DNA of 64,000 nt. Source: Martelella sp. HB161492. Its GTDB lineage: Bacteria > Pseudomonadota > Alphaproteobacteria > Rhizobiales > Rhizobiaceae. The first letter of the stretch is position 1; each line of letters opens with the position of its first letter. The translations under genes were made by a program, and so were the position numbers. The notes beneath the pieces are model-generated. The model saw only the letters and a list, made by a program, of their open reading frames with translations. It was not told where the DNA came from and searched no databases. The stretch lies in assembly GCF_013184775.1 (NCBI RefSeq), contig NZ_JAATVV010000008.1:62001-126000 (forward strand). Direction: 5' to 3'. Shown in pieces: positions 1 to 64,000 of the stretch.

Positions 1-1
1 G

Positions 2-1300
2 CGCTATTCGGAAGCCTCGCTGATCAAGAAGCTGGAAGAGCTCGGCATCGGCCGCCCGTCGACCTATGCCTCGACGCTCGCGACCCTGCGCGACCGCGAC
101 TATGTCAATATCGACCAGCGCAAGCTGATTCCGCAGGCCAAGGGCCGGCTGGTGACGGCCTTCCTCGAAAACTTCTTCACCCGCTATGTCGAATATGACT
201 TCACGGCAGGGCTTGAGGAAAAGCTCGACGAGATTTCCGACGGCAAGCTGAACTGGAAACAGGTGCTGCGCGATTTCTGGAAGGATTTCTTCGCCCAGGT
301 GGAGGACACCAAGGAGCTGCGCGTCACCAATGTGCTTGACGCATTGAATGAAGCACTGGCGCCGCTGGTCTTCCCCAAGCGTGAGGATGGCGGCGATCCG
401 CGCCAGTGTCAGGTCTGCGGCACCGGCCAGCTGTCGCTGAAGCTCGGCAAATATGGCGCCTTTGTCGGCTGCTCCAACTATCCCGAATGCAATTACACCC
501 GCCAGCTCTCCGCCGATGCCGAGGCCGATGCATCGGGTGTCAACCCGAACGAGCCGAAGGAGCTTGGCAAGGATCCGGTCACCGACGAACAGGTGACACT
601 CAGAACCGGCCGTTTTGGCCCCTATGTCCAGCGCGGTGACGGCAAGGAGGCCAAACGCTCCTCGCTGCCGCGCGGCTGGAAACCCGAAGATGTCGATTTC
701 GAAAAGGCGCTGGCGCTCCTGTCGCTGCCGCGCGATGTCGGCCAGCATCCGGAATCCGGCAAGATGATCTCTGCCGGGCTCGGCCGCTACGGACCTTTCG
801 TGCTGCATGACGGCACCTATGCCAATCTGGAAAGCATCGAGGATGTGTTCTCGATCGGTGTCAACCGCGCCGTGTCGGTGCTGGCGGACAAGAAGGCCAA
901 GGGCGGCCGCGGGCGTGCCACGCCTGCAGCGCTGAAAAGCCTTGGCGACCATCCCGATGGCGGCGAAATTACCGTGCGTGACGGCCGTTACGGCCCCTAT
1001 GTCAACTGGGGCAAAATCAACGCCACCCTGCCCAAGGGCAAGGATCCGCAAAGCGTGACCCTGGAAGAGGCCCTGCCGCTTCTTGCCGCCAAGGCCGGGA
1101 CCAAGAAGCCTGCCAAAAAGACCGCTGCAAAGAAGACGACGGCCAAGAAGGCGGACGCCGACAAGACCAGCGAGAAGAAACCGGCAGCGAAGAAAAGTGC
1201 TGCCAAGTCCAAAACCGCTTCAACTGCGAAGAAGAAAGCGCCGGCCAGGAAAAAGGCCGACAGCGCGTCCGCGGGCGAAGCCGAAAGCGGTGACAATTGA
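2..1300 (+). CDS. topA: DNA topoisomerase I, C-terminal part (5' end outside window)
   Basis: Type IA topoisomerase that relaxes negatively supercoiled DNA. The frame is open from base 2 and ends at a TGA at 1298-1300, so only the last part of the gene is present. The first residues (RYSEASLIKKLEELGIGRPS) belong to the conserved core. A four-cysteine zinc-type motif follows (CQVCG near 410-425, CSNYPEC near 470-490), then three TopoI C-terminal repeats with the RxGRFGPYV/RYGPYV signature. The tail is a long Lys/Ala-rich segment, usual in alphaproteobacterial TopA. The stop overlaps the TTG start of rnr, which suggests translational coupling. The active-site tyrosine lies upstream of the window. 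Confidence 0.97.
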   Translation, partial: RYSEASLIKKLEELGIGRPSTYASTLATLRDRDYVNIDQRKLIPQAKGRLVTAFLENFFTRYVEYDFTAGLEEKLDEISDGKLNWKQVLRDFWKDFFAQVEDTKELRVTNVLDALNEALAPLVFPKREDGGDPRQCQVCGTGQLSLKLGKYGAFVGCSNYPECNYTRQLSADAEADASGVNPNEPKELGKDPVTDEQVTLRTGRFGPYVQRGDGKEAKRSSLPRGWKPEDVDFEKALALLSLPRDVGQHPESGKMISAGLGRYGPFVLHDGTYANLESIEDVFSIGVNRAVSVLADKKAKGGRGRATPAALKSLGDHPDGGEITVRDGRYGPYVNWGKINATLPKGKDPQSVTLEEALPLLAAKAGTKKPAKKTAAKKTTAKKADADKTSEKKPAAKKSAAKSKTASTAKKKAPARKKADSASAGEAESGDN

Positions 1301-3615
1301 TCGCAAAACCCCGTTCCGGCAAGAACTTGCCGACCAAATCCGCCGACGCACCGATCATCCATGGTCAGGTGCCGCCGCGTGACGTGCTGCTGCGCTTCAT
1401 TTCGGAAAATCCTGACCGCGCCTCAAAGCGTGAAATCGCCAAGGCCTTTGGCATCAAGGGTGCGGAGCGCATTGCGCTCAAGGATGCGCTGCGCGACCTC
1501 GAAGACGAGGGCATGCTGCAGAAAAAGCGCAAGAGCCTGATGCGCCCGGGCGCGCTGCCACCGGTGACGGTGCTCGACATCACCACCCGCGACAAGGACG
1601 GCGAACTGATCGCCCGCCCCGCCGAATGGCCGGAAGAGGAAGGCGCGGCGCCTGCCGTTCTGATCCGCCAGCCGCCCGGTGCGACGCGCGGCAAGAAAGG
1701 CGCCCCCGCCGCCGGTATCGGCGACCGGGTGGTCGCCAAGATCTTCCGCTCCAAGTCGGAAACCGGGCCGGCCTATACCGGCCGCGTCATCAAGCTGATC
1801 GACAAGCGCAAGCTCGCCGCCCTCGGCGTGATCCGGATGATGGAGGATGGTGACGCCCGGCTGATGCCGATCGACCGGCGCGACAGTGAGATCGCGATCA
1901 CCGAGGCCGATCTTGGCGGCGCCAAAGACGGCGACCTTGTGGAGGTTGATGTTCAGCGCTCGGGCCGATTCGGCCTGCCGCGCGGTTCTGTGCTCAGCAT
2001 TGTCGGTTCGCTGGCTTCCGAAAAGGCGGTCTCGATGATCGCCATCCACGCCCATGGCATTCCGCATATCTTCCCCAAACCCGTCCTTGACGAGGCCGAG
2101 GCTGCCAAGCCTGCCGACATGTCAAAGCGCGAGGACTGGCGCGATGTGCCGCTGGTGACCATCGATCCGCCGGATGCCAAGGACCATGACGACGCCGTCT
2201 ATGCCGAAGCGGACACTCGTCCTGAAAATGAGGGCGGCGTGATCGTCACGGTGGCGATTGCCGATGTCTCCTGGTATGTCCGCCCGGGCTCGCCCCTGGA
2301 TCGCGAAGCCTTGAAACGCGGCAATTCGGTCTATTTCCCCGATCGCGTCGTGCCGATGCTGCCGGAGCGTATTTCCAACAATCTCTGCTCGCTGCGTGAG
2401 GGCGAGGACCGCCCTGCCCTTGCTGTGCGCATGGTCTTTTCCAAAGACGGCCGCAAGGCGTCCCACACCTTCCATCGCATCATGATGAAGAGCGCCGCCA
2501 AGCTCTCATACCAGCAGGCTCAGGCAGCGATTGACGGCAAAACCGATGACAAGACCGGACCGCTGCTCGAGCCCGTCCTAAAGCCGCTATGGGCCGCCTA
2601 CGCCATCATGACGCGCGGGCGCGACCGTCGCCAGCCGCTCGATCTCGACCTGCCTGAACGCAAGATCCTGCTGAAGGACGACGGTACGGTGGACCGCGTC
2701 ACCGTTCCCGCCCGCCTCGATGCGCACAAGCTGATCGAGGAGATGATGATCCAGGCCAATGTCGCCGCGGCCGAGACACTGGAACAGAAGAAACAGCCGC
2801 TGATCTACCGCGTTCACGACCAGCCCTCTTTGTCCAAGCAGGAGACGCTGCGCGAATTTCTGGCGACACTGTCGATCCCGCTTGCCAAGGGCGGTGCATT
2901 GCGCGCCAATGCCTTCAACGGCATCCTTGCCAAGGCCGAAGGCAGCCCGCACAAGGATCTGATCAATGAAATGGTGCTGCGCTCGCAGAGCCAGGCAGTC
3001 TATTCACCGGAAAATGGCGGCCATTTCGGCCTCAATCTGATGAAATATGCCCATTTCACCTCGCCGATCCGCCGCTATGCCGACCTGATCGTTCATCGCG
3101 CGCTGGTCGCAGGCCTTCACCTCGGTGACGGTGGACTGACGCGCGAGGAAGAGACGCAGCTTGACGACATCGCCGCCGAAATCTCGACCTTCGAGCGCCG
3201 CGCCATGGCGGCAGAGCGCGAGACGGTTGACCGGCTGATCGCTCACCATCTGGCGGGCCGCATCGGCGAAAGCTTTGACGGCAGGGTGGCCGGCGTCACC
3301 CGCTCGGGCCTGTTCATTTCGCTTCCCGATTATGGGGCCGACGGCTTCATCCCGGTCTCCACGCTTGGCGCCGATTTCTTTGTTCACGACGAGGTGCGTC
3401 AGGCACTGGTGGGCGAAAAAAGCGGGCTTGGCTACCAGCTGGGCGATACGGTCGAGGTCCAGCTTGTCGAAGCGATCCCGCTGGCCGGCGCCCTGCGCTT
3501 CGAGATGCTGAGTTCCGGCCGCAAACTGCCGGGCGCCCAGCGCTCGTTCCACAAGTCAAAGCGCGGCCGCGTCCAGCGCGGCGGCGGCGCTGGCAGGAGC
3601 CGGGGGCGTCGCTGA
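1297..3615 (+). CDS. rnr: Ribonuclease R (3'-5' exoribonuclease)
   Basis: RNB-family exoribonuclease that degrades structured RNA. The 772 residues compare with 813 in E. coli. An N-terminal winged-helix-like segment (about residues 25-80) precedes cold-shock domains. The RNB catalytic site is IDPPDAKDHDD near residues 289-299, with the metal-binding aspartates in place. A C-terminal S1 domain (about 655-735) is followed by a basic Arg/Lys/Gly tail. I chose the TTG start that overlaps the topA stop (TTGA), because no ATG lies in frame before conserved sequence. The topA-rnr pairing is common in rhizobia. The exact start is the only doubtful point. Confidence 0.95.
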   Translation: MIAKPRSGKNLPTKSADAPIIHGQVPPRDVLLRFISENPDRASKREIAKAFGIKGAERIALKDALRDLEDEGMLQKKRKSLMRPGALPPVTVLDITTRDKDGELIARPAEWPEEEGAAPAVLIRQPPGATRGKKGAPAAGIGDRVVAKIFRSKSETGPAYTGRVIKLIDKRKLAALGVIRMMEDGDARLMPIDRRDSEIAITEADLGGAKDGDLVEVDVQRSGRFGLPRGSVLSIVGSLASEKAVSMIAIHAHGIPHIFPKPVLDEAEAAKPADMSKREDWRDVPLVTIDPPDAKDHDDAVYAEADTRPENEGGVIVTVAIADVSWYVRPGSPLDREALKRGNSVYFPDRVVPMLPERISNNLCSLREGEDRPALAVRMVFSKDGRKASHTFHRIMMKSAAKLSYQQAQAAIDGKTDDKTGPLLEPVLKPLWAAYAIMTRGRDRRQPLDLDLPERKILLKDDGTVDRVTVPARLDAHKLIEEMMIQANVAAAETLEQKKQPLIYRVHDQPSLSKQETLREFLATLSIPLAKGGALRANAFNGILAKAEGSPHKDLINEMVLRSQSQAVYSPENGGHFGLNLMKYAHFTSPIRRYADLIVHRALVAGLHLGDGGLTREEETQLDDIAAEISTFERRAMAAERETVDRLIAHHLAGRIGESFDGRVAGVTRSGLFISLPDYGADGFIPVSTLGADFFVHDEVRQALVGEKSGLGYQLGDTVEVQLVEAIPLAGALRFEMLSSGRKLPGAQRSFHKSKRGRVQRGGGAGRSRGRR

Positions 3616-3656
3616 ACGCCCCCTCACCGCGCATCGCACCGACCTTCCGCATCCGC

Positions 3657-3980
3657 TCAGGCCTCGGAGCCTGACAGTTTCATCAGCACGATCCCCGAGA
3701 TGATCAATACGGCCGCAATCAGCCTTCCGGGCGTCACGGCCTCGCCCAGAATGGCAATACCGATGGCAAAGGCGCCGACAGCGCCAATCCCGGTCCAGAC
3801 CGTATAGGCGGTGCCAAGCGGCAGGGACCGCATGGAAACCGACAACAGAACAAAGCTTGCCAGCGACGCGACGATCGTGATGGTGGTGGGAACGGGCAAT
3901 GTGAAGCCGGCGGATTTCTTCATCGAGAAAGCCCAGACGATTTCCAGCACACCGGCGATTGCAAGATAGAACCAGGCCAT
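3657..3980 (-). CDS. gdx: SMR-family guanidinium exporter (Gdx/SugE type)
   Basis: Small multidrug resistance protein of 107 residues with four predicted membrane helices. The N-terminus MAWFYLAIAGVLEIVWAFSM fits the SugE/Gdx subgroup: it carries the membrane-embedded Glu14 and the Trp pattern seen in guanidinium/proton antiporters. The ATG at 3980 follows an AGGAGG site. A longer frame exists upstream but would run through the riboswitch hairpins, so it is rejected. The two ACGR-loop hairpins just upstream are a guanidine-II riboswitch, and this supports guanidinium export over quaternary-ammonium resistance. SMR proteins act as dimers, and this single gene could form a homodimer. Confidence 0.9.
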   Translation of the reverse strand: MAWFYLAIAGVLEIVWAFSMKKSAGFTLPVPTTITIVASLASFVLLSVSMRSLPLGTAYTVWTGIGAVGAFAIGIAILGEAVTPGRLIAAVLIISGIVLMKLSGSEA

Positions 3981-4005
3981 GGCGGCCCTCCTTTTCAAAA
4001 GTGGG

Positions 4006-4049
4006 CCGGGCCGTCCCGGAATGATCACGACGACGCGGGTCGTCCCGCG
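4006..4049 (-). promoter_or_regulatory. Guanidine-II riboswitch (mini-ykkC)
   Basis: On the minus strand there are two GC hairpins in series. The first (4034-4049) has a perfect 6-bp stem CGCGGG/CCCGCG with tetraloop ACGA. The second (4006-4019) has a perfect 5-bp stem CCGGG/CCCGG with tetraloop ACGG. Paired stem-loops with ACGR loops are the defining feature of mini-ykkC RNAs, which bind guanidine through loop-loop contact. The second hairpin lies just before the AGGAGG of the SMR gene, which suggests control of translation initiation. Confidence 0.9.
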
Positions 4050-4058
4050 CAGGCCAGT

Positions 4059-4087
4059 CCTTTAGCCCCGGTCACGCAGGAAATCAA
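4059..4087 (-). promoter_or_regulatory. Candidate sigma-70 promoter for gdx
   Basis: Reading the minus strand, TTGATT (4082-4087), a 17-base spacer and TAAAGG (4059-4064) place a start of transcription a few bases before the first riboswitch hairpin. The position is right for a guanidine-controlled leader and makes gdx independent of the gene ending at 4093. It was identified by eye only. Confidence 0.45.
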
Positions 4088-4092
4088 TGTTC

Positions 4093-4767
4093 TCACCGCG
4101 CCACGCCAAGCCAGATCACGTGCTTGAGGCCGCGTCGCTTGGCATTGGCGCGCACCATGTGAACCTCGGTGTCAAAACCGCTCTTTTTCATCCGCCCGGT
4201 GAAACGTTCATCCGGGCCGGAGGACCAGATGGCCAGCACACCGCTTGCCGTCAGCGCCTTTCGGCTCCGCGAAAGTCCCTGAAAATCATAAAGGCCATCA
4301 TTTCCCGCCCGCGTCAGGCCGTCCGGCCCGTTGTCGACATCGAGCAGAATGGCATCGAAGGCATGCTTTGATCCCGAGATCAGCGCGGCGACATCGCCGT
4401 CGAAAATTTCCACGCGCGGATCATCCAGACAGCCCTTGAACACCGGGGCCATCGGCCCTCGCGCCCATTTGACCACCGCAGCCACCAGCTCGGCGACGAT
4501 CACCCTGGCATCCTCAGGCAAAACAGCAAGGGCCGCACGCAAAGTGAAGCCCATGCCAAGCCCGCCAATCAGCATCACCGGCGCCTTGCGGGCGGCTAGC
4601 TTTTCAAAGGCAAGCTCGGCCAGTGCTTCCTCCGAACCGGAAAGACGGCTGTTCATCAGCTCATTGGCGCCGAGCATGATGGAATATTCCGTGCCGCGCC
4701 GCTTAAGCCTGAGCGTACCGGTCTCGCCCGGTATCGAAGCTTCATCGAGTTCTTCCCATGGAATCAT
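4093..4767 (-). CDS. Spermidine-synthase-like / class I SAM methyltransferase-fold protein
   Basis: 224-residue cytosolic protein with a Rossmann-type fold. A glycine-rich nucleotide loop (LIGGLGMGFTLRAAL, about residues 75-90) is followed by acidic residues after strand 2 (VIVAELVAAVVKWARG). A DAILLDVDNGPDGL segment resembles the aspartate region of polyamine aminopropyltransferases (SpeE-like). SpeE needs more substrate-binding aspartates than I can see, so the substrate is unknown. The start at 4767 has GAGGAAGG eight bases upstream. A frame continuing to 4923 lacks a ribosome binding site and conserved sequence. No operon partner is evident, as gdx downstream has its own promoter. Confidence 0.75.
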   Translation of the reverse strand: MIPWEELDEASIPGETGTLRLKRRGTEYSIMLGANELMNSRLSGSEEALAELAFEKLAARKAPVMLIGGLGMGFTLRAALAVLPEDARVIVAELVAAVVKWARGPMAPVFKGCLDDPRVEIFDGDVAALISGSKHAFDAILLDVDNGPDGLTRAGNDGLYDFQGLSRSRKALTASGVLAIWSSGPDERFTGRMKKSGFDTEVHMVRANAKRRGLKHVIWLGVAR

Positions 4768-4994
4768 CTGAATGCCCTTCCTCTGACGATGAGGTCTATC
4801 ACGCACGCGGCCAGATACTGTCCAGATTTGCGCAAAAATATTTGCCAGCGGGTAAAGTTGGTCTATGAGATCTGCACATCGAAAACGCGTTTCATCGCAG
4901 CGAAGGACAGTTCGCTGTGACATTTGCAGACGCGGGCAGGATGCAGATGCTCTGTTTCGGCCGGGGACCGGCCCTCTTGAGGAAATGATACTAC

Positions 4995-6173
4995 ATGCCG
5001 CAGTCTTCGTCCGAGGCCGCCCCGACGGTCATTCGCTGGCGTTCTCTGGTTGCCGCCATCGCCGCCGTTACCGCCGTCGGAATGGCGATGGGACTTGGCC
5101 TCCCGCTCCTGAGCGTGATTCTCGAAAAGCGCGGCATCTCCTCCTCGATGATCGGCTTCAATTCCGCCATGGCCGGGATTGCCTCGATGATGGCGGCGCC
5201 ACTGACCACACGGCTGGCGCACAGATTTGGCGCGGCGCCTACCATGATCGGCGCCATCCTCATTGCCGCACTTTCCGCACTCGGCTTCTATTACGCGCCG
5301 CATTTCTGGATGTGGTTCCCGCTCCGCTTCACCTTTCACGGCGCAATTTCCACCCTGTTCATCCTGTCGGAATTCTGGATCAACGCCGCGGCGCCGCCAC
5401 ATCGGCGCGGCCTCGTTCTCGGTTGCTACGCAACGGTGATGTCGCTCGGCTTTGCCGCGGGCCCGCTGATCTTCTCGGCAACCGGTAGCGCCGGACTCCT
5501 GCCCTTCGCCATCGGCGCCGTCATCATTCTGGCCGCCGCCATTCCCGTCTTCATCGCCCGCAATGACGGTCCGAGCATCGACACGCCGCCGGATCTGCAT
5601 TTCTTCCGCTATATCTTCGCCGTTCCCTCCGCCACCGCCGCCGTGTTCATCTTCGGTGCGGTGGAAGCGGGCGGCCTGTCACTGTTTCCGATTTTTGCGA
5701 CGCGCTCCGCCTTTTCCGAACAGCATGCAGCCCTGCTGCTGACGCTGATGGGGGTCGGCAACCTGATCTTCCAGATCCCGATCGGCATGATCACCGATCA
5801 TCTGAAGGATCGCCGCCAGATGTTGCTGGCGCTGGCCGTGATCGGCTTTGTCGGCGCGCTCGCTTTGCCGTTTATCGTCCACAGCTTCATGCTGACCGCC
5901 ATCGTCCTGCTCTTCTTCGGCGGCTCCATTGCCGGGCTCTACACGGTTGGCCTCAGCCACATGGGCACGCGGTTTTCCGGCGCCAACCTTGCGGCCGCCA
6001 ATGCCGCCTTCATCTTCTGCTACGCTATCGGCACCGTCATCGGACCGCAGGCGATCGGCAGCGCCATGGATGTGGCCGGCAAGGACGGCTTTGCCGGAGC
6101 TATAGCCATTTTCTTTGGCCTTTACCTGCTGCTTGCAGTGGTTCGCCTTGTTTTTCGGCGTCGTCAGCCTTGA
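4995..6173 (+). CDS. MFS transporter
   Basis: 392-residue major facilitator protein with 12 predicted membrane helices. The N-terminal half has the usual glycine-rich helices, and the HRFGAAP stretch between helices 2 and 3 matches the MFS signature loop. The overall pattern resembles YcaD/YfkF-type sugar or drug permeases, but the substrate cannot be told. The ATG at 4995 follows TTGAGGAAATG. The gene ends at TGA 6171-6173, immediately before a probable small RNA and then rpmG. Divergent from the methyltransferase-like gene, with about 230 bases between them. Confidence 0.85.
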   Translation: MPQSSSEAAPTVIRWRSLVAAIAAVTAVGMAMGLGLPLLSVILEKRGISSSMIGFNSAMAGIASMMAAPLTTRLAHRFGAAPTMIGAILIAALSALGFYYAPHFWMWFPLRFTFHGAISTLFILSEFWINAAAPPHRRGLVLGCYATVMSLGFAAGPLIFSATGSAGLLPFAIGAVIILAAAIPVFIARNDGPSIDTPPDLHFFRYIFAVPSATAAVFIFGAVEAGGLSLFPIFATRSAFSEQHAALLLTLMGVGNLIFQIPIGMITDHLKDRRQMLLALAVIGFVGALALPFIVHSFMLTAIVLLFFGGSIAGLYTVGLSHMGTRFSGANLAAANAAFIFCYAIGTVIGPQAIGSAMDVAGKDGFAGAIAIFFGLYLLLAVVRLVFRRRQP

Positions 6174-6203
6174 CTTTTGCGTCAGGATTCGTAGTGTCCC
6201 GCC

Positions 6204-6289
6204 AGACTTCGCCAGGGCCGGAATAAACTGGTCACAGGCGATCCTAGCGAAGCGTTCAGCCCTTCGTATCGAAGCTGGGCGCTTTTTTT
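6204..6289 (+). ncRNA. Candidate small RNA upstream of rpmG (possibly the alpha-r45 family)
   Basis: A promoter-like pair, TTGACT (6170-6175), 16-base spacer, TAGTGT (6192-6197), lies over the MFS stop codon. About 90 bases on is a strong terminator with seven Ts (6251-6289). The resulting transcript of about 85 nt would end before rpmG. From memory, an orphan rhizobial sRNA family (alpha-r45) occupies the gap between a transporter gene and rpmG. I recognise the location, not the sequence, and the length here may be shorter than published members. Confidence 0.45.
6251..6289 (+). terminator. Rho-independent terminator
   Basis: AGCGTTCAG pairs with CTGGGCGCT (two G-T pairs), the inner stem CTTCG/CGAAG has a TAT loop, and seven Ts follow. 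It ends the candidate sRNA and separates the MFS gene from rpmG. Confidence 0.85.
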
Positions 6290-6366
6290 GAGTTTTTAAG
6301 CAAAGTCCGGGCATACCGGTTCCGCATTTCGATGAGAAGGCGGACTGCTCTTAAGGCGGAACGAAA

Positions 6367-6534
6367 ATGGCAAAGGCAACCACGATACTTATCAAGCTGC
6401 TGTCCACGGCTGGCACCGGCACCTTCTATGTAGCAAAGAAGAACAGCCGCACGATGACGGAAAAGATGGTCAAGACCAAATATGATCCGGTCGTACGCAA
6501 GCATGTGGAATTCAAGGAAACCAAGATCAAGTAA
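6367..6534 (+). CDS. rpmG: 50S ribosomal protein L33
   Basis: 55-residue ribosomal protein of the large subunit. It begins [20 protein letters not shown] and continues with the basic segment [32 protein letters not shown]. It lacks the CxxC pairs of zinc-binding L33, so it is the C-minus form usual in Proteobacteria. The ATG at 6367 is preceded by AAGGCGGAAC. A strong terminator follows at once. In many bacteria rpmG is paired with rpmB, but here it stands alone after a probable sRNA. Confidence 0.96.
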
Positions 6535-6556
6535 TCTTCGGTCTCCATGAGTTTTC

Positions 6557-6589
6557 AAAAAACGCGCAGCTTCGGCCGCGCGTTTTTTT
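6557..6589. terminator. Bidirectional rho-independent terminator
   Basis: AACGCGC (6561-6567) pairs with GCGCGTT (6578-6584) around a GC-TTCG-GC apex, with a run of As before and Ts after. It can end rpmG on the plus strand and the antiporter gene on the minus strand. Confidence 0.9.
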
Positions 6590-6593
6590 ATGG

Positions 6594-7976
6594 CTATTTG
6601 CCTTCTGAGTCGCGCTTTCTCGCCTGCCGTACCGCCCGCCGCTCATGATGCGCCATACGAAAGGCCGTGATACGCGCCCTGAACGCGGCGACACGCAGGG
6701 CGATCTCAGCCCGCCCTCGCCCGACCTCCTGCAGCTCATCCGCATAGGCAATGGCAAGCGCCTTGCGGTAGCTTTCCAGCCCTTCCTGGGCCATGGATTG
6801 CAAGCGCCGCATCACCGACACCCAGACGGGCGACACCAGCAGGCTGATCGCAGTGACGGCGATGACCAGGCGATAGAGATCCTCACCCAGTGCTCCGGCG
6901 GCAAGACCGGCTGCGGCGAGCACGAAGGAGAATTCTCCCACCTGAGCCATGGAGAGACCGGCAACCAGCGCCGTCTGCGGCGACGAGCCGGTCCAGCGCA
7001 GCAGCATGACATTCAGCACCGATTTGGCGGCGACAATGGCGATGGCGGCAAACAGAACCGTAAAGAGCTTGTCCCAGATATAGCCGAGGTCGATCAGAAG
7101 ACCGATCGACAGGAAGAAAATCACCAGCAGCACGCTCTGGATCGGCTCGATCACCGGAATGATACGGCTGCGCAGCGTCGAATTGCCGACACAGATCCCA
7201 GCGAGGAAGGCACCATAAGCCGGCGAGAGACCGGCAACGCCGGTCAGCGCGGCAGCACCGAAACACAAGGCCAGCGCCCCGAGCGCCAGCAGCTCGACCT
7301 TATCTTCAAGTCTGTCGGCAAAGGGCACTTTCAGTTTGCCATAGCGGCCGAAATACCAGAGCAGCCCGGCCATCAAGCCGACGGCCACCAGAACCTTCAG
7401 CACCGTGCTTGTCACGTCAAAACCAGCACCGCCGAAGCTTGATTCGAAAATCAGCATCGGCACGACGGCGATATCCTGAGCAATCAGCACGCCAACAGCG
7501 ATACGCCCGGCATCGCCGCGCAGGACGCCCATTTCATCCAGCATCTTCATCGCCACGACCGTCGACGACATGGCGATGACAAAGCCGAGGATAATCATTT
7601 CACGCGGTGAGGCGTGAACCAGCGCACCAATAATGGCCGCCAGCGCCATGGCGCTGACAAGCTGGCCGCAGACGACAAGCAGGGCCTGCCTGAGCGACAT
7701 GACAAATGCGCGGATGGACAGCTCCATGCCGATGAAAAACAGCAGCATTACCACGCCCATCTCCCCCAGGAAGGCAACGCTCTCACTATTTTCGATCAGC
7801 TTGAAGCCGGTCGGCCCGAGCAGGACACCGGCAAGAATGAAGCCGACAAGCGGCGGCTGGCGCAGCCAGAGAAAGGCAATACCGGCAATCGCAGCAACCG
7901 CAATGACAAGCGCCACAGCAACAAAGCTGACACTATGGCTGGCAACTTCAGTCGTTTCGGCTACGACGCTCTCCAA
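6594..7976 (-). CDS. CPA2-family monovalent cation:proton antiporter (KefB/YbaL-like)
   Basis: 460-residue inner-membrane antiporter with 12-13 predicted helices and a short charged cytosolic tail. The N-terminal region (FLWLRQPPLVGFILAGVLLGP, about residues 34-54) and the VVMLLFFIGMELS segment are typical of KefB/KefC-type K+/H+ or Na+/H+ exchangers. It has no TrkA-N nucleotide-binding domain, unlike full KefC. I took the TTG at 7976 as start because GGAGAG stands just upstream (on the minus strand) and no ATG precedes conserved sequence. Convergent with rpmG. Transported ion not determined. Confidence 0.85.
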   Translation of the reverse strand: MESVVAETTEVASHSVSFVAVALVIAVAAIAGIAFLWLRQPPLVGFILAGVLLGPTGFKLIENSESVAFLGEMGVVMLLFFIGMELSIRAFVMSLRQALLVVCGQLVSAMALAAIIGALVHASPREMIILGFVIAMSSTVVAMKMLDEMGVLRGDAGRIAVGVLIAQDIAVVPMLIFESSFGGAGFDVTSTVLKVLVAVGLMAGLLWYFGRYGKLKVPFADRLEDKVELLALGALALCFGAAALTGVAGLSPAYGAFLAGICVGNSTLRSRIIPVIEPIQSVLLVIFFLSIGLLIDLGYIWDKLFTVLFAAIAIVAAKSVLNVMLLRWTGSSPQTALVAGLSMAQVGEFSFVLAAAGLAAGALGEDLYRLVIAVTAISLLVSPVWVSVMRRLQSMAQEGLESYRKALAIAYADELQEVGRGRAEIALRVAAFRARITAFRMAHHERRAVRQARKRDSEGK

Positions 7977-8341
7977 ATTGTCTCTCCTTTACGATGCAGG
8001 GGATGAAACAGACCCCGATTCCGCCTCGAAAATATCGACATGTTGGCGGTCTTCAACAGCGTTGCGAGAGTGTGAAGCGAAAGCATTGAAAAATCGTTCC
8101 ACCCCGGGAAGACAAAATATCGCAGTCGCACAGCAAAAAAACAGCCCCGTGGCGCATGAATTCCCTTAGACAAAGGTATGAAAACAAACCGATTTAGTCA
8201 CTTGGTCAAGGACAATAAACCCCTTACAAGCGGCGTGATGATGAGCATGAAGCGCATATATATTGCGGCGATGCAGCAATGATTTTGCTTTCGTATCGCC
8301 TGAAACCATCATATCTTTGCTGAAAACAGGAGGAAACCGCG
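7977..8341. other. Intergenic region without a recognised gene
   Basis: 365 bases between the divergent antiporter gene and the 25-codon membrane-peptide gene. It is more AT-rich than its surroundings at 8160-8300 and must hold both promoters. I see no convincing paired -35/-10 motif, RNA gene or long repeat. Confidence 0.5.
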
Positions 8342-8419
8342 ATGAGCATTTCACGGTCTCTGCAGGCGGTCGTCGTCTGCGCAGCATTCGCTTTTGTAGC
8401 GTTCATGCTGTTCATCTAA
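8342..8419 (+). CDS. 25-residue single-span membrane peptide
   Basis: A very short frame, ATG 8342 to TAA 8417-8419. A strong AGGAGG lies seven bases upstream, unusually good for random sequence. The peptide starts MSISRSLQ and then consists of one hydrophobic helix (AVVVCAAFAFVAFMLFI), so it should insert in the inner membrane. A GC hairpin (8447-8466) follows about 30 bases after the stop. I recall similar unnamed 20-30-residue hydrophobic proteins in rhizobia but cannot name a family. Function unknown; a role as a regulator of a membrane complex is speculation. Confidence 0.65.
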   Translation: MSISRSLQAVVVCAAFAFVAFMLFI

Positions 8420-8446
8420 AGTCGCACTTGTTTCGCGGCTTTCCAG

Positions 8447-8466
8447 CCCGCCGGTTTTCCGGCGGG
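8447..8466 (+). terminator. GC-rich stem-loop after the small membrane peptide gene
   Basis: Perfect 8-bp stem CCCGCCGG/CCGGCGGG with a TTTT loop. No T run follows, so it may be a weak terminator or an mRNA-stabilising hairpin. Confidence 0.5.
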
Positions 8467-8642
8467 ACGAATTGGAACCTTCGGGTGGCCAAACGCTTTT
8501 TCTTTTAGTGAGCAGTACCTATCTGATGGATATGACATGATTGCTTCGCCGCCACATGGTGAGGCGTGGTGTCCTGCCCGCACCTTGTTGAAAGGCCAGG
8601 GCCGGTCCGATGGGAAGGCTTGTGAGAGAAAAGGAGTTTGCC

Positions 8643-8945
8643 ATGTTCGATAAAGTGTCCACGCCGTCCGATCTTCTGGAACGTTTGCGCCCCGCGCGGC
8701 CTCAAAGCGTTCAGGATGTGGTGCGTGATGAAGTCAATGCGCTCGCGCTGACCGCCCGCAAGCATCCCGCCGCCAGCGGCTCAGCTCTGGCCCTGATTGG
8801 CCTCCTTGCCTTTGGTGCAGGCTTCTTGTCGGGACGTGCCTGCGAACAGGCGCATAGTCCGCGCCGCCGCTTGTTTCGCCGCCGCCCGAGCGCGCGCGAG
8901 CGCTTCAGTGACGCGGCGAGCCGCTTTGCAAAGAAATACAAATAG
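8643..8945 (+). CDS. Small basic protein with one membrane helix (hypothetical)
   Basis: 100 residues. The N-terminal half (MFDKVSTPSDLLERLRP... to about residue 42) is soluble and helical. One hydrophobic helix follows (SALALIGLLAFGAGFLSG, about residues 47-64), then a strongly basic tail (RRRLFRRRPSARERF...FAKKYK). The layout resembles ribosome- or DNA-tethering membrane proteins of the ElaB/YqjD/DUF883 type, though with the helix nearer the middle. The ATG at 8643 has AAGGAG seven bases upstream, so an in-frame start at 8610 is rejected. No operon partner. Function unknown. Confidence 0.7.
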   Translation: MFDKVSTPSDLLERLRPARPQSVQDVVRDEVNALALTARKHPAASGSALALIGLLAFGAGFLSGRACEQAHSPRRRLFRRRPSARERFSDAASRFAKKYK

Positions 8946-8996
8946 ATCGTTCATCGGCTCTAGCGCTGTCGCCACAGCAGAGAAGATCCAACATTG

Positions 8997-9033
8997 TCGG
9001 ATAGGGGACGCGCCCGTTGCAGCCCCTATCCGA
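8997..9033. terminator. Long stem-loop between convergent genes
   Basis: TCGGATAGGGG pairs perfectly with CCCCTATCCGA (11 bp) around a 15-base loop, centred between the convergent genes ending at 8945 and 9063. There is no clear T run on either side, so it is probably a transcription barrier or 3'-end stabiliser. Confidence 0.5.
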
Positions 9034-9062
9034 AGCTTAAGTGTCGACTGGCCGACGCGGCA

Positions 9063-11018
9063 TCAGTTCGACAGGGACTTTTTCACCTCAAGCCATTTGC
9101 CGCCACGATAGGTCAGCTCTGCCGTCTCACCTTTCGCGACTTCCGTCTCCGAGCCATCGACGTTCAGCGCCACAGACCAGGTGGAATTTACAACCAGCTT
9201 GAAGCGCGATCCGTTCCTGATACCCGTCGGCAAGATAACTCTCCCGGTCCAGGCACCATCCGCCGTATCAACTTCGATCGAGTCGTGCTGAAGGTAGAGC
9301 TGTTTCAGATAGTCGCTCGAGTTTGAGAGCAAGGACAGCGCATCCGTCGGCACGACGTAGTAGTCAGTCTGGATCACGGCGTCCTGGTCGAACCACTGAT
9401 TGTGACTGAAAACCAGTTCTGCGCTCTCCCCCTTGGTGAACGCCCGGTCCGAGCCATTCGCGAACAGATTGACCGGCAGGGTGGAATTCACCGTCAGACT
9501 GAACTTGCTCCCCTCGGCAACATGGTCCGGCAGTCTGATAGTCCCGACCCAGGCCCCATCCTGGGTTATGGCAGCAATCTTGGCGTGATCCGCGAAAAGC
9601 TGCCCGAGCTGATCGGACTGAGCCAGTTGGCCCAATGCGTTGTTGGATGTTATCTGGAAGTAGGGTTCGTTCAACGTCCAGTGTGAACCGGCGTAATGAT
9701 AGGGGTCATTGATTTCCGGCGGACCGACCAGATCCATGCCGCCGGTGCTCATGTAGAAGCCTTTGACATTGGGTGCAGTGCCGCCAAACCCTCCGGCAAC
9801 CGGCAGAACATCGGTATCGCCGTAATCGTAGTTGAAGCAGACATCCGAGCCGCCGGAAGCCGCATCGAGCCCGCGATCAAAAGATACGTCCGTCACCGGA
9901 TACTGTCCGCCCCCCTTTCCAGGCGTGTACCATATGTCGGAATAGATGATCAGGGTTTGCTCGACATCCGCACATGACGGGTTTCCAGAGATGTAATTTT
10001 CCAGAAAGGAAAGCGGAATCGACGGATAAAAGTCATCAGGATTGGGAACACGGATTGTGAAGACATCGAAATCGTCGGGAAAGCCGCTGTCATTCTTCCC
10101 CTTGAGGTGAAGCGTGTAATCAAGAGCACCGCTAACGACATGTTCGGCTCTGACGGTGAAGGTGTAGGTTTCTCCGAGATGGAAATCATAATCGGAAAAA
10201 CATTGGAGAAGATCCCCCTCCGCTGTCCCTGCGACTGCATCGCCGCAAATCTTGTAAGGGTCGTTCACCACTTTAGGCAAACCATGTCCGGCGTCCCACA
10301 ACGTCATGATCAGCTTGCGCGAGTGCGGCGCCAGAAAGGTGGTTCCGGTCTGCTGAAGCCCCAGATATCCGCCCCACCAGTTCATTGCAGCATAATACAT
10401 ATAGCGGCCAGACGTGACGGGTGTCATCGACACGGAAAAGGCACGCCAGTCACTGGCGCCGTTTGCCTTGTAATTGATGTAGCGGACGTGAGCACCGGCC
10501 GCGGTGAAGGGAAGCTGCGATACATGCCCTGCAAGCGTGGCACGTTGCTGGATGTTCTGCGCGTTATCCGCAACCAGCACCGGATCCGGATTTGTATCCG
10601 CGAACCAATAGCCGCGCACGGTTCCGTTTTGATCGGTTTTCTGCGCGTCTGAATAGAAGAAGCGACCATCATCGACGGCCTGCGGATAGACGCGCACATG
10701 GCAGCCAACGGCGGCAGCGCCCGAGGGCAGCGTGGCCTTGGCGACGATCTGGCGCGGCGTCCAGCTACCATCACCCTGGACATAAAGCCGGTCACCAAAC
10801 AGCGACCCCTTCAGCGCAAAGACGGGCGTGGTCGTTTCGAATGAAATGCGGGCAAGGCTGCAGTCGTCATTTGCCCTGGCCAGTCCCGGGGCAAGAAACC
10901 CGGTGAGCCCGCATAATGCGACGGATCCGAGCCACCTTGCTCCAATCAGGTTGAAAACGCCTCTGCCCGATCGCGCCAAGGCGCGCCGATATCGCGTTTT
11001 GGGTGAAGAATGTGTCAT
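9063..11018 (-). CDS. Secreted protein with DUF3472-like region and two C-terminal repeats
   Basis: 651 residues. A basic N-region is followed by a hydrophobic core and a probable signal peptidase I site (LARA before NDDC, near residue 50), so export is likely. A central stretch (MNWWGGYLGLQQTG...LIMTLWDAG, about residues 200-240) resembles the DUF3472 carbohydrate-associated domain. The C-terminus has two related units of about 90 residues. Each contains DGAWxGxxxLP, a GSxFxLxVNST motif and a KGExAEL motif (near residues 510-570 and 600-645). These look like beta-sandwich binding modules. The ATG at 11018 (MTHSSPK) is preferred to a longer frame. Its composition and lone position beside a tRNA suggest acquisition. 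No enzyme motif is certain. Confidence 0.7.
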   Translation of the reverse strand: MTHSSPKTRYRRALARSGRGVFNLIGARWLGSVALCGLTGFLAPGLARANDDCSLARISFETTTPVFALKGSLFGDRLYVQGDGSWTPRQIVAKATLPSGAAAVGCHVRVYPQAVDDGRFFYSDAQKTDQNGTVRGYWFADTNPDPVLVADNAQNIQQRATLAGHVSQLPFTAAGAHVRYINYKANGASDWRAFSVSMTPVTSGRYMYYAAMNWWGGYLGLQQTGTTFLAPHSRKLIMTLWDAGHGLPKVVNDPYKICGDAVAGTAEGDLLQCFSDYDFHLGETYTFTVRAEHVVSGALDYTLHLKGKNDSGFPDDFDVFTIRVPNPDDFYPSIPLSFLENYISGNPSCADVEQTLIIYSDIWYTPGKGGGQYPVTDVSFDRGLDAASGGSDVCFNYDYGDTDVLPVAGGFGGTAPNVKGFYMSTGGMDLVGPPEINDPYHYAGSHWTLNEPYFQITSNNALGQLAQSDQLGQLFADHAKIAAITQDGAWVGTIRLPDHVAEGSKFSLTVNSTLPVNLFANGSDRAFTKGESAELVFSHNQWFDQDAVIQTDYYVVPTDALSLLSNSSDYLKQLYLQHDSIEVDTADGAWTGRVILPTGIRNGSRFKLVVNSTWSVALNVDGSETEVAKGETAELTYRGGKWLEVKKSLSN

Positions 11019-11495
11019 TGTCTGTCGATCCTGTGTTGATGCGACAACGCGAGCCGATAGCCTTGGCGGCTGTCGCACGATGTTGTTGTTTACCCAGAGA
11101 AAAACAGGAAGCAGCCACAGAAGAATTCACCGCCATTGCGGCCATTCTAGGGCGAAATGATCGCCAGGAATAAAGCTATAGTATTGATATAAAACGGTTT
11201 TAAAGGCATCAACTTGCGCCAGGGACTGGCGCAAATGTGACAGCATTTTGCCATCCCCCAAACACAGGCGCGGCGGAAATATCGCAACCTCACGCAACCT
11301 CTTTCGGCCTGCGCCAGAGCGCCAAACCGAACAGGCATTCTGGTTCAGTCAGGTGTGGCGCGGTTTCGCGACCTGGCAGCGGTGCCAGCGCCATTCGGCG
11401 CGGCGGGAAAAATGCCAAGCAAGCCTATGGGACATGAGCATGCATGTCCCGGCGAGATTTCTCTGTTTCTGAAGAATGGGCGATCAAGATAAGAA
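11019..11495. other. Intergenic region with a palindrome and AT-rich promoter-like segment
   Basis: 477 bases between the secreted-protein gene and tRNA-Pro. A perfect 9-bp inverted repeat, TTGCGCCAG-N3-CTGGCGCAA, lies at 11214-11234. Next to it, on the side of the secreted-protein gene, is an AT-rich stretch (11160-11205) with a second small palindrome, TAAAACGGTTTTA. The arrangement fits an operator beside a minus-strand promoter. I see no gene in the rest. Confidence 0.45.
11214..11234. promoter_or_regulatory. Perfect inverted repeat, candidate operator
   Basis: TTGCGCCAG-GGA-CTGGCGCAA is 9-bp perfect dyad symmetry about 200 bases upstream of the secreted-protein start, next to the AT-rich segment. 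It could be a dimeric-regulator site or a transcribed hairpin. No cognate regulator gene is adjacent. Confidence 0.4.
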
Positions 11496-11572
<77 letters not shown>

Positions 11573-11715
11573 ACCTGCCGTAACGGCCCGTCCCCTTTAG
11601 CTTTTCATGTCTCGGCCCGCAAGAGGCAATTTCCGTTTCAGACACAAAATCGGAAAATTCAGTCCGGATGGCTTCAGATCGCGTCGGAACGACACGGCAG
11701 CTTCCTTCCGGCACG

Positions 11716-12378
11716 TCAGCGGCCAGGACGCATCGCCGCAAGGGCTGCGGCCATGGCAGACTGATCCACCCCGACATCACGATAGGGCTGGCTGTGCGTC
11801 GCATCAGCAGCAAGCCCGGCAAGTTCACCGCTGATTCGCGCGATCGCCGCGCTGTCCAGCAGCTCCGGATGCACGGTGGTACGCAGGCTGTAATCGACGC
11901 CGCTTTCCAGCAGCGCCATCAGGCTCCGCCGCGCTTTCTCGCCGCTCCGCGGCACCTGCGTGATCGTCTCATAATCATCAAACGGCGCCTTGATATCGAG
12001 GCCCACCCAGTCAATCAGCGGCAGGAGCCGTTTCAGCCGGTCGGGATAGGGCCCGGCGGTGTGAAGCCCGACGCGGAAGCCGCGCTGCCTGACATCGCCT
12101 ATCGCCGCCTCAAGCCCCGCCTGTGCCGTCGGCTCCCCGCCAGAAAAGACCACACCATCCAGCAGGCCGCGCCGGCGCTCCAGAAAACCAAGAACATCAT
12201 CCCAGCTCAGGCGCGCCTCGCGGCCGGCCGGCAGAAGATCAGGATTGTGGCAATAGGGGCAGCGCCAGGGGCAGCCCTGCAAAAAAACCGTCGCCACAAT
12301 CTGCTCTGGCCAGTCGCAGAAGGAAACCGGCTCCAAGCCGCCGATGCGAAGACCGGCGGCGGCGCTCGGGTCAGCCAT
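11716..12378 (-). CDS. nrdG: Anaerobic ribonucleotide reductase activase (radical SAM)
   Basis: 220-residue radical-SAM enzyme that uses S-adenosylmethionine and a [4Fe-4S] cluster to install the glycyl radical on class III ribonucleotide reductase. The cluster motif is CPWRCPYC (CxxxCxxC, about residues 34-41), followed by the FSGGEPT SAM-binding motif. I chose the ATG at 12378, which overlaps the end of the 60-residue glycyl-radical gene by 8 bases. A TTG at 12393 is an alternative. Third gene of the nrdD locus and therefore probably under the same B12-riboswitch and low-oxygen control. Some radical-SAM activases of this group act on other glycyl-radical enzymes, but the context points to NrdD. 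Confidence 0.92.
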   Translation of the reverse strand: MADPSAAAGLRIGGLEPVSFCDWPEQIVATVFLQGCPWRCPYCHNPDLLPAGREARLSWDDVLGFLERRRGLLDGVVFSGGEPTAQAGLEAAIGDVRQRGFRVGLHTAGPYPDRLKRLLPLIDWVGLDIKAPFDDYETITQVPRSGEKARRSLMALLESGVDYSLRTTVHPELLDSAAIARISGELAGLAADATHSQPYRDVGVDQSAMAAALAAMRPGR

Positions 12379-12553
12379 CGGCGCCGGGCTCAACGAAATT
12401 CCGGCGCTCGTTGAATTCCCCCTTCTTGCCGGTATTGAATGAGGAGACCGGCCGGTGATAGCCCATCACCCGTGTCCAGATCTCGCAAGGCTGGCGCTCG
12501 CTGTCGTCCAGGGTGATCTCATGTCCTTCGGTGATGGTGTTCTGCATATCCAT
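12371..12553 (-). CDS. Stand-alone glycyl-radical domain of class III ribonucleotide reductase
   Basis: 60 residues containing PCEIWTRVMGYHRP and SSFNTGKKGEFNER, which correspond to the extreme C-terminus of NrdD. The RVMGY glycine (Gly31) is the expected radical-bearing residue. It is not simply a frameshifted end of nrdD. It starts at its own ATG 11 bases after the nrdD stop, in another frame, and the stop itself lies in a Shine-Dalgarno sequence (TGAAAGGA, seven bases before the ATG). The first 20 residues are acidic and not NrdD-like, perhaps a docking segment. It overlaps nrdG by 8 bases. By analogy with GrcA/YfiD, a detachable radical domain could assemble with the catalytic chain. Confidence 0.85.
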   Translation of the reverse strand: MDMQNTITEGHEITLDDSERQPCEIWTRVMGYHRPVSSFNTGKKGEFNERRNFVEPGADG

Positions 12554-12564
12554 TTTGTGTCCTT

Positions 12565-14622
12565 TCAGCAGGCAATGGCCCGACGCTTCTGTTCCAGCCG
12601 TTCAGCATCGCATTTCGGGCAGAAAGCATGCTCGCCGGCGAGATAGCCGTGGGTTGGGCAAATCGAGAAGGTCGGGGTGACGGTGATATAAGGCAGGCGG
12701 AAATTCTCCAGCGCACGGCGCACCAGCTTCTTGCAGGCCTCGCCGGACGACATGCGGCTCCCCATGTAGAGGTGCAGCACGGTTCCGCCGGTATATTTCT
12801 TCTGCAGCTCTTCCTGCAGCGACAACGCCTCGAAGGGGTCATCGGTGAAGCCGACCGGCAACTGGCTGGAATTGGTGTAATAGGGCTGCTCGTCCGTTCC
12901 GGCCTGCAGAATATCGGCAAAGCGCTTCCTGTCCTCCCGCGCGAAGCGATAGGCCGTTCCCTCTGCCGGTGTTGCCTCCAGATTGTAGAGGTGGCCGGTT
13001 TCCTCCTGAAATCCGACAATCCGGTCGCGAACATGGTCGAGTAGCCGCAGGGCCAGCGCCCTGCCCTTCTCCGTGGTGATATCATCACGGTCAGCGGAGA
13101 AATTTCGCACCATCTCATTGATGCCGTTGACGCCGATCGTCGAGAAGTGATTCTTCAACCGGCCGAGATAGCGCCTGGTATAGGGGAACAGCCCCTCATC
13201 GATCAGCCGCTGGATCACCTTGCGTTTGACTTCGAGACTATCGCGGGCAAGCTCAAGCAGGCGGTCGAGCCGGCCGAGAAGCGCTGCCTCGTCACCGCGC
13301 GCGAGATAGCCGAGCCTGGCGCAGTTGATGGTGACGACGCCCAGCGAACCGGTCTGCTCCGCCGAACCGAACAGGCCATTGCCGCGCTTCAGAAGCTCGC
13401 TGAGGTCCAGCTGCAACCGGCAGCACATCGAGCGCACCATATTCGGAGAAAGCTCGGAATTGAGGAAATTCTGGAAATAGGGCAGCCCGTATTTGGCCGT
13501 CATGTTGAAAAGCCGTGTGGCGTTCTCGCTTTCCCAGGGGAAATCCGGCGTGATGTTGTAGGTCGGGATCGGGAAGGTAAACACCCTGCCCTTGTCATCA
13601 CCGGTCGTCATCACCTCCATATAGGCACGATTGATCATGTCCATTTCGGCCTGGAGATCGCCATAGGCGAAATCCATCTCGACGCCGCCGATGACCGGAT
13701 ATTGTTCCTTCAGATCATCCGGGCAGACCCAGTCGAAGGTGAGATTGGTGAACGGCGTCTGCGTCCCCCAGCGCGAAGGCACGTTGAGATTATAGATCAG
13801 TTCCTGGATCGACTGCCGCACCTCGTCGTAGGACAACCGGTCCTTCCGGATGAAGGGCGCCATATAGGTGTCAAAAGACGAGAAAGCCTGCGCACCGGCC
13901 CACTCGTTCTGCAGCGTGCCGAGGAAATTGACGATCTGGCCAACGGCGCTCGACAGATGCTTCGCCGGCCCCGCCTCGACCTTGCCCGGCACGCCGTTCA
14001 GCCCTTCGCTCAGAAGCGTGCGCAGTGACCAGCCCGCGCAATAGCCGGAGAGCATGTCGAGGTCGTGGATATGCAGATCGCCAGCGCGGTGCGCCTCGCC
14101 GATCTCGCGGGCATAGACATGGGAAAGCCAGTAATTGGCGGTCACTTTGCCGGAAACGTTGAGGATCAGCCCGCCAAGCGAATATCCCTGATTGGCATTG
14201 GCATTGACCCGCCAGTCGGACCGGTCGAGATATTCGTCAATCGAGGAGACCACGTCGACGGCGACACGGCGGTCATCGCGCAGACTGGCATGGCGCTCGC
14301 GATGAACGATATAGGCGCGCGCTGTCTCGAAATGGTCGGCGCCGACCAGAACCCGTTCGACAATATCCTGAATCCGCTCGATCGAGACCGCCGAACGCCC
14401 TTTGGCGCCCTGGCTGAGAATGGCCACGACCAGTGCCGTCAGACGTGCGGCCTCGTCGGGACCGAAGGCATCTGTGGCGATGGCGGCCTTGAGGATGGCC
14501 TTCTCGATCTTGGCCGGATCGAACGGCGCACAGGCGCCATTGCGCTTGATGACCTGGTCAGGCTCGGCTGCGACAGTCCGGTTGGTTTCGGGGGCGAGTT
14601 CTCGCCTGGTAATCTGGGGCAT
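12565..14622 (-). CDS. nrdD: Anaerobic (class III) ribonucleoside-triphosphate reductase, catalytic chain without glycyl-radical tail
   Basis: 685 residues; reduces NTPs to dNTPs without oxygen. One ATP-cone allosteric domain (VIKRNGACAPFDPAKIEKAI, about residues 24-110) precedes the ten-stranded barrel. Likely catalytic cysteines are Cys195 (SGYCAGW) and the Cys400/Cys401 pair (RSMCCRL). The C-terminus has a CxxH...CxxC metal site (about 655-671), where NrdD binds zinc. The chain then stops at AIAC, with no RVxGY glycyl-radical motif; that motif is encoded by the next gene. The ATG at 14622 follows GAAGAGG. The B12 riboswitch leader upstream implies synthesis when cobalamin is scarce, presumably backing up a B12-dependent class II enzyme encoded elsewhere (inference). 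Confidence 0.93.
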   Translation of the reverse strand: MPQITRRELAPETNRTVAAEPDQVIKRNGACAPFDPAKIEKAILKAAIATDAFGPDEAARLTALVVAILSQGAKGRSAVSIERIQDIVERVLVGADHFETARAYIVHRERHASLRDDRRVAVDVVSSIDEYLDRSDWRVNANANQGYSLGGLILNVSGKVTANYWLSHVYAREIGEAHRAGDLHIHDLDMLSGYCAGWSLRTLLSEGLNGVPGKVEAGPAKHLSSAVGQIVNFLGTLQNEWAGAQAFSSFDTYMAPFIRKDRLSYDEVRQSIQELIYNLNVPSRWGTQTPFTNLTFDWVCPDDLKEQYPVIGGVEMDFAYGDLQAEMDMINRAYMEVMTTGDDKGRVFTFPIPTYNITPDFPWESENATRLFNMTAKYGLPYFQNFLNSELSPNMVRSMCCRLQLDLSELLKRGNGLFGSAEQTGSLGVVTINCARLGYLARGDEAALLGRLDRLLELARDSLEVKRKVIQRLIDEGLFPYTRRYLGRLKNHFSTIGVNGINEMVRNFSADRDDITTEKGRALALRLLDHVRDRIVGFQEETGHLYNLEATPAEGTAYRFAREDRKRFADILQAGTDEQPYYTNSSQLPVGFTDDPFEALSLQEELQKKYTGGTVLHLYMGSRMSSGEACKKLVRRALENFRLPYITVTPTFSICPTHGYLAGEHAFCPKCDAERLEQKRRAIAC

Positions 14623-14750
14623 TCAGCGCCTCTTCTCGGTAACGAGAGCGCACTGACCAAAAAAGACGCAAAGCAGCAGCAGGGCGCAGCAGCACCCTGT
14701 TTCACCGGATCACGCCCTTGGGATCACCCCGCCCTCAGACAATATCGCGT

Positions 14751-14945
14751 CGCGGCAGGTCTCCTGGCTTGCGGGTCAAAAACCCATGCTCTGCCTTCCC
14801 GGAAATCGTCCAGTGGCTCAGATGAACATGGCTCTCACCGCTCACAGTTGCGGGGGCAGCGCCGGCCTTCAGCCCCGTTTCAAAGGGCTTTCACCGGCTT
14901 CCCTCTTGGCTTTCGCACCTTATGATGCGAATGACCGCGACACCC
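14751..14945 (-). promoter_or_regulatory. Cobalamin (B12) riboswitch
   Basis: The minus strand shows the ordered B12-riboswitch signatures: AGCCGGTGAAA near 14890-14905, the highly conserved CTGCCCCCGCAACTGTGAG near 14845-14865, GCCACTGG near 14808-14816 (the B12 box in the core), and the closing AAGCCAGGAGACCTGCC near 14753-14770. It lies 130 bases before the nrdD ATG with no other gene between. Adenosylcobalamin binding normally lowers expression of the gene behind it. Confidence 0.95.
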
Positions 14946-15001
14946 CATATAGGCCGCAGATAAGCACCAAACGCAAGATGTTGAGGGTGCGGCGAATTTG
15001 C

Positions 15002-15015
15002 TTGAAGAAAATCAA
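15002..15015 (-). promoter_or_regulatory. Candidate Fnr/FixK (anaerobox) site upstream of nrdD leader
   Basis: TTGAAGAAAATCAA matches the TTGAT-N4-ATCAA consensus at 9 of 10 positions. It sits about 60-70 bases upstream of the probable transcription start of the riboswitch leader, where a CTATAT hexamer (minus strand, near 14948-14953) could be the -10. That distance suits an upstream activator site for anaerobic induction of nrdD. Identified by eye. Confidence 0.55.
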
Positions 15016-15027
15016 AGCCGGTGGCGA

Positions 15028-15861
15028 TCAGCTGCTGCGTACCGCATGATGATATTTGCGGTAGATGTCATCAATATCCACCGTTGGCGTCGGGGTCTCG
15101 ATATTCATGCCTTCCAGCGTCTCGAGGATGATATTCGCCGCCGCCAGATTGCGGAACCATTTATGATTGGCCGGCAGCACATACCAGGGCGCATACCGGG
15201 TCGAACAATTGCCCAGCATCGCCTCATAGGCCTCGATATAGGCATCCCAGCGCTCGCGCTCGGCATAGTCGGAGGCTGAGATCTTCCATTGCCGTTCCTT
15301 GTCCTCAAGGCGTTTCTCGAAACGGTCGAGCTGCTCATCCTTGGAGATGTAGAGGAAGAACTTGACGATGGCGACGCCATTTTCCGACAGATATTCCTCG
15401 AACATATTGATCTGGTGATAGCGTTTCGACCACACCTTTTCCGGCACGAGATTGTGAACCCGGGCAATGAGAACATCTTCATAATGCGAGCGGTTGAACA
15501 CCGCCACCTGCCCAGAAGCCGGCGTTCTGGCATGCACGCGCCAGAGAAAATCATGCAGCTGTTCGGTCGCTGTGGGCTGCTTGAAACTCGCGACATAGGT
15601 CCCCTGCGGGTTCATCGCCCTGATCACATGCCAGCAGACGCCATCCTTGCCTGCTGCATCGATGCCCTGCAGCACCACGAGAAGCGCATGCTTTTTCTCG
15701 GCATAAAGCCGCTCCTGCAAGGGCGTGATCCTGTCGAGCACCTTTTCGAGCTCCGCCTCGCCGGCCTTCTTGCTATCGATCTCGCCGTGGTAACCCGGAT
15801 CGATCTTGCTCAGCTGAACCTTGCTACCCGGCTCGACCACCAGATGCTTGCGAAAATCCAT
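15028..15861 (-). CDS. PPK2-family polyphosphate:nucleotide phosphotransferase
   Basis: 277-residue soluble kinase that moves phosphate between polyphosphate and nucleotides. The Walker A motif is GIDAAGKDG (about residues 66-74). The Walker B/lid region includes FNRSHYEDVLIARV and later RFEKRLEDKERQWKIS, both typical of the short PPK2 group that can phosphorylate AMP or ADP. The C-terminal APWYVLPANHKWFRN is also family-typical. Start: an AAGGAGG site overlaps a first ATG at 15867, so the second ATG (15861), six bases on, is better placed. It follows the H+-ATPase gene by about 70 bases on the same strand, so the two may be cotranscribed. Confidence 0.93.
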   Translation of the reverse strand: MDFRKHLVVEPGSKVQLSKIDPGYHGEIDSKKAGEAELEKVLDRITPLQERLYAEKKHALLVVLQGIDAAGKDGVCWHVIRAMNPQGTYVASFKQPTATEQLHDFLWRVHARTPASGQVAVFNRSHYEDVLIARVHNLVPEKVWSKRYHQINMFEEYLSENGVAIVKFFLYISKDEQLDRFEKRLEDKERQWKISASDYAERERWDAYIEAYEAMLGNCSTRYAPWYVLPANHKWFRNLAAANIILETLEGMNIETPTPTVDIDDIYRKYHHAVRSS

Positions 15862-15928
15862 GGCCATCCTCCTTCTGCCCTGTGATCTGCAAGGGCCAGC
15901 CGGGGGTCCGGCCGGCCCGCGCGCAAGC

Positions 15929-18475
15929 CTAACGATTTAGGCGTGCATTGATAAGCTCAATCGACATGGCGCGCCTGAGCGAGCGGTTCTCCAGCACGGT
16001 ATCGATCCCCAGGCGGATAAAGCCGAGGATGAAGAGCCAGATCAGCAGATAGCACCAGACAAGGCCGATCAGACGCCAGGGCAGCTGCGGCACCAGAATT
16101 CCGAAACCACACATCAGCACAGCCGCCACCTGCGTCAGCACAATCGCGATCAGCAGCGGACGGGCCGGGAAAGGCGGCTTGAGGAACCAGTTTTCCTTGC
16201 GCGCGACGAGCAGCAGCAAATGCCCCCCGGCGACCAGCTGCAGGAACATCATCGACTGGATATGGGCCTGATTGGTCAGCCCGAGCCCGGCCCAGCGGGC
16301 CGGCTCCGACAGAACCTCCATGCCCATCAGCAGCAGGCCGAAAGACTCGACAATCGAGGCAAAGCCAAGCACGGCGGCAATCGTCAGCAAGCGCGGCATC
16401 TTCCATCGCACCGGCTGCTCGCTCACCGTGGTGTTGTCATAGGCAATCGTCATGATCGGCACGTCATCCAGCAGCGACATGATCACGATCATGATCGGTG
16501 TCAGCGGCTGGAAACCAAGGAAGATGGTCGACAGCACGACCAGGAACATGATGTCCATGGTCAGAGCCACACGATAGACCGTATAGGCCGTGATGCGGCC
16601 GAAGATGCGCCGCGCCTCGTCAATCGCGTTCTGGATCACGGAAAGGCCCGGCGCCGTCAGGATCAGCGCGGCAGCGCCGCGCGCCGCATCCGTTGCCCCG
16701 GATACGGCAATACCGCAATCGGCCTGTTTCAGTGCCGGCGCATCGTTGACGCCATCACCGGTCATGGCAACCAGATGGCCGGCCTCCTGAAACGTCTTGA
16801 CGATGGCATATTTATGCTCGGGAAAGACCCGGGCAAAGCCATCGGCCGCCAGGATCTGACGGGCGATCGGTCCCGGCACATGATCCGGATCCATATCCGG
16901 CGGAAACACATCCGCAGCCGTCATGATATTCGAGCCGAGCCCCAGCTGGCGCGCTGTTTCCCGGGCAATCGCCGTGTCGTCACCGGTGATCATCTTGACC
17001 GTGACGCCCTTGGTGCCGACATTTTCGATGGTCGACTTCGAATCATCGCGCGGCGGATCGAACATCGGCAGGATGCCGAGCAGCGACCAGCTAGCACCGC
17101 CATCATCCGAACGGGCAACGGCAAGCGCACGATAGCCCTTGGCACCGAGTGCCGAAACATCGCCATCGACCTTCTTCGATACCGCTTCATCCGCCTTGGC
17201 CAGTTCGACAATCGCATGCGGGGCACCCTTCGCCGTCAGGAAGGATACACCATCCGGTCCGGTGACGGAGGCCTGCGTGCGCTTCGAAACCGGATCAAAC
17301 GGGACGAATTTGTCGATCCGGTAGCCCTTCAGCACGGATTTATCTGCAAGCGCACCGATCACGGCACCATCGATCGCATCGGCATTTTCCGCCTTCGAGG
17401 CCAGCGCTCCGGCGAGAATGATCGCCTGCGGATCGGCAGCGGCAACGGCGATCGGATCGCCAAGCGTGAGAATGTTCTTGGTCAGGGTTCCGGTCTTGTC
17501 GGAGCAGAGAATATCTGCCCCCGCCATCTCATCGATCGAGGTCAGCCGCGAGACGATCGCCTTTTCCTTCGACAGGGCCAGAGCGCCGAGCGCCATGGTG
17601 ATGGAAAAGACGGCAGGCATGGCAACCGGGATCGAAGCAACCAGCAGAACCAGCACGAATTGCAGGATCTCAAGCGCATCCGACAGGCCCCAATTGTCGG
17701 TCTTGACGATGTCGACATAGACCTGAACGGCAACCATGATCATCGCCAGCACCACTGCGACAACGATCAGGAAATTGCCGATCTGAAACATCGCCTTCTG
17801 TGCCTGGCTTACCGCGCCGGCACCGGCGACAAGTTTCGCCGTGCGGCCGAAGAAGGTCTCACCGCCCGTTGCCGTCACCACGGCGGTCATCTCGCCCTGC
17901 TTCACCACACTTCCGGAATAGGCCTCATCACCAATATGCTTGGTGACCGGCAGTGATTCGCCCGTCAGTGCCGCCTGGTCGATCGAGGCATAATCGCCGC
18001 CCACGAGCCGGATGTCCGCTGGAACGATGCCGCCAAGCCTGATCTTGACGATATCGCCAGGCACCAGTGTCGCCGCATCGATGGTGACAAAGGCACCGTC
18101 TCTGAGCGCCGTTGCCTGCGGTGCCAGCGAATTCTTCAACGCTGTCAGTGCATTGGCCGCCTTGTTGTCCTGAAAGAATTCGAGCCCGGCATTGAAGATC
18201 AGCAGACCGAAAATGATCACGAAGTCGCCGATATCGCCGAGAAACAGCGATACAAGAGCAGCCGCTTCGATCATGAAGGCGATCGGTCCGACAAAATGAA
18301 TCGCAACCTTCTTGAACAGGCTCTCCTTCTTCTCGGGCAGCGCATTCGGGCCATACTGGCCAAGCCTGGCTTCTGCCTCGGCTGCACTGAGCCCTTTGTC
18401 CGGATCAACCTTGAGCGCTGACAGCACAAGCTCCAGCGGCGCCTTGGATAGATTTTCCTTGCCTTCATCTGCCAT
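15929..18475 (-). CDS. Plasma-membrane-type (P3A) H+-exporting ATPase
   Basis: 848-residue P-type ATPase. An N-terminal cation-ATPase segment (LSAAEAEARLGQYGPNAL) is followed by an actuator domain with the TGES loop (AALTGESLPVTK). The phosphorylation motif is CSDKTGTLT, then the MITGDD and MTGDGVNDAPALKQAD hinge motifs, with about ten membrane helices in all. It is closest in pattern to the plant/fungal/bacterial proton-efflux subgroup, so pumping of H+ out of the cytosol at the cost of ATP is the expected job; the ion is inferred. The ATG at 18475 has GGAG seven bases upstream. Likely in one transcript with the PPK2 gene. Confidence 0.92.
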   Translation of the reverse strand: MADEGKENLSKAPLELVLSALKVDPDKGLSAAEAEARLGQYGPNALPEKKESLFKKVAIHFVGPIAFMIEAAALVSLFLGDIGDFVIIFGLLIFNAGLEFFQDNKAANALTALKNSLAPQATALRDGAFVTIDAATLVPGDIVKIRLGGIVPADIRLVGGDYASIDQAALTGESLPVTKHIGDEAYSGSVVKQGEMTAVVTATGGETFFGRTAKLVAGAGAVSQAQKAMFQIGNFLIVVAVVLAMIMVAVQVYVDIVKTDNWGLSDALEILQFVLVLLVASIPVAMPAVFSITMALGALALSKEKAIVSRLTSIDEMAGADILCSDKTGTLTKNILTLGDPIAVAAADPQAIILAGALASKAENADAIDGAVIGALADKSVLKGYRIDKFVPFDPVSKRTQASVTGPDGVSFLTAKGAPHAIVELAKADEAVSKKVDGDVSALGAKGYRALAVARSDDGGASWSLLGILPMFDPPRDDSKSTIENVGTKGVTVKMITGDDTAIARETARQLGLGSNIMTAADVFPPDMDPDHVPGPIARQILAADGFARVFPEHKYAIVKTFQEAGHLVAMTGDGVNDAPALKQADCGIAVSGATDAARGAAALILTAPGLSVIQNAIDEARRIFGRITAYTVYRVALTMDIMFLVVLSTIFLGFQPLTPIMIVIMSLLDDVPIMTIAYDNTTVSEQPVRWKMPRLLTIAAVLGFASIVESFGLLLMGMEVLSEPARWAGLGLTNQAHIQSMMFLQLVAGGHLLLLVARKENWFLKPPFPARPLLIAIVLTQVAAVLMCGFGILVPQLPWRLIGLVWCYLLIWLFILGFIRLGIDTVLENRSLRRAMSIELINARLNR

Positions 18476-18798
18476 TGCAAATCTCCGCATAAAAAGATCT
18501 TGGCACGACTGCCGTGCCCATCCCCGATGATCTTTAGCCGGCCTGAAGTCCGGCGCGCATCATGAAGCTTATTCCACCAACAGAACGCATTAAAGGAACA
18601 TTTTGCAACCGCGGATATTGCACTGCAAAGCGTCGAATCATCGCAGCTGGGAGCAATGGAAAAACGCGCCACAGAAGCCTGCAGCGCGTTGGCAATTTTG
18701 TTGCTTTCATCTTTCAGCGCGGCAACGGACCGAGCAGCCGCAAACCTCAACCGTTCCGCAAGACGGCGGTCAAAGGGAGAGAATCAACCGGACTGAAA
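18476..18798. other. Intergenic region: merR terminator and ATPase promoter region
   Basis: 323 bases. A clear minus-strand terminator for merR lies at 18656-18690. The remaining 180 bases before the ATPase ATG should hold its promoter. No gene or repeat was recognised. Confidence 0.5.
18656..18690 (-). terminator. Rho-independent terminator of merR
   Basis: On the minus strand AACGCGC-TG-CAG pairs with CTG-TG-GCGCGTT around GCTT, followed by TTTCC. Confidence 0.75.
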
Positions 18799-19326
18799 CT
18801 AGCGCACCTGATCCAGCAGGCGCTTGCACTCCAGCAGGTCGTAAAGGACTTCCTGCAGCAGGTTGTCATCGGCCTTGCCGCGACCGCTCGCCGGCGACAA
18901 CTTGCCGCTGTCATCACCACGGCCGAAAAAGCGCCGTCCCGCCGATTTCTTCGGCCGCCCGACGATCTGCTCGTCATCGAACATCGATGTCTGGTCGCTG
19001 CCGCCATGGCCATCGTCCTGACCGGCGCCTGAAAGCGCCTGCAGAACCTCGGCATCCCCGGTTCCGACGGCGGTGACGAATTTATTGCCATTGGTGCGCA
19101 GCAATTTCTGCACACCCTTGATCGTATAGCCGTGATCGTAGAGCAGATGCCGGATACCCTGCAGCAATTCGACATCTTCGGGACGGTAGTAACGACGCCC
19201 GCCGCCGCGCTTCATCGGCTTCACCTGCGTGAAGCGGGTCTCCCAGAACCGCAGCACATGCTGGGGCAGATCAAGCTCCTCGGCGACTTCCGAGATGGTT
19301 CTGAAGGCTTCCGGGCTCTTGTCCAT
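18799..19326 (-). CDS. MerR-family transcriptional regulator
   Basis: 175-residue regulator. The N-terminal winged helix ([25 protein letters not shown], about residues 8-32, then [22 protein letters not shown]) is a clear MerR DNA-binding domain. The rest is polar, with no cysteine or ligand pocket I can name, so it does not look like a metal or redox sensor. In rhizobia this gene regularly follows ihfA, as here with about 90 bases between, and may be the last gene of the plsX-fabH-ihfA group. The ATG at 19326 follows AGGAGC. Target genes unknown. Confidence 0.88.
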
Positions 19327-19416
19327 GAATCAGCTCCTGATGCGCGTGTAATGTCATTATTTCAACGAGATTCGCTGCCAGTGACAAGGCTGACATGCCG
19401 CAACCGCGCGAAAAGA

Positions 19417-19749
19417 TCAGGACGCGTCACGCGCTGCCTTGGCCTTGCGTCCAAGATGCGATTTCAGGATCTTCTGCTTGAGGACGTTGGAAGCCTTGAA
19501 GGTCATGACGCGCCGCGGCGAAATCGGAACTTCCTCGCCGGTCTTCGGATTGCGGCCTATGCGTTCGTTCTTGTCGCGCACTTGGAAAGTCGCAAAGGAT
19601 GAAAGCTTGACGGTTTCGCCGCGCACGATCGCGTCACAAATTTCGTCAATGACCATTTCGACCAGTTCAGCCGACTCCGTCCTCGAGAGTCCGACCTTTC
19701 GGAAAACTGACTCAGCCAGATCCGCACGCGTCACAGTTTTGCCAGGCAT
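19417..19749 (-). CDS. ihfA: Integration host factor, alpha subunit
   Basis: 110-residue nucleoid protein that bends DNA as a heterodimer with IhfB. The sequence [33 protein letters not shown] forms the N-terminal helices. The beta-arm is [33 protein letters not shown], with the Pro of the GRNPKTGEE turn that intercalates into DNA. The C-terminal [15 protein letters not shown] is a little longer than in E. coli (99 residues). It lies 99 bases after fabH on the same strand. Confidence 0.96.
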
Positions 19750-19848
19750 TCCCGCATCCTATTGATTGAAAAATTCCCCGTCCGCGAAGACTATTTGCGT
19801 CTGCGCACGCGGTCAAGTCAATGGTTGCCAGCAAAGGCCGCAATCCGT

Positions 19849-20817
19849 TCACCAACGCAACAATACTGCGCCCCAGGTGAAGCCGCCGCCCATAGCTTCC
19901 AGCATGACATGGTCATTCTTGCGAATCTTTCCGTCCGCCACTGCCGACGCTAGCGCCAATGGAATCGATGCTGCCGACGTGTTGGCATGACGGTTGACCG
20001 TGATGACAACCTTTTCCAGCGGAATACCAAGCTTTTTGGCAGAGCCTTCGATGATGCGGCGATTGGCCTGATGCGGCACAAGCCAGTCGAGTTCATCCGC
20101 CGTGATGTTCGCTTCTGCGAAAGCGGCCTCGATGACATCGGTGATCATGCCGACAGCATGCTTGAAGACCTCCCGGCCCTCCATGCGCAGATGACCGATC
20201 GTGCCGGTCGATGATACGCCGCCGTCGACATAAAGTTTTTCACAGTGAGAACCGTCAGCACGCAGGCTGGTGGCGATAATGCCGCGGCCTTCGGCCTGCT
20301 CTTCCTCAACCGCCTCAAAGATCACGGCACCGGCACCATCACCGAACAGCACGCAGGTCGTGCGATCGGTCCAGTCGAGAAGCCGCGAGAAGGTTTCCGC
20401 GCCAATCACCATAACACGTCTGGCGCGCCCGGCCCGGATGAAGCTGTCGGCCGTCGTCACGGCGTAGACGAAGCCGGAACAGACAGCCTGCATGTCAAAG
20501 GCGAAACCATGATGCATGCCCAGACGGCTCTGAATATTCACGGCCGTTGCTGGAAAGGTATTATCCGGCGTCGATGTCGCAACGATGATCAGATCCAGAT
20601 CATCAGGCGTCAAACCTGCATCCGCAAGGGCTGCACGCGCGGCAGCCTCACCAAGCGAAGCCGTGGTTTCATCGGCACCAGCAATATATCTCTGGCAAAT
20701 GCCCGTCCGCTGCTGAATCCAGGCGTCGGAAGTGTCGACAAGCATCTCAAGCTCGGCATTGGTAACTACCCGCTTCGGCAGCGCCGACCCGACCCCACAC
20801 ACAACAGAACGGATCAT
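19849..20817 (-). CDS. fabH: Beta-ketoacyl-ACP synthase III
   Basis: 322 residues; starts fatty acid synthesis by condensing acetyl-CoA with malonyl-ACP in the cytosol. The Cys-His-Asn triad is visible: Cys113 (MQAVCSGF), His249 (LVPHQANRR) and Asn279 ([11 protein letters not shown]). Length matches the family. The AT-containing gap of 283 bases to plsX upstream could hold a separate promoter, though plsX-fabH cotranscription is common. Followed by ihfA and merR on the same strand. Confidence 0.97.
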
Positions 20818-21071
20818 TCTTACTCCCTATCGACAGACCATCTGGAAAGCGTGGCTCGCGTCCTGCAGGCTGCGTCTTACTTGATACTAATGCGCCCATC
20901 GAACCCTGGTCCGTCGAACGCGTTTCTCTTATCCCTGCCGGGACGGATTTCACAACGCACTTTTCGTTACAAACGTAAAACTAAACTTCCACCGATCACA
21001 TCTTAAGGGTGTGCAACCGGAAAAAACGATCGTGAATAGCAACACATCAGCCCCCGCCCCCAGGCAACCGG

Positions 21072-21097
21072 ATCAGCCGATATGCCTCTCGGCTGAT
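21072..21097 (-). terminator. Stem-loop just after plsX
   Basis: Perfect 9-bp stem ATCAGCCGA/TCGGCTGAT with an 8-base loop, 3 bases beyond the plsX stop. There is no T run, so it is possibly a transcript-end stabiliser or a partial attenuator between plsX and fabH. Confidence 0.4.
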
Positions 21098-21100
21098 GGG

Positions 21101-22153
21101 CTAGCCAAGTGCAGCTTCAGGTCCGCGCGGCGGTTCATGCTTGGCGTGGTATTCACTGAGATCCTGTTGGATTTTTGCGGTCAGGCCGTTTTTCACCATG
21201 TCATAGGCCACTTCGACGGCAGCGGAAAAACCCTCTGCATCCGTGCCGCCATGGCTTTTGATGACAATGCCGTTCAGACCAAGAAAGACGCCGCCATTGA
21301 TCTTGCGCGGATCGAGCTTGTCGCGAAGCATGGCAAAGGCCGCCCGCGCAAACAGATAACCGATGCGTGACATCAGCGTCCGCGACATCGCCATGCGCAG
21401 GAAATCGGCAATCTGCCGGGCTGTGCCCTCGGCCGTCTTCAGTGCGATATTGCCGGTGAAACCTTCGACAACAAAGACATCGACGGTTCCCTTGCCGAGA
21501 TCATTTCCCTCGACGAAGCCTTCATAGGCGAGATTTTCGACATTGGCCTCGCGCAGCAGCTGGCCGGCCTTCTTGACCTCTTCGACGCCCTTAATCTCCT
21601 CAACGCCGACATTGATGAGTCCAACGGTCGGCCGCTTGATTTCAAAGAGCGCGCGCGCCATCGCGCCACCCATCAGTGCAAAATCGAGCAGCTGCTTCGC
21701 ATCCGCACCAATCGTTGCACCGATATCGAGGACGATGCTCTCCCCCCGCGTGGTCGGCCAGATGCCGGCGATGGCCGGCCGGTCGATCTCGGGCAATGTC
21801 TTGAGGCAGAACACCGCCATGGCCATGAGGGCGCCGGTATTGCCAGCAGAAACGGCAACATCAGCCTCGTTGTCACGCACAGCCTGTATTGCCTGCCACA
21901 TGCTTGAAACATTCCGTCCACGCCGCAAGGCCTGGCTTGGTTTCTCATCCATGCCGACCGCAACGTCGCAATTGTGAACGGTTGAGTGTTCTTTCAGCTT
22001 GGGATGAGCCTCCAGCAAGGCTTCGATCTCATCCTGTTTGCCATAAAGCTGATAGCTGATATCGGGATGGCGCTGCAACGCTTTCGCGGCGCCGCCAATT
22101 GCCACCTTGGCCCCGACATCGCCGCCCATGACATCTATCGAAATCTTGATCAC
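21101..22153 (-). CDS. plsX: Phosphate acyltransferase PlsX
   Basis: 350 residues; makes acyl-phosphate from acyl-ACP for phosphatidic acid synthesis at the membrane. The N-terminus [19 protein letters not shown] is the family hallmark. The [29 protein letters not shown] and [33 protein letters not shown] segments are conserved active-site regions. I use the GTG at 22153, since an ATG further upstream (22249) would add 32 residues without family match. It lies downstream of the DUF177 gene (about 230 bases) and upstream of fabH, the usual lipid cluster. Confidence 0.95.
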
Positions 22154-22382
22154 GCGTTCTTGAATCCCATTACCTTGCTTCAGATGAAGCCGGGTCAAAT
22201 TACCCTTTTTACCCTGCGAAACAACCACAGCCGGCCATTTTACGATCATTCTGCCTGCACATTGGTTTCGGCACCAAATATTTGGCAGTTTTGTGAATTC
22301 CTCTCAAGTCCTCAGGAAAAGTTGTGCCTGATACCTCAGAAAGGTTTTTCATTATCCCCTTGCTCGCGCATCGCCAAGCCCT

Positions 22383-22988
22383 TTACGGCTCGCGCTTCCA
22401 ATCCTTCAGCGCGGCGAAGGGTGATTCCTTGATGTCCTCATCCTCGGCGGGCACCTCTTCCTCTTCCTGCGATGGCTCAAATCCGACGCCTTCCTTGCGC
22501 GGATAAGGGTCGATACCGAGCGCGATCGCCTCGATCGCAACGGCTGCCAGATCAATCTCGCCACCGGCAAAGACTTCCGGTGCATCCGGACCGTCCGGAT
22601 CGACCAGCAGCGCGCCGTCTTCGCTGAAGTCGCGCTTGATCTGGCGGGAGCCCTCCGGCAGGAAAGTCATGTCGACCTCTTCGTCAACACGCGCCGCAAT
22701 CGGCTCAAGCGTGACACTGCAGGCCTGGGTCAGACGCGCCGAGACCCGCCCGCGCACCCGCAGCCCTTCCTTGCGCCACAGCGTCACCTCAAGATCGGCG
22801 ACGGCACTTTCGACCGAGACCACGTCAAAAACATCCGCGAGCGCGGCACGGCCGGCAGCATCAGCTTCGATATGAACATGCTTGACCTTGCCCGACGCGC
22901 GGGCTGCGGCGAAGGGGGAAGTAAAGCCGTCAATGGCACTTTCGGCATTCTCAATGGGCACGGCCCGTCTCCAGATGTTCAGGGACAA
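22383..22988 (-). CDS. DUF177 (YceD-like) protein
   Basis: 201 residues of the YceD/DUF177 family, linked elsewhere to 23S rRNA processing and found beside rpmF or plsX. The conserved cysteine segment is LTQACSVTLEPIAARVDEEV (about residues 86-105). A second conserved stretch is EIDLAAVAIEAIALGIDPYPRKEGV near residues 143-167. The tail is acidic (EEEEVPAEDEDIKESPFAALKDWKREP), with the usual PFAALKDWK ending. The start at 22988 overlaps the upstream gene by 38 bases; a GTG at 22961 would cut the overlap. rpmF is not adjacent here. Confidence 0.88.
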   Translation of the reverse strand: MSLNIWRRAVPIENAESAIDGFTSPFAAARASGKVKHVHIEADAAGRAALADVFDVVSVESAVADLEVTLWRKEGLRVRGRVSARLTQACSVTLEPIAARVDEEVDMTFLPEGSRQIKRDFSEDGALLVDPDGPDAPEVFAGGEIDLAAVAIEAIALGIDPYPRKEGVGFEPSQEEEEVPAEDEDIKESPFAALKDWKREP

Positions 22989-23508
22989 GGAAGCTCACAA
23001 GCCCTGTCTCCACGACAATTTCGTCCAGCCGCTCCAGATGATCCGTATTTTCCAGCATCCAGCGCGCCAGCTCGCCCATATCAGGCGGATCGGATTTTTC
23101 CGAGTAAAAATTGAACTGCAGCGCGCGCGAAAGCTGGGAGAGGTCACGCGCCTCAAGCGCCTGGGCATAGCGTTCGAGCCTGCCGTAAAACATTCCGGCC
23201 AGTTTTTTCATGCGCTTCGGCACCGAATTATCACCGACCCCCAGTTCGCGAATCGAATAGTCGACATCCATGAAAAAGGCATCGACGATGGCCTGGGCGA
23301 TTTCCTTGCCGGCGGCGCCGGACTTCGCCGTGCGGCGCAAAAACAGAATCATCACCACCGACAGCATCTCGAAACGGCCCATCACCGTATCCGGTACACT
23401 ATATTCCACATAGAAACACGGCATCCGTGTCGTCGCCGTAATCACGCCATACTGGCGGTCGACAATCACCTTGTTGTTGCGCCTAGAACCAAAAATACCC
23501 ATCGCCAT
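22951..23508 (-). CDS. Ubiquinol-cytochrome c chaperone (Cbp3-like)
   Basis: 185-residue protein of the CBP3 family, which assists assembly of the cytochrome bc1 complex in mitochondria and alphaproteobacteria. Typical stretches are MPCFYVEYSVPDTVMGRFEMLSV (about residues 29-51), AQAIVDAFFMDVDYSIRELGVGD (about 74-96) and VPKRMKKLAGMFYGRLERYAQAL. No signal peptide or membrane helix, so it acts from the cytosolic side. It overlaps the DUF177 gene, and the two are probably cotranslated; this pair ahead of plsX is usual in rhizobia. Divergent from bamE. Confidence 0.9.
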   Translation of the reverse strand: MAMGIFGSRRNNKVIVDRQYGVITATTRMPCFYVEYSVPDTVMGRFEMLSVVMILFLRRTAKSGAAGKEIAQAIVDAFFMDVDYSIRELGVGDNSVPKRMKKLAGMFYGRLERYAQALEARDLSQLSRALQFNFYSEKSDPPDMGELARWMLENTDHLERLDEIVVETGLVSFLVPEHLETGRAH

Positions 23509-23813
23509 ATTTCTTCTTGATCCGCAATCGAGGCCGTCGCCGACACGCTTTGCATTGCATCCGGACGCAAGCTGGTTTACCCAAGCATTTCGCAGTCGGC
23601 AATGTCATCTAGACAAGATAGATTGACGGCGTCCGGAACGCTTGCAAAACTCATTCGATGGTAATTTGCGGTCTAAATTCTCGCAACCTCGAATGTAGGA
23701 GCTTTGGCAGGTGATCCCATGAGCGGACGGTCATCCGCCATGGATACGCGAAAATTGACCAACGGGCCGTTAGATTATTGGCCAGACAAGAGATTTGTAA
23801 CAGGGAGTGTTTC
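23509..23813. other. Divergent promoter region (cbp3-type gene / bamE)
   Basis: 305 bases between divergent starts. A TTGACC (23756-23761) followed by TTAGATTATT resembles a promoter for bamE. I see no RNA gene, repeat or open frame of note. Confidence 0.4.
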
Positions 23814-24323
23814 TTGGAAACTCGTCGCAGGAGCTTTGGAGCGAAACCGGTTCGTCTGGCAGTTGCAGGTGCGGTGATCGGCCTGACCCTCGCCGCAGCG
23901 GGATGCTCGACCACCCAGACGCTGTATCAGGGATATGTGGTCGATGAGCAGATGCTGCAGCTGATCAAGCAGGGCTCAAGCCGCGAGCAGGTGCTTTTGA
24001 CGCTTGGCCAGCCCTCCACAACGGCAACCTTCGATAACGAAGTGTTCTACTATATCTCGCAGCAGAAGCAGCGGACCTACGCCTTCCAGAAGCCGCGCCT
24101 GATCTCGCAGGAAATTCTTGCGGTCTATTTCGGCTCGGACGGCCGTGTCGAAAAGGTCGCCCGTTACACCCTGCAGGACGGCCATGTTGTCGATATGGTA
24201 TCCGACACGACGCCGACCGGCGGCAAGGACCTGACCTTCATCCAGCAGATCCTGTCGGGTTCGGGCAAGAATTCAGCCCGGAACTTCTTCGATACGGCTG
24301 CAGGCAACAGCGCCATCAAGTAA
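23814..24323 (+). CDS. bamE: Outer-membrane assembly lipoprotein BamE (SmpA/OmlA family)
   Basis: 169-residue outer-membrane lipoprotein, part of the BAM beta-barrel insertion machine. The signal sequence ends in lipobox LAAAGC (Cys about residue 32). The mature part has the SmpA/OmlA motif: a YVVDEQMLQLIKQGSSREQVLLTLGQPS helix pair, then beta strands NEVFYYISQQKQR. I chose the TTG at 23814 because AGGGAG stands seven bases before it. An ATG at 23778 lacks a ribosome binding site and gives an odd charged N-terminus. Convergent with hppA, with a strong shared terminator between. Confidence 0.93.
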   Translation: METRRRSFGAKPVRLAVAGAVIGLTLAAAGCSTTQTLYQGYVVDEQMLQLIKQGSSREQVLLTLGQPSTTATFDNEVFYYISQQKQRTYAFQKPRLISQEILAVYFGSDGRVEKVARYTLQDGHVVDMVSDTTPTGGKDLTFIQQILSGSGKNSARNFFDTAAGNSAIK

Positions 24324-24348
24324 GGGCGCTGCCACAACGCGAATTCAA

Positions 24349-24380
24349 GAAAGGCCCGGTCGCATGCGACCGGGCCTTTC
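24349..24380. terminator. Bidirectional rho-independent terminator (bamE / hppA)
   Basis: Perfect 32-base palindrome: GAAAGGCCCGGTCGC followed by its exact complement, with T-rich flanks on both sides. It ends bamE on the plus strand and hppA on the minus strand. Confidence 0.9.
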
Positions 24381-24430
24381 TCTGTTCCGAGGCTGCACGG
24401 AACGCCGGCCCTTTCGGACCGGCGCCGTTT

Positions 24431-26566
24431 TCATGCGAGAATTGCAAGCAGCAGCAACGCGACGATATTGGTGATCTTGATCGCCGGATTGACGGCCGGA
24501 CCGGCCGTATCCTTGTAGGGGTCGCCGACGGTATCCCCCGTGACCGAAGCCTTGTGCGCTTCTGATCCCTTGACGTGGCGGACGCCATCCTTGTCAACGA
24601 AACCGTCCTCGAAGCTCTTCTTGGCATTGTCCCATGCGCCACCACCCGAGGTCATCGAGATGGCAACGAACAGGCCGTTGACGATCACGCCCAGCAGCGA
24701 GGCACCGAGGGCTGCGAAGGCCGAGGCCTTGGACCCCGACAGCGCCCAGACGCCAAAAAAGACGACCAGCGGTGCCAGAACCGGCAGCAGCGAGGGAATA
24801 ATCATCTCGCGGATTGCCGCCCGGGTCAGCATATCAACCGCACGGCCATAATCCGGACGATCCTTGCCTTCCATGATGCCGGGCTTTTCGCGGAACTGCT
24901 TGCGCACTTCCTCCACCACGGCACTCGCCGCCCGGCCGACGGCCGTCATCGCGATACCGCCGAACAGATAGGGGATCAGACCACCAAAGATCAGCCCTGC
25001 CACGACATAGGGGTTTGACAGCGAGAAGGAGATATCGCCGATCCCGGCGAAGAAGGGATATTTGTCGCCATTGGCGGCAAAATAGCTCAGATCGTTGGAA
25101 TAGGCGGCAAACAGCACCAGAGCGCCAAGACCGGCCGAACCGATGGCATAGCCCTTGGTCACGGCCTTGGTCGTGTTGCCGACGGCATCCAGCGCATCGG
25201 TGGACTTGCGCACTTCCGGAGGCAGTCCGGCCATTTCGGCAATGCCGCCGGCATTATCCGTCACGGGGCCGAAAGCATCGAGCGCGACGATCATGCCGGC
25301 AAGGCCGAGCATGGCGGTAACGGCAATACCGGTGCCAAACAGCCCCGCCAGCTGGTAGGTGGCGATGATGCCGCCGCAGATGACGAGCGCCGGCAGCGCC
25401 GTTGCTTCAAGCGAGACCGCAAGGCCCTGAATGACGTTGGTGCCATGACCGGACACCGAAGCCTGGGCGATCGAGGTGACCGGACGCTTGCCCGTGCCGG
25501 TGTAATATTCGGTGATGACCACGATCAGTGCGGTGACGATCAGACCGACAATGCCGCAGAGGAACAGGTTAAGGCCGGTGATATCGCGGCCGGCGACCTC
25601 TCCGAGGCTGCCGAAGCCGACCGTTGCCAGAACGGCAATGGCCAGACCGATAATCGACAGAAGGCCGGTGACGATCAGACCGCGGTAAAGCGCGCCCATG
25701 ATCGAGCCGTTTGCACCGAGCTTGACGAAGAATGTTCCGGCAATCGACGTCAAGATGCAGACCGCGCAGATGGCCAGCGGCAGCAGCATGACACTTGACA
25801 GAATGGCCGTCCCGCCAAAGAAGATCGCCGCCAGAACCATGGTCGCGACAACCGAAACCGCATAGGTTTCGAAAAGGTCGGCCGCCATGCCGGCGCAGTC
25901 GCCGACATTGTCACCGACATTGTCGGCGATCGTTGCCGGATTGCGCGGATCATCTTCGGGAATACCGGCTTCCACCTTGCCGACCAGATCGCCGCCGACA
26001 TCTGCCCCCTTGGTGAAGATGCCGCCGCCAAGACGGGCAAAGACCGAAATCAGCGATGCACCGAAACCGAGCGCAACCAGCGCATCGATGACCATGCGGT
26101 CGCCGGGATCATAACCAAGAATAACCGTCAGAATGAAGAAGTAGACAGAAACGCCAAGCAGCGCCAGGCCAGCAACCAGCATGCCGGTGATGGCACCCGA
26201 CTTGAAGGCGATATCAAGCCCTGCGGGAAGGCTGTGCGATGCCGCCTGGGCGGTGCGCACATTGGCGCGAACGGAAACATGCATGCCAATAAACCCGGCC
26301 GCTCCCGACAGGACAGCACCGATGACAAAGCCGATCGCCGCCGTCAGCGACAGCAGCAGCCATGCCAGCACAAAGACGACAACCCCGACAATGGCAATCG
26401 TCGTATACTGGCGCGTCAGATAGGCCTGAGCGCCTTCGCGGATGAAGCCCGCGATTTCCTGCATGCGCGGCGAGCCCTGATCCGCCACCATGACTGAGCG
26501 TATCGCCCACAAGGCATAGACAATGGATATAAGGCCGCAGATTATTACTGCGAGTAATATCATCAT
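24431..26566 (-). CDS. hppA: Membrane-bound H+-translocating pyrophosphatase, K+-independent type
   Basis: 711 residues and about 16 membrane helices; pumps protons using pyrophosphate. The catalytic motif region [20 protein letters not shown] (about residues 182-201) and the [19 protein letters not shown] segment are intact. The C-terminal second acidic motif includes [17 protein letters not shown]. The [10 protein letters not shown] stretch has lysine where K+-dependent enzymes have alanine, which marks the K+-independent subgroup. Well conserved in rhizobia, where it sits in membranes or acidocalcisomes. Single gene with its own promoter region of about 280 bases toward nusB. Confidence 0.96.
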
Positions 26567-26773
26567 TTCCCGTTTTCCTTCCCTCTACGGCTTCACCGGT
26601 GCTTTCAGACAATTCCGGTTCTGCTGAATGATGCCGTCCGATCCGGATATGCCGGATCGTCATTGCCGCCTGGCCATCTTGCAGACTGTCGTCTGTCCTC
26701 CCTGCCCATGGCGGACCACGATGAGAGTGCGGTCAGCTTGGTAAGGCGTCAAGTGGCAACAGTAGAGGGATGA

Positions 26774-26812
26774 AAAAGCACGGGGCGCTTTGCGATAAAG
26801 CAAAGCGCCCCG
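26774..26812 (-). terminator. Rho-independent terminator of nusB
   Basis: CGGGGCGCTTTG pairs perfectly with CAAAGCGCCCCG (12 bp). On the minus strand it is followed by TGCTTTTTC. Confidence 0.88.
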
Positions 26813-26852
26813 GAAAATTGCAAATCGATTTAGAAAGACCGCCTTGCAGGCT

Positions 26853-27317
26853 TCAGCCCTTCTTCTCCTCACGCAGCTTGCGCGCCAGACGGTCGAGCAC
26901 AGCATGAACCAGCTTGCTCTCCTCGCCCTCGAAAAAGGCAACCGCGATCTCGACATATTCGGTGACGATCACGGCAACCGGCACATCCTTGCGATCCTTC
27001 AGCTCGAAGACACCGCAGCGCAGGATTGCACGCAGCGTGCTGTCGAGACGCGAAAGCGTCCAGCCATCGGCCAGTGCGCCGGCAATCAGCGGGTCCAGCA
27101 CCTTCTGCTCGCGCACGACGCCTGCGACCAGAAACCGGAACCAGGATGCATCCGCCTTGAGATAGGTGTCGCCGTCGATTTCCTGACCAAGGCGATAGGC
27201 TTCATATTCGCTCAGAACCTCGGACAGCGACGTTCCGCCGACATCCATCTGGTAGAGGGCCTGAACGGCGGCAAGCCTTGCCGCACCGCGCTGGTTTGCT
27301 GTTTTCTCGTTTTGCAT
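26853..27317 (-). CDS. nusB: Transcription antitermination protein NusB
   Basis: 154-residue all-helical RNA-binding protein of the rRNA antitermination complex (with NusE/S10). The N-terminus is [19 protein letters not shown] and the C-terminal region is [39 protein letters not shown], both standard. The ATG at 27317 follows GAGGTG. In many alphaproteobacteria riboflavin genes (ribD/ribE/ribH) lie between nrdR and nusB. Here nusB follows nrdR directly after about 100 bases. A strong terminator follows. Confidence 0.95.
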
Positions 27318-27420
27318 GTTCCACCTCGCATGCCCTTCAGGGCTGCGATCAAAATTTCCCGGGTTCTTCGGATGCGCCGCTAAACCATGAACCGGCCCGC
27401 TTCGCAAGTCACTTTGCACG

Positions 27421-27903
27421 TCAGGCGCCGTCTGTATCCGTATCGCGGCCGATTTTCGCCGAAAATTCGGAAATGATCTTCTCGAAATCCTCTGTCGTCG
27501 AGAAATCCCGGTAGACAGAGGCAAAGCGGACAAAAGCGACATCGTCCAGGCTTTTCAGCGCTTCAAGCACCAGGAGCCCGATCTCCTCGGAGCGGATCTC
27601 GCTCTCGCCCGAGCTTTCCATGCGCCGCACGATGCCTGAAACCGCGCGCTCGATCCGCTCACGTTCAACCGGGCGCTTTCGAAGCGCGATCTCGAAGGAA
27701 CGGACCAGCTTGTCGCGGTCAAAGGCGACCTTGCGGCCATTTTTCTTGATCACCACGAGATCGCGCAGCTGTACCCGCTCGAAGGTGGTGAAGCGCCCGC
27801 CGCAATCCGGGCAGACCCGCCGCCGGCGGATGGAGGTATTATCCTCCGCCGGCCGCGAATCCTTGACCTGCGTGTCAGGCGAATTGCAGAAGGGGCAACG
27901 CAT
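27421..27903 (-). CDS. nrdR: Ribonucleotide reductase repressor NrdR
   Basis: 160 residues. The N-terminal zinc ribbon has CPFC (residues 3-6) and CPDC (about 31-34). The ATP-cone domain follows ([25 protein letters not shown], about 50-74), the nucleotide sensor. It represses nrd operons when dATP is high; the nrdD locus in this window may be one target. The ATG overlaps the last base of glyA (TGATG), so translation is coupled to glyA. The glyA-nrdR order is typical of the group. Confidence 0.97.
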
Positions 27904-29207
27904 CAGCCGAGATAGCCATACATCGGGAAGCGATCGGTCAGCGACACGACCTTCGTGCGTACGGCAGCTTCGACGGCGGCATTGCCTTCATCGGAATTGG
28001 CTTCCTTCAGTCCGTCGAGGACTTCGACGATCAGGCGGCCGATCTCGGCAAAATCCTCTTCCTTGAAGCCGCGCGTCGTGCCGGCCGGCGTGCCGAGGCG
28101 AACACCGGAGGTGACGAAGGGCTTTTCGGGGTCGAAGGGAATGCCGTTCTTGTTGCAGGTGATGTAGGCGCGGCCGAGCGCCTGTTCGGCGCGCTTGCCG
28201 GTGGCGTTCTTCTTGCGCAGATCGACCAGCATCGAGTGATTGTCCGTGCCGCCGGAAACGACATCAAGGCCGCCATCCATCAGCGCACCGGCCAGTGCAC
28301 GTGCATTCTTGACGACCTGAGCGGCATAATCCTTAAATTCCGGCTGCAGCGCTTCGCCGAGCGCCACGGCCTTGGCGGCGATGACATGCATCAGCGGACC
28401 GCCCTGCAGACCCGGGAAGACGGCCGAATTGATCTTCTTGGCAATGTCTGCGTCATTGGTCAGCACCATGCCACCGCGCGGACCGCGCAGCGATTTGTGC
28501 GTCGTCGTGGTAACGACATGGGCATGCGGGCACGGCGAGGGATGCTGGCCACCGGCGACGAGGCCGGCAATATGGGCCATATCAACCATCAGATAGGCAC
28601 CGACCTCATCGGCGATGGCGCGGAACTTCTCCCAGTCCCAGATGCGCGAATAGGCGGTACCGCCGGCAATGATCAGCTTCGGCTTTTCCTTGCGCGCCTT
28701 TTCGGCAACTTCGTCCATGTCGATCAGATTGGTGTCGCGGGTGACGCCATAGGAGACAACGTTGAACCATTTGCCGGACATGTTGACCGGCGAACCATGG
28801 GTCAGGTGGCCGCCCGAATTGAGATCGAGACCCATGAAGGTATCACCCGGCTGCAGAAGCGCGAGGAATACCGCCTGGTTCATCTGCGAACCGGAATTCG
28901 GCTGAACATTGACGAATTCGACGCCAAACAGCTTCTTGGCGCGTTCAATGGCCAATTCTTCGGCAATATCGACGAACTGACAGCCGCCATAGTAACGCTT
29001 GCCCGGATAGCCCTCTGCATATTTGTTGGTCATGATCGAGCCCTGAGCCTCGAGAACGGCGCGCGAAACGATATTCTCCGAAGCGATCAGCTCAATCTCA
29101 TGACGCTGACGACCGAGTTCCTTACCGATCGCGCCAAAGATCTCCGGATCGGTATCGGCGAGTGAACGGTTAAAGAATGTTTCGGTAAAACCTGTCTGAT
29201 TTGTCAT
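27903..29207 (-). CDS. glyA: Serine hydroxymethyltransferase
   Basis: 434 residues, PLP-dependent; converts serine and tetrahydrofolate to glycine and methylene-THF. The PLP lysine is Lys238 in [16 protein letters not shown]. Upstream the cofactor-binding [13 protein letters not shown] (about residues 206-218) is intact, as is the N-terminal [21 protein letters not shown]. Length matches the family. Heads the glyA-nrdR pair with 1-base overlap and feeds one-carbon units to purine and thymidylate synthesis. Confidence 0.98.
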
Positions 29208-29280
29208 CGCATGAGGCTCCTGAGCGGGTTGCGGGCGGAAGGCGTTTTAACGCCCGCCGACCTAACGTGCAATAGAACAA

Positions 29281-29311
29281 AGCCGCCTGCGGTATAAGTC
29301 CGCAGGCGGCA
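29281..29311 (-). terminator. Stem-loop terminator after the L,D-transpeptidase gene
   Basis: Perfect 11-bp stem GCCGCCTGCGG/CCGCAGGCGGC with a 7-base loop (29282-29310). The minus strand continues with TTTGTTCT. It lies between the transpeptidase stop and glyA. Confidence 0.7.
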
Positions 29312-29348
29312 TTCAACATCTTATTCGCGAATCTTCGTTTCGCGCGGC

Positions 29349-30644
29349 TTATTCAACACCCGTCGTGGTCTGCAGCGCCAGTTCCGGCGCGCCATCAAGG
29401 TTATAGATGTCGTCGCGGAACTGAACCACGCCATCGCGCGCCGACCAGGCCGTTATATAGACGAAATGGTTCGGCACTTCCTGTTCCAGCTTGACCGGCG
29501 TTGAAATGCCGCTGCGAATGGTTTCCTCGATATGGGTACGATCCCAGCCGGGCGTATCCTTCAGCAGCCAGACATCAAGGTCACGGACATTCTCAATGCG
29601 CACGCAACCGGATGATTCGAACCGGACAAAGTCATTGAACAGGCTCTGCGTCGGCGTGTCATGCATGTAGACTGAATACTTGTTGTGGAAGTTGATCTTG
29701 GTCGAGGCCATCGCGCTGTTGGGGCCCGGATCCTGACGGAAGGTCAGGTTCGGCGCCTTTTCAGCGTTCCAGTCGATCGTCATCGGATCAACTTCCCGGC
29801 CCTTGTTGTCGTAAAGATGGATCTTCTGATCCGTCAGATAGTTCGGATCCTTCTGCATCAGCGGCATGATATCCTTCTGGATGATCGAGCGCGGAACAGT
29901 CCAGGGCGGATTGAAGATGATCTCGAAGATCTTGGAATTGAGAATCGGCGTCGCGCGCGTCGGCCGGCCGACAATCGCCGTATTGCGCAGGGCGACCACG
30001 TTATTTTCAACCGCTTCGGCATAGGCTGCCGGAATGTTGACCAGAACGTAGCGCTGGCCGAGATCGGTTCCCAGATCCTCGATGCGCGCCAGATTGGTCT
30101 CAAGCTGGTTGAGCCGGACATCGGCGCTGACATTGAGCGCCTTCAGCGTGTATTCGTCGATATAGCCGGTTTCCGGCAGGCCATGGCGGGCCTGGAAATG
30201 GCGCACGGCCCCCTGAACATAGCTGTCATAGGAGTTCGACATGCCGGCGGAGGCCTGCAGGTCGCCGGACGTAATCAGGCGCTTGCGCAGCTGCTGCACG
30301 GAAGGATCCGTGACGCCGAACTGCAGTGGTACGTTGGGATGAACCTCGGTCCAGCCGCCATTGGCGACGATCTGCTGATATTCGCCGATCGCCTGGGTCT
30401 GGTTGATCGCGGCGTTGGGGCCGAGAATGGGCTGGTTCGATGTCACGACGGCCTGAGCGCGCGTATTGGCGGCATCGAACTGGTCATCCCAGTTGCCACG
30501 GCCCTGCGCATTGATCAGCGCATCGACAGCCGTTTGAGCCCGCGCCAGTGCGGGCATTGCCAATGCACCAGCCGCAGCTGCCGTCACGAAGGCGCGTCGC
30601 GAAAGGCGCTTCTTCGAAAATTCGCTTCTGTTCTTCTCAGTCAT
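29349..30644 (-). CDS. L,D-transpeptidase (YcbB-like) with Tat signal
   Basis: 431-residue periplasmic enzyme that makes 3-3 peptidoglycan crosslinks or anchors proteins. The N-terminus has a twin-arginine motif (LSRRAFV) followed by an Ala-rich core ending ALARA, so export by Tat is likely. A peptidoglycan-binding domain (about residues 115-185, VRHFQARHGLPETGYIDEYT) precedes the YkuD catalytic domain. The active-site region has a histidine (YMHDTPTQ) and the cysteine in SSGCVRIEN. The ATG at 30644 was chosen from the Tat signal; a longer frame adds 16 unrelated residues. Rhizobia carry many such enzymes, so the exact role is uncertain. Confidence 0.92.
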   Translation of the reverse strand: MTEKNRSEFSKKRLSRRAFVTAAAAGALAMPALARAQTAVDALINAQGRGNWDDQFDAANTRAQAVVTSNQPILGPNAAINQTQAIGEYQQIVANGGWTEVHPNVPLQFGVTDPSVQQLRKRLITSGDLQASAGMSNSYDSYVQGAVRHFQARHGLPETGYIDEYTLKALNVSADVRLNQLETNLARIEDLGTDLGQRYVLVNIPAAYAEAVENNVVALRNTAIVGRPTRATPILNSKIFEIIFNPPWTVPRSIIQKDIMPLMQKDPNYLTDQKIHLYDNKGREVDPMTIDWNAEKAPNLTFRQDPGPNSAMASTKINFHNKYSVYMHDTPTQSLFNDFVRFESSGCVRIENVRDLDVWLLKDTPGWDRTHIEETIRSGISTPVKLEQEVPNHFVYITAWSARDGVVQFRDDIYNLDGAPELALQTTTGVE

Positions 30645-30802
30645 CTCAATCCAGCTCAAAAGAGGAAAAGCCGAGAGCGCAAAGCGCCACATTCGGACAT
30701 CGGAAACGGTCTTGGACCTTTTACCCTATGCCCTTTCACAGCAATATGGCCAATTGTTGTCGGCAACGGGTCGTCGAAAGGCAAGGCCAACCACACGCCA
30801 CC

Positions 30803-31210
30803 TTAGTGCCAGCGAATGAACATCCGGTAAATCCAGAGCGCCATATAGACCAGAATCAGGAGGATATGAAGAGCGACGATAAACGGCGCTTCACCGAAAA
30901 TACGCGGATAGGCACCATGGGAGACGATCTGGATTCCCGCGCCGATGAACCAGATCACGGCCCCCCAGCCAACGCCGAACCAGAGGCCCAGTGCGGCCAC
31001 CGGAAAACAGACAGCCAGGATCGCTTCGACGAAGCGGACATCGGGGTGAACCACATCAAAACGTCCGGCGCCGCCATGCGAAAGGCCGATCAGCGCGGCC
31101 CAGCAGCCAAGTGCCAATATGATCAGGTAGAAGGCCACTCCCCGCTGGAACAGCAGAAAAAAACCCTGCGAAAAACTTGAACGATAAGTCGTGCTGCGAT
31201 CCGTTTCCAT
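30803..31210 (-). CDS. Small integral membrane protein (DUF6163-like)
   Basis: 135 residues with four predicted membrane helices (FYLIILALGCWAALIGLS, FVEAILAVCFPVAALGLWFGV, VIWFIGAGIQIVSH, FIVALHILLILVYMALWIY). I recall this family as a Rhizobiales hypothetical (DUF6163) but have not searched. The ATG at 31210 (METDRSTTYR) replaces a longer frame that runs toward hemB. It is divergent from hemB, with about 140 bases between. Function unknown. Confidence 0.75.
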   Translation of the reverse strand: METDRSTTYRSSFSQGFFLLFQRGVAFYLIILALGCWAALIGLSHGGAGRFDVVHPDVRFVEAILAVCFPVAALGLWFGVGWGAVIWFIGAGIQIVSHGAYPRIFGEAPFIVALHILLILVYMALWIYRMFIRWH

Positions 31211-31350
31211 GACCGTTCTTATAGCCGAATCCCGGCCTAACAGAAGACAGCTTTTGCGCTGGTGAGACAATTCGATCATTTTATCGTGAAAGGCTTGGTG
31301 CTAAACCGCCTGACATCCGTCAACTGACGAGACGAGAGCCGAGGCCCAGA

Positions 31351-32373
31351 ATGAATAGCAATGAAGACAAGACCCATATCGTCGACAGGATTACCGGACA
31401 CCGCCGCATGCGCCGGATCCGCAAGGCCGACTGGCAACGGCGCATGGTACGGGAAAACCAGCTGCGCGTTGATGACCTGATCTGGCCGGTCTTCATCGTG
31501 CCGGGCACGAATATCAGCGAACCGATCCCGGCCATGCCGGGCGTGGAACGGATGAGCGTCGACCGCCTTGTCGAGGCTGCACGCATGGCCGCAGATCTTG
31601 GCATTCCAGCCCTTGCGACCTTCCCCAATATCGAGATGGAGAAACGGGACCAGACCGGATCGGAAATTCTCAATCCCGACAATCTGATCAATCAGGCGAC
31701 GCGCGCCGTCAAAAAAGCCGTTCCCGAAATCGGCATGATCACCGATGTGGCGCTCGACCCCTTCACCAGCCACGGCCATGACGGGATCCTGCGCGACGGA
31801 ATCATCGTCAATGACGAGACGGTGGAACATGTGGTCAAGGCAGCGATTGCGCAGGCAGAAGCAGGATCGGATATCATCGCCCCCTCCGAAATGATGGATG
31901 GCCGTATCGGTGCCATCCGCGAGGGACTGGATGCGCATGGTTTCCAGGATGTCGGCATCATGTCTTACGCGACGAAGTTCTCCTCGGGCTATTATGGCCC
32001 CTATCGCGAGGCGATCTCCACCAGCGGCCTTCTGAAAGGCGACAAGGCGACCTATTACGTCGATCCGGCCAACGGCACCGAAGCGATCCGCGATGCGGCG
32101 CTCGATGTGGAGGAAGGCGCCGATATGCTGATGGTCAAGCCCGGCCTGCCCTATCTCGATATCTGCTGGCGGCTGAAGGAAGCCTTTTCCCTGCCGGTTT
32201 TCGCCTATCAAGTCTCCGGCGAATATGCGATGCAAAAGGTCGCCGCGGAACGCGGGCTGATTGATGGGGACCGGGTGATGATGGAAACCCTGCTCGCCTT
32301 CAAACGTGCCGGCTGTGACGGAATCCTGACCTATTTCGCTGTCGATGCCGCCAAAAAGCTTGCGAAAGCCTGA
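31351..32373 (+). CDS. hemB: Delta-aminolevulinic acid dehydratase (porphobilinogen synthase)
   Basis: 340 residues; condenses two 5-aminolevulinates to porphobilinogen in tetrapyrrole synthesis. The metal-site region reads DVALDPFTSHGHDG instead of the zinc-type cysteine form, so this is the magnesium-dependent subgroup seen in alphaproteobacteria and plants. The Schiff-base lysine lies in MLMVKPGLPYLD near residue 265. Another conserved segment is YATKFSSGYYGPYREA. Single gene, followed 110 bases later by an RDD-family gene. Confidence 0.97.
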   Translation: MNSNEDKTHIVDRITGHRRMRRIRKADWQRRMVRENQLRVDDLIWPVFIVPGTNISEPIPAMPGVERMSVDRLVEAARMAADLGIPALATFPNIEMEKRDQTGSEILNPDNLINQATRAVKKAVPEIGMITDVALDPFTSHGHDGILRDGIIVNDETVEHVVKAAIAQAEAGSDIIAPSEMMDGRIGAIREGLDAHGFQDVGIMSYATKFSSGYYGPYREAISTSGLLKGDKATYYVDPANGTEAIRDAALDVEEGADMLMVKPGLPYLDICWRLKEAFSLPVFAYQVSGEYAMQKVAAERGLIDGDRVMMETLLAFKRAGCDGILTYFAVDAAKKLAKA

Positions 32374-32483
32374 TATTGCGCGACAAACCATTGCAGCTGG
32401 GGGCCAGCGCCCCCAAATGCATGGGCCTGACGCCTGCAGCCTTTCTGGGTTGCGGCACAACGAAAGCCCCAAAGAGGTCTGCC

Positions 32484-32948
32484 ATGAGCCTTGACAGAGA
32501 CACCAGCCTTTATGCACCGACCGACTGGCGCGCCTATTCCGGCGTTCTGTCGCGGCGGATCTTCGCTTTCCTGGTCGATTACATCGTCATCGCCCTGCTC
32601 TGGATCCCTGCCGCCGTGATCGTGTTCTTCGTCGGCATCGCCACCTTCGGCCTCGGCTTCCTGCTCTATCCGATCCTCTATTTCATCGTCGCCATCTTCT
32701 ATTTCGGCATGACGATGGGCGGTCCGGCCCAGGCCTCGCCCGGCATGCGCGCCATGGGGCTGAAGATCGTCCGCACCGACGGCATGCCGATGGATTTCCT
32801 GACGGCGGTCGTGCATCTGGCGCTGTTCTGGATCTTCAACTCGCTTCTGACGCCGCTGGTGCTGATCGTCGGCATATTCACCAGCCGCAAGCGCCTGCTG
32901 CATGATTTCCTCGTCGGCGCGGTGATGGTCCGCAGCGAGCAGTTCTGA
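32484..32948 (+). CDS. RDD-family membrane protein
   Basis: 154 residues with three to four predicted helices. The RDD signature is visible: SRRIFAFLVDYIVIALLW (Arg, Asp in helix 1, about residues 23-40), then SPGMRAMGLKIVRTDG and the final SRKRLLHDFLVGAVMV with another Asp. RDD proteins are small inner-membrane proteins, some linked to Na+/H+ antiport, but this one has no clear role. The ATG at 32484 has AAAGAGG seven bases before it. It follows hemB on the same strand and may share its transcript. Confidence 0.85.
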   Translation: MSLDRDTSLYAPTDWRAYSGVLSRRIFAFLVDYIVIALLWIPAAVIVFFVGIATFGLGFLLYPILYFIVAIFYFGMTMGGPAQASPGMRAMGLKIVRTDGMPMDFLTAVVHLALFWIFNSLLTPLVLIVGIFTSRKRLLHDFLVGAVMVRSEQF

Positions 32949-33109
32949 CGTTTTTCAGACAGACCCTGCAAATATCTGACGGGCTTGACCTCAGCAGTTG
33001 ACCTTTTTCCGGTTTAGGCCATGCTAGATCCATGAACCGGTTCGCCATCTGGCGCTGCCCGGCTCGTGAGATCAAACTGAACCTGGCGTGACCATCCGGT
33101 AGGCTGAAT

Positions 33110-33865
33110 ATGAACACTCAGACCACGCAGTCACCACAATTCTATCTGACTGCCCCCGCGCAATGTCCCTATCTGGAGAAGGAGCGCGAACGGAAGGTCT
33201 TTACCCATCTGGTCGGACCGCGTGCCGCCGAGATGAATGACCTTCTGACCCAGGGCGGTTTCCGGCGCTCGCAGAATATCGCCTATCGGCCCGCCTGCGA
33301 AAACTGCCGCGCCTGTGTATCCGTGCGCATCATCGCCAGCGCGTTCACGCCGCATCGCAGCATGAAGCGCACCATAGCCCGCAATGCCGATCTGGCCGGA
33401 ACGGAGCTTCCGGCCCGCGCCAGCCTCGAACAATATGACCTGTTCCGCACCTATCTCGACAGCCGTCACCAGCAGGGCGGCATGGCCGACATGTCGATCG
33501 GCGACTATTCGGTGATGGTGGAGGAAACCCATGTCGAGACGCGGGTGATTGAATATCGCGTCCGTTCGGGCGCTCTGGAGGACCCCGGCGAGCTTGTCGC
33601 CGTGGCGCTGACCGACGTGATGATCGACGGGCTCTCCATGGTCTACTCCTTCTTCAACCCGGCATATGAAAAGCGCTCGCTCGGCAGCTTCATGATCCTC
33701 GACCATATTCGCCGCGCCGAGGAAGCCGGCCTTCCCTATGTCTATCTCGGCTACTGGGTGAAGGGATCGCGCAAGATGGATTACAAGAAGCGGTTCCTGC
33801 CGCAGGAGCACCTGACCGGCCACGGCTGGGAACGCGCAGATCCGGACGCAGATCTGGAAGACTAA
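33110..33865 (+). CDS. bpt: Aspartate/glutamate leucyltransferase Bpt (ATE1-like)
   Basis: 251 residues. Attaches leucine to N-terminal Asp/Glu of proteins and so marks them for ClpS/ClpAP degradation (N-degron pathway). The N-terminal half has a conserved region with cysteines, [16 protein letters not shown] and [16 protein letters not shown]. The C-terminal transferase fold contains [31 protein letters not shown] and [13 protein letters not shown]. Length and motifs match bacterial Bpt. Stands alone after the RDD gene and is convergent with an MFS gene. Confidence 0.93.
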
Positions 33866-33927
33866 GTCGCAGACAGTTGGCATCAAAAGGCAAGCGAGCG
33901 CCGCCGGTGGCAGCGCCCGCCCGATTG

Positions 33928-35127
33928 TCAGTCTTGCGTTCCATATTTGCGGAACAGCGCAGCGGCGGCGGCCATGACGGCAATTGTGAGGCCATAGAGC
34001 ATGACCGTCTGCTGAAGCCCCAGAAATGGCAGGGCAAGGCCCGCGGCCACGACCGGAACCCCGAAGGCGATATAGCTGAGCGTAAAGAGCGACGCGAACA
34101 GCTCGCTGCGCTCATCTGGTCCGGCAAGCGGCGCGAGGGTCCGGATCAGCCCGTAGAAGCAGGCGCCGAAGCCGGCACCGCCAACGGCGAGCGCCAGAAG
34201 GTAGAGGGCGAACCAGTGGAGCCCGATGCCGACCAGGGTGACGATGGTTCCGATCGCCAGCGCCGATGCCCCGGCAAGCGTTGCCCGGCGCGGCGCATGG
34301 CGCGTCGCCAGAAGCGTTGCCCCCGCTCCGGCACCGGCCATCAGCGTCACAACCAGCCCCTGCAGCACGAAATCCGTACGGCCGAAAATGCCGGAAACGA
34401 TCGCCGGACCAAGGGAAAGGTAAAGTCCGCCCGTCGCCCAGCCGGCAAAGATGGCCGGCGCACCGCGCCAGAAGGCACCCCTGGCGGCAACGGGAACACC
34501 AAGACGGGGCTTCAGCGATTGCATGAGCCCCTCGTGACGCGGCGCCGTTTCCGGCTGAAGCCAGACGAAAAAGACGAAAAGCAGCGACAGGGAAACGATG
34601 CCGCCGAAGACATCGAATTTCGGCGTTGCGCCGAAATCCATGACGATGCCTGCCGCCAGTGAACCGAGCGCCAGTCCGCCCAGAGGCAGGACGGAATTGC
34701 AGATGGCGGCAAGGCCCGGCATGTCCGGCGGCTCGAGATCAACGATGCTGGCCGGCAAGGCTGCGAGCAGCAGCCCGCAGCCAACGCCCTGAATGATGCG
34801 CGCCACGAGCAGCATGGAAACGCTGTGCGCGGTGCCGAACAGCAGCGCAGAAAGGCCGAGAATGAAGAAACCGGCAGACAGCACCGGCCTCCGCCCCAGA
34901 TGATCGGACAGCGCCCCGGCGATCAGCAGCGTCAGCAACAGGGATACGGCATAGATGGCGAAGATCGCCGTCATCATGGCTGAAGAAAAGCCGAGCTCCT
35001 GTTTCAGCAACGGATAGAAGGGGGATGGCGCACTGGCCGTCGCCATCATCATGGCACTGCCGGCAAGCATGACCCAGAACCCGCCACGGGCACGGGCGGA
35101 AGAGGCAATCGAGACTGTATCCGACAT
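33928..35127 (-). CDS. MFS transporter, likely drug efflux, controlled by ArsR neighbour
   Basis: 399-residue major facilitator with 12 predicted helices. The signature loop between helices 2 and 3 is GALSDHLGRRPVLSAG, and motif C is like that of drug:H+ antiporters (LLAALPASIVDLEPPDMPG region). I chose the ATG at 35127 (MSDTVS), which has GGAG five bases upstream; an ATG at 35166 has none. Divergent from an ArsR-type regulator gene, with two palindromes between that look like its operators, so expression is probably induced by the regulator's ligand. Substrate unknown. Confidence 0.85.
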   Translation of the reverse strand: MSDTVSIASSARARGGFWVMLAGSAMMMATASAPSPFYPLLKQELGFSSAMMTAIFAIYAVSLLLTLLIAGALSDHLGRRPVLSAGFFILGLSALLFGTAHSVSMLLVARIIQGVGCGLLLAALPASIVDLEPPDMPGLAAICNSVLPLGGLALGSLAAGIVMDFGATPKFDVFGGIVSLSLLFVFFVWLQPETAPRHEGLMQSLKPRLGVPVAARGAFWRGAPAIFAGWATGGLYLSLGPAIVSGIFGRTDFVLQGLVVTLMAGAGAGATLLATRHAPRRATLAGASALAIGTIVTLVGIGLHWFALYLLALAVGGAGFGACFYGLIRTLAPLAGPDERSELFASLFTLSYIAFGVPVVAAGLALPFLGLQQTVMLYGLTIAVMAAAAALFRKYGTQD

Positions 35128-35172
35128 GGTCGCTCCATCGGAATGCTCAGCGACGTCAGAAGACATGTCGCC

Positions 35173-35198
35173 AATAGTTCGAAAATATTCGAACTATT
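35173..35198. promoter_or_regulatory. Perfect palindromic operator between MFS and ArsR genes
   Basis: AATAGTTCGAA, a 4-base spacer (AATA), then TTCGAACTATT: 11-bp perfect dyad arms. It lies about 45 bases before the MFS start and 42 before the regulator ATG, placed to block both promoters. Confidence 0.75.
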
Positions 35199-35219
35199 CC
35201 CTACTACCAATCACACGAC

Positions 35220-35239
35220 GGTTCAACTATATTCGAACC
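35220..35239. promoter_or_regulatory. Second, weaker operator-like repeat abutting the ArsR start
   Basis: GGTTC-N10-GAACC shares the TTCGAAC core with the strong palindrome and ends at the base before the regulator ATG. This suggests autorepression. Confidence 0.5.
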
Positions 35240-35575
35240 ATGAAGAATGCCAAGCCCTCACACGTCCATGAACTGCCGCATCCGGCCACCGACGAAATCG
35301 TGCTGACGCAGGTGCTGTTTGCTCTCAGTGATCCCGAACGTCTGGAGATCGTGCGCCAGCTGAGCGAGGGACCGCTGGAAATGGCGCAGTGCTTCCTCTC
35401 TGATCCGGAAATGCCGAAATCGACCAAGTCGCATCTGATGAAAGTGCTGCGCGAATCGGGCGTGGTACGCAACGAGCCCTGCGGACGCGGCCGGCTGCTG
35501 ACATTGCGCCGCGACGACCTCAATCAGCGCTTTCCGGGAATGATCGACGCCATTCTCGCAGGCGACAAGGGGTGA
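35240..35575 (+). CDS. ArsR-family transcriptional regulator
   Basis: 111-residue winged-helix protein. The helix-turn-helix core is EIVLTQVLFALSDPERLEIVRQLSEGPLEM (about residues 18-47) with recognition helix SHLMKVLRESGVVRNE. It has no CxC metal box at alpha3, so it is probably not an arsenic/metal sensor. A CFLSDP cysteine (about residue 51) could be redox-active. The ATG at 35240 lies directly after a partial palindrome; upstream in-frame codons run through the strong operator and are rejected. Divergent from the MFS gene it likely represses. Confidence 0.85.
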   Translation: MKNAKPSHVHELPHPATDEIVLTQVLFALSDPERLEIVRQLSEGPLEMAQCFLSDPEMPKSTKSHLMKVLRESGVVRNEPCGRGRLLTLRRDDLNQRFPGMIDAILAGDKG

Positions 35576-35588
35576 GCGGCCGCCGCGC

Positions 35589-36428
35589 CTAAACCTTCAT
35601 CACCACGACACCGGCGGCAATCAGCAGCGCTGACAGCCAACGCCAGCGGTTGACCTTTTCATTGAGGAGAAAGGCGGCAATCAGCGTCGCAAACAGAATG
35701 CTCGTTTCCCTGAGCGCCGCCACGAGCGCGATCGGCGCGACCGTGAAGGCCCAGACGACAATCCAGTAGGCTCCCAGAGACATGGCCCCTGCGGCGATGC
35801 CGGTCTTCCATGCGGGCAGCACCGCCGAGAAGACACGGCGTCCTTTGATGCATACGGCAACCACGGCCATGATCAGCGCATCCACGATCACCATTGCCAG
35901 GATAAAGCCGGTCGCCGTTCCGGCAATCCGCGCGCCCGTGCCGTCCACCAGCGTATAGCTGGCGGTAAAGCCCGCGGTGCCCAGCGCGTAGAACACCGCC
36001 CGGCGATCCATCCTGTTTTCGCGGGCCCCCTTCAGCGTCATCAGCAGGATCCCGGCAGAGATCACCGCGATCGCCATCAGCGCTGCCGGAGACAGGACGA
36101 CCCCGAGGCAGGTGAGCGATACCAGCGTCACAATCAGCGGCGCCGTTCCGCGCGCCAGCGGGTAGGCCTGGCTTAGATCGGAAAAGGCATAGGCCCTGAT
36201 CAGGAACAGCTTGTAACCGGTATGCAGCAGGGCAGCGGCGGCAATAAAGCCCCACGACGCCAGTGCAGGCTTTTCAACGAAAGGCAGGATCGGCAATGCA
36301 ATCGCCGCCTGCACCAGCGCCAGAAGCAGGATGGTCGAGAACCGGTCCAGACCGACCTTGACCACAGAGTTCCAGCCAGCGTGAAGCAGCGCAGCCAGCA
36401 ACACGGCCGCGAAGACATAGGTTTCCAT
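35589..36428 (-). CDS. EamA/DMT-family transporter
   Basis: 279 residues in two repeats of five membrane helices, as in drug/metabolite transporters. The first repeat includes LLHAGWNSVVKVGLDRFSTILL and SDLSQAYPLARGTAPLIVTLVS (about residues 14-105), and the second ends ALRETSILFATLIAAFLLNEKVNRWRW. Likely exports an amino acid or other metabolite. Divergent from a LysR-type regulator gene 130 bases away, the common layout for a regulated exporter. Substrate unknown. Confidence 0.85.
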   Translation of the reverse strand: METYVFAAVLLAALLHAGWNSVVKVGLDRFSTILLLALVQAAIALPILPFVEKPALASWGFIAAAALLHTGYKLFLIRAYAFSDLSQAYPLARGTAPLIVTLVSLTCLGVVLSPAALMAIAVISAGILLMTLKGARENRMDRRAVFYALGTAGFTASYTLVDGTGARIAGTATGFILAMVIVDALIMAVVAVCIKGRRVFSAVLPAWKTGIAAGAMSLGAYWIVVWAFTVAPIALVAALRETSILFATLIAAFLLNEKVNRWRWLSALLIAAGVVVMKV

Positions 36429-36559
36429 CAGCTATTTCCAGAAAGCAGCGCCGCCGGAGACCGCGCATAAAATGAGATAATATTTCATACTGTCTTTTCG
36501 CTCATTGATTTCTTTTTGAAAAACGACAATTCTTCGCATTCAATGTGAGAAAAACGCAC

Positions 36560-37450
36560 ATGAAACGCGGCACGATTCCCCTCAACGCTCTGCGCGCCTT
36601 CGAGGCCACCATGCGCCACGGCCAGATGGGGCTGGCGGCAGATGAGCTGGGCGTCACCCATAGCGCCGTCAGCCGGCAGGTTCGACAACTGGAGGCAATC
36701 CTCGGCGTCGCGCTCTTTGAAGGTCCCCGTAACCGGCTGACACCGTCTCAGGCGGCACTGGACCTGCAGCCGGTCCTCAGCGAGGCTTTCGAGAGCATTG
36801 AGCGTGCCGTCGCCCGGGCGATGCAGCGTGATCGCCAGATCCTCGACGTTTCCTGCACCAGCACGCTAGCCATGCGCTGGCTCATACCGCGGCTGGTCGA
36901 TTTCCAGACACGCCACCCGACCATCGAGATCCGTCTGACGGCCGATGACGCTGCGGTCGACTTTTCCCGGCACCGGTTCGATGTGGCCATCCGCGTGTTG
37001 AAGCCGCCCTTTGGCGACGCCATCGTCGACCCGCTGTTTCCCGACGAAACCGGCCCCGTGCTCAGCCCGCGCCTTGCAGGCGACATGACACTGGAAAACG
37101 CCGAGGCGCTTCTGCATCTTCCGGCATTGCAGACCAGAACGCGACCCCATGCGTGGATGGACTGGGGACGTCAGCTTGGCCTGTCCCCACCGGCCGATGG
37201 CCGCATCTTCGAACATTTCTATTTCATGCTGGAAGCGGCAACCGCCGGGCTCGGGGTTGCGATCGCGCCTGAGATACTGGTTCGCGACGATCTTGCGGCC
37301 GGCCGGCTGATCGCCCCGTTCGGCTTTCTGCCGTCGGGGCTGACCTATGTCGCGCTTCGCCCGCGAAGGCCGAACCGGGCCGCAGAACGCTTTGTGAACT
37401 GGCTGACCGGAGCGAGCGAGACGGGAAGCAGCAATGGCGGCGACCACTAG
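36560..37450 (+). CDS. LysR-family transcriptional regulator (GcvA-like)
   Basis: 296 residues. The N-terminal winged helix is PLNALRAFEATMRHGQMGLAADELGVTHSAVSRQVRQLEAILGVALFE (about residues 8-55). The substrate-binding region is of the GcvA type (ALAMRWLIPRLVDFQTRHPTIEIRL). I chose the ATG at 36560; a GTG at 36545 is an alternative. Divergent from the EamA exporter gene, so it probably controls it in response to the exporter's substrate. The gene is followed by an intergenic palindromic repeat. Confidence 0.88.
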   Translation: MKRGTIPLNALRAFEATMRHGQMGLAADELGVTHSAVSRQVRQLEAILGVALFEGPRNRLTPSQAALDLQPVLSEAFESIERAVARAMQRDRQILDVSCTSTLAMRWLIPRLVDFQTRHPTIEIRLTADDAAVDFSRHRFDVAIRVLKPPFGDAIVDPLFPDETGPVLSPRLAGDMTLENAEALLHLPALQTRTRPHAWMDWGRQLGLSPPADGRIFEHFYFMLEAATAGLGVAIAPEILVRDDLAAGRLIAPFGFLPSGLTYVALRPRRPNRAAERFVNWLTGASETGSSNGGDH

Positions 37451-37451
37451 T

Positions 37452-37549
37452 GCATCTGCTCGAAAATCGGAACGATTTTCGAAAAGAACGATGCCTAGAT
37501 TCAATATGATAGAGCGTCCTGCTGCGTCCAAAAGCACGCACGGCGCTCT
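37452..37549. repeat. Palindromic intergenic repeat (RIME-like)
   Basis: Two nested palindromes in series. The first (37452-37494) has outer arms GCATC/GATGC and inner perfect arms CGAAAATCG/CGATTTTCG. The second (37511-37549) has AGAGCG/CGCTCT with inner TGCGT/ACGCA. This two-palindrome layout is how rhizobial intergenic mosaic elements look. Copy number cannot be checked from the window. Confidence 0.5.
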
Positions 37550-37668
37550 GGCCCCCAGCCTTATTCCGGCAATCGTGAAGGCAAGTCGCAGCCCGCCTGT
37601 TCGGGCGGCCATCTCAGCAGAGGCGGGCCGCCGACGGCATCTTCAGGACGTGCCGGAGGCCTGAGCGG

Positions 37669-38145
37669 TCAGGATGCTTTCAGCTCCGTACCGTCGTCTT
37701 CCGTGTTCTCGAGGCGATCGTAAAGCGCAGCATTGAACCGTGCCATGTAATCGGCAAAGCGATCCACATCCTCGCCATCCCATCCCGCCATCAACCGCTC
37801 CATGCGCTGGAGCCTGGTTTCGCGCATATTTTCCGCGAGAATGGCCCCGTCCCTGGTCCGGGCGACCAGCACGCTGCGCCGGTCATCCGGGTCGGCCTCT
37901 CGCACCACGAGGCCACGCTCTTCCATGGCAGCCACCTGACGGGTTACCGTCGTTGCATCGAGCGCCAGCGTCCTCGACAGGACCCCGACCTTGCGCGGAC
38001 CTTCGGCCAGCTGCAACAGCAACAGATAATGCGAACGCTCCAGCGGATAATTGCGCCTGCGATTAAGCGCCTCCAGAAGGCGCGCAAGAACCGCGGCCTC
38101 CTGCTCCAGTGCGCTGATCCCCTCAGCAGCTTGCTGGCTCACCAT
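37669..38145 (-). CDS. MarR-family transcriptional regulator
   Basis: 158 residues. The winged helix is NYPLERSHYLLLLQLAEGPRKVGVLSRTLALDATTVTRQVAAMEERGLVVREADPDDRRSVLV (about residues 33-95), with the DDRR wing typical of MarR. The ATG at 38145 has AGGGAG five bases upstream, so the longer frame to 38301 is rejected. Divergent from an unusual MFS-USP gene about 250 bases away, which it probably represses. Ligand unknown. Confidence 0.87.
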   Translation of the reverse strand: MVSQQAAEGISALEQEAAVLARLLEALNRRRNYPLERSHYLLLLQLAEGPRKVGVLSRTLALDATTVTRQVAAMEERGLVVREADPDDRRSVLVARTRDGAILAENMRETRLQRMERLMAGWDGEDVDRFADYMARFNAALYDRLENTEDDGTELKAS

Positions 38146-38347
38146 ATGATCTCCCTGTTTTTCGTACTCAGGCGCTACCGGCGACACGAATTCGATCATT
38201 TGCCAGCCCGTTACACCAGAGGCGCGAATCAGGATCATCGGGCGCCATCCCCGGTCGCTCGATGACCTCGAGCCTTTATGCACGGAATAAATGCTTTTCA
38301 CAGCCTTAAAGATGCAGATCCCGTTGCAGTGCCACGTTAAATTATAT

Positions 38348-38376
38348 ATGCATCATACATTATTTGTATCTTACAT
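38348..38376. promoter_or_regulatory. AT-rich candidate MarR operator region
   Basis: ATGCATCATACAT (38348-38360) is an imperfect dyad, and a related TGTATCTTACAT follows at 38365-38376. The stretch is strikingly AT-rich for this genome and lies 20-50 bases before the transporter start, a usual place for a MarR site. Confidence 0.4.
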
Positions 38377-38396
38377 CAATAGTGAAAGACCGCATC

Positions 38397-39992
38397 ATGG
38401 CTGCGCATGACGCAACTCCCAACTTCCTCGATCAGCCGAAAGCCGTCTGGGCCACCGCCTTTGCCTGTGTGGTTGGCTTCATGTCGATCGGGCTTGTCGA
38501 CCCAATCCTCACCTCCATCGCCAAGGGACTGAACGCCTCTCCCGCCGATGTGTCGCTTCTGTTCACCAGCTACTTCCTTGTTACCTCGGTGATGATGCTG
38601 TTCACCGGCTGGCTCAGCAGCCGTATCGGCGGCCCGAAAACCCTTCTGGTTGGCGCCGCGCTGATCATCGTCTTTTCGGCGCTTGCAGGCATGTCCCATT
38701 CTGTTGCCCAACTGGTTCTGTTCCGCGCCGGCTGGGGACTTGGCAATGCCTTTTTCGTCGTCACGGCCCTTTCGGTGATTGTTGCATCGTCACGCGGTGG
38801 CATGAGTGCGGCGATCCTCATGTATGAGGCGGCGCTCGGGCTTGGCATTTCCGCCGGCCCGCTTCTGGGCGCCGCCCTTGGCGGCATGTCGTGGCGCTAC
38901 CCCTTCTTCGGCACGGCCACCCTGATGGCAATCGGGTTCATCGCGATCTTCTTCCTCCTGCCCGCGCAACCGAAACCCACACACAAGATCTCGGTCACCG
39001 CGCCGATCCGCGCGCTCGGCCATGCCGGACTGCTGACTGCCGCCGTCGCCGCATTCTTCTACAATTACGGCTTCTTCACCGTACTGGCCTTCGTGCCCTT
39101 CGTGCTCGACATGTCGGCGCATGCGGTTGGTCTGATCTTCTTCGGCTGGGGTCTTCTGCTGGCGATCTTCTCCGTCATCGTTGCTCCACGCCTGCAGGCG
39201 CGCTTATCGACCGTTCAGATTCTCGTCGGCTGCCTGTTGATCTTTGCGCTGCTGCTGCTGGTGATGGCCTATAGCCCGATCAAGATCATCGCGCTCTGCG
39301 TCGTTCTTTCCGGCGCGCTGATGGGGGTCTGCAACACCGTCTTCACCGAGCTTGCCCTTGGCGTCTCCGACAGCCCGCGCCCGGTCGCTTCGGCCGGTTA
39401 TAACTTCGTGCGCTGGTTTGCCGGCGTCATCGCCCCCTTCGCCGCTCCGCATCTGGCAGAAAGCTTCGGCACGGCCTCGGCATTCTACGTTGCCGTGATT
39501 GCCGCGATCGCATCGTCCCTGGTGCTTTATCTGCGCCGCCGGACGCTCACCGAAAAGGACGAGAGCGCGCCGGCACCGGCACCGGTCAGCGCCGGCGTCG
39601 TTGCCGCGATCGCCGGGCTGCCGCAGGATCAGGCCATTCTTGCCCGCGCTGCAGAACTGGGACGCAACCACGCCCTGCCCGTGTTCGTGCTGCATGTGCG
39701 CACCTATGAGGTGATGGATGGAACCGCAGCAGCAGCCGAAAAAGGCGCGGACGCCTTGCGCCTGCTCGATGCGGCCATTGCCGACATCAAGACACGGGGC
39801 CTTGCCGCCAGTGGAGAGGTCATCGAAGCCGCCGCCGCCCATCTGGTGCCGGCCATCGACGTGAAGCTGAAGGCGCTCGCGCCCCGCTATGTCGTGCTCG
39901 GACGCGGCACCGGCGGCGATCTCAGCCATGGCAGCACGGTCGAAGGCCTGGTGCGCAGCGTTCCGGAAGGCCCGGAAGTGGTTCTTGTCTGA
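38397..39992 (+). CDS. MFS transporter fused to a C-terminal universal-stress-protein-like domain
   Basis: 531 residues. Residues 1-390 form a 12-helix major facilitator (GWLSSRIGGPKTLLVG loop; MYEAALGLGISAGPLLGAALGG motif C of drug:H+ antiporters). After an Ala/Pro-rich linker (about 390-405), a soluble domain of about 125 residues follows. It begins DQAILARAAELGRNHALPVFVLHV and ends APRYVVLGRGTGGDLSHGSTVEGLVRS, matching the fold and GxG-9x-GS nucleotide motif of USP proteins. The ATG at 38397 is preferred to a TTG at 38364. Divergent from marR. The fused domain may sense nucleotides or stress and gate transport (inference). Confidence 0.85.
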   Translation: MAAHDATPNFLDQPKAVWATAFACVVGFMSIGLVDPILTSIAKGLNASPADVSLLFTSYFLVTSVMMLFTGWLSSRIGGPKTLLVGAALIIVFSALAGMSHSVAQLVLFRAGWGLGNAFFVVTALSVIVASSRGGMSAAILMYEAALGLGISAGPLLGAALGGMSWRYPFFGTATLMAIGFIAIFFLLPAQPKPTHKISVTAPIRALGHAGLLTAAVAAFFYNYGFFTVLAFVPFVLDMSAHAVGLIFFGWGLLLAIFSVIVAPRLQARLSTVQILVGCLLIFALLLLVMAYSPIKIIALCVVLSGALMGVCNTVFTELALGVSDSPRPVASAGYNFVRWFAGVIAPFAAPHLAESFGTASAFYVAVIAAIASSLVLYLRRRTLTEKDESAPAPAPVSAGVVAAIAGLPQDQAILARAAELGRNHALPVFVLHVRTYEVMDGTAAAAEKGADALRLLDAAIADIKTRGLAASGEVIEAAAAHLVPAIDVKLKALAPRYVVLGRGTGGDLSHGSTVEGLVRSVPEGPEVVLV

Positions 39993-40004
39993 GCAAGACA
40001 CGAA

Positions 40005-40028
40005 AAGGCCCGCAGATTTGCGGGCCTT
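40005..40028 (+). terminator. Terminator-like hairpin after the MFS-USP gene
   Basis: AAGGCCCGCA pairs perfectly with TGCGGGCCTT around GATT, followed by GTTGCTGC. The T run is short, so termination may be partial. Confidence 0.65.
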
Positions 40029-40037
40029 GTTGCTGCT
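40006..40037. repeat. Imperfect direct repeat, copy 1
   Basis: This 32-base segment, which includes the hairpin above, recurs at 40236-40267 with three mismatches. Confidence 0.6.
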
Positions 40038-40059
40038 GACGACCCTCGTCCCTTTTTCT

Positions 40060-40200
40060 GACGTCATGCCTGTGCTTGGTCCACAGGCATCCAGCCGACG
40101 CGCGTCCGCGCGGCGAAAGACTTTTTTATCCAATGCCATAAAGAGCCTGGATCCCCGTGACGAGCACGGGGATGACGACGGAGAAGAGCTATCTCACCCC
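40060..40200. repeat. RIME-like palindromic element
   Basis: Two hairpins: GCCTGTG-N7-CACAGGC (40068-40088) and ATCCCCGTG-N5-CACGGGGAT (40151-40173). They are joined by the segment CAGCCGACGCGC...GAAAGACTTTTT. I recognise this as a common rhizobial intergenic element with two palindromes and a spacer. It is flanked by the 32-base direct repeats. Confidence 0.6.
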
Positions 40201-40235
40201 AATCAGGCAATCTGAATGACTCTGTCAGCAGTCCG

Positions 40236-40267
40236 AGGCCCGCAAATCTGCGGACCTTGTTGCTGCT
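40236..40267. repeat. Imperfect direct repeat, copy 2
   Basis: Same 32-base segment as 40006-40037 (29 of 32 identical), ending just before the parC stop. One stem pair is lost, so the hairpin is weaker. It could act as the parC 3' end. Confidence 0.6.
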
Positions 40268-40276
40268 TCGGATATC

Positions 40277-42553
40277 TCACCCGGTGAACTTGCTCGAGCG
40301 CGGGAAGCCCTTGGGCACGATACGGCCTGCCATGGCGCGGTCGCCCATCCATTCGATCAGCTCGTCCTTCGAACGCGAATGGGTCCGCCCCGCACTGTCG
40401 CTCCAGCTCAGCCCCTCCGCCATGGCAAAGCACTTGGCATCCGACAGACCGCCATCCTTGTAGCGCTGAAGGCGAACGCCCTTGCCGCGAGCCATTTCCG
40501 GCAGCTGCGTGAGCGGGAAGACCAGCATCTTGCGGTTCTCGCCGATGACGGCAACATGATCGCCGGAAACGGGCGTGGAAAGTTTCAGCTCGGCCTTGGC
40601 CGAGAGGTTCATCACCTGCTTGCCCTTGCGGGTATTGGCGATCATCCCGTCTTCCTCGATGACAAAGCCCGACCCTTCCGTTGACGCCAGCAGCAGCTTG
40701 CGGCCAGCCTCATGGACGAAGGCGGTCACCACGTCCTGATCGGCCTCCATGTCGACCATGATACGCAGCGGCTCGCCATGGCCACGTCCACCCGGAAGCT
40801 TGTCGGCACCGAGCGTGAAGGCCTTGCCGCCCGTGGTCAGCACCACCAGCTTGTCCGTCGTCTGCGCCGGGAAGGCAAGCTTCAGCTGATCGCCTTCCTT
40901 GAAGGAAAGACCCGCCGTGTCGACATGCCCCTTCAGCGCCCGGATCCAGCCCTTTTCCGAGATGACGACCGTAATCGGCTCCTTCTCGATCATCGCCTGA
41001 TGAATTGCAGCCTCGTCTGTTTCCGGTGCATCGGCAAAGGTCGAACGGCGGCGGCCAAGCTCGGTCGCCTTGGCGAAGGTCTTCTTCACCTCGCTGATTT
41101 CCCAGCCGACCGTCTGCCACTGTTTCTCATCCGATCCGAGCAGCTGCTCGATCTCCGCCTTCTCCGCCGTCAGCCCCTCGAATTCCTTGCGGATTTCGAA
41201 TTCCTCCAGCTTGCGCAGGGCCCTCAGCCGCATATTGAGGATAGCCTCGGCCTGGACGTCGGTGATCGAGAAACGCTCCATCATCACGGCCTTGGGCTCG
41301 TCCTCCTCGCGGATGATGCGGATCACCTCATCGAGGTTGAGATAGGCAACGAGCAGGCCGCCGAGAATTTCCAGCCGACGGTCGATCGCTGCCAGCCGGT
41401 GACGCGAGCGACGCACCAGCACCTCGCGGCGATGGCCGAGCCATTCACGCAGCACATCAACAAGGCCCATGACCTTCGGGACCTTGCCCTGCGACAGCAC
41501 GTTCATGTTCATCGAGAACCGGCTTTCAAGCTCGGTCAGCTTGAACAGCGATTCCATCAGCAGCTCGGGATCGACCGTACGCGTCTTCGGTACCAGCACG
41601 ACGCGGATATCTTCCGCCGATTCATCCTGAATATCTTCCAGAAGCGGCAGCCGCTTGGCGATCAGCAGCTCGGCAATCTTCTCGATCAGACGCGATTTCT
41701 GCACCGAATAGGGAATTTCGGTGACGACGATCTGATAGTTGCCGCGGCCGAGATCTTCCTTCTCCCAGCGGGCGCGCACGCGGAAACCGCCGCGCCCCGT
41801 GCGATAGGTTTCGACCATGCTGTCGAAGCTCTCGACGATGATGCCGCCGGTCGGGAAATCCGGGCCCTGGATCATCTGCGCCTTGGGCCCTTCCTGGCCG
41901 GGCAGCGTCATGATGTCTTCAACACCGGCGTCGGGATGCTTGATCAGATAGAGCGCGGCCTCGCACAGTTCGTGTGCATTATGCGGCGCGATCGACGTCG
42001 CCATGCCGACGGCAATGCCGGAGGCACCATTGGCCAGAAGGTTCGGAAAGGCACCCGGCAGGACGATCGGCTCATCGTCCTCCTCGTTATAGGTCGGGCG
42101 GAAATCCACTGCATCCTCGCCAATGCCTTCCAGCATCAGCGCCGCCACCTCGGTCATGCGCGCTTCGGTGTAACGCATGGCTGCAGCGCTATCACCATCG
42201 ATATTGCCGAAATTGCCCTGACCATCGACCATCGGATAACGCTGGGCAAAATCCTGCGACAGACGCACCAGCGCATCATAGATCGAGGCGTCGCCGTGCG
42301 GGTGAAACTTACCCATGACGTCGCCGACGATACGGGCGCATTTCTTGTAGGCGGCATTCGGCCGCACGCCCATCTCGCTCATGGCGTGAATGATGCGGCG
42401 GTGCACGGGCTTCAGCCCGTCGCGCACATCCGGCAAGGCCCGGTGCATGATGGTCGACAAGGCATAGGCAAGGTAACGCTCCTCGAGCGCCTTGCGCAGG
42501 TCAACCGGATCGATATTATCGCCACCATCAGGCGGAAGAAGATCTTTTCCCAT
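40277..42553 (-). CDS. parC: DNA topoisomerase IV subunit A
   Basis: 758 residues; unlinks replicated chromosomes with ParE. The N-terminal breakage-reunion domain includes [21 protein letters not shown], and the catalytic tyrosine lies in the AMRYTEARM motif (about residue 128). A coiled-coil tower (about 360-500, [27 protein letters not shown]) and a GyrA-like beta-propeller follow. The C-terminal domain lacks a clear GyrA box, which supports ParC over GyrA. The start at 42553 ([19 protein letters not shown]) matches alphaproteobacterial ParC. Confidence 0.95.
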
Positions 42554-43033
42554 AGAATTCTGTTAGACGATGCAAGGCAGCCGGGCAAGGCGGCCAACGC
42601 ACACTCCCCTTAAAAATCAGGGCATTCAGCGCGAAGGCAAAGCCTGCGGGGTTGCGCATCACACGCATTTATTGTCCCCTGACAGGGTCCACTCCCTTGC
42701 CTGGGAGGCGTTTCCCATCACGATGGTTTAGAGCTGCGGACCTTTCAGCGGCTAGCCCTGTGTTCCGGATGTCTTTTCATCACTCCCACCCGCAGCAAAA
42801 AGGTCAGCCAAGCCACTGAGAAAACTGTTCTTTATCGATGTCTGGCGGGAAACAATTCCCGAGCCGGCCGTCCTCTCGATCCGAGCAGAACCGCAGAACA
42901 TGTCAAATGGAAAGCGAATCCCGGCGGCAGGTTATACCACGCAGGGTTCGCTTTTCGCCTTAGTTCCCGTTATAAGGTCGTTATCATCGCAGCTGCGAGA
43001 ATGAACAGAAGACGCCCCGGGCCGGAGAGTTTC
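42554..43033. other. Intergenic region with unexplained structured segment
   Basis: 480 bases between divergent parC and a periplasmic-protein gene, long for this genome. Between 42682 and 42761 there are several complementary segments. ACAGGG pairs with CCCTGT (42682-42687/42756-42761), CTCCC with GGGAG (42692-42707), CCAT with ATGG (42715-42726), and GGTCC with GGACC as an alternative. This could be an untranslated leader or small RNA on the minus strand. No known RNA family was recognised. Confidence 0.4.
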
Positions 43034-44254
43034 ATGAAGACACATCACGCTTTGATCTTCACTGCCGCCATGCTGGCCATGCCGGTTATGGTAGTTCCGG
43101 CACATGCCGTCGACGGCGCAGACTTTCTGAGCAAACTCGAAACCGTGCAGACCGCCCAGTCGAGCCAGACCTTCAGCTATTCCGGCATAGAGGCGGGAGC
43201 TGGCAACACCCTGGTGGTCCGCGATTTTCTGCTGAGACCGGCTGACGGCACCGCAACGGATGACAGCTTCCGGCAGGTCGCCCCGGTCGATCTCGTCGTG
43301 ACCAATCTTCGGGAAAATGCCAATGGCAGCTATGACGCCGATTCGCTGAGCATGCCGGCAACCGAATTTGCCAACAGTGATTCCAGCTTTGGCTTTGGCG
43401 CGCTCGTGTTCAGCAATATCCACGTGCCAGCCGTCCCGTCGAATGACAGTTTCGAGGGCCTGTTTCACGCCGATGAAGCGCATGCGACCGGGATTGATGC
43501 GTCCTATAACGGAAAAACGGTTCTTACGGTTGACAGGATCGACAACCAGCAGATCTACGACATGGACAGCCAGACCGTCAGCTTTTCCTGGCAGGCCGCC
43601 AATCTCGCCTTCGACCTCACGCCGGTCGATACGCTGAATCCGTCCCTCAGGGAGCGGCTGCAAAAACTCGATCTGATGGCGGCAAAGGCCAACCTCTCTT
43701 CCGTTGGAACGTGGAACCTTGGAAGCGGCGAGTTGCGGCTCACCTCCGCAAAGGCTGAGATCGACGATGTCGGCGCGATCGAAACCAGCGCCGATCTGAT
43801 GGGCTTTTCGATGGATACGCTCGGCCAGCTTGATGATCTGACAGGGCTCGCCCTGCCCGGCAAGAGCGATGGCGCTGCGGCGGCGCAGAAGCAGGCGCAA
43901 TCGCTGGTCCTGATGCAGAAATTCGCCGTCAGCTCGTTCTCGGTTCAGTTTACCGATGCTTCCATCACCGACCGGCTGCTGGAAATGCTGAGCGCCGAAC
44001 AGGGCCAGAGCAAGGACGCGCTGACTGCCAAACTGCTGAACACGCTGTCTGGTGCCCTCGGCTATTTCAATTCGCCGCCCTTTGCCGCCATGGTCAACAG
44101 CGCCGCCAATGCCTATCTTGCCGACCCGAAATCGCTGGAGATCAAGATCCAGCCGCCATCGGCAACACCGATCTTTTCGGTATTTCTCACCGGCCTTGCC
44201 GCACCGCAGGCCCTGCCCGGCATGCTCGGCCTTTCCGTGGCCGCCAACCAGTAG
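43034..44254 (+). CDS. Predicted periplasmic protein of unknown function
   Basis: 406 residues with a clear Sec signal peptide (MKTHHALIFTAAMLAMPVMV, cut after AHA near residue 25). The mature protein is rich in short beta-type segments with repeated themes (TFSYSGIEAG, LTSAKAEIDDVGAIET, KFAVSSFSVQFTDASITDRLLEMLS), reminiscent of lipid- or pore-associated beta-sheet proteins such as DUF945/AsmA-like folds, but I cannot place it. The ATG at 43034 follows GGAGAG. Divergent from parC and ended by a strong terminator shared with aspS. Function unknown. Confidence 0.8.
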   Translation: MKTHHALIFTAAMLAMPVMVVPAHAVDGADFLSKLETVQTAQSSQTFSYSGIEAGAGNTLVVRDFLLRPADGTATDDSFRQVAPVDLVVTNLRENANGSYDADSLSMPATEFANSDSSFGFGALVFSNIHVPAVPSNDSFEGLFHADEAHATGIDASYNGKTVLTVDRIDNQQIYDMDSQTVSFSWQAANLAFDLTPVDTLNPSLRERLQKLDLMAAKANLSSVGTWNLGSGELRLTSAKAEIDDVGAIETSADLMGFSMDTLGQLDDLTGLALPGKSDGAAAAQKQAQSLVLMQKFAVSSFSVQFTDASITDRLLEMLSAEQGQSKDALTAKLLNTLSGALGYFNSPPFAAMVNSAANAYLADPKSLEIKIQPPSATPIFSVFLTGLAAPQALPGMLGLSVAANQ

Positions 44255-44277
44255 CGCGACCGGCTACCGACCCGATC

Positions 44278-44311
44278 AAAAAAGCCCGGCGGAGCGATCC
44301 ACCGGGCTTTT
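44278..44311. terminator. Bidirectional rho-independent terminator
   Basis: AAAAGCCCGG pairs with CCGGGCTTTT around a 12-base loop, with A and T runs on either side, between the convergent periplasmic-protein gene and aspS. Confidence 0.88.
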
Positions 44312-44335
44312 CCATCAATTGGAGGGAAGGACCGA

Positions 44336-46123
44336 TCAGTCCTTCTTCTGCGGAATGATCCGCAGCGCCAGTTCGCGCAGCTGTGTCGGGCTTGCCTCGG
44401 CGGGCGCGCCCATCAGCAGATCCTGCGCCTGCTGGTTCATCGGGAACAGCGTGATCTCGCGCAGGTTCTTCGCGCCGACCAGCAGCATGACGATACGGTC
44501 GATACCGAAAGCGCAGCCACCATGGGGCGGTGCGCCATACTGGAAGGCGCGATACATGCCGCCGAAACGTTCCTCGACATCGGCCTTGGACAGACCGACC
44601 AGCTCAAACGCCTTGACCATGGTGTCCGGCGACTGGTTACGGATCGAGCCCGAGGCAATTTCGAAGCCGTTGCAGACAGCATCATACTGGAAGGCCTTGA
44701 TCGTCAGCGGATCCTGGTTCTCCAGCGCTTCGAGACCACCCTGCGGCATGGAGAAGGGATTGTGCGAGAAGTCGATCTTCTTCTCGTCCTCGTTCCACTC
44801 GTAGAAGGGGAAGTCGACGATCCAGCACAGTTCGTAACGATCGCGGTCAACAAGGTTCAGTTCCTCACCGGCGCGGGTGCGGGCTTCACCGGCAAACTTG
44901 ACGAATTTCTCCGGCAGGCCGGCAACGAAGAAGCAGGCGTCGCCATCTTCAAGGCCGAGCTGGCTGCGGATCGCATCGGTGCGCTCCGGACCAATATTCT
45001 TGGCCAGCGGACCGGCGCCGACGATCTCTTCGCCTTCCTTGCGCCAGAAGATGTAACCGAGGCCGGGCTGGCCGGAGGACTGCGCCCAGGAATTCATCCG
45101 GTCGCAGAAGGCGCGGCTGCCGCCGGTCTTGGCCGGGATCGCCCAGACTTCGACCTTCGGATCCTTTTCGATCATGCCGGCAAAGACCTTGAAGCCGGAA
45201 CCGGCGAAATGCTCGGTGACAGCTTCCATCTCGATCGGGTTTCTCAGATCCGGCTTATCGGTACCATATTTGCGCATCGCCGTGTCGTAGGGAATGCGCG
45301 GCCACTTCTGGGTCACCGGCTTGCCTTCGGCAAACTTTTCGAACACCGAGGTCATGACGGGTTCCATCGTTTCCCAGACATCTTCCTGGGTCACAAAGCT
45401 CATCTCGACGTCGAGCTGATAGAACTCGCCCGGCAGACGGTCGGCGCGCGGGTCTTCATCGCGGAAGCAGGGTGCGATCTGGAAGTAGCGGTCGAAACCA
45501 GCCACCATGAGCAGCTGCTTGTACTGCTGCGGTGCCTGGGGCAGTGCGAAGAACTTGCCCTGATGGATACGGCTCGGCACGAGAAAGTCGCGCGCGCCTT
45601 CCGGCGAGGAAGCCGTCAGGATCGGCGTGGTATATTCGCCAAAACCGGCATCGGTCATCAAAGAGCGCATCTGGGTGATGATCTTGGTGCGCTTGACGAT
45701 ATTGGCGTGCAGCGTCTCGCGGCGCAGATCAAGAAAGCGATACTTCAGGCGAACATCTTCAGGATAGTCCGGCTCGCCGAAGACCGGCAGCGGCAGTTCC
45801 TTGGCAGTGGAGAGGATTTCGATCTCTTCGGCGTAGAGTTCGATCTCACCCGTGGCCATATTTGCGTTCACAGTTTCCTCGGTGCGGGCGCGCACCTTGC
45901 CGTCAACGCGAATCACCCACTCGCCGCGCACTTTCTCGGCGGTGGCGAAAGCTTTCGAATCCGGATCAACCACGACCTGCGTCATACCGTAATGGTCGCG
46001 CAAATCGATAAAGAGGAGGCCACCATGGTCGCGGACACGATGCACCCAGCCGGACAGGCGGGCGATGGTACCGACATCGGACTTCTTAAGGGCGGCACAG
46101 CTGTGACTGCGATAGCGATGCAT
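44336..46123 (-). CDS. aspS: Aspartyl-tRNA synthetase
   Basis: 595-residue class II synthetase of the bacterial type. An N-terminal OB-fold anticodon domain ([31 protein letters not shown]) is followed by the catalytic core with motif 2 ([24 protein letters not shown], about residues 215-240) and motif 3 ([14 protein letters not shown]). The bacterial GAD insertion (about 290-420) is present. Whether it also charges tRNA-Asn is not clear from the sequence; many alphaproteobacteria use a non-discriminating AspRS with GatCAB. The ATG at 46123 is divergent from rnd. Confidence 0.97.
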
Positions 46124-46406
46124 AATTTAATCCTGAGTGCGTTCATGGGGCGGTCTGCCGCTTCGATCAAGCGGTCGCCCCAATAGAAAATCTGGCGGAA
46201 AAACGCATGGTGGGGCCTGTTTGTCAAGGCAATCCGGCCAGTTTGGGGCAATGGAACAAAATTCCCCGCCGCAAGAGTGCCGCGAACCAGCCGTTGCAGT
46301 GTCGCCGGAACGCACCAGCAACGGCACATCGGCGGCCTGAGAGCGGCTGAGTGCGCTCCATTTGAGCGCAGCGCTTGACATGAGCCGCTCAAAGGCAAAG
46401 GAAAGA

Positions 46407-47579
46407 ATGAACACACGAAACCAATTGATGATGATGATCGAAACAACCGCTGCGCTTACCGAGGCCTGCCAGACGCTGGCCCAATCCGACTTTGTCACCG
46501 TAGATACGGAGTTTCTCCGTGAAAGCACGTTCTGGCCGGAACTCTGCCTGATACAGATGGCGAGCCCGGAGCTGGAAGTTCTGGTTGATCCCCTGGCCAA
46601 GGGCATCGATCTTGCGCCTTTTTTCGAACTGATGGCCAATCCGAACGTAACCAAGGTTTTTCATGCCGCCCGCCAGGATCTGGAGATTGTCTACCATCTT
46701 GGCAATATGCTGCCGGCACCGCTGTTTGACACCCAGGTGGCAGCAATGGTCTGCGGCTATGGCGACAGCATTTCCTATGATCAGCTCGTTGCCCGCACCA
46801 CGGGCGTAACGCTTGACAAGTCATCACGCTTCACCGACTGGCGCCACCGGCCGCTCAATGAAAAGCAGCTGACCTATGCCCTGGCCGATGTGACGCATCT
46901 GCGCGAGGTTTACAAAAAGCTGATGCAGCAGCTGGAGCGCGAAGGCCGCACCGCCTGGCTGACCGAGGAGATGGCGGTGCTGGAATCACCGGCCACCTAC
47001 GACCTCCCGCCGGACGAGGCCTGGACCCGGCTGAAGATGCGGGTGAAAAAACCGATCGAGTTCGCGGTGATGAAAGCCGTTGCCGAGTGGCGCGAAAACG
47101 AGGCGCGGGGCCGCAACGTGCCGCGCGGCCGGGTGCTGAAGGATGACGCCATTTACGAGATCGCCCAGCAGCAGCCGCAGACGCCGGAAGCGCTGGCGCG
47201 GCTGCGCATGATCCCGAAAGGCTGGGAACGCTCATCCTCCGCCCATGGGCTGATCGAGGCGGTCAAATCCGCCTTCATGATCCCGAAGGCCGACCTGCCG
47301 CGGGTTCCCCGCCCCGCCCAGCCGCCGGAAGGCGCTGCGGCAGCTGCGGAACTGCTCAAGGTGCTGCTGAAGATCATTGCCGATCAGCAGCAGGTCGCAG
47401 CCCGCGTGATCGCCTCTTCGGATGACCTTGACCAGATCGCCGCCCATGGCGAGGCGGCCGAGGTTGCCGCCATGTCGGGCTGGCGCCGGGAACTGTTCGG
47501 AGAACCGGCACTGAAGCTGATCAATGGCGACATGGCGCTGCGCTTTGTCGACAAGAAGGTGCAGATCGTCACGCTGTAA
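46407..47579 (+). CDS. rnd: Ribonuclease D
   Basis: 390 residues; 3'-5' exoribonuclease that trims tRNA and other small RNA ends. The DEDD-family sites are visible: VTVDTEFLRE (Exo I), VFHAARQDLEIVYH (Exo II) and YALADVTHLREVY (Exo III, Tyr type). An HRDC domain follows (about 200-290, AVMKAVAEWRENEARGRNVPRGRVLKDDAI). I took the ATG at 46407 (AAGGAAAGA upstream); the ATG at 46434 (MIETTAAL) is also possible. Single gene, divergent from aspS, as in other rhizobia. Confidence 0.93.
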   Translation: MNTRNQLMMMIETTAALTEACQTLAQSDFVTVDTEFLRESTFWPELCLIQMASPELEVLVDPLAKGIDLAPFFELMANPNVTKVFHAARQDLEIVYHLGNMLPAPLFDTQVAAMVCGYGDSISYDQLVARTTGVTLDKSSRFTDWRHRPLNEKQLTYALADVTHLREVYKKLMQQLEREGRTAWLTEEMAVLESPATYDLPPDEAWTRLKMRVKKPIEFAVMKAVAEWRENEARGRNVPRGRVLKDDAIYEIAQQQPQTPEALARLRMIPKGWERSSSAHGLIEAVKSAFMIPKADLPRVPRPAQPPEGAAAAAELLKVLLKIIADQQQVAARVIASSDDLDQIAAHGEAAEVAAMSGWRRELFGEPALKLINGDMALRFVDKKVQIVTL

Positions 47580-47683
47580 CATTGCGTCACCAGAAATACA
47601 TGCAAAGTTTACACAAGCTTAAAGCGGCCGACATGTTCGGCCGTTAGCTCCTTTGGTGTTTTCACCACCATCGGGGACTTTTG

Positions 47684-49033
47684 ATGAAATCTCTTTTTCT
47701 TGCAGCACTTGCCACCCTTGCTGCGGGCACCGCCCTTGCCGATGAAACCGTTTTTCCGGCAAGGCTTGCCGCCCACGCCATCCTGCCGGGCAATACGATC
47801 ATCGCCGCACCGGCCGATGCGCCAGCCTATATTCAGACCTCGGCCAAATTTCTGAAACTTGGCGTGCCGCGCGTTGATGCCGTCGGCTCCGTCGCCGGCA
47901 TGGATGGCAAGCGCCCGACGGGCCTTGCCACGCCGTTTGCCGGTCAACCGATGCAGGGCTTTTCCGGCATCAAGGCCATGGATGACGGCACGTTCTGGAG
48001 CCTGTCTGACAATGGCTTCGGCTCCAAGGCCAATTCGTCGGACGCCGCGCTGATGATCCATCACCTCGCCTTTGACTGGGACAAGGGCACGGTCACGCCG
48101 GTCACGACGATCTTCCTGTCGGATCCGGACCGGATCGCCCCCTTCCCGATCGTGCTCGAGGGATCTGACAGCCGCTATCTCACCGGCGCCGATTTCGATA
48201 TCGAATCGATCCAGCCTGTCGCCGATGGTTTCTGGATCGGCGACGAGCTTGGTCCCTATGTGCTGAAATTCAATCCTGAAGGCCAGCTGCAGGCGGTCTA
48301 TGACACGCTGGCCGATGGCAAGCCCGTGCGCTCGCCCGACAATCCGGCTCTGTCGCTGCCCAATCCCGGCGGCAAAATGCCCACCTACAACCTGCCGCGC
48401 TCGGGCGGTTATGAAGGCATGGCGATTTCACCCGATGGTGCCCATCTCTACGCCCTGCTGGAAAAGCCGCTTGTCGGCGAGGATGGCAAGCCTGAGACCG
48501 TTGACGGCCACGAGGCGCTACGGGTTCTGGAGTTCGATACCGCCAAAGCCGACTGGACCGGTCGTTTCTGGTTCTATCCGCTTTCGGACGGCGGCACCAA
48601 TATCGGCGATTTCAACATGATCGACGCCACGACCGGCCTGATCATCGAGCGCGATGGCGGTGAAGGCGACCCGGCGCTTGCTTGCGCCGACAGCAGCAAG
48701 GATGCGACGGACTGCTTCGCCCACCCGGCGCTGCACAAGCGCATCTACAAGATCGAAATGACGGATGAAAACGCAAACGGCGCTGCCCGCAAGATCGGCT
48801 ATATCGACCTGATGAACATCGCCGATCCGGACGGCCTTGCCCGCCAGGGCGGCGCGGACGGCATCTATACCATGCCCTTTGTCACCATTGAGAATGTGGA
48901 CGTCATTGACCCGACCCATATCATCGTCGGCAATGACAATAACCTGCCCTTCTCCGCCGGCCGCAAGCTGGATGCCGTTGACAACAATGAGTTCGTCATT
49001 CTGGATGTCGCCGATTTCCTGAACGCCAAGTGA
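47684..49033 (+). CDS. Secreted esterase-like / phytase-like beta-propeller protein
   Basis: 449 residues with a Sec signal peptide (MKSLFLAALATLAAGTALA, cut before DE). The mature chain matches the 'esterase-like activity of phytase' family. It has GFSGIKAMDDGTFWSLSDNGFG (about residues 90-110), DIESIQPVADGFWIGDELGPYVLKF (about 170-195) and RSGGYEGMAISPDGAHLYALLE, which are blades of a beta-propeller with Asp/Glu metal sites. It probably hydrolyses phosphate or other esters in the periplasm; the substrate is not established. The ATG at 47684 is preferred to the adjoining TTG. Confidence 0.85.
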   Translation: MKSLFLAALATLAAGTALADETVFPARLAAHAILPGNTIIAAPADAPAYIQTSAKFLKLGVPRVDAVGSVAGMDGKRPTGLATPFAGQPMQGFSGIKAMDDGTFWSLSDNGFGSKANSSDAALMIHHLAFDWDKGTVTPVTTIFLSDPDRIAPFPIVLEGSDSRYLTGADFDIESIQPVADGFWIGDELGPYVLKFNPEGQLQAVYDTLADGKPVRSPDNPALSLPNPGGKMPTYNLPRSGGYEGMAISPDGAHLYALLEKPLVGEDGKPETVDGHEALRVLEFDTAKADWTGRFWFYPLSDGGTNIGDFNMIDATTGLIIERDGGEGDPALACADSSKDATDCFAHPALHKRIYKIEMTDENANGAARKIGYIDLMNIADPDGLARQGGADGIYTMPFVTIENVDVIDPTHIIVGNDNNLPFSAGRKLDAVDNNEFVILDVADFLNAK

Positions 49034-49048
49034 TCAGCGAAAACGAGT

Positions 49049-49072
49049 CCCGGCCGCAATGGGCGGCCGGGA
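49049..49072. terminator. Stem-loop between convergent genes
   Basis: TCCCGGCCGC pairs with GCGGCCGGGA around AATGG. It lies between the phytase-like gene and the DUF2000 gene and has little T run. Confidence 0.5.
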
Positions 49073-49076
49073 TCTT

Positions 49077-49484
49077 TCAGGAATGCATCTTTGCACCTTT
49101 GGTGATCTTATCGGCGAGCTTCCTGTCGGCGGAAAAGGCAATCCCCGCCACTTTCGCATCTTCCGGCGCGAATTCCGCAAAGACCGCCCTGTTGGCGGCA
49201 TCATGGCCGGTCGAGAACATCTCCTCGATATAGAGTGCCGTCGCAACACCACGCGAAATGGCACGTTCCTGCACCTTTGCAAGCGTCACCTGATCACCTG
49301 CAAGGATGATGATCGGCTGGGCGCAGAGCGGGTGATAGACATTGCCGGCACGATCCCTGTATTCTTCGCCGATCAGTGATGGATCAGCCGCGCCGACGCC
49401 CGTCGCCAGAAAGGCGGTCACGTTGAGCTTCTGCCAGGTTGCGAGATCATCGCGAACGACAATGATGAATTTGGTTTCAAACAT
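49077..49484 (-). CDS. DUF2000-family protein
   Basis: 135 residues of the DUF2000 family (a fold related to peptidyl-tRNA hydrolase 2). It begins MFETKFIIVVRDDLATWQKLNVTAFLATGV, with conserved HPLCAQPIIILAGDQVTLAKVQERA (about residues 51-75) and SADRKLADKITKGAKMHS at the end. No catalytic role is known. The start codon overlaps an opposite-strand ATG, and a divergent AraC-type regulator lies next to it, so the regulator may control this gene. Confidence 0.8.
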   Translation of the reverse strand: MFETKFIIVVRDDLATWQKLNVTAFLATGVGAADPSLIGEEYRDRAGNVYHPLCAQPIIILAGDQVTLAKVQERAISRGVATALYIEEMFSTGHDAANRAVFAEFAPEDAKVAGIAFSADRKLADKITKGAKMHS

Positions 49485-49596
49485 GGGAAGTAACTCCGGT
49501 CTTGGCTTTCAGAAAGCAGATTTCAGCTCGGACCTAACGGATCCAGCCACCGGCGGTCTTGAACCTTTGTGCAGACCGGGGAGCGATGCCATTCAC

Positions 49597-50379
49597 ATGG
49601 CTGCAGGCAACAGCCGGATCGAGCGCATCGAAGCGCGATTTCAGGGCAATGGCTTTTCGCCGCACCGCCATGACACCTATGCGCTCGGAATCACGCTTTC
49701 AGGGATCCAGACCTTTTCCTATCGCGGTGAGGCTCGCGTCTCGACGGCTGGCCGGCTGATCGTTCTCCATCCCGACGAACTGCATGATGGCGGTGCGGGC
49801 GGGAAGGACGGACTCACCTATCGCATGCTCTACCTGCCGCCAGAACTGATCGCGGCAGCCGGAGAACGTGCAGCAGCCCCCCTGCCCTTTGTCGGCGATC
49901 CCGTGGCCGACGATCCGGCGCTGCGGCATGCCCTTATCGACGCACTCAGTGATTTGCAAAGCCCGCTTTCGGGGCTGCAGCTGGATGATGCTGTGACCGG
50001 TATTGCCTCGGCGCTTGCGCGCATGGCGGGCGAGATCCCGCGCCGACAGGAAATTGACCGGCGCGCAATGACGCGCTTGGCGCAGCGGCTGCGCGAGGAG
50101 TGTGTCAATCAGCTCGGATCGCGCGTGCTGGAGGCAGAAACCGGCCTTGATCGCTTTACGCTTGCCCGCCAGTTCCGCGCTGCCTTCGGCACAAGCCCGC
50201 ACCGCTATCTGATCCAGCGGCGCCTTGACCATGCCCGACAGATGATGGCCCGGGGTGTTTCGCTGGCCGAAGCCGCAACGGCATCCGGCTTCGCCGACCA
50301 GGCCCACATGACCCGGCATTTCGGCAGGACCTACGGTATGACACCAGGACACTGGCGGGCGCTCAGACGCACAGCGTAA
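49597..50379 (+). CDS. AraC-family transcriptional regulator
   Basis: 260 residues. An N-terminal cupin ligand domain begins IERIEARFQGNGFSPHRHDTYALGITLSG (residues 8-36, with metal/ligand-type histidines HRH). The C-terminus has the double helix-turn-helix, LAQRLREECVNQLGSRVLEAETGLDRFTLARQFRAAFGTSPHRYLIQRRLDHARQMMARGVSLAEAATASGFADQAHMTRHF. The frame is open to 49342, but the ATG at 49597 gives the length and N-terminus typical of this group; an ATG at 49483 is the alternative. Ends one base before the convergent ruvB stop. Confidence 0.87.
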   Translation: MAAGNSRIERIEARFQGNGFSPHRHDTYALGITLSGIQTFSYRGEARVSTAGRLIVLHPDELHDGGAGGKDGLTYRMLYLPPELIAAAGERAAAPLPFVGDPVADDPALRHALIDALSDLQSPLSGLQLDDAVTGIASALARMAGEIPRRQEIDRRAMTRLAQRLREECVNQLGSRVLEAETGLDRFTLARQFRAAFGTSPHRYLIQRRLDHARQMMARGVSLAEAATASGFADQAHMTRHFGRTYGMTPGHWRALRRTA

Positions 50380-51420
50380 TCAGTCATCCTCGTCGAAAAG
50401 CCGGAACTGTGTCATGTCCAGCTCTTTCGGCGGATTGAGGCCGAGATGCTTCCATGCGGTGGCCGTCAGCACACGGCCACGCGGGGTGCGCTGGATGAAG
50501 CCCTGCTGGATCATATAGGGTTCGATAATATCCTCGATCGCATCGCGCGGCTCCGACAGCCCCGCGGCGATGGTTTCTATGCCGACGGGACCGCCGCCAA
50601 AATGGCGGGCGATCATGTTGAGATAGCGCCGATCGAGCTGATCAAGCCCCATATTGTCGACCTCGAGCCGGGTCAGCGCCTCATCGGCAATGATGCGCGA
50701 GACTTCATCTTCGCCCGCCACATCGGCAAAATCACGCACCCGGCGCAACAGACGACCGGCGATGCGCGGCGTGCCACGGGCGCGCCTTGCAATTTCGCGT
50801 GCGCCATCTTCCGCCATGCCGAGCCCCATCAGCCGGGCGCCGCGCCGGATGATCAGTTCCAGCTCCTCGACCGTATAAAAGTTCAGCCGCACCGGAATCC
50901 CGAAACGGTCCCTGAGCGGCGTGGTCAAAAGCCCGAGCCGGGTGGTGGCCGCCACGAGTGTGAACTTGGCCAGATCGATCTTGACCGAGCGGGCGGCGGG
51001 GCCCTCACCAATGATCAGATCGAGCTGGAAATCTTCCATCGCCGGATAGAGAATCTCCTCAACCGCAGGGTTGAGCCGGTGAATTTCATCGATGAACAGC
51101 ACATCGCGCTCTTCAAGATTGGTCAGAAGTGCCGCCAGATCGCCCGCCTTGGCGATTACCGGCCCGGAAGTTGCCCGAAAATTGACCCCCAGCTCCTTCG
51201 CCATGATCTGCGCCAGCGTGGTCTTGCCGAGCCCCGGCGGGCCGACAAATAGCACATGGTCCAGCGCCTCGCCGCGCTTCTTCGCCGCCTCGATGAAGAT
51301 CTTGAGATTGGCACGCGCTTCTGCCTGGCCGGTGAAATCATCCAGCGATTGCGGGCGCATCGCCGCATCAATATCTTCGCCGCGTTTCTCAGGCGCTATC
51401 AGGCGGGTGTCATCACTCAT
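50380..51420 (-). CDS. ruvB: Holliday junction branch-migration helicase RuvB
   Basis: 346-residue AAA+ motor that drives branch migration with RuvA. The Walker A is GPPGLGKTT (about residues 61-69), Walker [10 protein letters not shown], sensor 1 LVAATTRLG, and arginine finger region [18 protein letters not shown]. The C-terminal winged helix ends [18 protein letters not shown]. Last gene of ruvC-ruvA-ruvB, 55 bases after ruvA. Confidence 0.98.
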
Positions 51421-51475
51421 GATTCAGTCGGTATCCATTGATTGCGGGCACGGCCAAGATGACCATAGAGAAAGA

Positions 51476-52099
51476 TCAGTGCTGCGCCAATTCCTTCAGG
51501 CCGAGACGGATCAGCGTCGCGCTTTCAGCCCCCTCGCCGGCATTTTTCAAAGCTGCGGCCACGGCACCGGCCGCCTGATCGCGTGAATAGCCGAGATTGG
51601 CAAGCGCCGAAATCGCATCGGCGACAGGCGCGGCAACGGCGCCCTCGCCGACATCCTTGCGAAAGGCGATCGCTTCATTGTCGCCCGCCGAAAGACCCGC
51701 CGGCACCTTGTTCTTCAGCTCGGTGACAATGCGGGTCGCCACTTTCGGGCCCACGCCTTGCGCCCGGGAAATCGCCGTCTTGTCGCCAAGCGCGATCGCA
51801 TTGGCGATTTCGCCGGTGGCGAGCGTCGACAGGATCGCAAGTGCCACGCGCGCGCCCACGCCCTGAACACTTTGCAGAAGGTTGAACCAGCCGCGTTCCT
51901 CACCCGTGCGGAAACCATAAAGACGGATCATGTCCTCGCGCACGAAGGTCTCGATCACCAGACTGACTGCCTCGCCGGGCGAGCCGATCCGCGACAATGT
52001 CCGCGCCGAACAATAGGCGACATAGCATACGCCATGTACGTCGATGAGCACATGATCGTCACCGATCTCATCAATCACGCCCTTGAGCTTGCCAATCAT
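51476..52099 (-). CDS. ruvA: Holliday junction DNA-binding protein RuvA
   Basis: 207 residues. The N-terminal OB-fold ([30 protein letters not shown]), two helix-hairpin-helix motifs ([18 protein letters not shown] and [19 protein letters not shown], about residues 72-130) and a C-terminal RuvB-contact domain (about 160-205) are all present. The tetramer holds the Holliday junction. It is 8 bases after ruvC. Confidence 0.97.
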
Positions 52100-52107
52100 A
52101 TCATCCC

Positions 52108-52620
52108 CTAGCCGGCCAATGCGGCCTTGAGCAGACGGTTTCCGCCGCGATTATGCGCGTGACAGACCGCAATCGCCAGCGCATCCGCGGCATCGCTGCC
52201 CTTGAACTGAACACGCGGCATCAGAACCTTGATCATCATATGGATCTGTTCCTTTTCACCGTGGCCAACACCGATAACCGCCTTCTTGACCGCATTCGGG
52301 GCATATTCCGCCACCGGAAGCCCTGCCAGCGAGGGCACCAGCAGCGCAATGCCGCGGGCCTGGCCGAGCTTCAGCGTCGCCACGGCATCCTTGTTGACGA
52401 AGGTCTGCTCAACCGCAGCCTCGTCCGGGCGGTAGCCGTGCACGACCTCCGACAGGCCGTCATGCAATTGCCGCAGCCTGGAGGGCAGATCCAGCTGGCC
52501 ATCACTCGTGACCGTGCCCGAGGCAACAAAACGCAGCGAGTTGCCAAGCGTCTCGATCACGCCCCAGCCAGTCCGCCGAAGCCCCGGGTCTATCCCCAAA
52601 ATCCGAATCGTCTTTTCCAT
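52108..52620 (-). CDS. ruvC: Crossover junction endodeoxyribonuclease RuvC
   Basis: 170-residue resolvase that nicks Holliday junctions. The four acidic residues are visible: Asp in [14 protein letters not shown] (near residue 10), Glu in AAVEQTFVN, and Asp in [11 protein letters not shown] near the C-terminus, with a basic loop between. I chose the ATG at 52620; an in-frame TTG lies 6 bases upstream. First gene of the ruvCAB operon. In many bacteria yebC precedes ruvC; here yebC is 4.4 kb away. Confidence 0.97.
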
Positions 52621-52862
52621 GAACAAACCTTACCGATGACGGCCGCAGGCTTCCACAGAAAAGTGAACAAAACAAAAACATAGCGAATTTTCTGAGACCG
52701 GCGGTCACGGCATGCAAGGACGCATCCGTCAGAATTATTTTGCGAAAATCATCGTATCGCGCGGTCTTGCTGGGCATTGATCGCCAGCCGGGGGAGCCAC
52801 AGGCCGATGATTGCGCGGTGGCCGCGCCCCCGGTCAACCCTTTAAAAAGAGGATATCGCTGA

Positions 52863-53168
52863 ATGAAGACCAGAATCGCCATCATGGCCCTCGCCGTTTT
52901 CGTTGCCGCACCGGCTTTCGCTGGCGAGACCGAAGTTGAAAACAGCAAACTGCCGACATTCACCGCCGACAAAATCGAAGAAATCGACGACAGTTCTGTC
53001 GCACTCAAGGGAGATGTAAAGATCTTCCTCGGTGACCACACCTTGCAGACCGACGAAGCGATTCTCACCTTCGATGACGAAAGGTCGGTCACGATCGATG
53101 CCGGCAAGATCACCATCATCGCAGAAGATGATGGCGCCGAAGCCCAGGGTGCTGACAACGCGAAATAG
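52863..53168 (+). CDS. Small secreted protein, OstA/LptA-like segment
   Basis: 101 residues with a clear signal peptide (MKTRIAIMALAVFVAAPAFA, cut before GE). The mature 81 residues contain FTADKIEEIDDSSVALKGDVKIFLG and TLQTDEAILTFDD, one repeat of the beta-taco pattern seen in LptA/OstA proteins, but far too short to be LptA (about 170-200). It may be a small relative, or a lone module with a structural role in the periplasm. SD AGAGG precedes the ATG. Divergent from ruvCAB; no operon partner. Confidence 0.7.
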   Translation: MKTRIAIMALAVFVAAPAFAGETEVENSKLPTFTADKIEEIDDSSVALKGDVKIFLGDHTLQTDEAILTFDDERSVTIDAGKITIIAEDDGAEAQGADNAK

Positions 53169-53258
53169 GGCGATCAGAAGCAGGGATCGCTCCTTCGTCT
53201 TCAAGATGCGAGAGAAGACGCTGCAGCCATCGACACCGGCCCTGGCAGGACGATCCGG

Positions 53259-53289
53259 GCCTTGCCTGCGAAACGCGCGCAGGCAAGGC
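53259..53289 (+). terminator. Stem-loop between convergent genes
   Basis: GCCTTGCCTGCG pairs perfectly with CGCAGGCAAGGC around a 7-base loop; only ATTTG follows. It separates the small secreted-protein gene from the aldo/keto reductase gene. Confidence 0.55.
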
Positions 53290-53368
53290 ATTTGAGCTGG
53301 CCTTGCCGCCGTTGCGGCGGCCAGACAGATGCGGAACGGTCAGCCTTGCGGGGCCGAGCCTGCCGTCC

Positions 53369-54256
53369 TCACGCCATGGACGCTATCGCATTCAGGCGTT
53401 TCAGCTGATCCTCGCCGAGCGTCAGCGCTGCGGCATCAATATTGTCCTTCAGGTGCGCCCGCTTCGAGGTACCCGGAATGACAAGCATGTTGGGGCTGCG
53501 CTGCAACAGCCAGGCCAGCGCCACCTGCTGGGCCGAAGCGCCAAGCTCCGCCGCGACCTCATCTAGCGCCTGCGACTGATACGGCGCGAAACCGCCAAGC
53601 GGAAAATAGGGCACATAGGCGATGCCCTGTTCGGCCAGGCTGTCGATCATCGCATCATCATCACGGTGAACCAGATTATAGTGGTTCTGAACACAGACCA
53701 CGGGGGCAATATCCTGGGCGATCTGGATCTGCGCTTGCGTTACGGTGGAGAGCCCGATATGGCCAATCAGCCCCTCCTCCTGAAGCTGGCGCATGGTCCG
53801 CATCGGCTCCAGCAGGGCAGCGTCTTCACTGAAACCGGCCACACTGCCCATGCGCAGGTTGACGATCGGCACCTGATCAATTTTCAGGCGCAGCAGATTA
53901 TCCTCGACGGATTTGCGCAGGAAATCTGGTGCGTGGTTCATGTTCCAGCCGCCCTGATCATCCCGCCAGCCGCCGATCTTGGAAACCAGAACCAGATTTT
54001 CAGCGTAGGGATGAAGCGTTTCGGCGATCAACCGATTGGTGACATAGGGACCATAGAAGTCACTGGTGTCGATATGGTCAATGCCGAGCGCAAGCGCCTC
54101 TTTCAGAACGGCACGGCATTCTTCCGGATCTTTCGGCTCGCCGAAGACATGCGGACCGGCCAGCTGCATGGCGCCGAAGCCCATGCGGTTGACGGAAAGA
54201 TCACTTCCGGGAAAGGTGAAGCGACCGGCTGCAGATGCGGGTGTTGAATGGCTCAT
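53369..54256 (-). CDS. Aldo/keto reductase
   Basis: 295-residue NADPH-dependent oxidoreductase with a TIM barrel. Catalytic residues sit in GIDHIDTSDFYGPYVTNRLIAETL (Asp and Tyr, about residues 55-80) and NLVLVSKIGG (Lys). The C-terminal cofactor segment is SPNMLVIPGTSKRAHLKDNI. The ATG at 54256 has GGAGAG upstream; the frame remains open beyond, over the divergent lysR gene, but that part is a shadow. It is divergent from a LysR-type gene, which probably regulates it. Substrate unknown. Confidence 0.88.
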   Translation of the reverse strand: MSHSTPASAAGRFTFPGSDLSVNRMGFGAMQLAGPHVFGEPKDPEECRAVLKEALALGIDHIDTSDFYGPYVTNRLIAETLHPYAENLVLVSKIGGWRDDQGGWNMNHAPDFLRKSVEDNLLRLKIDQVPIVNLRMGSVAGFSEDAALLEPMRTMRQLQEEGLIGHIGLSTVTQAQIQIAQDIAPVVCVQNHYNLVHRDDDAMIDSLAEQGIAYVPYFPLGGFAPYQSQALDEVAAELGASAQQVALAWLLQRSPNMLVIPGTSKRAHLKDNIDAAALTLGEDQLKRLNAIASMA

Positions 54257-54340
54257 GATGCTCTCCTTCATTGGCTGCAGCGGATATAGGCCTCCCCCGA
54301 CCGGTTGATAATCCGCACAAACACGAATAGGGTGATCGAT

Positions 54341-55264
54341 ATGTCGAACAATCGTATTCTGCCTCCGCTTGATGGCCTCTTCACCTTTCTCGCCGTGTCG
54401 CGTGCCGGCGGTTTTCGCGCCGCTGCCAACCGGCTCGGCGTCTCCCCCTCCACCGTCAGCGAGACGATTGCACGGCTGGAAGCGGAGCTTGGCGTGCCGC
54501 TGATCATCCGCACCACCCGCAGCATCAATCTGACGGAGGCAGGCCGTACTCTGGCAGCCCGGCTTGAACCGGTGATCGCGGAAACGCGATCGGCGATCGC
54601 CGAGGCCACGAGCATGGATGGTGTCGTGCGCGGCCGGTTGAAGCTGCAGGTGCCCGGCGCGGTGATGATGGATATATTGCCACCGCTGATCGACGGCTTC
54701 TTGCAGAAAAATCCTGAGGTTCAGATCGAGATTATCGTCGATGACCAGCTGACCGACATGGTCACCAAAGGCTGTGATGCAGGGATCCGTTACGGTGAGC
54801 ATCTGGCGCAGGACATGATCGCAATTCCCATTGGTCCGCGCCAGCAATGGGGTGCGCTGGCCGCAGCACCGGCCTATCTGGAACGGCGCGGCACGCCCGA
54901 CCATCCACGCGCGATCCTCGATCATGAATGTATCCGCTTGCGCTTCGCCAGCGGCGCACTGACGGAATGGGAATTCGAAAAGGATGGCGAGACAATCGCC
55001 ATCGATCCGCTCGCACGCCTGATCGTCGGCACGTCCGGCTGGCGCGGCGCCGTTGGTCTTGCCGTTGCCGGCCACGGACTGATCCTGACCTTCGGAAACT
55101 GGCTGGAACCCTATTTCGAACGTGGGGAACTGGTTCCCGTCATGAAAGACTGGTGGGTGCCGTTCGAGGGGCCGTTCCTCTACTATTCCAGCCGGCTGAC
55201 ACCGCGCCCCTTACGCGCCTTCATCGATCACATCACCGAAGAACGCAAAGCCGCAGAGCAATAG
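54341..55264 (+). CDS. LysR-family transcriptional regulator
   Basis: 307 residues. The winged helix is LDGLFTFLAVSRAGGFRAAANRLGVSPSTVSETIARLEAELGVPLIIRTTRSINLTEAG (about residues 10-67). An effector domain follows, with GRLKLQVPGAVMMDILPPLIDGFLQKNPEVQIEI. Pattern resembles the CrgA/YafC subgroup that controls oxidoreductases. The ATG at 54341 has AGGGTGA upstream. It lies divergent from an aldo/keto reductase and just before a luciferase-like monooxygenase, either of which may be its target. Confidence 0.88.
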   Translation: MSNNRILPPLDGLFTFLAVSRAGGFRAAANRLGVSPSTVSETIARLEAELGVPLIIRTTRSINLTEAGRTLAARLEPVIAETRSAIAEATSMDGVVRGRLKLQVPGAVMMDILPPLIDGFLQKNPEVQIEIIVDDQLTDMVTKGCDAGIRYGEHLAQDMIAIPIGPRQQWGALAAAPAYLERRGTPDHPRAILDHECIRLRFASGALTEWEFEKDGETIAIDPLARLIVGTSGWRGAVGLAVAGHGLILTFGNWLEPYFERGELVPVMKDWWVPFEGPFLYYSSRLTPRPLRAFIDHITEERKAAEQ

Positions 55265-55353
55265 CGGCAAGTGGCAGCAGCTATTTTTTTGCAAATCATC
55301 TGATTAATTCCTAAGTGACAGGTAAACCGTTCCGAACGAGACAGGATTTTCCG

Positions 55354-56355
55354 ATGACTGCATTTTCGATACTCGACCTCTGCCCCGTCGTTGAAGGCGG
55401 CACCGTCGGTGAGGCACTGGATGCGACCCGGCAGATGGCGAAAGCGGCCGAGACTGCGGGCTACACCCGCTTCTGGCTCGCCGAGCATCACGGCATGATC
55501 GGCATTGCCAGTGCGGCGACCTCCATTGTGATCTCGGAAGCGGCGCGCGCCACCGAGACCCTGCGCGTCGGTGCCGGTGGCGTGATGCTGCCGAACCATT
55601 CGCCGCTGGTGATTGCCGAACAGTTCGGCACGCTGGCAGCGCTCTATCCCGGACGCATCGATCTCGGTCTTGGCCGCGCGCCCGGCACTGACATGCTGAC
55701 TGCGCGCGCCCTGCGGCGCAATCTCGAAGCGGGCGCTGAAAGCTTCCCCAACGACATCCTCGAATTGCAGGCCTATCTCGGTGACGCCGCCGAAGGACAG
55801 AAGCCGATAGCCACGCCGGGCGCTGGCACCCATGTGCCGCTTTATCTGCTCGGCTCCAGCCTCTACAGCGCCCATCTGGCCGCAGCCCTTGGCATGCCTT
55901 ACGCCTTCGCCTCGCATTTTGCCCCGGAAATGCTGTTTCAGGCGCTCGATATCTATCGCCGTAACTTCAAGCCGTCGCCAGAGCTCGAAAAGCCCTATGT
56001 GATTGCCGGCGTTCAGGGGGCGATGGCCGAGACCGACGAGGAGGCGGACTTCCTCTTCACGTCCGGCCTGCAAAGCTTCGTGGCGCTCAGGCGCAATGCC
56101 CGTGGCAAGATGCCGCCGCCAGTCAAATCCATGGATGGCATCTGGAGCGAAATGGAAAAACTGTCGCTGGAGCATACCTTCCAGTTCGCCGTCGTCGGCG
56201 GACCGGAAAAGGCCAGGACCAAAATGGCGAAATTCGTCGCCGATACCGGCGCCGATGAGGTGATCATCTCGATGCCAATTCATTCGGTGGCAGCACGGCT
56301 GAAATCAGTCGCCCTGTTTGCCGAGATGCGCCACGCCCTGAAGCAAGCGGCCTGA
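55354..56355 (+). CDS. LLM-class flavin-dependent oxidoreductase (luciferase-like)
   Basis: 333 residues of the MsnO8/YhbW-like LLM subgroup, FMN/F420-type TIM-barrel monooxygenases. The N-terminal [30 protein letters not shown] and the WLAEHHGM segment (about residues 43-50) are family hallmarks. So are [42 protein letters not shown] and the C-terminal [12 protein letters not shown]. Partner flavin reductase not seen nearby. The ATG at 55354 was chosen over a GTG at 55315. Same strand as lysR, 89 bases after it. Confidence 0.87.
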
Positions 56356-56365
56356 CCGCCTTCCC

Positions 56366-56920
56366 TCAGCCGAATTTGCGGCGGAGCCAGTCCCGGGCGA
56401 GGCTCGTATCCTCGCCCGCCGGTGCCCAGCCATGGCCGCTGTCGAGCCACATCAGATCGACATCGGCACCGGCATTGCCAAGCGCTGCCGCAAGCCGTTC
56501 GGCATCTTCAAGCCTGCGCCGGGAATCCTCCCGCCCCGCCAGAAGCAGAACGGGCTTGGTTTCAAGGACAGGAAAACGGTCCGTCAGCGGCTCCGGCCGC
56601 AGCAGGATCGCGCCGGAGAACCGCGCCGGCGCCAGAGATAGCAGGGCCTGTGCCATCACCGCACCACGCGAATAGCCAACAAGTACCGAAGGCTCAGAGC
56701 CGCCCCCCGGCAGTTGCGCCATCAGCGCTCGCGCCCGGTCCGCGGCAAGCGCCCGATCAAAGCCGCGTCCGTCCTCCCGTTTTTCGAGAAAAGTGAAGCC
56801 TGCGCCGTCAATCAGCGCACCAACCGGCAGAATATGCCGTGCATCCGGTGCAATCGCTTCGGCAAACCGGCCCCAGTCCGCCGGGCCACCAGCGCTCCCA
56901 TGTAGCAGGATCAGTTCCAT
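56366..56920 (-). CDS. Alpha/beta-hydrolase (esterase-like)
   Basis: 184 residues. The fold starts MELILLHGSAGGPADWGRFAEAI, with oxyanion-type LLHGS. The nucleophile serine is in LVGYSRGA (GxSxG, about residues 82-87), and the histidine in DSGHGWAPAGEDTSLARDW near the end. Short like phospholipase/carboxylesterase-type hydrolases. The ATG at 56920 has GGAGG six bases upstream. Convergent with the LLM gene and downstream of yebC. Substrate unknown. Confidence 0.83.
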   Translation of the reverse strand: MELILLHGSAGGPADWGRFAEAIAPDARHILPVGALIDGAGFTFLEKREDGRGFDRALAADRARALMAQLPGGGSEPSVLVGYSRGAVMAQALLSLAPARFSGAILLRPEPLTDRFPVLETKPVLLLAGREDSRRRLEDAERLAAALGNAGADVDLMWLDSGHGWAPAGEDTSLARDWLRRKFG

Positions 56921-56935
56921 CACCTACCTCCCCGC

Positions 56936-56971
56936 AAATGAAAACCGCCCGACCAAGACAGGTCAGGCGGC
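56936..56971 (-). terminator. Rho-independent terminator of yebC
   Basis: CCGCCTGACC pairs with GGTCGGGCGG (one mismatch) around TGTCTT, followed on the minus strand by TTTTCATTT. Confidence 0.75.
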
Positions 56972-56999
56972 TCCATAAAGTCATGAATTCAGCGAAATG

Positions 57000-57746
57000 T
57001 CAGGCCGAAAGCTTGGCCATGGTCTCGTCGTCGACTTCAAAATTGGAATAGACGTTCTGGACATCGTCATCATCTTCCAGATTTTCGATCAGCCGCATCA
57101 GCGAGGTCGCCTTTTCCTCGTCCACCGGAATGGTGTTCTGCGGCTTCCAGATCGCCTTGACGCTTTCGGCTTCACCAAGCGCGTCTTCCAGCGCCTTGGA
57201 AACCTCGTTGATCGCCTCGAAGGCGCAATAGATGGTGTGGCTTTCCTCGTCGCTCTCGACATCGTCGGCGCCGGCTTCGATCGCGGCCTCCATGACGGTG
57301 TCGGCATCGCCGGCTTCGACCTTGTAGACGATCTCGCCGACATGATCGAAGGAGAAGGAGACCGAGCCGGTTTCGCCCAGTGCGCCGCCCGCCTTGGTGA
57401 AGATCGAGCGGACATTGGAAGCGGTACGGTTGCGGTTGTCGGTCAGCGCCTCGACGATGATGGCAACACCGCCCGTACCGTAACCCTCATAGCGGACCTC
57501 GTCATAATTCTCCGCATCACCGCCGGCCGCCTTCTTGATCGCGCGCTCGATATTGTCCTTCGGCATGGACTGGGCCTTGGCGTTCTGGATCGCCAGACGC
57601 AGGCGCGGGTTCATGTCGGGATCAGGCATGCCGGTCTTGGCCGCGACGGTGATTTCGCGCGCCAGCTTGGAAAACATTTTCGAGCGCACCGCGTCCTGAC
57701 GGCCCTTGCGGTGCATGATATTCTTAAACTGTGAATGGCCAGCCAT
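57000..57746 (-). CDS. yebC: YebC/PmpR-family protein (TACO1-like)
   Basis: 248 residues. The N-terminus [39 protein letters not shown] is the family signature, with the [38 protein letters not shown] middle domain and an acidic C-terminus. Family members act as transcription regulators or as translation factors that relieve ribosome stalling at proline-rich stretches. The ATG at 57746 has GGAG upstream; a longer frame to 57791 is rejected. Not next to ruvC here, unlike in many bacteria. Confidence 0.96.
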
Positions 57747-57952
57747 GTGCTCCGCCCCTTGAATGCTTTTGAACGCCTGAGCACCCGGCATCCCGAAGGG
57801 CGACGAAACGGTGCTCTACCTGTTAGGAACCGCGCATCACATCCGCCAGGACCTGTTTCCGGCCCAGAGCCCGGATGCGCTGGATTGGGCGCCTTATACG
57901 GGTGCGAGCGCCCGCGTTCAAGAGCTTCAAGCGTTTTCCGCAGCGCGAATGC

Positions 57953-58762
57953 CTACCAGACACCCTTCAGCAGCAGGATTTCAGGCGTCTTCGGCAATGT
58001 TGTGAGCGAAACCCTCAGCGTCGGCTGCTCGGAATAGACGACATCATATTGCCCCTGAAACAGCCCGGCAAAGGCGCGCACCGGCGCGCCGGTGCGATGC
58101 ATCGGCAGCACGATGGAAGAGTGCAGCCGCTCGATCACGTTGGACATGCTCTGCGGCCCGAGCGTCAATCCGCCATCGATAGGCACCATGACCACATCGA
58201 GACGACCGATCCGGGCGATATGCCCGTCGGTCAATTCATGATGCAGATGGCCGAGATGGCCGATGCACAGCCCCGCCACCTCGAAGATGAAGATGGAATT
58301 GCCATCCGCTTCGAAACTGCCGAAGGCGCGGATATCGGTGGTCACATTGCGGATCAGCACGTCATCGACGACGAGATTATGCTCCGCCGGCAGGCCGGGC
58401 GCATCGCCCCAGCCATGCAGCACATAATCGATCGCCGGATCCGGCAGCATGGTGAAATGGCTCTGATGCGCCTTGTTCATGGTGGCGACATCGGGCGGCC
58501 CGCCGGGGATCACGGCGCCGGCATAATCGGTTGCGATCCGCACACCACCCGGCGTCTCGATCACAAAGGTCGAATGGCCGACAAAAGTAATCGCCACCTC
58601 CGGCGCCTGATAGGCAACCGGCGCGAAGCTGGCAAAGGTGACATGCGGCAGCGCCTCGGCAATCGCCTGGCACTGGCTGACCGGCGGGCGCTCCTGCGCC
58701 TGCGCTGCGGAGACAGCGAGGGCAATAGAGGCCGGAACGAGCATCGCGATCAGACGAAGCAC
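57953..58762 (-). CDS. Exported metallo-beta-lactamase-fold protein (UlaG-like)
   Basis: 269 residues. A signal peptide (LIAMLVPASIALAVSAAQA) suggests a periplasmic location. The beta-lactamase-fold core starts VAITFVGHSTFVIETPGGVRIATDYAG (about residues 57-83; GHSTFVIE pattern of UlaG/TTHA-type proteins). A second metal region is CIGHLGHLHHELTDGHIARIGRLDVVMVPIDGG. The HxHxDH motif is not canonical, as in other members of this branch. I used the GTG at 58762 with GGAGGGAAAGG upstream. Convergent with nothing close; substrate unknown. Confidence 0.8.
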   Translation of the reverse strand: MLRLIAMLVPASIALAVSAAQAQERPPVSQCQAIAEALPHVTFASFAPVAYQAPEVAITFVGHSTFVIETPGGVRIATDYAGAVIPGGPPDVATMNKAHQSHFTMLPDPAIDYVLHGWGDAPGLPAEHNLVVDDVLIRNVTTDIRAFGSFEADGNSIFIFEVAGLCIGHLGHLHHELTDGHIARIGRLDVVMVPIDGGLTLGPQSMSNVIERLHSSIVLPMHRTGAPVRAFAGLFQGQYDVVYSEQPTLRVSLTTLPKTPEILLLKGVW

Positions 58763-58819
58763 TGCCTTTCCCTCCAGATTTTACGGATCGGGACAGCATG
58801 CGGGAGCGACGGGGAAAAA

Positions 58820-58846
58820 TCCATGGACGCCGGCCACGCCGGCGTT
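58820..58846 (-). terminator. Terminator-like hairpin after the ArsR-SRPBCC pair
   Basis: ACGCCGGC pairs with GCCGGCGT around a 3-base loop (58827-58845). On the minus strand TTTTT occurs about 8 bases later. Confidence 0.5.
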
Positions 58847-58865
58847 CACACGTTCGTGAGCATCC

Positions 58866-59261
58866 TCAGACCGCCTCGAGCTCCGCCTTGAGCCGCGGCA
58901 GCACGGTATTCCTCCAGCCGGGGCCCATATTATCAAAGGCAAAGCGGTGTCTTGGATTGGTGAAATCGAATCCCTTCTGCTCCAGCCGCAACACCGTCGC
59001 ATCGCCTTCCTGCCGGAGCTCCCAGTGCAATTCGAAGTCACCGAAACGGTAGACCAGACGTTTCTCCGGCTCCGCAACAATGACGCAGCAGTTGATCATG
59101 CCCCAGTTTCCCATGTCCATGGTGAAGCAATGGCCGACCACCGCCGCAATGTCACCCGGCCGCCACCAGCCGGCAATGCCTTCAGGCGTCGAAATCCGCT
59201 CCCAGACCCTGGCAGGAGTGGTCCTGATACGCTGCTCAACAACCACGCTCTCAGTTTTCAT
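58866..59261 (-). CDS. SRPBCC (AHSA1-like) domain protein
   Basis: 131 residues of the START/Bet v1-like fold, AHSA1 branch. Hallmarks are VVVEQRIRTTPARVWERISTPEGIAGWW (about residues 6-33) and RLVYRFGDFELHWELRQEGDATVLRLEQKGF. Such proteins usually bind a hydrophobic ligand. The ATG at 59261 overlaps the ArsR stop (TGATG), so the two are translated together. ArsR/AHSA1 pairs are common, and the regulator is thought to respond to what this protein binds. Ligand unknown. Confidence 0.87.
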   Translation of the reverse strand: MKTESVVVEQRIRTTPARVWERISTPEGIAGWWRPGDIAAVVGHCFTMDMGNWGMINCCVIVAEPEKRLVYRFGDFELHWELRQEGDATVLRLEQKGFDFTNPRHRFAFDNMGPGWRNTVLPRLKAELEAV

Positions 59262-59572
59262 CAATGGCCCTCTTCAAGATCGGAACACAGCGCCGCGAGC
59301 TGGGTTTTCCAATAGCGTTCGAAAGGTTGAAGCCAGTCGTTGAGGGCAAGAAGCGGTTCGGCATTCAGCGCATAGATCCGCTCTCGCCCACTCTTCGTCT
59401 CGCTCACCAGGCCGGCCTGCCGCAAGATACCGAGATGTTCCGAAACCGCCGGCCGGCCGATATCGAATGCCTCGGCGATGGCACCGGCCGTCCGCTTTTC
59501 GATCAGCAGCATTGACAAAATCTGTCGTCTGGCCGGGTTGGAGAGCGCGGAAAAGAGGGCATCATGTTGCAT
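59261..59572 (-). CDS. ArsR-family transcriptional regulator
   Basis: 103-residue winged-helix repressor. ALSNPARRQILSMLLIEKRTAGAIAEAFDIGRPAVSEHLGILRQAGLVSETKSGRERIYALN (about residues 8-70) is the full DNA-binding unit. No metal-binding cysteines; it belongs to the SdpR-like group paired with SRPBCC proteins. First gene of the two-gene operon. An 11-bp inverted repeat just upstream is a likely autoregulatory operator. Confidence 0.9.
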   Translation of the reverse strand: MQHDALFSALSNPARRQILSMLLIEKRTAGAIAEAFDIGRPAVSEHLGILRQAGLVSETKSGRERIYALNAEPLLALNDWLQPFERYWKTQLAALCSDLEEGH

Positions 59573-59583
59573 GACGCCATTAT

Positions 59584-59617
59584 GTCGGAAAAAGCCGACA
59601 CGTCAACTTTTTCCGAC
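59584..59617. promoter_or_regulatory. Inverted repeat upstream of ArsR-SRPBCC operon
   Basis: GTCGGAAAAAG and CTTTTTCCGAC form perfect 11-bp arms with a 12-base spacer, starting 12 bases before the arsR-type ATG. The size and place fit an ArsR-type operator overlapping the promoter. Confidence 0.7.
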
Positions 59618-59634
59618 GTTTTATTCGGCGGAGC

Positions 59635-60459
59635 CTATGACCAGAACGACGGCACCGTTTCCTCAAGCCTCGGGCCAAGGCGCAAGGGGGCGATCTTCTC
59701 GGCAAGGCCGGTGGCATCGGAAATCTCGACGCCGACGCCGCAGATCGTCGCCGGGCCGCTGGCTGCCTCGAAGCGGTTCTTGTTCATCTTCGAGACGAAG
59801 CGGTTGAGCGGCTCTTCCTTGTCCATGCCGAGCGAGGAATCATAATCGCCGCACATGCCGGCATCCGACATATAGGCCGTGCCGCCATTGAGGATCTGGC
59901 AATCGGCGGTCGGCACATGGGTATGGGTGCCGACGACAAAGCTGGCGCGTCCATCGACGAAATGACCGAAGGACTGCTTCTCGCTGGTCGCCTCGGCATG
60001 GAAATCGAAGATGATCGCGTCGACCTGCTCCTTTAGGGGGCAAGCTTCGAGAATCGTCTCGCCCGCCTTGAAGGGGTCATCAAGTTCGGGATGCATGAAG
60101 ACGCGCCCCATGATGTTGGCAACAAGCACGCGCGCGCCATTGCGGGCATAAAATATGCCCGAGCCGCGGCCCGGCGTTCCGGCGGGATAATTCGCCGGTC
60201 TGAGAAACTGCTCATGCCGGTCGGCAAAGATCACCGCATCACGCTGGTCCCAGACATGATTGCCGGTCGTCACCACATCAGCGCCGGCATTGATGGTTTC
60301 CTGAAAAATCGCCTCGGTGATGCCGAAACCGCCAGCTGCATTCTCGCCATTGACGACAACGAAGTCGAGTTGCAGATCGCTGATCAGACCCGGAAGCCGG
60401 TCCCAGACAGCCTTGCGCCCGGTGCGCCCGACCATATCCCCCAAAAACAGAAGCCGCAT
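59635..60459 (-). CDS. YmdB-family metallophosphoesterase
   Basis: 274 residues matching the TIGR00282/YmdB family, which hydrolyses cyclic nucleotides in some bacteria. Metal-binding motifs are LFLGDMVGRTGRKAV (Asp, about residues 4-18), VVNGENAAGG (Asn/Glu, about 35-44), VVTTGNHVWDQ (Asn-His) and VVGTHTHVPTAD (His pair). All are present, so it is likely active with two metals. The ATG at 60459 has AGGGA upstream. Sits 78 bases after the fau gene on the same strand. Confidence 0.92.
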   Translation of the reverse strand: MRLLFLGDMVGRTGRKAVWDRLPGLISDLQLDFVVVNGENAAGGFGITEAIFQETINAGADVVTTGNHVWDQRDAVIFADRHEQFLRPANYPAGTPGRGSGIFYARNGARVLVANIMGRVFMHPELDDPFKAGETILEACPLKEQVDAIIFDFHAEATSEKQSFGHFVDGRASFVVGTHTHVPTADCQILNGGTAYMSDAGMCGDYDSSLGMDKEEPLNRFVSKMNKNRFEAASGPATICGVGVEISDATGLAEKIAPLRLGPRLEETVPSFWS

Positions 60460-60537
60460 AATTCCCTTTCCAAGCCCCGCCGGACGGCTATCCGCGGAAC
60501 CGAACATCTATAGTCGTGACCGGCATCGGGCCGGCCT

Positions 60538-61122
60538 TCACGCGCCGCAGCGGTGAAAACCGCTCTCCGTCAGCACCGCATCAAGCGGCACATCATGCGC
60601 CTCGGCAGCCACAAATGGCACTTCTTGGAGATCAAAGGCAATACCGATCATCATCGGACGGCGATTGGCGGCGATCAGACGCGCTATGGCGCGGTCATAA
60701 TGCCCCGCCCCATAGCCAATCCGGTTTCCGGCCAGATCAAAGCCCGCAAGCGGCATCAGCAGGATATCGGGATCGACGGTTTCAGCATCGCTGCCGGGCG
60801 CCATGGTGCCGAAACCACCGGCAACCAGCACGCAGCCCTTGCGGTGATGCCGGAAAAGAATGGTTTCGCGATCCAGCACCACGGGCAGCGCGATCCGCGC
60901 ACCGACATCTTCCAGCGTCTCCAGCAGCGGCCGGACATCGACCTCGGAACGGATCGGGAAATAGCCGGACACGACCCTGCCCGCGACCTTTTCGGCAAGG
61001 GCCGCCGTGCCGGAAGCGGCGATAGCAAGGCTCTTTTGTGCGCGTTCTTCAGGTGAAAGGCTGTCGCGCCGGGCAAGGCAATCCCTGCGCATCGCGTCTT
61101 TTCTGGCGCGTTGATCTTCCAC
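60538..61122 (-). CDS. fau: 5-formyltetrahydrofolate cyclo-ligase
   Basis: 194 residues; converts 5-formyl-THF to 5,10-methenyl-THF with ATP. The sequence KDAMRRDCLARRDSLSPEERAQKSLAIA begins the domain. The conserved PLAGFDLAGNRIGYGAGHYDRAIARL (about residues 130-155) binds substrate. I chose the GTG at 61122, with GGAGAG seven bases upstream. The frame continues to 61233 but would run through 6S RNA. It lies directly after 6S RNA, a very widespread arrangement that links growth-phase control to folate metabolism. Confidence 0.93.
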   Translation of the reverse strand: MEDQRARKDAMRRDCLARRDSLSPEERAQKSLAIAASGTAALAEKVAGRVVSGYFPIRSEVDVRPLLETLEDVGARIALPVVLDRETILFRHHRKGCVLVAGGFGTMAPGSDAETVDPDILLMPLAGFDLAGNRIGYGAGHYDRAIARLIAANRRPMMIGIAFDLQEVPFVAAEAHDVPLDAVLTESGFHRCGA

Positions 61123-61164
61123 CGGCACTCTCCGGAAAAGCTGGCCTGAGGCCAGAGGAAAAGA

Positions 61165-61330
61165 GAAGTGCGATCCACAACAACCGGTGGAATGAGTAGA
61201 TCCTGGGCGCCTACATAAGTAGGTGGGTGCCATATATCCCAGCCCACGGGCCAGGTCAGGGACAGCTCCCTTAGGATCGAGTAAGGCCCCGAGGATTCAA
61301 TGTATCCTGCCGAGAGGCGCAGACCGCAGG
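61165..61330 (-). ncRNA. ssrS: 6S RNA
   Basis: The minus strand between zapA and fau carries a long imperfect hairpin. Complementary arms ATCCTGCGGTC.../...GGATCGCAC and an internal ACTCGATCCTAAGGGAGCTG/CCCAGGATCTACTCATTCC region flank a central bubble, the shape that mimics an open promoter. The place directly before the formyl-THF cyclo-ligase gene is the classical one. Ends are estimated to within about 20 bases. It binds sigma-70 RNA polymerase in stationary phase. Confidence 0.8.
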
Positions 61331-61440
61331 ATCTATATAAAGCGGAAAAGGCGCCCCTTAAAGAGGCGCCGTGACACTTGCCGTACGATTTTTCAAATTC
61401 ACTGAAAAAGTGCCGTGAAAAGCACCGTCCTGTCGCAGAC

Positions 61441-61800
61441 TCAGCCTGCCGTGATCTTCGCCGAAAGCGCTGAAATTCTGGAAGAAAGTGCCTCGAGCGC
61501 AGCAGCGATCTCGGCCTCGCGGGCACCGGTCTCAGCGCCTGCCGTTTCTTTCTCGCCACGCAGCGCCTGAAGCTCGGCAAGATTGCTTTCCAGCTGGGCA
61601 CGCGTATCGCTGAGTTCATCAATGATCATGATCCCCGCCATGACCGTCAGGCGCAGATCGCCGATCTCGCCGAACTGGCCACGCAGATGCGAGACATAGC
61701 CGTCAAACCGGGCGGCAAGATCATGCAGATGATCTTCCTGGCCCGCTTCGCAGGCCATTCGATAGGCCTTGCCGTCAATGGTAACCGTTACCTGCGCCAT
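61441..61800 (-). CDS. zapA: Cell division protein ZapA
   Basis: 119 residues. The N-terminal AQVTVTIDGKAYRMACEAGQEDHLHDLAARFDGYVSHLR is the ZapA globular head, and LRLTVMAGIMIIDELSDTRAQLE begins the coiled coil that forms the tetramer with FtsZ. Length and motif are normal for alphaproteobacteria. It is followed downstream by 6S RNA and preceded by a DUF4164 gene on the same strand. Confidence 0.93.
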   Translation of the reverse strand: MAQVTVTIDGKAYRMACEAGQEDHLHDLAARFDGYVSHLRGQFGEIGDLRLTVMAGIMIIDELSDTRAQLESNLAELQALRGEKETAGAETGAREAEIAAALEALSSRISALSAKITAG

Positions 61801-61830
61801 GCACGGCCTCCTGCGGCAGCGATCTCACAC

Positions 61831-62115
61831 TCATTTCTCATGATCAAGCACCGCCCGAATGGTCTCCATCGCCGTGACAAGTCTGCGCGACACCTCACGA
61901 TTGACCTCCTCAAGACGATTGGCCTTGAACTGAGCCTGGTCGAGTTCGCGCGCAAGTCCTGCCCGGTCGGCATGGACGATACGGACCTCATTTTCCAGAT
62001 TCTCGCGGTCCTTGAGCGTCTCAAGCCGGGCATCAACCGCCTCTTCAAGGCCGGAAAGTGCCCTGTCGATTGCCTGAAGGGCCTGATTGAGATTGCCCGC
62101 TGCTGCCGCCATCAT
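61831..62115 (-). CDS. DUF4164 coiled-coil protein
   Basis: 94 residues, almost entirely alpha-helical coiled coil (LNQALQAIDRALSGLEEAVDARLETLKDRENLENEVRIVHADRAGLARELDQAQFKANRLEEVNREVSRRLVTAMETIRAVL, shown in part only by its heptad pattern between residues 8 and 90). The family is found in Rhizobiales just before zapA. A cell-division link is suggested only by this neighbour. Two ATGs (62115, 62112) stand after AGAGG; either could be used. 30 bases separate it from zapA, so an operon is likely. Confidence 0.83.
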   Translation of the reverse strand: MMAAAAGNLNQALQAIDRALSGLEEAVDARLETLKDRENLENEVRIVHADRAGLARELDQAQFKANRLEEVNREVSRRLVTAMETIRAVLDHEK

Positions 62116-62686
62116 CACCTCTTGCCGTGACCACTGCCTGCCGAAATCCAAATTCCCGCATGACTTGTAGAGCCAAGCCACACCACCAGAAATCGTTGAG
62201 AATCGACAAACTCGCCATTGTTTTCAACGCGATCTTATGGATGCTTTACAGCCCGCGTCAACAAAACCCTGTGGATGCAGCGACTTCCCCCGCACGGAAC
62301 TGTGGACGGCGCAGGCAGGCCAAAGCGGCCAGAGCCCCTGACCAGAACCGTGCCAGCAAATATTAATCGTTTGAATTGTCTTATAGCAAGGCAAGTGTCA
62401 TAAAGAGGGTCTAGAAGGCTTCAAGCCGCAGGAGCCTCCGAAGCGTTTTGAATGCCGGGTTGGCGGTGCCAGAATATGCGGTAGATGACCGTCAGGAAAT
62501 GGTGTAGGGTCCGTGCGTCTTCAGGTTTGCAGTGGGAAAAAGTCATTTTTTTCTGCCCCGCACGACCGGCCTACACCGGACCTGGGCGCATGCAAACGGC
62601 ATTTTAAGCCTGCTGGCGGGATCTCCCAGTCCTGGCAGTAAAATCTGAGATTTATTGTTTCCCGAATCAAGAAAAGCGAAAGACCC
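62116..62686. other. Divergent promoter region (DUF4164-zapA / tkt)
   Basis: 571 bases with no open frame I trust on either strand. A promoter-like pair for tkt is at 62376-62404. The rest is moderately AT-rich around 62360-62410. No repeat or RNA family recognised; the long 5' leader of tkt (about 280 bases) could hold an unrecognised regulatory element. Confidence 0.45.
62376..62404 (+). promoter_or_regulatory. Candidate sigma-70 promoter for tkt
   Basis: TTGTCT (62376-62381), 17-base spacer, CATAAA (62399-62404). The only convincing paired hexamers I found upstream of tkt; identified by eye. Confidence 0.3.
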
Positions 62687-64000
62687 ATGACTTCTCGTGA
62701 CAAACACAATCGGATGGCAAATGCGATCCGTTTCCTGTCGATGGATGCCGTGCAGAAGGCCAACTCGGGGCACCCCGGGCTGCCGATGGGTGCCGCCGAC
62801 GTTGCGACAGTTCTGTTCACACAGTTTCTGACCTTCGATCCGAAGAACCCCCGCTGGCCGAACCGTGACCGGTTCGTGCTGTCGGCGGGCCATGGCTCCA
62901 TGCTGCTCTACTCCCTCTTCTATCTTCTCGGTTATGAAGATGTGACGCTCGAGGATCTGAAGCAGTTCCGCCAGCTTGGTTCGAAGACCGCCGGCCACCC
63001 TGAATACGGTCACGTTGCTGGCGTCGAAACCACCACTGGCCCGCTTGGTCAGGGTGTTGCCAATGCCGTTGGCATGGCGATCGCCGAGCGCAAGCTTGCC
63101 GATGAATTCGGCACGGATCTGATGGACCACTATACCTATGCATTGTGCGGCGATGGCTGCCTGATGGAAGGTATCAGCCAGGAAGCCATCGCGCTGGCCG
63201 GCCATCTGAAGCTGAACAAGTTGATCCTGCTCTGGGACAACAACTCGATCACCATCGACGGCGCCGTTTCGCTGGCCGATTCGACCGACCAGCATGCCCG
63301 CTTCCGCGCCTGCAACTGGAACACCATTGCCGTGGACGGCCACAATCCGGATGAGATTGCCGCTGCCATTGCCGAGGCCAAGAAATCCGACAAACCGACC
63401 ATGATCGCCTGCAAGACGACCATTGGTTACGGTGCACCGAAGAAGGCCGGCACCAACAAGGCGCACGGCTCGCCGCTCGGCGATGAGGAAATCGCAGCCA
63501 CGCGGGCCGCACTTGGCTGGGAATACCCGCCCTTCGAGGTACCGGAAGACATTCTTGATGCCTGGCGCGTTGCCGGCCTGCGCGCCACCAAGGTACGCGT
63601 TGAATGGGAAGACCGTCTGGATGCCGCCAAGGCGGAGACCAAGGCCGAATTCAACCGCCGCTTCGCCGGCGAACTGCCCGGCGCCTTCGAGCCTGCCATC
63701 CAGGCCTACAAGAAGAAGCTGGCTGAGGAGAAGCCGAAGCTTGCCTCGCGCAAGTCCTCGCAGAATGCGCTGGAAGTCATCAATGGCGTTGTTCCGGAAA
63801 CCATTGGCGGCTCTGCCGACCTGACCGGTTCCAACAACACCGATACCAGCCAGACCGCCGGCATCACGCCCGATGATTTCTCCGGCCGCTTCCTGCACTG
63901 GGGCATCCGCGAGCATGCGATGGCGGCGGCGATGAACGGTATCGCGCTGCATGGCGGGCTGATCCCCTATTCCGGCGGCTTCCTGATCTTCTCCGATTAC
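62687..64000 (+). CDS. tkt: Transketolase (3' end outside window)
   Basis: Thiamine-diphosphate enzyme of the pentose phosphate pathway. The frame is open from the ATG at 62687 to the window end (438 codons; full length about 660). The N-terminus is [30 protein letters not shown]. The ThDP motif is [14 protein letters not shown]...[11 protein letters not shown] (about residues 154-185). Conserved histidines occur in HPGLP, GHPEYGH and HGSPLG. Upstream is the divergent DUF4164-zapA pair; in relatives gap and pgk follow, outside this window. A long opposite-strand open frame over it is a composition artefact. Confidence 0.97.

Follow-up and report, generated by a model that had tools for sequence, protein, structure and literature searches.

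A putative two-polypeptide class III ribonucleotide reductase with its glycyl radical segment encoded by a separate small gene

Introduction

Class III ribonucleotide reductases, oxygen-sensitive enzymes that produce DNA precursors anaerobically, are described, in passages of three sources, as carrying the radical glycine on their own C-terminal domain (PMC9531940, PMC9669993, PMC11226230), and their finger-loop motif is given as MGCR or MCCR in section 2.5 of one of them (PMC9669993). A ribonucleotide reductase divided between two chains is known from class II, where two sources report the split enzyme NrdJa/NrdJb (PMC9669993, PMC4520616). Separate radical domains are known for pyruvate formate-lyase: GrcA/YfiD and the phage T4 protein Y06I are its spare radical domains, and the passages that describe them raise the possibility that further glycyl radical enzymes have such parts (PMC8683613). 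No description of a split NrdD was recognised in the open-licence literature searched. Here we describe a locus in the window (the whole 64,000-nucleotide stretch analysed, from Martelella sp. HB161492) at which NrdD ends before the glycyl radical motif and a small downstream ORF encodes it.

Results

Assignment of the large chain to class III was supported by an NCBIfam scan, in which NrdD matched NF006126 with 1126.5 bits against a cut-off of 548 and the top models were those of class III. Models of class I and B12-dependent enzymes matched residues 16-130 only, the region of the ATP-cone (PF03477, 77.3 bits in a Pfam scan), and the chain is not of the B12-dependent NrdJ family. Translation revealed the finger-loop motif as RSMCCRL and a C-terminus, CPTHGYLAGEHAFCPKCDAERLEQKRRAIAC, that runs into the stop codon without RVxGY; the tail after the zinc-type motif is 14 residues long, the last being Cys. 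Consistent with this, PF13597 covered the chain at profile positions 2-538 of 562 (586.5 bits, E 7.5e-176). A PF13597 search of the window's genome found no second NrdD, and that genome has class I and class II matches (NrdJ, NrdA-like and NrdB).

The glycyl radical motif missing from NrdD was found on the small ORF, whose translation contains PCEIWTRVMGYHRP, with WTRVMGY. Its sole Pfam match, above the cut-off (E 4.5e-8), was to PF13597 positions 531-562, the end absent from NrdD, and one Pfam domain is thus shared out between two ORFs nearly without overlap. Identity of the small ORF with the pyruvate formate-lyase protein GrcA was ruled out, as a Pfam scan that admitted E values as high as 1 returned PF13597 only and no pyruvate formate-lyase-type radical domain. 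The Shine-Dalgarno sequence AAGGA lies inside the intergenic stretch immediately past the nrdD stop, and the small ORF is read in a different frame from nrdD. The downstream nrdG (191.1 bits to TIGR02495, cut-off 131.15) overlaps the 3' end of the small ORF, its start being uncertain between TTG at 12393 and ATG at 12378. Translation, profile coverage, reading frames and gene order therefore bear out the initial annotation, which had described an nrdD that stops after its zinc site without a radical motif, a separate 60-codon gene 11 bases on with its own frame and Shine-Dalgarno sequence, and a locus encoding catalytic chain, radical subunit and activase. The NCBI annotation already gives the small ORF the name 'nrdD'. 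The nrdD leader also contains a cobalamin riboswitch, absent from the initial annotation; RF00174 was also found at 13 of the 16 additional loci taken from the order or the genus.

Table 1. Positions of the features of the nrdD locus in the window
Feature	Position	Strand	Description and basis
nrdG, radical-SAM activase (NrdG2, TIGR02495)	11716-12393	minus	NCBIfam match
Small radical subunit ORF	12371-12553	minus	60 aa; end of PF13597 (531-562)
Predicted radical glycine codon, G31 of WTRVMG31Y	12461-12463	minus	sequence; glycine invariant among small ORFs
Intergenic stretch	12554-12564	minus	11 bases, AAGGACACAAA on the minus strand, directly 3' of the nrdD TGA
nrdD	12565-14622	minus	685 aa; ORF translation, NCBIfam and Pfam matches
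Zinc-type motif CPTHGYLAGEHAFCPKC	12610-12660	minus	NrdD residues 655-671; placed from translation
Cobalamin riboswitch RF00174	14737-14954	minus	nrdD leader, just upstream; 120.8 bits

The initial annotation had suggested a search of other genomes for NrdD chains lacking RVxGY beside a small protein that carries it, and the pair was found repeatedly. Among the sampled genomes, 58 have a truncated NrdD of the window type, and every one of them encodes a small ORF; the set includes another species from the same genus (G081) and 56 others from the order, class and phylum samples. Some small ORFs have motifs outside the narrow search motif: those of G694 and G1207 (L035, L192) were recognised by their reading frames, and those of G605, G724 and G894 were also recovered. 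One of the 58 (G639, L064) has no start codon nearby, and its small ORF may be broken or start elsewhere.

A larger set comprised 132 separate loci, counted as loci rather than genomes: 55 from the genome searches, 3 from plasmids and 74 from a scan with small proteins as query. It includes one identical pair and two loci within one genome (G389); excluded were 15 duplicate locus identifiers, loci lacking the zinc motif in their NrdD frame, and those where a 700-nt range contained no small motif. The radical glycine was invariant in 132/132 small ORFs, even though the search motif would have admitted Ala at that position too. Relative to nrdD, the small ORFs were distributed 36/46/50 across the three frames, at distances from -41 to 298 nt. 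Shine-Dalgarno four-mers preceded 114 of the 132 small-ORF starts, compared with 341 of 3811 ATGs internal to nrdD. Both sides of the split carry residues of their own, with a tail of 11-35 aa past CxxC across this set and about 20 aa ahead of RVMGY. The pN/pS of the small ORF was 0.40 among five species of one genus. Interrupted nrdD frames were seen at some other loci (L088, L100, L115, L246, L251). A search of 50,697 phage records gave two weak matches, of which the first bears the annotation anaerobic ribonucleoside triphosphate reductase and the second has none.

The small gene is not always beside nrdD. At L176 it lies with nrdG 9 kb away from nrdD, with plus-strand ORFs in between; in three cases it is on a different contig (L039/L063, L046/L064 and L058/L065), and on Allochromatium plasmids (L244, L249) it stands alone. 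Some genomes have extra copies, the counts of which are lower bounds since only some first-look candidates were scored in the genome searches. The split was also seen in a distant NrdD subfamily, and in 17 of 120 Actinomycetota genomes, within one order, a stand-alone radical-domain protein of 121 aa occurs beside a fused NrdD.

Fused forms are widespread too in the genome samples, and in a 74-row tree fused NrdD chains were nested within the same clade as split chains. This tree contained 46 of 122 split rows (22 chosen, 24 random) and 28 of 40 others, with long branches flagged; L035, L169, L170, L171, L173, L174, L189, L192, L206, L207, L208 and L216 were left out. It was preferred to an earlier 162-row tree, in which L207, a suspect ORF, had an end branch of 6.36 and a number of other branches were long. 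Four fused relatives (L061, L080, L177, L187) retain both the HGY of the zinc loop and RVMGY.

The small-protein profile RVMGYhRPvssFN aligned, weakly (E 0.07), to RIVGYLVPVSAFN, the C-terminus of Thermotoga maritima NrdD, and the alignment of the window NrdD to the same protein stopped about where that segment starts. For L119, with Gly put in for its stop, AlphaFold gave a model of no more than fair quality (pLDDT 78, pTM 0.74), with TM scores of about 0.44-0.69 to class III structures, and no conclusion is drawn from it.

In Cupriavidus necator H16, NrdDG is essential for complete denitrification and B12 counters its loss, according to passages of one study (PMC2864759). The split is found in this laboratory strain on pHG1, as a 676-aa NrdD, a 66-aa small protein encoded by H16_RS32675, whose predicted radical glycine is G36, and NrdG. 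In 1999, Siedow and colleagues reportedly treated this enzyme as NrdD plus NrdG, with the radical at G650 of the large chain; their abstract is said to report a complete loss of function in the G650A variant of NrdD. In the 676-aa chain, position 650 is occupied by the glycine of HGY, within the zinc loop.

Discussion

We propose, with a probability of about 0.88 judged from sequence comparison, that the locus encodes an obligate two-polypeptide class III ribonucleotide reductase with its glycyl radical on a trans-acting small subunit. The natural split enzyme proposed in the initial annotation is strongly supported, at the level of genes and predicted proteins, by conservation, spread, the use of three frames, and unlinked and duplicated copies; joined frames, frameshifting and absence from relatives, any of which would have spoken against it, were looked for in the sequence and did not appear. 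NrdD would contribute three elements: the ATP-cone, a catalytic barrel whose finger loop holds the MCCR cysteines, and the zinc site. The small subunit would dock on it and be activated in trans by NrdG, yielding a glycyl radical at G31, from which the radical would move to a finger-loop cysteine and NTP reduction would begin. As the large chain lacks a radical domain, the small protein should be obligatory. The riboswitch would presumably switch on the operon under B12 scarcity, a state in which the genome's B12-dependent class II enzyme is disabled.

Why the chains are separate is a further question. The split may be neutral, without any oxygen-related advantage, and persist because re-fusion is rare, a reading compatible with the two-chain model to which we give close to an even chance. 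Both genes lie a short distance apart in one operon at most loci, and fused forms are widespread, as such neutrality would allow; the split in a distant subfamily, the extra and lone copies and the stand-alone protein in Actinomycetota count against it. Its rival is an exchangeable part. Replacement of the small subunit after oxygen damage, which the initial annotation had also proposed, is plausible, and only that, from the extra copies, the plasmid copies and the Actinomycetota protein that accompanies a fused NrdD. In its full form, which we offer tentatively and at somewhat below even odds, O2 damage would fall on the cheap subunit, which would be renewed, and the 76-kDa chain would be used again; copies that are extra, unlinked or on plasmids would be spares, Actinomycetota would have evolved a stand-alone spare for fused NrdD, and the split would have arisen at least twice.

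It is very improbable that the small protein is only a spare of the GrcA/YfiD type and that the large chain works alone through another glycine, such as that of HGY. The reported loss of function of G650A, at this very glycine, and the extra small-gene copies would fit such a role, but the end of the profile, with RVxGY, is missing from the window NrdD, the four fused relatives have HGY and RVMGY together, and none of the 58 genomes has a truncated NrdD without a small ORF. That ribosomes cross the junction, through programmed frameshifting or read-through of the stop, and so make a single chain is more improbable still: the genes are adjacent at most loci, yet the varied frames and gaps argue against a conserved frameshift, most small starts have a Shine-Dalgarno sequence ahead of them, and some small genes are far from nrdD, on other contigs or alone on plasmids. 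An origin of the split in a sequencing error, or in a mutation that has recently disabled the gene in this strain, is scarcely credible, since relatives (G081 and 56 further sampled genomes) share the pair, with extra residues on both sides of the split, and the interrupted nrdD frames that might suggest it occur at other loci, with nothing of the kind at the window.

If the two-polypeptide reading is correct, heterologous expression of nrdD and nrdG alone from a split species would be expected to fail, and the reported assignment of the radical site to G650 in C. necator may need correction. Passages describing one phylogeny state that sequences of fewer than 400 residues were discarded (PMC9531940); the small subunit would be missing from phylogenies filtered in this way. 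A widespread enzyme type with its radical domain as a chain of its own would make the spare-part question directly testable in the tractable C. necator H16. To our knowledge, spare radical domains have been validated for pyruvate formate-lyase only.

Compared with known systems, the enzyme resembles fused class III NrdD (NF006126/TIGR02487, PF13597) in its ATP-cone, barrel, double-cysteine finger loop MCCR, zinc site and NrdG, and differs in having the glycyl radical segment on a separate polypeptide. With GrcA/YfiD and T4 Y06I it shares a separate small protein whose glycyl radical domain would serve a larger enzyme; in the GrcA/YfiD case, however, the large enzyme comes with a radical domain and is repaired by the small one, whereas the window NrdD has none, and the domain of the small ORF is of the NrdD type. 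NrdJa/NrdJb is likewise a ribonucleotide reductase in two chains, but of a different class. The nrdDG locus of C. necator H16 on pHG1 has the same split architecture.

The split class III locus of the window

The initial annotation had described a class III ribonucleotide reductase, NrdD, whose glycyl-radical domain is encoded by a small gene of its own next to that of the activase NrdG, and all three genes were read on the minus strand of the window. The window NrdD, which ends with CPTHGYLAGEHAFCPKCDAERLEQKRRAIAC before its stop codon, covers positions 2-538 of the 562 of PF13597 together with an ATP-cone; positions 531-562 are covered by the small ORF (E 4.5e-8, above the curated cut-off), which matched no other Pfam family at E up to 1. 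The 11 bases between the two genes, directly after the nrdD TGA, read AAGGACACAAA on the coding strand, and the small ORF lies in a different reading frame from nrdD. A search of the window's own genome revealed no further PF13597 piece beyond NrdD and the small ORF.

Features of the split locus and of related small radical proteins (L-handles denote DNA stretches read from other genomes or plasmids)
Feature	Position	Strand	Remarks
nrdD	14622-12565	minus	685 aa
Small ORF	12553-12371	minus	60 codons
nrdG	12393-11716	minus	TIGR02495
Cobalamin riboswitch	14737-14954	minus	RF00174, 120.8 bits
tRNA gene	11499-11572	minus	just downstream of nrdG
PRK07111-type split small ORF	L035:3412-3594; also L192	+	two alphaproteobacterial genomes; strand given for L035
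Actinomycetota stand-alone protein	L219:2712-3077; also L220, L221, L229-L240	+ (L219)	C-terminal NrdD radical segment

Two polypeptides

Frameshifting that yields a single chain was rejected in favour of two polypeptides on the basis of reading frames, gaps, Shine-Dalgarno cores and unlinked copies. Of 132 split loci, 36 had the small ORF in frame 0 with respect to nrdD, 46 in frame 1 and 50 in frame 2, and the gap from the nrdD stop to the small ORF start had a median of 28.5 nt (range -41 to 298). A four-letter Shine-Dalgarno core preceded 114 of the 132 small ORF starts, compared with 341 of 3811 ATGs inside nrdD. The motif glycine was present in every one of the 132 small ORFs. In one genus, the small ORF had a pN/pS of 0.40 over its entire length, compared with 0.49 over codons 1-22 (ten pairs from five of its eight species, with small ORFs of equal length).

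The two genes were also found apart. In genome G1166, listed as 100% complete with 0 contamination, nrdD (L176, 1997-4042) is separated by plus-strand ORFs from the small ORF and nrdG (at about 12444-13398), and in G808 the small ORF adjoins nrdG on a contig other than that of NrdD. Extra copies of the small gene were seen in G539, G609, G819, G626, Parasutterella secunda An562 and BMS3Bbin13, and a lone copy on Allochromatium vinosum and A. tepidum plasmids (L244, 2986-3195; L249, 2460-2645), where the surrounding 6.1 and 6.6 kb that were read contain no NrdD and no NrdG; genomes with unlinked or extra small genes include MAGs, in which strain mixing or missing contigs are possible.

Cysteine occurs in the NrdD tail after the zinc CxxC in 33 of the 132 split loci (at least two in 23 of these), often close to the extreme C-terminus; the window NrdD ends ...RRAIAC.

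Distribution of the split

PF13597 was searched in family, order, class and phylum samples drawn around the window's genome (G000). It matched 2 of 151 genomes in the family sample, both split (G000, G081), and 18 of 397 in the order sample, 17 split and one fused (G529). The 46 matching genomes of the class sample (385 searched) were classed by reading junctions: 28 were split with an adjoining small ORF, three had NrdD and the small ORF on separate contigs (G639, whose small ORF has no start codon close upstream, G808 and G833), one was split in another way (G694), nine were fused, and three more were fused via a long linker (G692, G789, G867); G887, cut at a contig end, and G910, with the small ORF only, were left unclassed. 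The phylum sample, which shares G000, G605, G694 and G706 with the class sample, gave 57 of 398, with 12 split and adjoining, one split 9 kb apart on the same contig (G1166), two split in another way (G694, G1207), one match too weak to class (G1186), and 41 counted as fused on single-frame matches, the sequence being read for 12 of them (L167-L174, L177, L184, L193, L194). Over these four samples 58 distinct genomes carried a window-type truncated NrdD, and the small ORF was found somewhere in all 58. Matches were obtained in 43 of 149 genomes of an Actinomycetota sample, and the window-type split appeared in its table only in the centre genome, G1237. Long, intein-like in-frame insertions interrupt the NrdD matches of G1268, G1297, G1325, G1332 and G1375, which lie in open frames of 937-1716 codons.

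Genome contigs were also scanned with 11 small proteins, a query that favours split loci, giving at least 581 stretches, with at least 572 confirmed relatives (fused or split), of which the best 80 stretches were retained. NrdD ends after the zinc motif with a small ORF nearby in 74 of these 80; its frame is interrupted in three (L088, L100, L115), and three stretches hold no NrdD (L090, where NrdG adjoins, L093 and L131). The lone small ORFs of L093 and L131, from Sutterella and Aphodousia MAG contigs, are without NrdD or NrdG within 5 kb on each side. Sources among the best 80 include betaproteobacteria (Massilia, Achromobacter, Ralstonia, Thauera), alphaproteobacteria (Rhodopseudomonas, Devosia, Afipia), gammaproteobacteria (Stenotrophomonas, Marinicella), deltaproteobacteria, Atopobiaceae/Coriobacteriaceae and one Omnitrophota MAG. 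Whole-genome searches found both NrdD and the small ORF in 18 of 18 scan organisms.

Small-protein matches (tblastn) occurred in 29 of 72,556 plasmid records, 15 of which were inspected. A separate small ORF adjoins NrdD and NrdG on 11 (C. necator H16 pHG1, two Bradyrhizobium, Shinella, Sulfuricurvum, Sulfuricystis, Azospira, Cereibacter, C. metallidurans, P. denitrificans and Thiothrix), two are fused (Actinomyces oris, Acidiphilium), and the two from Allochromatium carry the small gene alone. Two of the plasmid records, Thiothrix fructosivorans pTfr153 and Bradyrhizobium japonicum p2S06B (L246, L251), have a broken nrdD frame, although their small gene and nrdG appear open. On the Azospira sp. 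I09 plasmid (L248), the split class III genes sit between class I alpha and beta genes and adjoin an integrase and a Tn3-family transposase. Variant small subunits in which FSRSMGFIRP replaces WTRVMGYHRP occur in three small alphaproteobacterial genomes (L053, L054, L079), and a 4.8-kb contig of G725 (L071:540-700) carries a different small radical-domain ORF, MKCGEKTEVYSRVTGYFRPV..., perhaps a contaminant.

Splitting and possible re-fusion

In a 74-row tree (LG+G4) built on 657 columns from NrdD chains trimmed behind the zinc site, window-type split and fused rows fall together in one 64-row group, and split versus fused takes five changes over the tree, at least three of them forced by well-supported branches. 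All three long-linker fused chains group in a single clade with good support. The 'CEVW' signature that precedes RV(M/V)GY in small proteins is kept in these chains, in Actinomyces (linker of 16) and in G590, which suggests that such fused chains may have arisen by re-fusion of a split NrdD, the root within the 64-row group being uncertain. Cysteine lies three residues before the motif aromatic in 128 of 132 small proteins and one residue before it in five, one having both by count; in the seven short-linker fused chains that were read, the corresponding region carries Lys, Thr or Leu instead.

The near relatives G694 and G1207 have an NrdD of PRK07111 type (977 bits), whose TAG stop is followed by AAAGGG and a 60-aa ORF with RRITGYLVGTLDRFNNAKRAEEKDRVKHG, overlapped at its end by an NrdG-like frame. 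Because the NrdD subfamily differs, we take this split for what would be an independent event.

Radical site, proposed mechanism and possible control by cobalamin

The pHG1 NrdD of C. necator H16 (L083:1783-3813) has 676 residues and a mass of 76,191 Da. Position 650 of this chain falls on the glycine of the zinc-loop sequence CPTHGYLAGEH, and RVMGY is found on a downstream 66-residue protein, with G36 as its glycine. In 1999 Siedow et al. reportedly described a C. necator H16 NrdD of 76.2 kDa and are said to have placed the radical at G650 on the grounds that the G650A protein no longer functioned. If that account is correct, the wrong chain was credited with the radical site, and the effect of G650A was probably to damage the zinc site.

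From the alignment, albeit weak, of the small-protein profile to the C-terminal radical segment of T. maritima NrdD, we infer that the small protein would dock at the matching site of NrdD, where NrdG would activate it, and that the radical would then pass to the finger-loop cysteine of NrdD.

A cobalamin riboswitch lies ahead of nrdD in 14 of the 17 loci from the order or closer relatives, including the window, where some 115 bases separate its near end from the start of NrdD; the stretches read of the other three (L003, L019, L020) contained none. Among 15 other loci searched it was found in four (L084, L113, L119, L160), and a search of the C. necator locus (L083) found none. The window's own genome also has matches to NrdJ, the B12-dependent class II enzyme, and to NrdA/NrdB. 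NrdDG is reported to be essential for complete denitrification in C. necator H16, with cobalamin countering its loss, most likely through NrdJ (PMC2864759). A B12-repressed nrdD operon fits this cobalamin effect, although no riboswitch was found at the C. necator locus itself.

A candidate spare part, and relation to known enzymes

Alongside a complete fused NrdD, three Actinomycetota genomes encode a stand-alone protein of roughly 120 residues, the last part of which copies the NrdD radical segment. At an E-value of 1e-32 or lower, this protein is present in 17 of 120 genomes of one Actinomycetota order, each of which also gave a second match that is confined to the radical segment and lies in a much longer frame. 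The 12 stand-alone proteins that were read all keep RRITGY, and in the one protein scanned nothing in Pfam or NCBIfam matched the first 75 residues at better than chance level. This protein may serve class III ribonucleotide reductase as a spare part.

We recognised no description of a split class III enzyme in the open-licence literature, and one may exist in subscription papers; the same search did return class II enzymes that are split, as well as the spare parts known for pyruvate formate-lyase. The small ORF is itself already in databases, since NCBI, where its gene table covers the ORF, usually names it 'nrdD, anaerobic ribonucleoside-triphosphate reductase', and the split class III enzyme is a variant of a known enzyme class.
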